A stretch of 10,368 nt of DNA from an uncultured Desulfobacterales bacterium. GTDB taxonomy: Bacteria > Desulfobacterota > Desulfobacteria > Desulfobacterales > JAFDCJ01. How positions within the stretch are numbered: the stretch's first letter is position 1; every line of letters begins with the position of its first letter. The DNA is taken from contig CALZJV010000269.1 in assembly GCA_945787595.1 (NCBI GenBank), positions 1 through 10,368 of the forward strand, given 5' to 3'. Below, in pieces: positions 1 through 10,368 of the stretch. The notes beneath the pieces are model-generated. The model was given only the letters and a program-made list of their open reading frames with translations, made no database searches and was not told where the DNA came from. The position numbers were made by a program, and so were the translations under genes.

Positions 1-538
1 TTTCGGTAATGTAGGCGCCTTCGAAAATGGCAAGGGTCAGCAGAGCGGAAAAAAAGGCGGTGATAAAACGGGAGGGAGCGAAGCAAAAAGCCGTCAGGTG
101 CCGGACCCAGGAAGGACTCTCCTCCAGGAGGCTGCCCAGATCCGCCGGCATTATCTGATCGCCTATGAAGAAGTAAACAATATAGATGATAACCAGCGGC
201 GGCAGGTTGCGCATGGATTCCACGTAGGTGCCGCTGATCAACCTGAAAAAGAGAATGTTGCTCGATCGGGCGATGCCCATCAGCGTCCCGAAAATAGTGG
301 CCAATAAGATGCCCCAGATGCTGAGACGCAGGGTGTTGTAAAGCCCCCACATAATAATGTTGGAAGTCCACTGGTCAGTGGCCGTGTCGAAGCGAAAGAG
401 GAACTGCGGAATTTTGTGCCAGGTCCACTTGTAATTGAGTCCCACGTCGATGCGGTAGACGAAAAAAGCAACCACGGCACCCAGAAGGGCGAAAATGATC
501 AGGTCAAAAGGTTTGTATCTGACTTTGCGGCTATACAT
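1..538 (-). CDS. Polar amino acid ABC transporter permease, partial (C-terminus outside window)
   Basis: Inner-membrane permease of a polar amino acid importer (HisM/GlnP type); 179 residues are visible and the gene continues past base 1. The protein starts MYSRKVRYKPFDL. A first membrane segment (about residues 12-28) is followed by a polar loop rich in aromatic residues. The family transmembrane domain begins near NTLRLSIWGILLATIFGT (about 75-92), and YVESMRNLPPLVIIY (about 104-118) is the typical family signature. The visible part ends at IFEGAYITE, the segment that precedes the EAA loop in intact relatives. The ATG at 538 is the usual-looking start, but an in-frame GTG seven codons upstream is possible and neither has a strong ribosome binding site. 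It is the last visible gene of the minus-strand transporter operon, 71 bases after the substrate-binding gene. Family assignment is firm; substrate is unknown. Confidence 0.88.
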   Translation of the reverse strand, partial: MYSRKVRYKPFDLIIFALLGAVVAFFVYRIDVGLNYKWTWHKIPQFLFRFDTATDQWTSNIIMWGLYNTLRLSIWGILLATIFGTLMGIARSSNILFFRLISGTYVESMRNLPPLVIIYIVYFFIGDQIMPADLGSLLEESPSWVRHLTAFCFAPSRFITAFFSALLTLAIFEGAYITE

Positions 539-559
539 TTCAGTCCGATCGTGGATCAC

Positions 560-584
560 GGCCGGCAAATCGGGTTTGCCGGCC
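560..584 (-). other. Strong intercistronic hairpin between binding-protein and permease genes
   Basis: A perfect 10-bp inverted repeat (GGCCGGCAAA / TTTGCCGGCC) with a 5-base loop sits between the stop of the binding-protein gene and the start of the next permease. No T-run follows it on the minus strand, so it does not look like an intrinsic terminator. A stem at this place in an ABC operon commonly protects the upstream mRNA 3' end and so raises binding protein over permease; that role is inferred here. Confidence 0.7.
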
Positions 585-609
585 GGGTTAACGCAGAAAA
601 GTTACGGGA

Positions 610-1427
610 TTATTCAATCAATGACTGCCAGTCCAGACTCTTCCACCAGTAGTTCACTTTTTGCTCTAAGAATCCCTTGTTGCGGGTCACAATGATCCAG
701 TTATTCAGATAGGCCAGGGTGTCGGGATCTCCTTTGGGCACACCAATGGAGATCGGTTCGTTGGCAATCGATTCATCAACAAAAAACAGGGTATCGGCAT
801 GATTAATGGCATGCTGGGCCGGTTCGGGCGCAGAGGCTACGATGGCATGGGCCTTGCCGTTTAACTGGGACCATTTTCGGAGAAAAGAAGCATTTTGGCT
901 TTGGGCAGCACGCGCTTGACAGCCGGAACGGCCGTGGTACCGTTGCGACACAGGACGGTTACTTCCGGTTTGTTGAAATCGGCGACGGTCTTGAATCCGG
1001 CAGCCACTTTTTTATGGGCCACCATATGCATTTCCGAAAAGTCGTAGGGCGCTGTAAAATTGATTTTCAGCGCCCGCTGGGGCGTACCGGTCATCCCAGC
1101 AATAATGAGATCGAATTTGCCGGTCAACAGGGACGGAATCAGTCCTTCCCATTTGGTGGGTACAAATTCCACTTTGACGTCCATGTCTTTGGCCAGCTGT
1201 TTGGCTATGTCGATTTCAAAGCCTATCCACTCACCTTTTTTGTCCTGCATGGCCCACGGAACAAAGGTGGACATGCCCACCCGCATTTTCCCGGACCGGA
1301 TAATTTTTTCAATGGTGCTGGATTTGCTCAGCTCCTGCTTGACATCCGCTGCCGAAGCGGCCATCGCCAGACACATCAACATGCTGACGGCGATCAGAGT
1401 GATTTTGATTGAAAAACGCTTTTTCAT
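610..1427 (-). pseudogene. Polar amino acid ABC transporter substrate-binding protein, frameshifted
   Basis: Periplasmic substrate-binding protein of the SBP_bac_3 family, read in two frames. The N-terminal part (1427 to 861) starts MKKRFSIKITLIAVSM, a signal peptide probably cleaved after AMAASA near residue 26. It continues through the family block KMRVGMSTFVPWAMQ and GEWIGFEIDIAKQLA (about 47-76), then stops shortly after LLFSENG. The remaining part (QLNGKAHAIVASAPEP through YWWKSLDW, ending 610) follows in the other frame. The total span is 818 bases, so one base or 1+3n bases are missing. The join lies at about 860-890, and the stretch from LLFSEN to LNGK looks a few residues shorter than usual, which favours a small deletion of roughly 10 bases. 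A good ribosome binding site (AAAGGAGC) precedes the ATG. The 167 bases upstream also hold a GGAGG run not followed by a gene. A sequencing error cannot be excluded. Confidence 0.85.
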
Positions 1428-1594
1428 TTCTTGCTCCTTTGGTTGAAGGTGAAATTAAGCACGACGGTCTTCAAATGTCTGTTTACCACCTCCTTTCAAA
1501 ATATACTCGGTTTTAGGGGTCATCAATTCTAATTTTAACTATTTCTAAAATTCAAACCGCTCAGCTTTGATCGGATCTATGCCGACTCTCGTTG

Positions 1595-2410
1595 TCAAAC
1601 AATTTTGATGCGTCTTTCCATATAGTTCACCAATTGAGACAGTGATATGGTCAATATGAGATAAATGACGGCGATTGAAAAATAGATTTCAAAGACCAAA
1701 AACGTCTCAGCTACAATGGCGTTGGCCTGCATGGTCATTTCATAGACAGCGATAACACTGACCAGTGAAGAGTCCTTTATCAACGAAATGGCCTGACCTG
1801 TCAGGGGCGGCAAAATCCGGCGGATAGCCTGGGGCAGAATGATCTCTTTGTACATGCTGAAAGTGCTCAAGCCGAGGCTGTAGGCGGCTTCCCACTGGCC
1901 CCGGTTGATGGAAACGATCCCGGCGCGGTAGATTTCCGAAGCGTAGGCACCTTCAAACAGGCTCAGCGCGAGCACGGCGGCACTTAATCGATCGATGTTC
2001 AATGCCGGGGCGATAATAAAATAAACGAAGTACAGCTGAACCAGAAGGGGGGTATTGCGTGTGCTTTCCAGGTAGAGTCGTGAAACGAATCGGGCGCCGG
2101 CTAAATTGGAAAGTCGCATCAGTGCCGTGACAAGCCCCAATACATAGGTCAGCACCAGGCTGTAGCCCACAATTTTAAGGGTCACCATGAGCCCTTGCAA
2201 AATGGGTCCGGCCGTAAAAATGCCGTTTTCGAACTGATACAGATAACGGGAAACCCGGTACCACTGCCAGAAATAACCCTGTTTTTCGGCGCCGCTGATG
2301 ACAAACCAGACCCCGCCCCCCATGAGCAGAGCGTAGCCGAGGATGTCAAAAACTTTTTGGGTCTTTAAAATTTTTAGCGTATCGGCAAACCACGTGCCGG
2401 CAGGCGTCAT
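1595..2410 (-). CDS. Polar amino acid ABC transporter permease
   Basis: Integral membrane subunit of a polar amino acid importer, 271 residues, complete. After an N-terminal membrane segment (about 22-40) comes an amphipathic region, then the transmembrane domain from about residue 68. ESTRNTPLLVQLYFVYF (115-131) and LFEGAYASEIYRAGI (151-165) are family signatures. The EAA loop that docks on the ATPase is EAAYSLGL (174-181) followed by LPQAIRRILPP (192-202). A strong AAGGAG lies just before the ATG, and only 14 bases separate it from the ATPase stop, so the two are cotranscribed. Its last 90 residues are clearly paralogous to the broken permease at 3200-3475. Family certain, substrate unknown. 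Confidence 0.95.
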   Translation of the reverse strand: MTPAGTWFADTLKILKTQKVFDILGYALLMGGGVWFVISGAEKQGYFWQWYRVSRYLYQFENGIFTAGPILQGLMVTLKIVGYSLVLTYVLGLVTALMRLSNLAGARFVSRLYLESTRNTPLLVQLYFVYFIIAPALNIDRLSAAVLALSLFEGAYASEIYRAGIVSINRGQWEAAYSLGLSTFSMYKEIILPQAIRRILPPLTGQAISLIKDSSLVSVIAVYEMTMQANAIVAETFLVFEIYFSIAVIYLILTISLSQLVNYMERRIKIV

Positions 2411-2424
2411 GATCTCTCCTTAGC

Positions 2425-3177
2425 CTATAAGATCTGGCTCAAAAAAATCTTGGTCCGTTCCTCGACCGGTGCGGTAAAAAAATGTTCCGCGGTGCCGACC
2501 TCCACGATCTGCCCGTCTTCCATGAAAATGACCCGATCGCTCACCTCCCGGGCAAACCCCATTTCGTGGGTTACGCAAATCATGGTCATCCCCTCGCGGG
2601 CCAGGTCCTTCATCACATCCAGCACTTCACCGATCATTTCCGGATCCAGCGCGCTGGTGGCCTCGTCGAACAGCATCACTTTGGGCATCATGGCCAGAGC
2701 CCGGGCGATGGCAACCCGCTGCTGCTGCCCGCCCGAGAGCTGGTTGGGATAATTATCGGCCTTTTCGGTAATCCCCACCTTTTTCAGAAGATCCATGGAC
2801 ATCGTGTTGGCCTCTTCCTTGGATTTTTTACGAACGCGTCGTTGGGCCAGATTGACATTTTCCAGCACCGTCATGTGGGGAAAAAGGTTGAACTGCTGAA
2901 AGACCATGCCGACCTCTTTACGAATTTCCAGCCGGTTTTTCTTGCTGTCGTCCAGGGATATGCCGTCGATGACGATGGAACCGCTGTCGATTTCTTCCAA
3001 CCCGTTTAGGCAGCGCAGGAAGGTTGACTTGCCAGAGCCCGACGGGCCGATCACCACCACCACTTCACCTCGTTGGATCTTGGTAGTGAAATCGACCACT
3101 GCCTTGACCCCGTTGGCAAAGGTTTTGTTGATATGCTCAACGACGATGATAAAATCCGCCCCATCCTTGCTCGGCAT
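2425..3177 (-). CDS. Polar amino acid ABC transporter ATP-binding protein
   Basis: Cytoplasmic ATPase of the polar amino acid importer (GlnQ/HisP type), 250 residues, complete. All catalytic motifs are present: Walker [10 protein letters not shown] (44-52), Q-loop [10 protein letters not shown] (92-101), signature LSGGQQQR (147-154), Walker [13 protein letters not shown] (167-178) and switch histidine VTHEM (H204). The ATG at 3177 was chosen because AAGGAG lies about seven bases upstream and the protein then begins at the normal place for the family. A longer reading from 3240 would overlap the end of the preceding permease remnant. It sits between that remnant (22-base gap) and the intact permease. 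The protein looks functional although two neighbours are damaged. Confidence 0.95.
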
Positions 3178-3199
3178 GCTGCATCTCCTTATCACCGGA

Positions 3200-3475
3200 T
3201 CAGGTGACCACTTTGAAACGGTGTTCCATCCAATGGACAATGAAAGACAGGGTCACGGTGACAGCCAGATACATACCTGCCACTGTAAACCATAGTTTAA
3301 ATGTAAGAAAGGTTTCGGCAATCACGGCCTGGGCCTGCATGGTCAAATCATAAATAGCGATGGTACTGACCAGAGCTGAATCCTTGATCAGGGAGATGGC
3401 CTGGCTCGCTCGAGGAGGCAAAATCCGTCTAATGGCCTGGGGCAGCACAATCCAATAATAGGTGTCGAAGCTGCT
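3200..3475 (-). pseudogene. Permease remnant: C-terminal third of a polar amino acid ABC permease
   Basis: An open frame running from SSFDTYYWIVLPQAIRR to the end HRFKVVT matches the last ~90 residues of family permeases, including the second half of the EAA loop, and is closely similar to residues 182-271 of the intact permease at 1595-2410. The ~180 residues expected upstream are absent: a TGA (3476-3478) precedes the homologous part, and the DNA beyond it does not encode permease sequence in any frame I read. A GTG at 3448 could start an 82-residue product, but that would lack most membrane helices. It lies 22 bases before the ATPase ATG, the spacing of a former operon partner. The best reading is a deletion or rearrangement with its breakpoint near 3476. 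Confidence 0.88.
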
Positions 3476-3546
3476 TCAGGTTTTAATCCAAGTTTTTCAC
3501 GAAGATGGTTGAACATTGGACAAAAATAGAATACAAAAGTCTCCTA

Positions 3547-3575
3547 TATAGACCAGTAACCGAAATATCTGTCAA
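3547..3575 (-). promoter_or_regulatory. Candidate sigma-70 promoter for the minus-strand transporter operon
   Basis: A perfect TTGACA -35 box lies at 3575-3570 on the minus strand. Downstream is TCTATA after 17 bases or TATATA after 19 bases, both only partial -10 matches. It would transcribe across the permease remnant into the ATPase gene. Its distance and direction fit, but the -10 is weak, so this is tentative. Confidence 0.35.
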
Positions 3576-3601
3576 GCAGTTTTTCCCGCGGTCGGTGTCG
3601 G

Positions 3602-3632
3602 AAAAAAGGCGACCGTCGGCAACGGGTGCGCC
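3602..3632 (-). terminator. Terminator-like hairpin with T6 tract, minus strand
   Basis: Read on the minus strand, GGCG and CGCC enclose an inner CCGT/ACGG stem with single-base bulges, followed at once by six T. This resembles a Rho-independent terminator or attenuator. No protein gene lies between it and the divergent DUF169 gene, so it would end a short untranslated transcript or a leader. The stem is interrupted, so confidence is moderate. Confidence 0.4.
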
Positions 3633-3801
3633 TTTGGGGAGCATAATGCGCTTGCTTCAGGGAGGGTGCAGCATACCGCTGGACGGCAAAAACAATCATG
3701 CTGCTCACGCGGTTTGACAAAATTAAAAGATAAGCATTTTAAGGCCTGATCCGGATAAATCGGAATTGGATATTGCCTATTGACAATTGAAGGAGCGTAC
3801 T

Positions 3802-4536
3802 ATGAACCTATACCAAAGCATTTCTCAAGACCTAGTTAACAGCCTATCTCTTCAGTATGAACCGGTCGGGGTAGACCTATATCAAGATACTGACGCATTG
3901 CCGATTGACATTCCATTGACCCAAAAGGAATTAAAAAGCTATTGCCAGGCATTGGTGTTGGCCGGTGAGGGTCAGATTTTTCTTCTCAGAAAGGAACAAA
4001 TGGGATGCAAACTTGGGACCTCAGTATTGGGATTTGAAAAGAAAAAGGATATGGAGGTTTATCTGGACGACGGCGTATTAGAAAAGTACGGCGTCGGACT
4101 ATTTGGTACTGAGGAAGCCTCCGCTGAAACGATTCTCAAGTCAACCTATCTGGCCAAAGGCAAAACCCAGGCTGCTTTCATCGCCCCCTTGTCTGAATTT
4201 CAACAAAAGCCACAGGTTGTGATATTCACTGCAGACAGTGAACAGGTCATGTGGCTTCTCTATGCCTTAAATTACGAAAGTGGCGGTAAGATGACTCTGC
4301 CCCAATCAGGAGGCGCATTGGGGGGGTGCTCTGACATTACGGCATTGCCTTTGCTAAAAGGGGTCCCCAACATTACCTTTCTGGGTTTGGGCTGCAGGAT
4401 GAAATCGGCCATCGGTCCCAGCCATCTTATGCTGGGTATATCAGGGGACTCATTGGATCTAATTCATGCTCACATACGGGACATGTCAAAACCGATCGCC
4501 ATGCTTGCCAAACATAGCTCAAGTGACTCGTTCTAA
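3802..4536 (+). CDS. DUF169 family protein
   Basis: Predicted cytoplasmic protein of 244 residues assigned to DUF169 (COG2043), whose biochemical role is not established. The assignment rests on the pattern SYCQALVLAGEGQIFLLRKE (46-65) followed by GCKLGTSVLGF (68-78), and on the C-terminal GGCSDITALPLLKG (174-187) and GLGCRMK (195-201). Four cysteines, C48, C69, C176 and C198, lie inside these blocks, so metal or cofactor binding is possible but unproven. The ATG at 3802 was chosen because GAAGGAG lies six bases upstream; an upstream TTG at 3787 falls within or before that site. It is divergent from the ABC operon and not in an operon with anything downstream, where a dispersed repeat follows. 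The family is common in anaerobes and methanogens. Confidence 0.85.
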   Translation: MNLYQSISQDLVNSLSLQYEPVGVDLYQDTDALPIDIPLTQKELKSYCQALVLAGEGQIFLLRKEQMGCKLGTSVLGFEKKKDMEVYLDDGVLEKYGVGLFGTEEASAETILKSTYLAKGKTQAAFIAPLSEFQQKPQVVIFTADSEQVMWLLYALNYESGGKMTLPQSGGALGGCSDITALPLLKGVPNITFLGLGCRMKSAIGPSHLMLGISGDSLDLIHAHIRDMSKPIAMLAKHSSSDSF

Positions 4537-4556
4537 TTTGTCAGATTACCAAAGAA

Positions 4557-4653
4557 AGGCATTTTAGGCAATTTAGATCACTGTAGGCATGCGTTTATTC
4601 TGCTATATCAGCCTGTTATAAAAAGGGGCGGAAATATAAGCAAACATGACAAA
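4557..4653 (+). repeat. Dispersed intergenic repeat, copy A (inverted copy at 7220-7316)
   Basis: The core 4557-4628 matches the reverse complement of 7245-7316 at 62 of 72 positions with no gap. An identical 18-base centre spans the end of tttattctgctatatcag. Beyond the core, similarity is weaker, but the 8-mer atgacaaa recurs at the same spacing (4646-4653). Copy A is also bounded by an 11-bp perfect inverted repeat, CTAATTTGTCA at 4533-4543 and TGACAAATTAG at 4647-4657, giving a MITE-like outline of 125 bp; the left arm overlaps the DUF169 stop. No transposase is present. Confidence 0.8.
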
Positions 4654-4659
4654 TTAGAG

Positions 4660-4980
4660 CTATATCAATAATTTTTCTGAATGATCTTTGATTTCATCTA
4701 AAAATATATTCTTACCTGCCAATATACTTGACTTTTGTCCATTTTTGTAAAAAAGGAAAGTAGGCAGGCCACTCACATTTAATTCAATGAGTAATTGCCG
4801 ATTGGGGCCGATCTCCATTTTATAAAAGCTGACCCTGCCCGCCATCTCATCAGCAAAGGCCTCAACCTGAGGCTTTAAAGCTCGACAAAAGCCTCATCCA
4901 ACCCCCCAAATAACAACAACGACCGGTACGCTGCTCTTTAATACATCGGACTCAAACCCAACCGCATTAACGTCTTTCAT
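4660..4980 (-). CDS. Thioredoxin selenoprotein with UGFC active site (in-frame TGA at 4894-4896)
   Basis: Thioredoxin-fold protein of 106 residues when the TGA at codon 29 is read as selenocysteine. A normal stop-based call would give only 28 codons, or a truncated 61-residue C-terminal piece starting at 4845. The protein starts MKDVNAVGFESDVLKSS, then PVVVVIWGVG-U-GFCRALKP, where thioredoxins have a WCGPC-type motif; the TGA falls exactly on the first catalytic cysteine and C32 is the resolving one. Further hallmarks are SGLPTFLFYKNG with the cis-proline at P73 and the C-terminal LAGKNIFLDEI. Length is normal for thioredoxin. AAAGGA lies nine bases before the ATG. A SECIS-like hairpin follows the TGA at the right distance. 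Expected role: cytoplasmic thiol/selenol redox transfer. The alternative is a TGC or TGT to TGA nonsense mutation; position and hairpin make selenocysteine more likely. Confidence 0.85.
4855..4876 (-). promoter_or_regulatory. Bacterial SECIS element candidate downstream of the TGA codon
   Basis: In the minus-strand mRNA, AAAGCCUCA pairs with UGAGGC-C-UUU: nine base pairs with one bulged C and a three-base GGU apical loop. The loop begins 26 bases after the UGA, within the 16-37-base distance known for bacterial SECIS elements, and has G in its first two positions as those elements require. The element would bind SelB to recode the UGA. A competing 9-bp stem uses the same 5' arm to pair with UGAGGCUUU, which contains the UGA itself (4896-4888 with 4876-4868). 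Confidence 0.75.
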
Positions 4981-5057
4981 ATTGGATTTTCCTTTCGGAC
5001 TTTAGCATGGCTCACAATAATATAACCGGAAGTTTTCGTGATATTGTGGTTCATCAT
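4977..5057 (-). CDS. Possible 26-residue leader ORF overlapping the selenoprotein start (ATGA)
   Basis: A short frame starting MMNHNITKTSGYIIV has a weak AAGG-type ribosome binding site and ends with a TGA that overlaps the ATG of the thioredoxin gene as ATGA. The overlap would allow translational coupling. No family is recognised, and such a short frame may be chance. Confidence 0.2.
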   Translation of the reverse strand: MMNHNITKTSGYIIVSHAKVRKENPI

Positions 5058-5079
5058 CTTACCTTAGCAGAAGCTTAAG

Positions 5080-5181
5080 CTATTTGACAACCGTGATTTT
5101 TTTATCGCCCGTATGGTGCCGGAAGATTTCAAATTGAGTTAACTCCATGGTTGCATCGTCAGGGTTATGTCCCGATGGAAT
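5080..5181 (-). other. Possible degenerate small coding remnant upstream of the thioredoxin gene
   Basis: The region 4981-5422 has no convincing complete gene. On the minus strand one frame reads IPSGHNPDDATMELTQFE, then IFRHHTGDKKITVVK to a TAG, and looks protein-like. Just before it, after a TAA, the same frame reads NYFKITVFVK. The two KITV-VK endings, 33 codons apart, hint at a duplicated or broken small gene. An ATG at 5148 would give 22 residues but has no ribosome binding site. The family is not recognised. A TTGACA at 5186-5191 on the plus strand has no convincing -10. Confidence 0.2.
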
Positions 5182-5422
5182 TTACTTGACAAACACAGTT
5201 ATTTTAAAATAATTTAATCCCAATATATATCGTTCCCACGACCAGTGAAACTTTCATCTGAAATGTGCCTTCGCGTTTGATTTTTTTCTTCTCATACATT
5301 CTGACTGAATTGTACTGCACTTCCTAATTATTTGCTCAGCTAAATAGATAAGCGTTTTCTTTAAACCTTGCTTTATACGCTGGGAACCTACCAATAATAA
5401 AATCTCTCCAAAGGAGGAAATC

Positions 5423-5734
5423 ATGATCGTGAAAGTTATGATTAAAAGAAAAATCAAAGAGGGTAAAGCCCGAGAAGTGTTTGCCCTGTTAAACAAATTC
5501 CGCTCTGATGCCATGAATCAGAAAGGCTACATCACCGGCGAAACACTGATGAACCATGATAATCCTCGGGAAATATTAGTGATTAGCATGTGGCAGGACA
5601 TGGAGAATTGGCTCAATTGGAGAGAAAATCCAGAACGGAAAGCCAACGAGGTTATACTGGAAAGGTGGTTGGAAGAACCTACTGTTTACGAAAGTTATAT
5701 CTTCAGTACGCATTTCGCTCAATTTACCAAATAG
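5423..5734 (+). CDS. Antibiotic biosynthesis monooxygenase (ABM) fold protein
   Basis: Small ferredoxin-like alpha/beta protein of 103 residues, complete. The N-terminal strand VKVMIKRKIKEGK (3-15) is followed by a helix, and the family core ISMWQDMENWLNW (54-66) by ENPERKANEVILERWLEEPTV, typical of the ABM domain (PF03992). Members include small monooxygenases acting on quinone-like or heme substrates, but many have unknown roles, so no substrate is claimed. A near-perfect AAAGGAGG lies six bases before the ATG. It is divergent from the selenoprotein gene, with a 442-base gap, and precedes the CPTC thioredoxin-fold gene by 112 bases on the same strand, so the two may be cotranscribed. Confidence 0.8.
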   Translation: MIVKVMIKRKIKEGKAREVFALLNKFRSDAMNQKGYITGETLMNHDNPREILVISMWQDMENWLNWRENPERKANEVILERWLEEPTVYESYIFSTHFAQFTK

Positions 5735-5846
5735 ATCCTTAGGGACGAGTTTTTTCCTCGATCACAGAATAATAGAATGGTGGTGAATGATCTTCATTTC
5801 CGGCTGAAAGTTAGGTTATGAATTTATGGTTCATAGAGGAGCGAAA

Positions 5847-6098
5847 ATGAAACTCGAGATTTTAGGAAGCTGCCCGACGTGTGAATCTTTGTTCTATGAC
5901 CGCCTTTTGCAATCCTTGGAAATAGCGGGTTTGAGGGGAAAAGTTCAGGTCGAGCGAATTAAAGACCCAAATTATTTTGTTGAATTGGGCGTATTCGCGA
6001 CACCGGCTCTCGTTTTAGACGGTGAGGTAATTTCCACCGGCAAATTGTTGATGCCGGATGAGATCTTGAGATTGCTCAAGAGCAAGGGAATAGGGTAG
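5847..6098 (+). CDS. Small thioredoxin-fold redox protein, CPTC motif (thioredoxin_3 / MTH895 type)
   Basis: A protein of 83 residues with the active-site motif C9-P-T-C12 right after the first strand (MKLEILGS), and a cis-proline segment ATPALVLDGE (51-60, P53) followed by the strand VISTGKLL. This is the minimal thioredoxin fold of the thioredoxin_3 (PF13192) family, called redox-active disulfide protein 2 in archaea and anaerobes. It likely performs cytosolic disulfide exchange. The ATG at 5847 was chosen because GAGGAG lies five bases upstream; a start at 5826 would place that site inside the gene. It ends two bases from the end of the convergent CobD gene, leaving no room for a separate terminator. 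Confidence 0.88.
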   Translation: MKLEILGSCPTCESLFYDRLLQSLEIAGLRGKVQVERIKDPNYFVELGVFATPALVLDGEVISTGKLLMPDEILRLLKSKGIG

Positions 6099-6100
6099 AC

Positions 6101-7180
6101 TTATTGCAAGCTCATGTTTAAAAGCTTTTCTGCAAGCATTAAATTTGTTTGACTGTTTTTCAACGAAATTCGGATAAAACAATTCGAAAGTCCCTTGAAA
6201 TTCGAGCAATTTCTAATAAGTATTCTCTCATCTAACAAAGTTTGGCAGATCGCATCGGCCGTATGCCGGTTAACCAACTTGGCAAGCATAAAAGAAGTCG
6301 TGCTCGCAAAAAGCTTTATACCTGTGACATCGCTGAGTTTTTCAGTGAATCGTTTTTTTTCCCTTTCTATTAGTTCGTGGGTTCGGTCAATGAAAGCGTT
6401 TACTTCAGCCTTATTTTCCATCAGATAGTGTACGGCTAGCTGGGCGAGGGCATTAACGTTCCAGGGGAGGGAATATCGTGTGAGTGTTTCAATCACATTT
6501 TCAGATGCGATGATGAACCCGATCCGTAAGCCGGAAATCCTGAAAATTTTTGACATGGAATTTAAAATAATGACGTTTGACAGGCTGCTGCCTATCATAC
6601 TTTCATGATCGCCGGAACTTACAAAGGGCAGGTAAGATTCGTCGATTACAAAATAGGTGTCCGGGAAGGCTCTGCAAAGCGACTCCATTTCTGCAGCTGT
6701 ATAGAAAGCACCTGTCGGATTGTTGGGATTGCAGATAAAAACTGTATCGAACCCTTTGACCTGCTTTTTTATCAGATTAATATCCGCTTTAAATCCCTGG
6801 GATTCCTGGGCGATCAAATACTCGCAAGGGATGTTGTGCATGCGGCATGCATCCGCATAATCTGCATAGGTCGGTCCAATGATCAGTGCTCTTTTGGTTG
6901 CAAGGGCTAGTGGTATCGTGTAAATAAATTGCGTAGATCCGTTGCCGGCCAGGACAGTTGCAGGATCGACGCAATAGCGATCAGCAAAAGAAAGTACAAG
7001 TAAGTTGGAGTCGACTTCCGGCAAAGCTGTGATGGCGTTTAAGTTTTCTTTGAGGAAATTTACTAAGCCGGGCGGAGGACCCAACGGATTCACATTGCTG
7101 CTCATATCAATAATTTCAGAAGGTGCGCATCCGAGTCTGTGTGCGATATCATAGATATTTCCGCCGTGGCCATTTAACAT
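6101..7180 (-). CDS. cobD: CobD-like L-threonine-O-3-phosphate decarboxylase (class I/II PLP aminotransferase fold)
   Basis: PLP enzyme of 359 residues, the usual CobD length. It would make (R)-1-amino-2-propanol phosphate, the linker of the cobalamin nucleotide loop. The N-terminus NGHGGNIYDIAHRLG and the segment DMSSNVNPLGPP (25-36) are characteristic of CobD rather than histidinol-phosphate aminotransferase. Fold I residues are present: GNGSTQ (79-84, cofactor phosphate), NPNNPTG (151-157), VIDESY (178-183, D180 to the pyridine nitrogen), SMSKIFRISGLRIGF with Schiff-base K211, and carboxylate-binding R337 in CFIRISL. The ATG at 7180 is preferred over 7195 because GGAG lies about eight bases upstream and the protein then starts at the conserved end. 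It follows cbiL on the same strand after a 303-base repeat-rich gap, so B12 riboswitch control through readthrough is possible. HisC-type activity is the main alternative. Confidence 0.82.
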   Translation of the reverse strand: MLNGHGGNIYDIAHRLGCAPSEIIDMSSNVNPLGPPPGLVNFLKENLNAITALPEVDSNLLVLSFADRYCVDPATVLAGNGSTQFIYTIPLALATKRALIIGPTYADYADACRMHNIPCEYLIAQESQGFKADINLIKKQVKGFDTVFICNPNNPTGAFYTAAEMESLCRAFPDTYFVIDESYLPFVSSGDHESMIGSSLSNVIILNSMSKIFRISGLRIGFIIASENVIETLTRYSLPWNVNALAQLAVHYLMENKAEVNAFIDRTHELIEREKKRFTEKLSDVTGIKLFASTTSFMLAKLVNRHTADAICQTLLDERILIRNCSNFKGLSNCFIRISLKNSQTNLMLAEKLLNMSLQ

Positions 7181-7219
7181 GTATCGTCTCCGCATAAAAT
7201 CGCTAACAATTACATTTAC

Positions 7220-7316
7220 TTTGTCATATTCATCTTTGCTTCAGCCCCTTGCTATAACAGACTGATATAGCAGAATAAATGAATGCCTAAATTGACCTAA
7301 ATTGCTTAAAATGACT
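7220..7316 (-). repeat. Dispersed intergenic repeat, copy B (inverted relative to 4557-4653)
   Basis: The core 7245-7316, read on the minus strand, matches copy A at 62 of 72 bases; the outlying 8-mer atgacaaa (7227-7220 on the minus strand) keeps the same spacing as in copy A. It fills much of the 303-base gap between cbiL and cobD, which otherwise holds no gene. The pair in opposite orientation could form a long-range inverted repeat around 4.6-7.2 kb. Confidence 0.8.
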
Positions 7317-7372
7317 AAAATTAAGGAATCGCTACGCTCTATCTCTTTTTATAAAATTGATAGCATACCACA

Positions 7373-7412
7373 ATTTTAGCTCATTTTAGTTCATTTTAAA
7401 TTTTAGCTCATT
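7373..7412. repeat. Triplet of 13-bp direct repeats ATTTTAG(C/T)TCATT
   Basis: Three copies lie at 7373-7385, 7383-7395 and 7400-7412; the outer two are identical and the middle one differs by one base. A related sequence in the opposite orientation occurs near 7308-7322 (taaaatgactaaaatt) and could pair with the triplet across about 50 bases. They adjoin repeat copy B and may be part of the same element. Function is unknown; a protein-binding array or a repeat edge are possible. Confidence 0.6.
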
Positions 7413-7483
7413 CCCTCAATTAAATGTAAAACTTTTTGAAATTCGAATAAAATATTCTGCTCTGATAATGTAACGAAGAAGAA

Positions 7484-8287
7484 TCACATTGACTCAGTAA
7501 ATTCCAGCACTGGCTCCGCATGTTGTCGGTGATGCCGATCTATTCTAAGTTCAGCCCTCAAAGGTGTTATCTTTTTCTTCTGCTTTGCAATGATAAGGGT
7601 CCAATAATTTGGAGGCCTGGCAGCGAATTCTTTAGGGTCAGTTACAATCTCCTCCCCTGGCAGTCCACATTTGGAAATTCCGACACAATCCTGGAATAAA
7701 TCGGTTTCATCCACGGCAGAGATGATATCTTTGACATTCCGATATGCCTTCAGGAAAACCACGGTTTCCGGCTTACAGGACAATTGTCTCAGACGGTCGC
7801 CGCCTTTGACACCCGAGGTAACCAACAGTGACTCTTCACCTTCCACCAGCGGTGTGTTCAAGCGAGCTGCGGCGGCCTGGTATGAAGTGATACCGGGAAT
7901 GCTTTCTATCGTTATATAGGGTGCTGAGGCTTTGATATGTTTTAGGATATAGCCATAGGTGGAATAGGTCATCGAATCCCCAACTGTTAAAAAAGCCGCA
8001 TCTTTGCCCTGTATCAATTCATTGATAATTATGCCTGCATTTTCAGCCCATGACTTCCGAGTTTCTTTCTCATCTTTAGTCATGGGGAAAGAGAGCATCC
8101 TTATGGTAGTGGTTTCCGGGATATGAGGTTTGGCAATGTTGACAGCCAGACTGTGGTTGTTTTTGGTGGATGCCGCTGCAAAAACGACCTGCACCCGGTT
8201 TAATATTTTTGCTGACTTGAGCGTGATCAATTCGGGATCACCGGGACCAACCCCGATGCCATATAGAGTTCCTATTTTTTTATTCAT
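7484..8287 (-). CDS. cbiL: Precorrin-2 / cobalt-precorrin-2 C20-methyltransferase
   Basis: SAM-dependent methyltransferase of corrin ring synthesis that methylates C20 of (cobalt-)precorrin-2; 267 residues. The start motif YGIGVGPGDPELITLKSA (9-26) is the tetrapyrrole methylase glycine-rich loop. GDSMTYSTYGYI (103-114) and ESIPGITSYQAAAARL (128-143) are typical of the C20 enzyme. Residue 105 is S where many relatives have P. The family is usually about 230-245 residues; here a polar tail from about 240 (RIDRHHRQHAEPVLEF) adds roughly 25 residues. AAAGGGG precedes the ATG by a normal distance. It is the first recognisable gene behind a cobalamin riboswitch, so it should be repressed by adenosylcobalamin. 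The anaerobic name cbiL is used because the setting suggests an anaerobe; cobI would be the aerobic name. Confidence 0.92.
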   Translation of the reverse strand: MNKKIGTLYGIGVGPGDPELITLKSAKILNRVQVVFAAASTKNNHSLAVNIAKPHIPETTTIRMLSFPMTKDEKETRKSWAENAGIIINELIQGKDAAFLTVGDSMTYSTYGYILKHIKASAPYITIESIPGITSYQAAAARLNTPLVEGEESLLVTSGVKGGDRLRQLSCKPETVVFLKAYRNVKDIISAVDETDLFQDCVGISKCGLPGEEIVTDPKEFAARPPNYWTLIIAKQKKKITPLRAELRIDRHHRQHAEPVLEFTESM

Positions 8288-8347
8288 GATATCCCCTTTC
8301 TAATTTGATCTTGGGAATGCCGGTGGAGTCGCCTGGTTCGGCATCTT

Positions 8348-8470
8348 TTATTTCCAGTAGCCATCTTTGATCAATAAAATTGAATTGTGGCCATGCGGGC
8401 AAAGCCTTTCGCGACAATCATCATTAAATTTCACCTCCTTTTCCGGCAAATTTTGAACTCCGGCTGCCAT
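8348..8470 (-). CDS. Possible 40-residue protein between riboswitch terminator and cbiL
   Basis: This short frame starts just after the riboswitch terminator with ATG (8470) behind GGGGAAAAT, and reads MAAGVQNLPEKEVKFNDD then CRERLCPHGHNSILLIKDG to a TAA. Two Cys and two His in the second half could suggest metal binding, but no family is recognised. A much stronger ribosome binding site (AAAAGGAGGTG) lies inside it and points to an ATGATG at 8424-8419 in another frame. That frame gives 17 codons, then a TGA (8371-8373), and if read through would end with an ATGA overlap on cbiL. Either frame could be a leader peptide, or the region may be a decayed gene. Confidence 0.25.
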   Translation of the reverse strand: MAAGVQNLPEKEVKFNDDCRERLCPHGHNSILLIKDGYWK

Positions 8471-8479
8471 ATTTTCCCC

Positions 8480-8517
8480 AAAAAAAATCCCCGACTCTAA
8501 ATACAGAGCCCGGGGAT
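8480..8517 (-). terminator. Rho-independent terminator, riboswitch expression platform
   Basis: Minus-strand hairpin ATCCCCG / CGGGGAT with an inner CTCT/AGAG stem and loop GTATTT, followed by a run of T at 8487-8480. It lies about 60 bases after the B12 box and before cbiL. GGGGGAT at 8538-8532 can pair with ATCCCC of the terminator's 5' arm, a plausible antiterminator. This arrangement suggests transcriptional control by cobalamin. Confidence 0.85.
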
Positions 8518-8575
8518 AAAGCCGTTTTCCCATCCCCCACAGAAGCAGTGAACGTACTTCTATGATGTATGGATC

Positions 8576-8766
8576 ACGTATCAGGCAGGTCTTCTGGCTT
8601 CCACGCCCTTTTAGCGGCCTTCCCATCTCGCTTTAACGGTACAGTGGCACGTCAAATGCTAAAAGCGTTCCTTTTCTCTTAAAAATGGAAAAGGCGAGGT
8701 TACAGCGGCGGTCCCGCTCCCGATTTTCACGGGATTCCCTGTTAGGCTTTAAAGCACCTAATACAC
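8576..8766 (-). ncRNA. Cobalamin (adenosylcobalamin) riboswitch
   Basis: Minus-strand aptamer of about 190 bases. Conserved blocks occur in order: TAGGTGC near the 5' end, AGGGAATCCCGTG, the core GGGACCGCCGCTGTAA, and the B12 box AGCCAGAAGACCTGCC at 8599-8584. The ends GTGTATTA (8766-8759) and TGATACGT (8583-8576) can form an 8-bp closing P1 stem with three wobbles. An intrinsic terminator follows and cbiL is the first clear gene downstream. It should shut down corrin synthesis when cobalamin is plentiful. Confidence 0.95.
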
Positions 8767-8807
8767 AGATTCTATTTTAATCTCCGGAGTATCGAATCCA
8801 GCGCCAA

Positions 8808-8858
8808 TTGCGCATGATACGCAACTCCAGACTTTTTATAAACAAATTTAAATTTGTT
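8808..8858. promoter_or_regulatory. Two palindromes upstream of the riboswitch (operator-like)
   Basis: At 8808-8824 is a near-perfect 17-base palindrome, TTGCG-cATgATa-CGCAA. At 8841-8858 is a perfect 18-base palindrome, AACAAATTTAAATTTGTT. Both lie 42-92 bases before the riboswitch 5' end, where the promoter of the cobalamin transcript should be. TAAAAT and TATAAA elements occur nearby, but no convincing -35 was found. They may bind regulators; the second may also be simple AT-rich symmetry. Confidence 0.4.
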
Positions 8859-8941
8859 CTACTAATTTGAGTCGCTATAAAAATATTTCTTTATTTTATT
8901 GTTTTCGACTTTCATCGTCTATTGATTTTGGAAACAAGCCT

Positions 8942-9421
8942 TCAGTCGCTGCCGGAAGCTTGGATTTTTAATTCGTTATATCGTACTTTTATGGGTTTTC
9001 TTTCCAGGATCATGCTGTAGCAAAGGCAAAATTTGGTCACGATATCCTTTGATAACGGTGTCTGGTAATGTCGCAGCCGCCCCAGCCAGCGACTGAGTCT
9101 TTGTCCGCGGATATAATCGGGTTGAAGTAAAAAATCTCTTTTGATGTCTGCCCGCAGCAACACAAAAAAAATCAGACAGGCAACAACGTAATGCTCCCAT
9201 TGATTATTTAGATCGCCCCAATAGATGTCCATACCCAATACCTTAAGCCAGGCTTCATCCGTCTCGGGGATATCGTCGATATGTTGATTTTGAATCAGTT
9301 CCTGACCCCAGGCATGAATTAAATGGTCTAGTTTATGAATCATTTTTTCTTGATCGAAAAAATCATCCGGATCAAAAACGATCTCACGGATATTTATATG
9401 GGACAGATCTTCTGAGTTCAT
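8942..9421 (-). CDS. Hypothetical protein translationally coupled to the DUF1638 gene
   Basis: A 159-residue protein whose family I do not recognise. It begins MNSEDLSHINIREIVFDPDD and is acidic at the N-terminus with several His (H8, H29, H33, H36). A tryptophan-rich middle (WLKVLGMDIYWGDLNNQWEH) is followed by one hydrophobic stretch, YVVACLIFFVLL (about 78-89), too short and isolated to be confident of a membrane anchor. The C-terminal half is basic (RGQRLSRWLGRLRHYQ). Its ATG (9421-9419) overlaps the stop of the upstream DUF1638 gene as ATGA, so the two proteins are probably made together and may interact. Codon use looks like its neighbours. It is followed by 175 bases before the riboswitch with no terminator seen. 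Confidence 0.75.
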   Translation of the reverse strand: MNSEDLSHINIREIVFDPDDFFDQEKMIHKLDHLIHAWGQELIQNQHIDDIPETDEAWLKVLGMDIYWGDLNNQWEHYVVACLIFFVLLRADIKRDFLLQPDYIRGQRLSRWLGRLRHYQTPLSKDIVTKFCLCYSMILERKPIKVRYNELKIQASGSD

Positions 9422-10194
9422 GCGCGTTCTTTTTCTCCCTGTAGATATTCTTTGGCAGACTCCCAGGTTTTTTCTAAAATATCCAGGGATCCCTGCAGCA
9501 GCTCGGTGCGAAAGCCGAATAGATGGTTAAACTCCGCAATATTATGCCTCATTTCCTCCACAGATAAAACCGGATTTGGAATTAACAACGATCTTTCGTA
9601 ATTGGACATCCCGAAGATTCGCCTGACGAACTCGGCATCAAATTTACCATATTCCATTTTAAACAGTTTTTTCCAGTGTCGGGTCCATCCCGGGATCATA
9701 AAAAAAGTTCCCGCCACCCGACATTGTTCACGATAATAACATTCGCGGCCCCCGATGATGAGACCGACGCAGTCATCAACGGGATGATCCTGATCCATCG
9801 GAATAAAGATAGGGATGCCGGCATCAGCCAGCAGTTCATGCGGTTTGTCCAGGGCATTGCCGCACAGACCATATCCCAGGACAATGGCATCCGCATAACG
9901 TCCCATATCTTTGGCTGCTTTAACAAGCCCATCTTGAAGATTGCGTTTTCGATTGTGCAGGGCCAACTCCATCACGCGCACCAACAACTCCAATCGATCA
10001 GGACAGTTTGCATCGAATTCTCTTAGAATGGGTACCCGTCTTGGAATTAAATCTAGTGACTCCAGCGCCGCTATCATTCCTAAAGAGTATCTATCCGCGA
10101 TAACCGTGACTCGGTCAACGTCCTTATCTTTTGAGAACAGATGTGCAAATTCCAATTCTAAAATTTCGCAGGTTATCACCCCCAGCACTGCCAT
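9418..10194 (-). CDS. DUF1638 domain-containing protein
   Basis: A 258-residue protein matching the DUF1638 pattern (PF07796). It has an N-terminal strand with a cysteine (MAVLGVITCEILELEF, C9), ADAIVLGYGLCGNAL (101-115), and IPMDQDHPVDDCVGLIIGG (131-149) with conserved His/Asp/Cys, followed by YYREQCR. C9, C111, C142, C152 and C158 could bind a metal or cofactor. The molecular function is not established. In methanogens and other anaerobes the family is often found beside corrinoid methyltransferase (MttB-like) and corrinoid protein genes, so a role in methyl-corrinoid metabolism is plausible but inferred. The ATG at 10194 has only a modest ribosome binding site, AAAGGGA. It overlaps the next gene by four bases (ATGA). 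Confidence 0.83.
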   Translation of the reverse strand: MAVLGVITCEILELEFAHLFSKDKDVDRVTVIADRYSLGMIAALESLDLIPRRVPILREFDANCPDRLELLVRVMELALHNRKRNLQDGLVKAAKDMGRYADAIVLGYGLCGNALDKPHELLADAGIPIFIPMDQDHPVDDCVGLIIGGRECYYREQCRVAGTFFMIPGWTRHWKKLFKMEYGKFDAEFVRRIFGMSNYERSLLIPNPVLSVEEMRHNIAEFNHLFGFRTELLQGSLDILEKTWESAKEYLQGEKERA

Positions 10195-10282
10195 TTTGAT
10201 TCCCTTTGATCGACAGTCTTGTTTAAAATTTAGGCGTAATAGTGCAGTGGCATTATGCTTTTTCCGAAGCAGTAAACTGATT

Positions 10283-10325
10283 GAACGTCGAACATCGAAC
10301 GTCCAACATCGAACGTCGAATATTG
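10283..10325 (+). repeat. Degenerate short tandem repeat (gaacgtc / gaacatc units)
   Basis: Units of 6-8 bases alternate: gaacgtc, gaacatc, gaacgtcc, aacatc, gaacgtc, gaatatt. This type of intergenic repeat recurs in many Desulfobacterota and other environmental genomes and yields spurious short frames rich in R, S, N and V. The 174 bases from 10195 to the window end hold no gene on either strand that I can support. Confidence 0.75.
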
Positions 10326-10368
10326 ATGACGCTACGCTTTATCGATTTTAAAACAAGCGAATCACGCT

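Follow-up and report, generated by a model that had tools for sequence, protein, structure and literature searches.

A thioredoxin gene of a Desulfobacterales-type bacterium with an in-frame TGA at the first catalytic position, a probable selenoprotein

The window analysed in this work is the whole stretch of 10,368 nucleotides, and all coordinates refer to it unless another contig is named. Translation of its minus strand from 4980 to 4660 gives a frame whose single in-frame stop is a TGA at codon 29, within the motif WGVG-U-GFCR (Table 1). The initial annotation of this DNA had placed the TGA on the first catalytic Cys of a thioredoxin whose 106-residue frame is otherwise open and whose cis-proline segment is intact. 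Both statements agree with the translation, in which the segment reads GLPT, and residues 4–91 match the Pfam Thioredoxin family (PF00085) with 66.1 bits (cut-off 23.5). The thioredoxin fold was recovered in an AlphaFold2 model (mean pLDDT 90.8; TM 0.92 to spinach thioredoxin m, 1fb0) computed from 22 sequences with Cys placed at residue 29 of the modelled row. None of the 11 other frames examined in the window has an internal stop; these frames use TGG 30 times, and TGA is the ordinary stop of the CobI-like, ORF 8942-9421, DUF1638 and permease genes.

Table 1. Features of the thioredoxin locus and its surroundings in the window.
Feature	Position	Strand	Basis or remark
DUF169 gene, convergent with the thioredoxin gene	3802..4536	(+)	PF02596, 136.3 bits
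Thioredoxin gene	4660..4980	(-)	106 codons and TAG, read through one TGA; PF00085 and AlphaFold2 model
Codon of cis-Pro73 (GLPT)	4762..4764	(-)	Pro in 27/27 Sec-clade and 55/55 Cys rows
SECIS-type hairpin GCCUC-AGGUU-GAGGC	4859..4873	(-)	Kept in L001 (AGGUA) and L002 (AGGUC)
Codon TGT of Cys32, putative resolving cysteine of UGFC	4885..4887	(-)	Cys in 27/27 full-length Sec-clade rows
TGA codon 29, read as selenocysteine, putative attacking residue of UGFC	4894..4896	(-)	TGA at the same codon in L001 and L002
Codon 23 (Val), Asp in Cys relatives	4912..4914	(-)	Val in 27/27 Sec-clade against Asp in 55/55 Cys rows
AAAGGA, possible ribosome-binding site	4990..4995	(-)	9 nt before the ATG; proposed from the upstream sequence
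Cobalamin riboswitch	8567-8776	(-)	79.1 bits; upstream of the CobI gene 7484-8287

Two relatives with readable DNA were identified by scanning genome contigs. One, recorded as Desulfosarcina sp. MAG_Ve_Sed_11 (L001), encodes a protein 84% identical to that of the window; the other, 74% identical, is found on a 6.8 Mb contig of Desulfobacterales bacterium bin589 (L002). Overlapping draws of genomes returned these same two genomes only (2/291, 1/8, 1/395, 1/1, 2/389, 2/386 and 1/365), and the other matches in three of those draws (of 291, 395 and 365) have no internal stop and are 29–47% identical. Among viral contigs 102 stretches matched the search pattern, none of them a relative. The gene order around the thioredoxin gene of L001 is that of the window: a DUF169 gene in the same convergent arrangement (4533-5270 of its contig, minus strand; PF02596, 142.2 bits; 85% identical to its window counterpart), then an amino-acid ABC transporter whose ATPase is 94% identical between the two. 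The source of the window DNA is therefore fairly closely related to L001. The amino-acid ABC cluster of the window is damaged relative to that of L001, the solute-binding gene lying in two frames and one permease being reduced to its last third (610-1427 and 3203-3475, minus strand). Elsewhere in the window, the gene of a small Thioredoxin_3 protein with a CPTC motif (5826-6098, plus strand) is flanked by an ABM-domain gene on one side and a CobD-like aminotransferase gene on the other, and a DUF1638 protein (9418-10194, minus strand; 120.1 bits) adjoins ORF 8942-9421, which has no Pfam match.

Codon 29 is TGA in all three sequences for which DNA is available (window, L001 and L002), at a divergence where 59–81% of synonymous sites differ between pairs of the three. 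The window and L001 genes are separated by a dS of 1.18 with an overall dN/dS of 0.063, and the ratio is 0.087 for codons 1–28 and 0.055 for codons 30–106: purifying selection acts on either side of the TGA. Between the window and L002 the synonymous sites are saturated (pS 0.81, pN 0.17) and the ratio is not meaningful.

Protein relatives were collected in two database searches, scoring in the second being limited to the 7,991 candidates with the most shared words; the 46 rows of one search and the best 120 of 154 rows of the other amount to 122 distinct rows, all of which were examined. They comprise 24 full-length rows with Trp at column 29, 42 rows that begin after this column, 55 rows with Cys and one distant row with Trp. 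Cys is found at column 29 in none of the 66 close rows (at least 54% identical over the aligned part) among these 122. The 55 Cys rows are 37–49% identical to the window protein, the best reaching 49% in the same alignment among the matches listed; for one Cys row BLAST gave a local identity of 51% over 92% of the query, which becomes 48% in the alignment. Among the matches listed, the identity of the nearest Trp rows is 92.5% with the window protein and 93.4% with that of L001. This corresponds to 8 and 7 differences over 106 positions, respectively, and includes the TGA position itself, at which these rows have Trp. A Trp in this column, in rows known as protein only and on contigs no longer than 2.3 kb, is expected from gene calling with genetic code 4. 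The initial annotation held that standard gene calling would split this gene at the TGA. All 66 close rows are either shortened or carry Trp, so that current annotation misses the active residue. The distant Trp row (P0082; 151 aa, 42% identical) reads WGDWWATC, with Trp at the first Cys column, and perhaps represents another TGA read as Trp.

In a tree of 58 rows the 22 Sec rows form a single branch (support 100/100; 19 of the 22 are labelled Sec from their Trp at column 29), to which the Cys thioredoxins of WGPxC type, 30 of the 55 Cys rows being included, are joined with support of 100/99 against the host paralogues. These values come from 106 columns and a midpoint root, with bootstraps that had not settled and a warning of long branches meeting.

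The 42 rows that begin after column 29, and an ATG that opens a 61-residue ORF in the window (4660-4845), would be accounted for if UGA were a plain stop and the functional product a downstream piece made from an internal start. Such a piece would lack the first helix and first strands of the modelled structure as well as the first catalytic residue, however, and codons 1–28 are under purifying selection similar to that on the remainder of the gene (window against L001); we regard this explanation as very improbable. A nonsense mutation or an assembly error in an ordinary Cys thioredoxin, now a pseudogene, fits a window whose transporter cluster carries a split solute-binding gene and a truncated permease. 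The dN/dS pattern on both sides of the TGA would nevertheless not survive a nonsense mutation. The identical TGA is present in two separate relatives, no close row among those examined has Cys, and neither of the signs of decay named in the initial annotation, further stops or relaxed selection, is found: the frame has one TGA only and dN/dS stays below 0.1 on both of its sides in the comparison with L001. The pseudogene explanation is rated lower still.

The initial annotation had proposed a search for selA, selB, selC and selD and a comparison of close homologues for Cys or UGA at codon 29. The second gave TGA in both relatives with DNA and no Cys in the close rows, as described above. For the first, all four components exceed their cut-offs in the genomes of the two relatives: full-length selB (398.4 and 373.3 bits, cut-off 242.25), tRNA-Sec encoded by selC (75.7 and 75.4 bits, gathering score 47), selA (610.4 and 620.3 bits, cut-off 267.9) and selD (360.1 and 369.7 bits, cut-off 125), the last with one internal TGA in each genome. 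In 14 control genomes the cut-offs were passed by two for selB, five for tRNA-Sec, one for selA and two for selD. The tRNA-Sec match is weak by itself because five of the 14 controls also pass its cut-off; selB and selA weigh more. Ordinary Cys thioredoxins are also encoded in both relatives' genomes, and the Sec form is thus an extra paralogue. Decoding of TGA as tryptophan, under code 4 or a similar code, would give Trp29 as in the 24 full-length database rows. This possibility is as remote as that of a pseudogene: four genes of the window end in TGA, the 11 other frames examined use TGG and have no internal TGA, the relatives carry the selenocysteine genes, and Trp instead of the attacking Cys presumably leaves no redox pair.

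The initial annotation also described a bacterial SECIS-type hairpin following the TGA, within 4840-4900. A short hairpin of the form GCCUC-AGGUN-GAGGC is present in all three sequences, its loop starting 25 nt past the UGA. The A and the last U of this loop can also pair in the window, leaving GGU. The model of bacterial SECIS elements given in PMC13188914 has a loop of 3–9 nt, a stem of 4–16 bp, a G in the first two loop positions, a distance of 16–37 nt from the UGA and an MFE of at most -7.5. The hairpin fits this model in 3/3 sequences (loop of 5 nt, stem of 5 bp, 25 nt, and energies, which are approximate, of -8.6 to -11.0 kcal/mol). Two selD UGAs, from a set of three selD-matching loci with a TGA, fitted it as well. 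The model is unspecific, however: one of two unrelated TGAs fitted it too, for which reason the fit alone is weak evidence.

Conservation of the hairpin was examined at the codon level. All three sequences share the same five stem codons but differ in the Val codon of the loop (GTT, GTA, GTC); over the gene, the codon is kept in all three at 22 of the 70 degenerate columns with the same residue. The probability of such conservation is 0.002 for the five stem codons, which were picked post hoc, and 0.034 for the wider segment of codons 30–41. When the window sequence was randomly recoded with synonymous codons (usage taken from eight window genes; stem of at least five Watson-Crick pairs, at least four of them G-C, within the model limits), 1.2% of the 20,000 draws produced such a hairpin and none produced it at one position in all three sequences, a result from independent draws that ignores shared ancestry. 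No covariation could be counted, the pairs of the short hairpin being invariant across the three DNA sequences. The predicted fold of a 62-nt segment of the window is not unusually stable compared with shuffled sequences (z = -0.48), and its minimum is a competing 9-bp hairpin with the UGA itself inside the stem. This longer hairpin (UGAGGCUUU/AAAGCCUCA) was considered as the SECIS and rejected: the UGA is part of its stem, its loop is 6 nt past the UGA, nearer than the published SECIS spacing, and the 9-bp stem, intact in the window and L001, has a mismatch in L002. The SECIS element, for which the initial annotation gave only the range 4840-4900, is better placed at the short hairpin 4859-4873.

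The best explanation is that the gene encodes a thioredoxin selenoprotein of a Desulfobacterales-type bacterium with selenocysteine at residue 29, to which we assign a probability of roughly 0.93. The reading proposed initially for codon 29 is therefore retained: the TGA is shared by 3/3 sequences, purifying selection is seen on both of its sides between the window and L001, the sel genes are present in the genomes of two relatives and no close Cys row was seen among the 122. SelB and Sec-tRNA would recognize the hairpin 25 nt past the UGA and insert selenocysteine at residue 29; without this insertion synthesis would end after 28 residues. In the protein, which is probably cytosolic, Sec29 would attack the substrate disulfide and Cys32 would resolve the mixed selenenylsulfide, the reduced form presumably being regenerated by a thioredoxin reductase. 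Its role is likely that of a disulfide reductant.

The surroundings of the active residue also set this clade apart. When 27 full-length rows of the Sec clade, three of them with DNA available, are compared with the 55 Cys rows, residue 31 is Phe in 27/27 of the former and Pro in 55/55 of the latter, a contrast as complete as that at residue 23 (Table 1), while Lys at residue 54 is found in 11/27 and 52/55, respectively. Aligned to the solved thioredoxin 6ckp, residue 23 pairs with the Asp that precedes FW of the active-site strand, a position which we take to be that of the buried Asp26 of E. coli thioredoxin. There Asp26 pairs with Lys57, and in ordinary thioredoxins the buried Asp helps to handle protons. 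As judged from the alignments, Val23 and Phe31 are fixed differences between two clades and may each reflect a single event. They suggest that the selenol made the buried Asp dispensable: a selenol is ionized at cell pH, and the clade could for this reason have lost the Asp; it also carries Phe in place of Pro. The protein would then depend on selenium, which would account for the lack of close Cys versions among the rows examined. One Cys thioredoxin in the genome of L002 (L068) also seems to lack the Asp (LLFAWAPWC), and the loss of this residue is thus not bound to Sec. With the changes of Asp to Val and Pro to Phe fixed in the clade, this protein of 106 residues offers a natural test of what a thioredoxin can do without once it has selenium.

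The window protein belongs to a known kind. Sec thioredoxins (UxxC) are listed as a verified selenoprotein family in Table 1 of PMC13188914 (PF00085, representative WP_010956703.1), and PMC1794560 counts seven, naming Geobacter, Anaeromyxobacter, Carboxydothermus and Treponema denticola. The window protein shares with them, as they are described, the thioredoxin profile, the UGA at the first catalytic Cys and the Sec machinery (here in relatives' genomes), and differs in its UGFC motif, in Val at the buried-Asp position and in that no close Cys member was seen. The last point contrasts with the statement, in PMC13188914, that nearly all selenoproteins have Cys homologues: the nearest Cys rows among the matches listed are less than 50% identical. 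These nearest relatives are the thioredoxins of WGPxCxPCLALMP type (37–49% over full length; L048-L057 are from the same phylum), which have Cys29, Asp23 and Pro31 in 55/55 rows. The best NCBIfam match is ThioredTrxAClost (TrxA, NF047697; residues 1–103, E 1.1e-20), but its 73.7 bits are well below the curated cut-off of 140 and the window protein is not a member. SaoT (NF040730), described in PMC13188914 as a UxxC thioredoxin-like selenoprotein, as the window protein would be too, is not among the nine NCBIfam families that match it at E up to 0.1. In the open-licence literature searched we found no paper on this clade. What appears to be new, from sequence comparison, is therefore not the kind but a clade with no Cys in the 66 close rows of the 122 examined and with Val23 and Phe31 in 27/27.

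The neighbourhood provides a lead, and only a lead, to a corrinoid link. The cobalamin genes of the window, CobI and a CobD-like gene (275.3 bits, below the cut-off of 290.55), are at least 1.1 kb from the thioredoxin gene, and the cobalamin riboswitch is the only Rfam match in the window over its gathering score. In L002 a corrinoid adenosyltransferase frame directly follows the thioredoxin gene, an uptake set of periplasmic-binding, FecCD and ATPase genes lies divergently to it, and a cobalamin riboswitch is found at a distance of about 3 kb. No cobalamin genes were recognized in the scanned part of L001, and the corrinoid neighbourhood is given little weight on account of this difference. 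A bolder and rather doubtful proposal is that the clade is a lineage committed to selenium, in which one switch from Cys to Sec was accompanied by the loss of Asp and Pro, and any return to Cys would give an inactive protein. A ratchet of this sort, if true, would explain why the UGA is kept throughout the clade. The protein would then be a dedicated reductant of corrinoid or selenium metabolism and not a general thioredoxin, an assignment suggested by cobalamin genes near two of the three loci (window and L002, not L001).

A second thioredoxin-like frame with a TGA at the first catalytic Cys (WAPW-U-PSC) was observed on the minus strand of another contig (L078; G001:C49:6-122), where the contig end cuts it off. 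Its likely counterpart in the other genome is L068, mentioned above, which has TGT at that codon (WAPWCPTC); the two would form a Sec/Cys pair in another thioredoxin subfamily.
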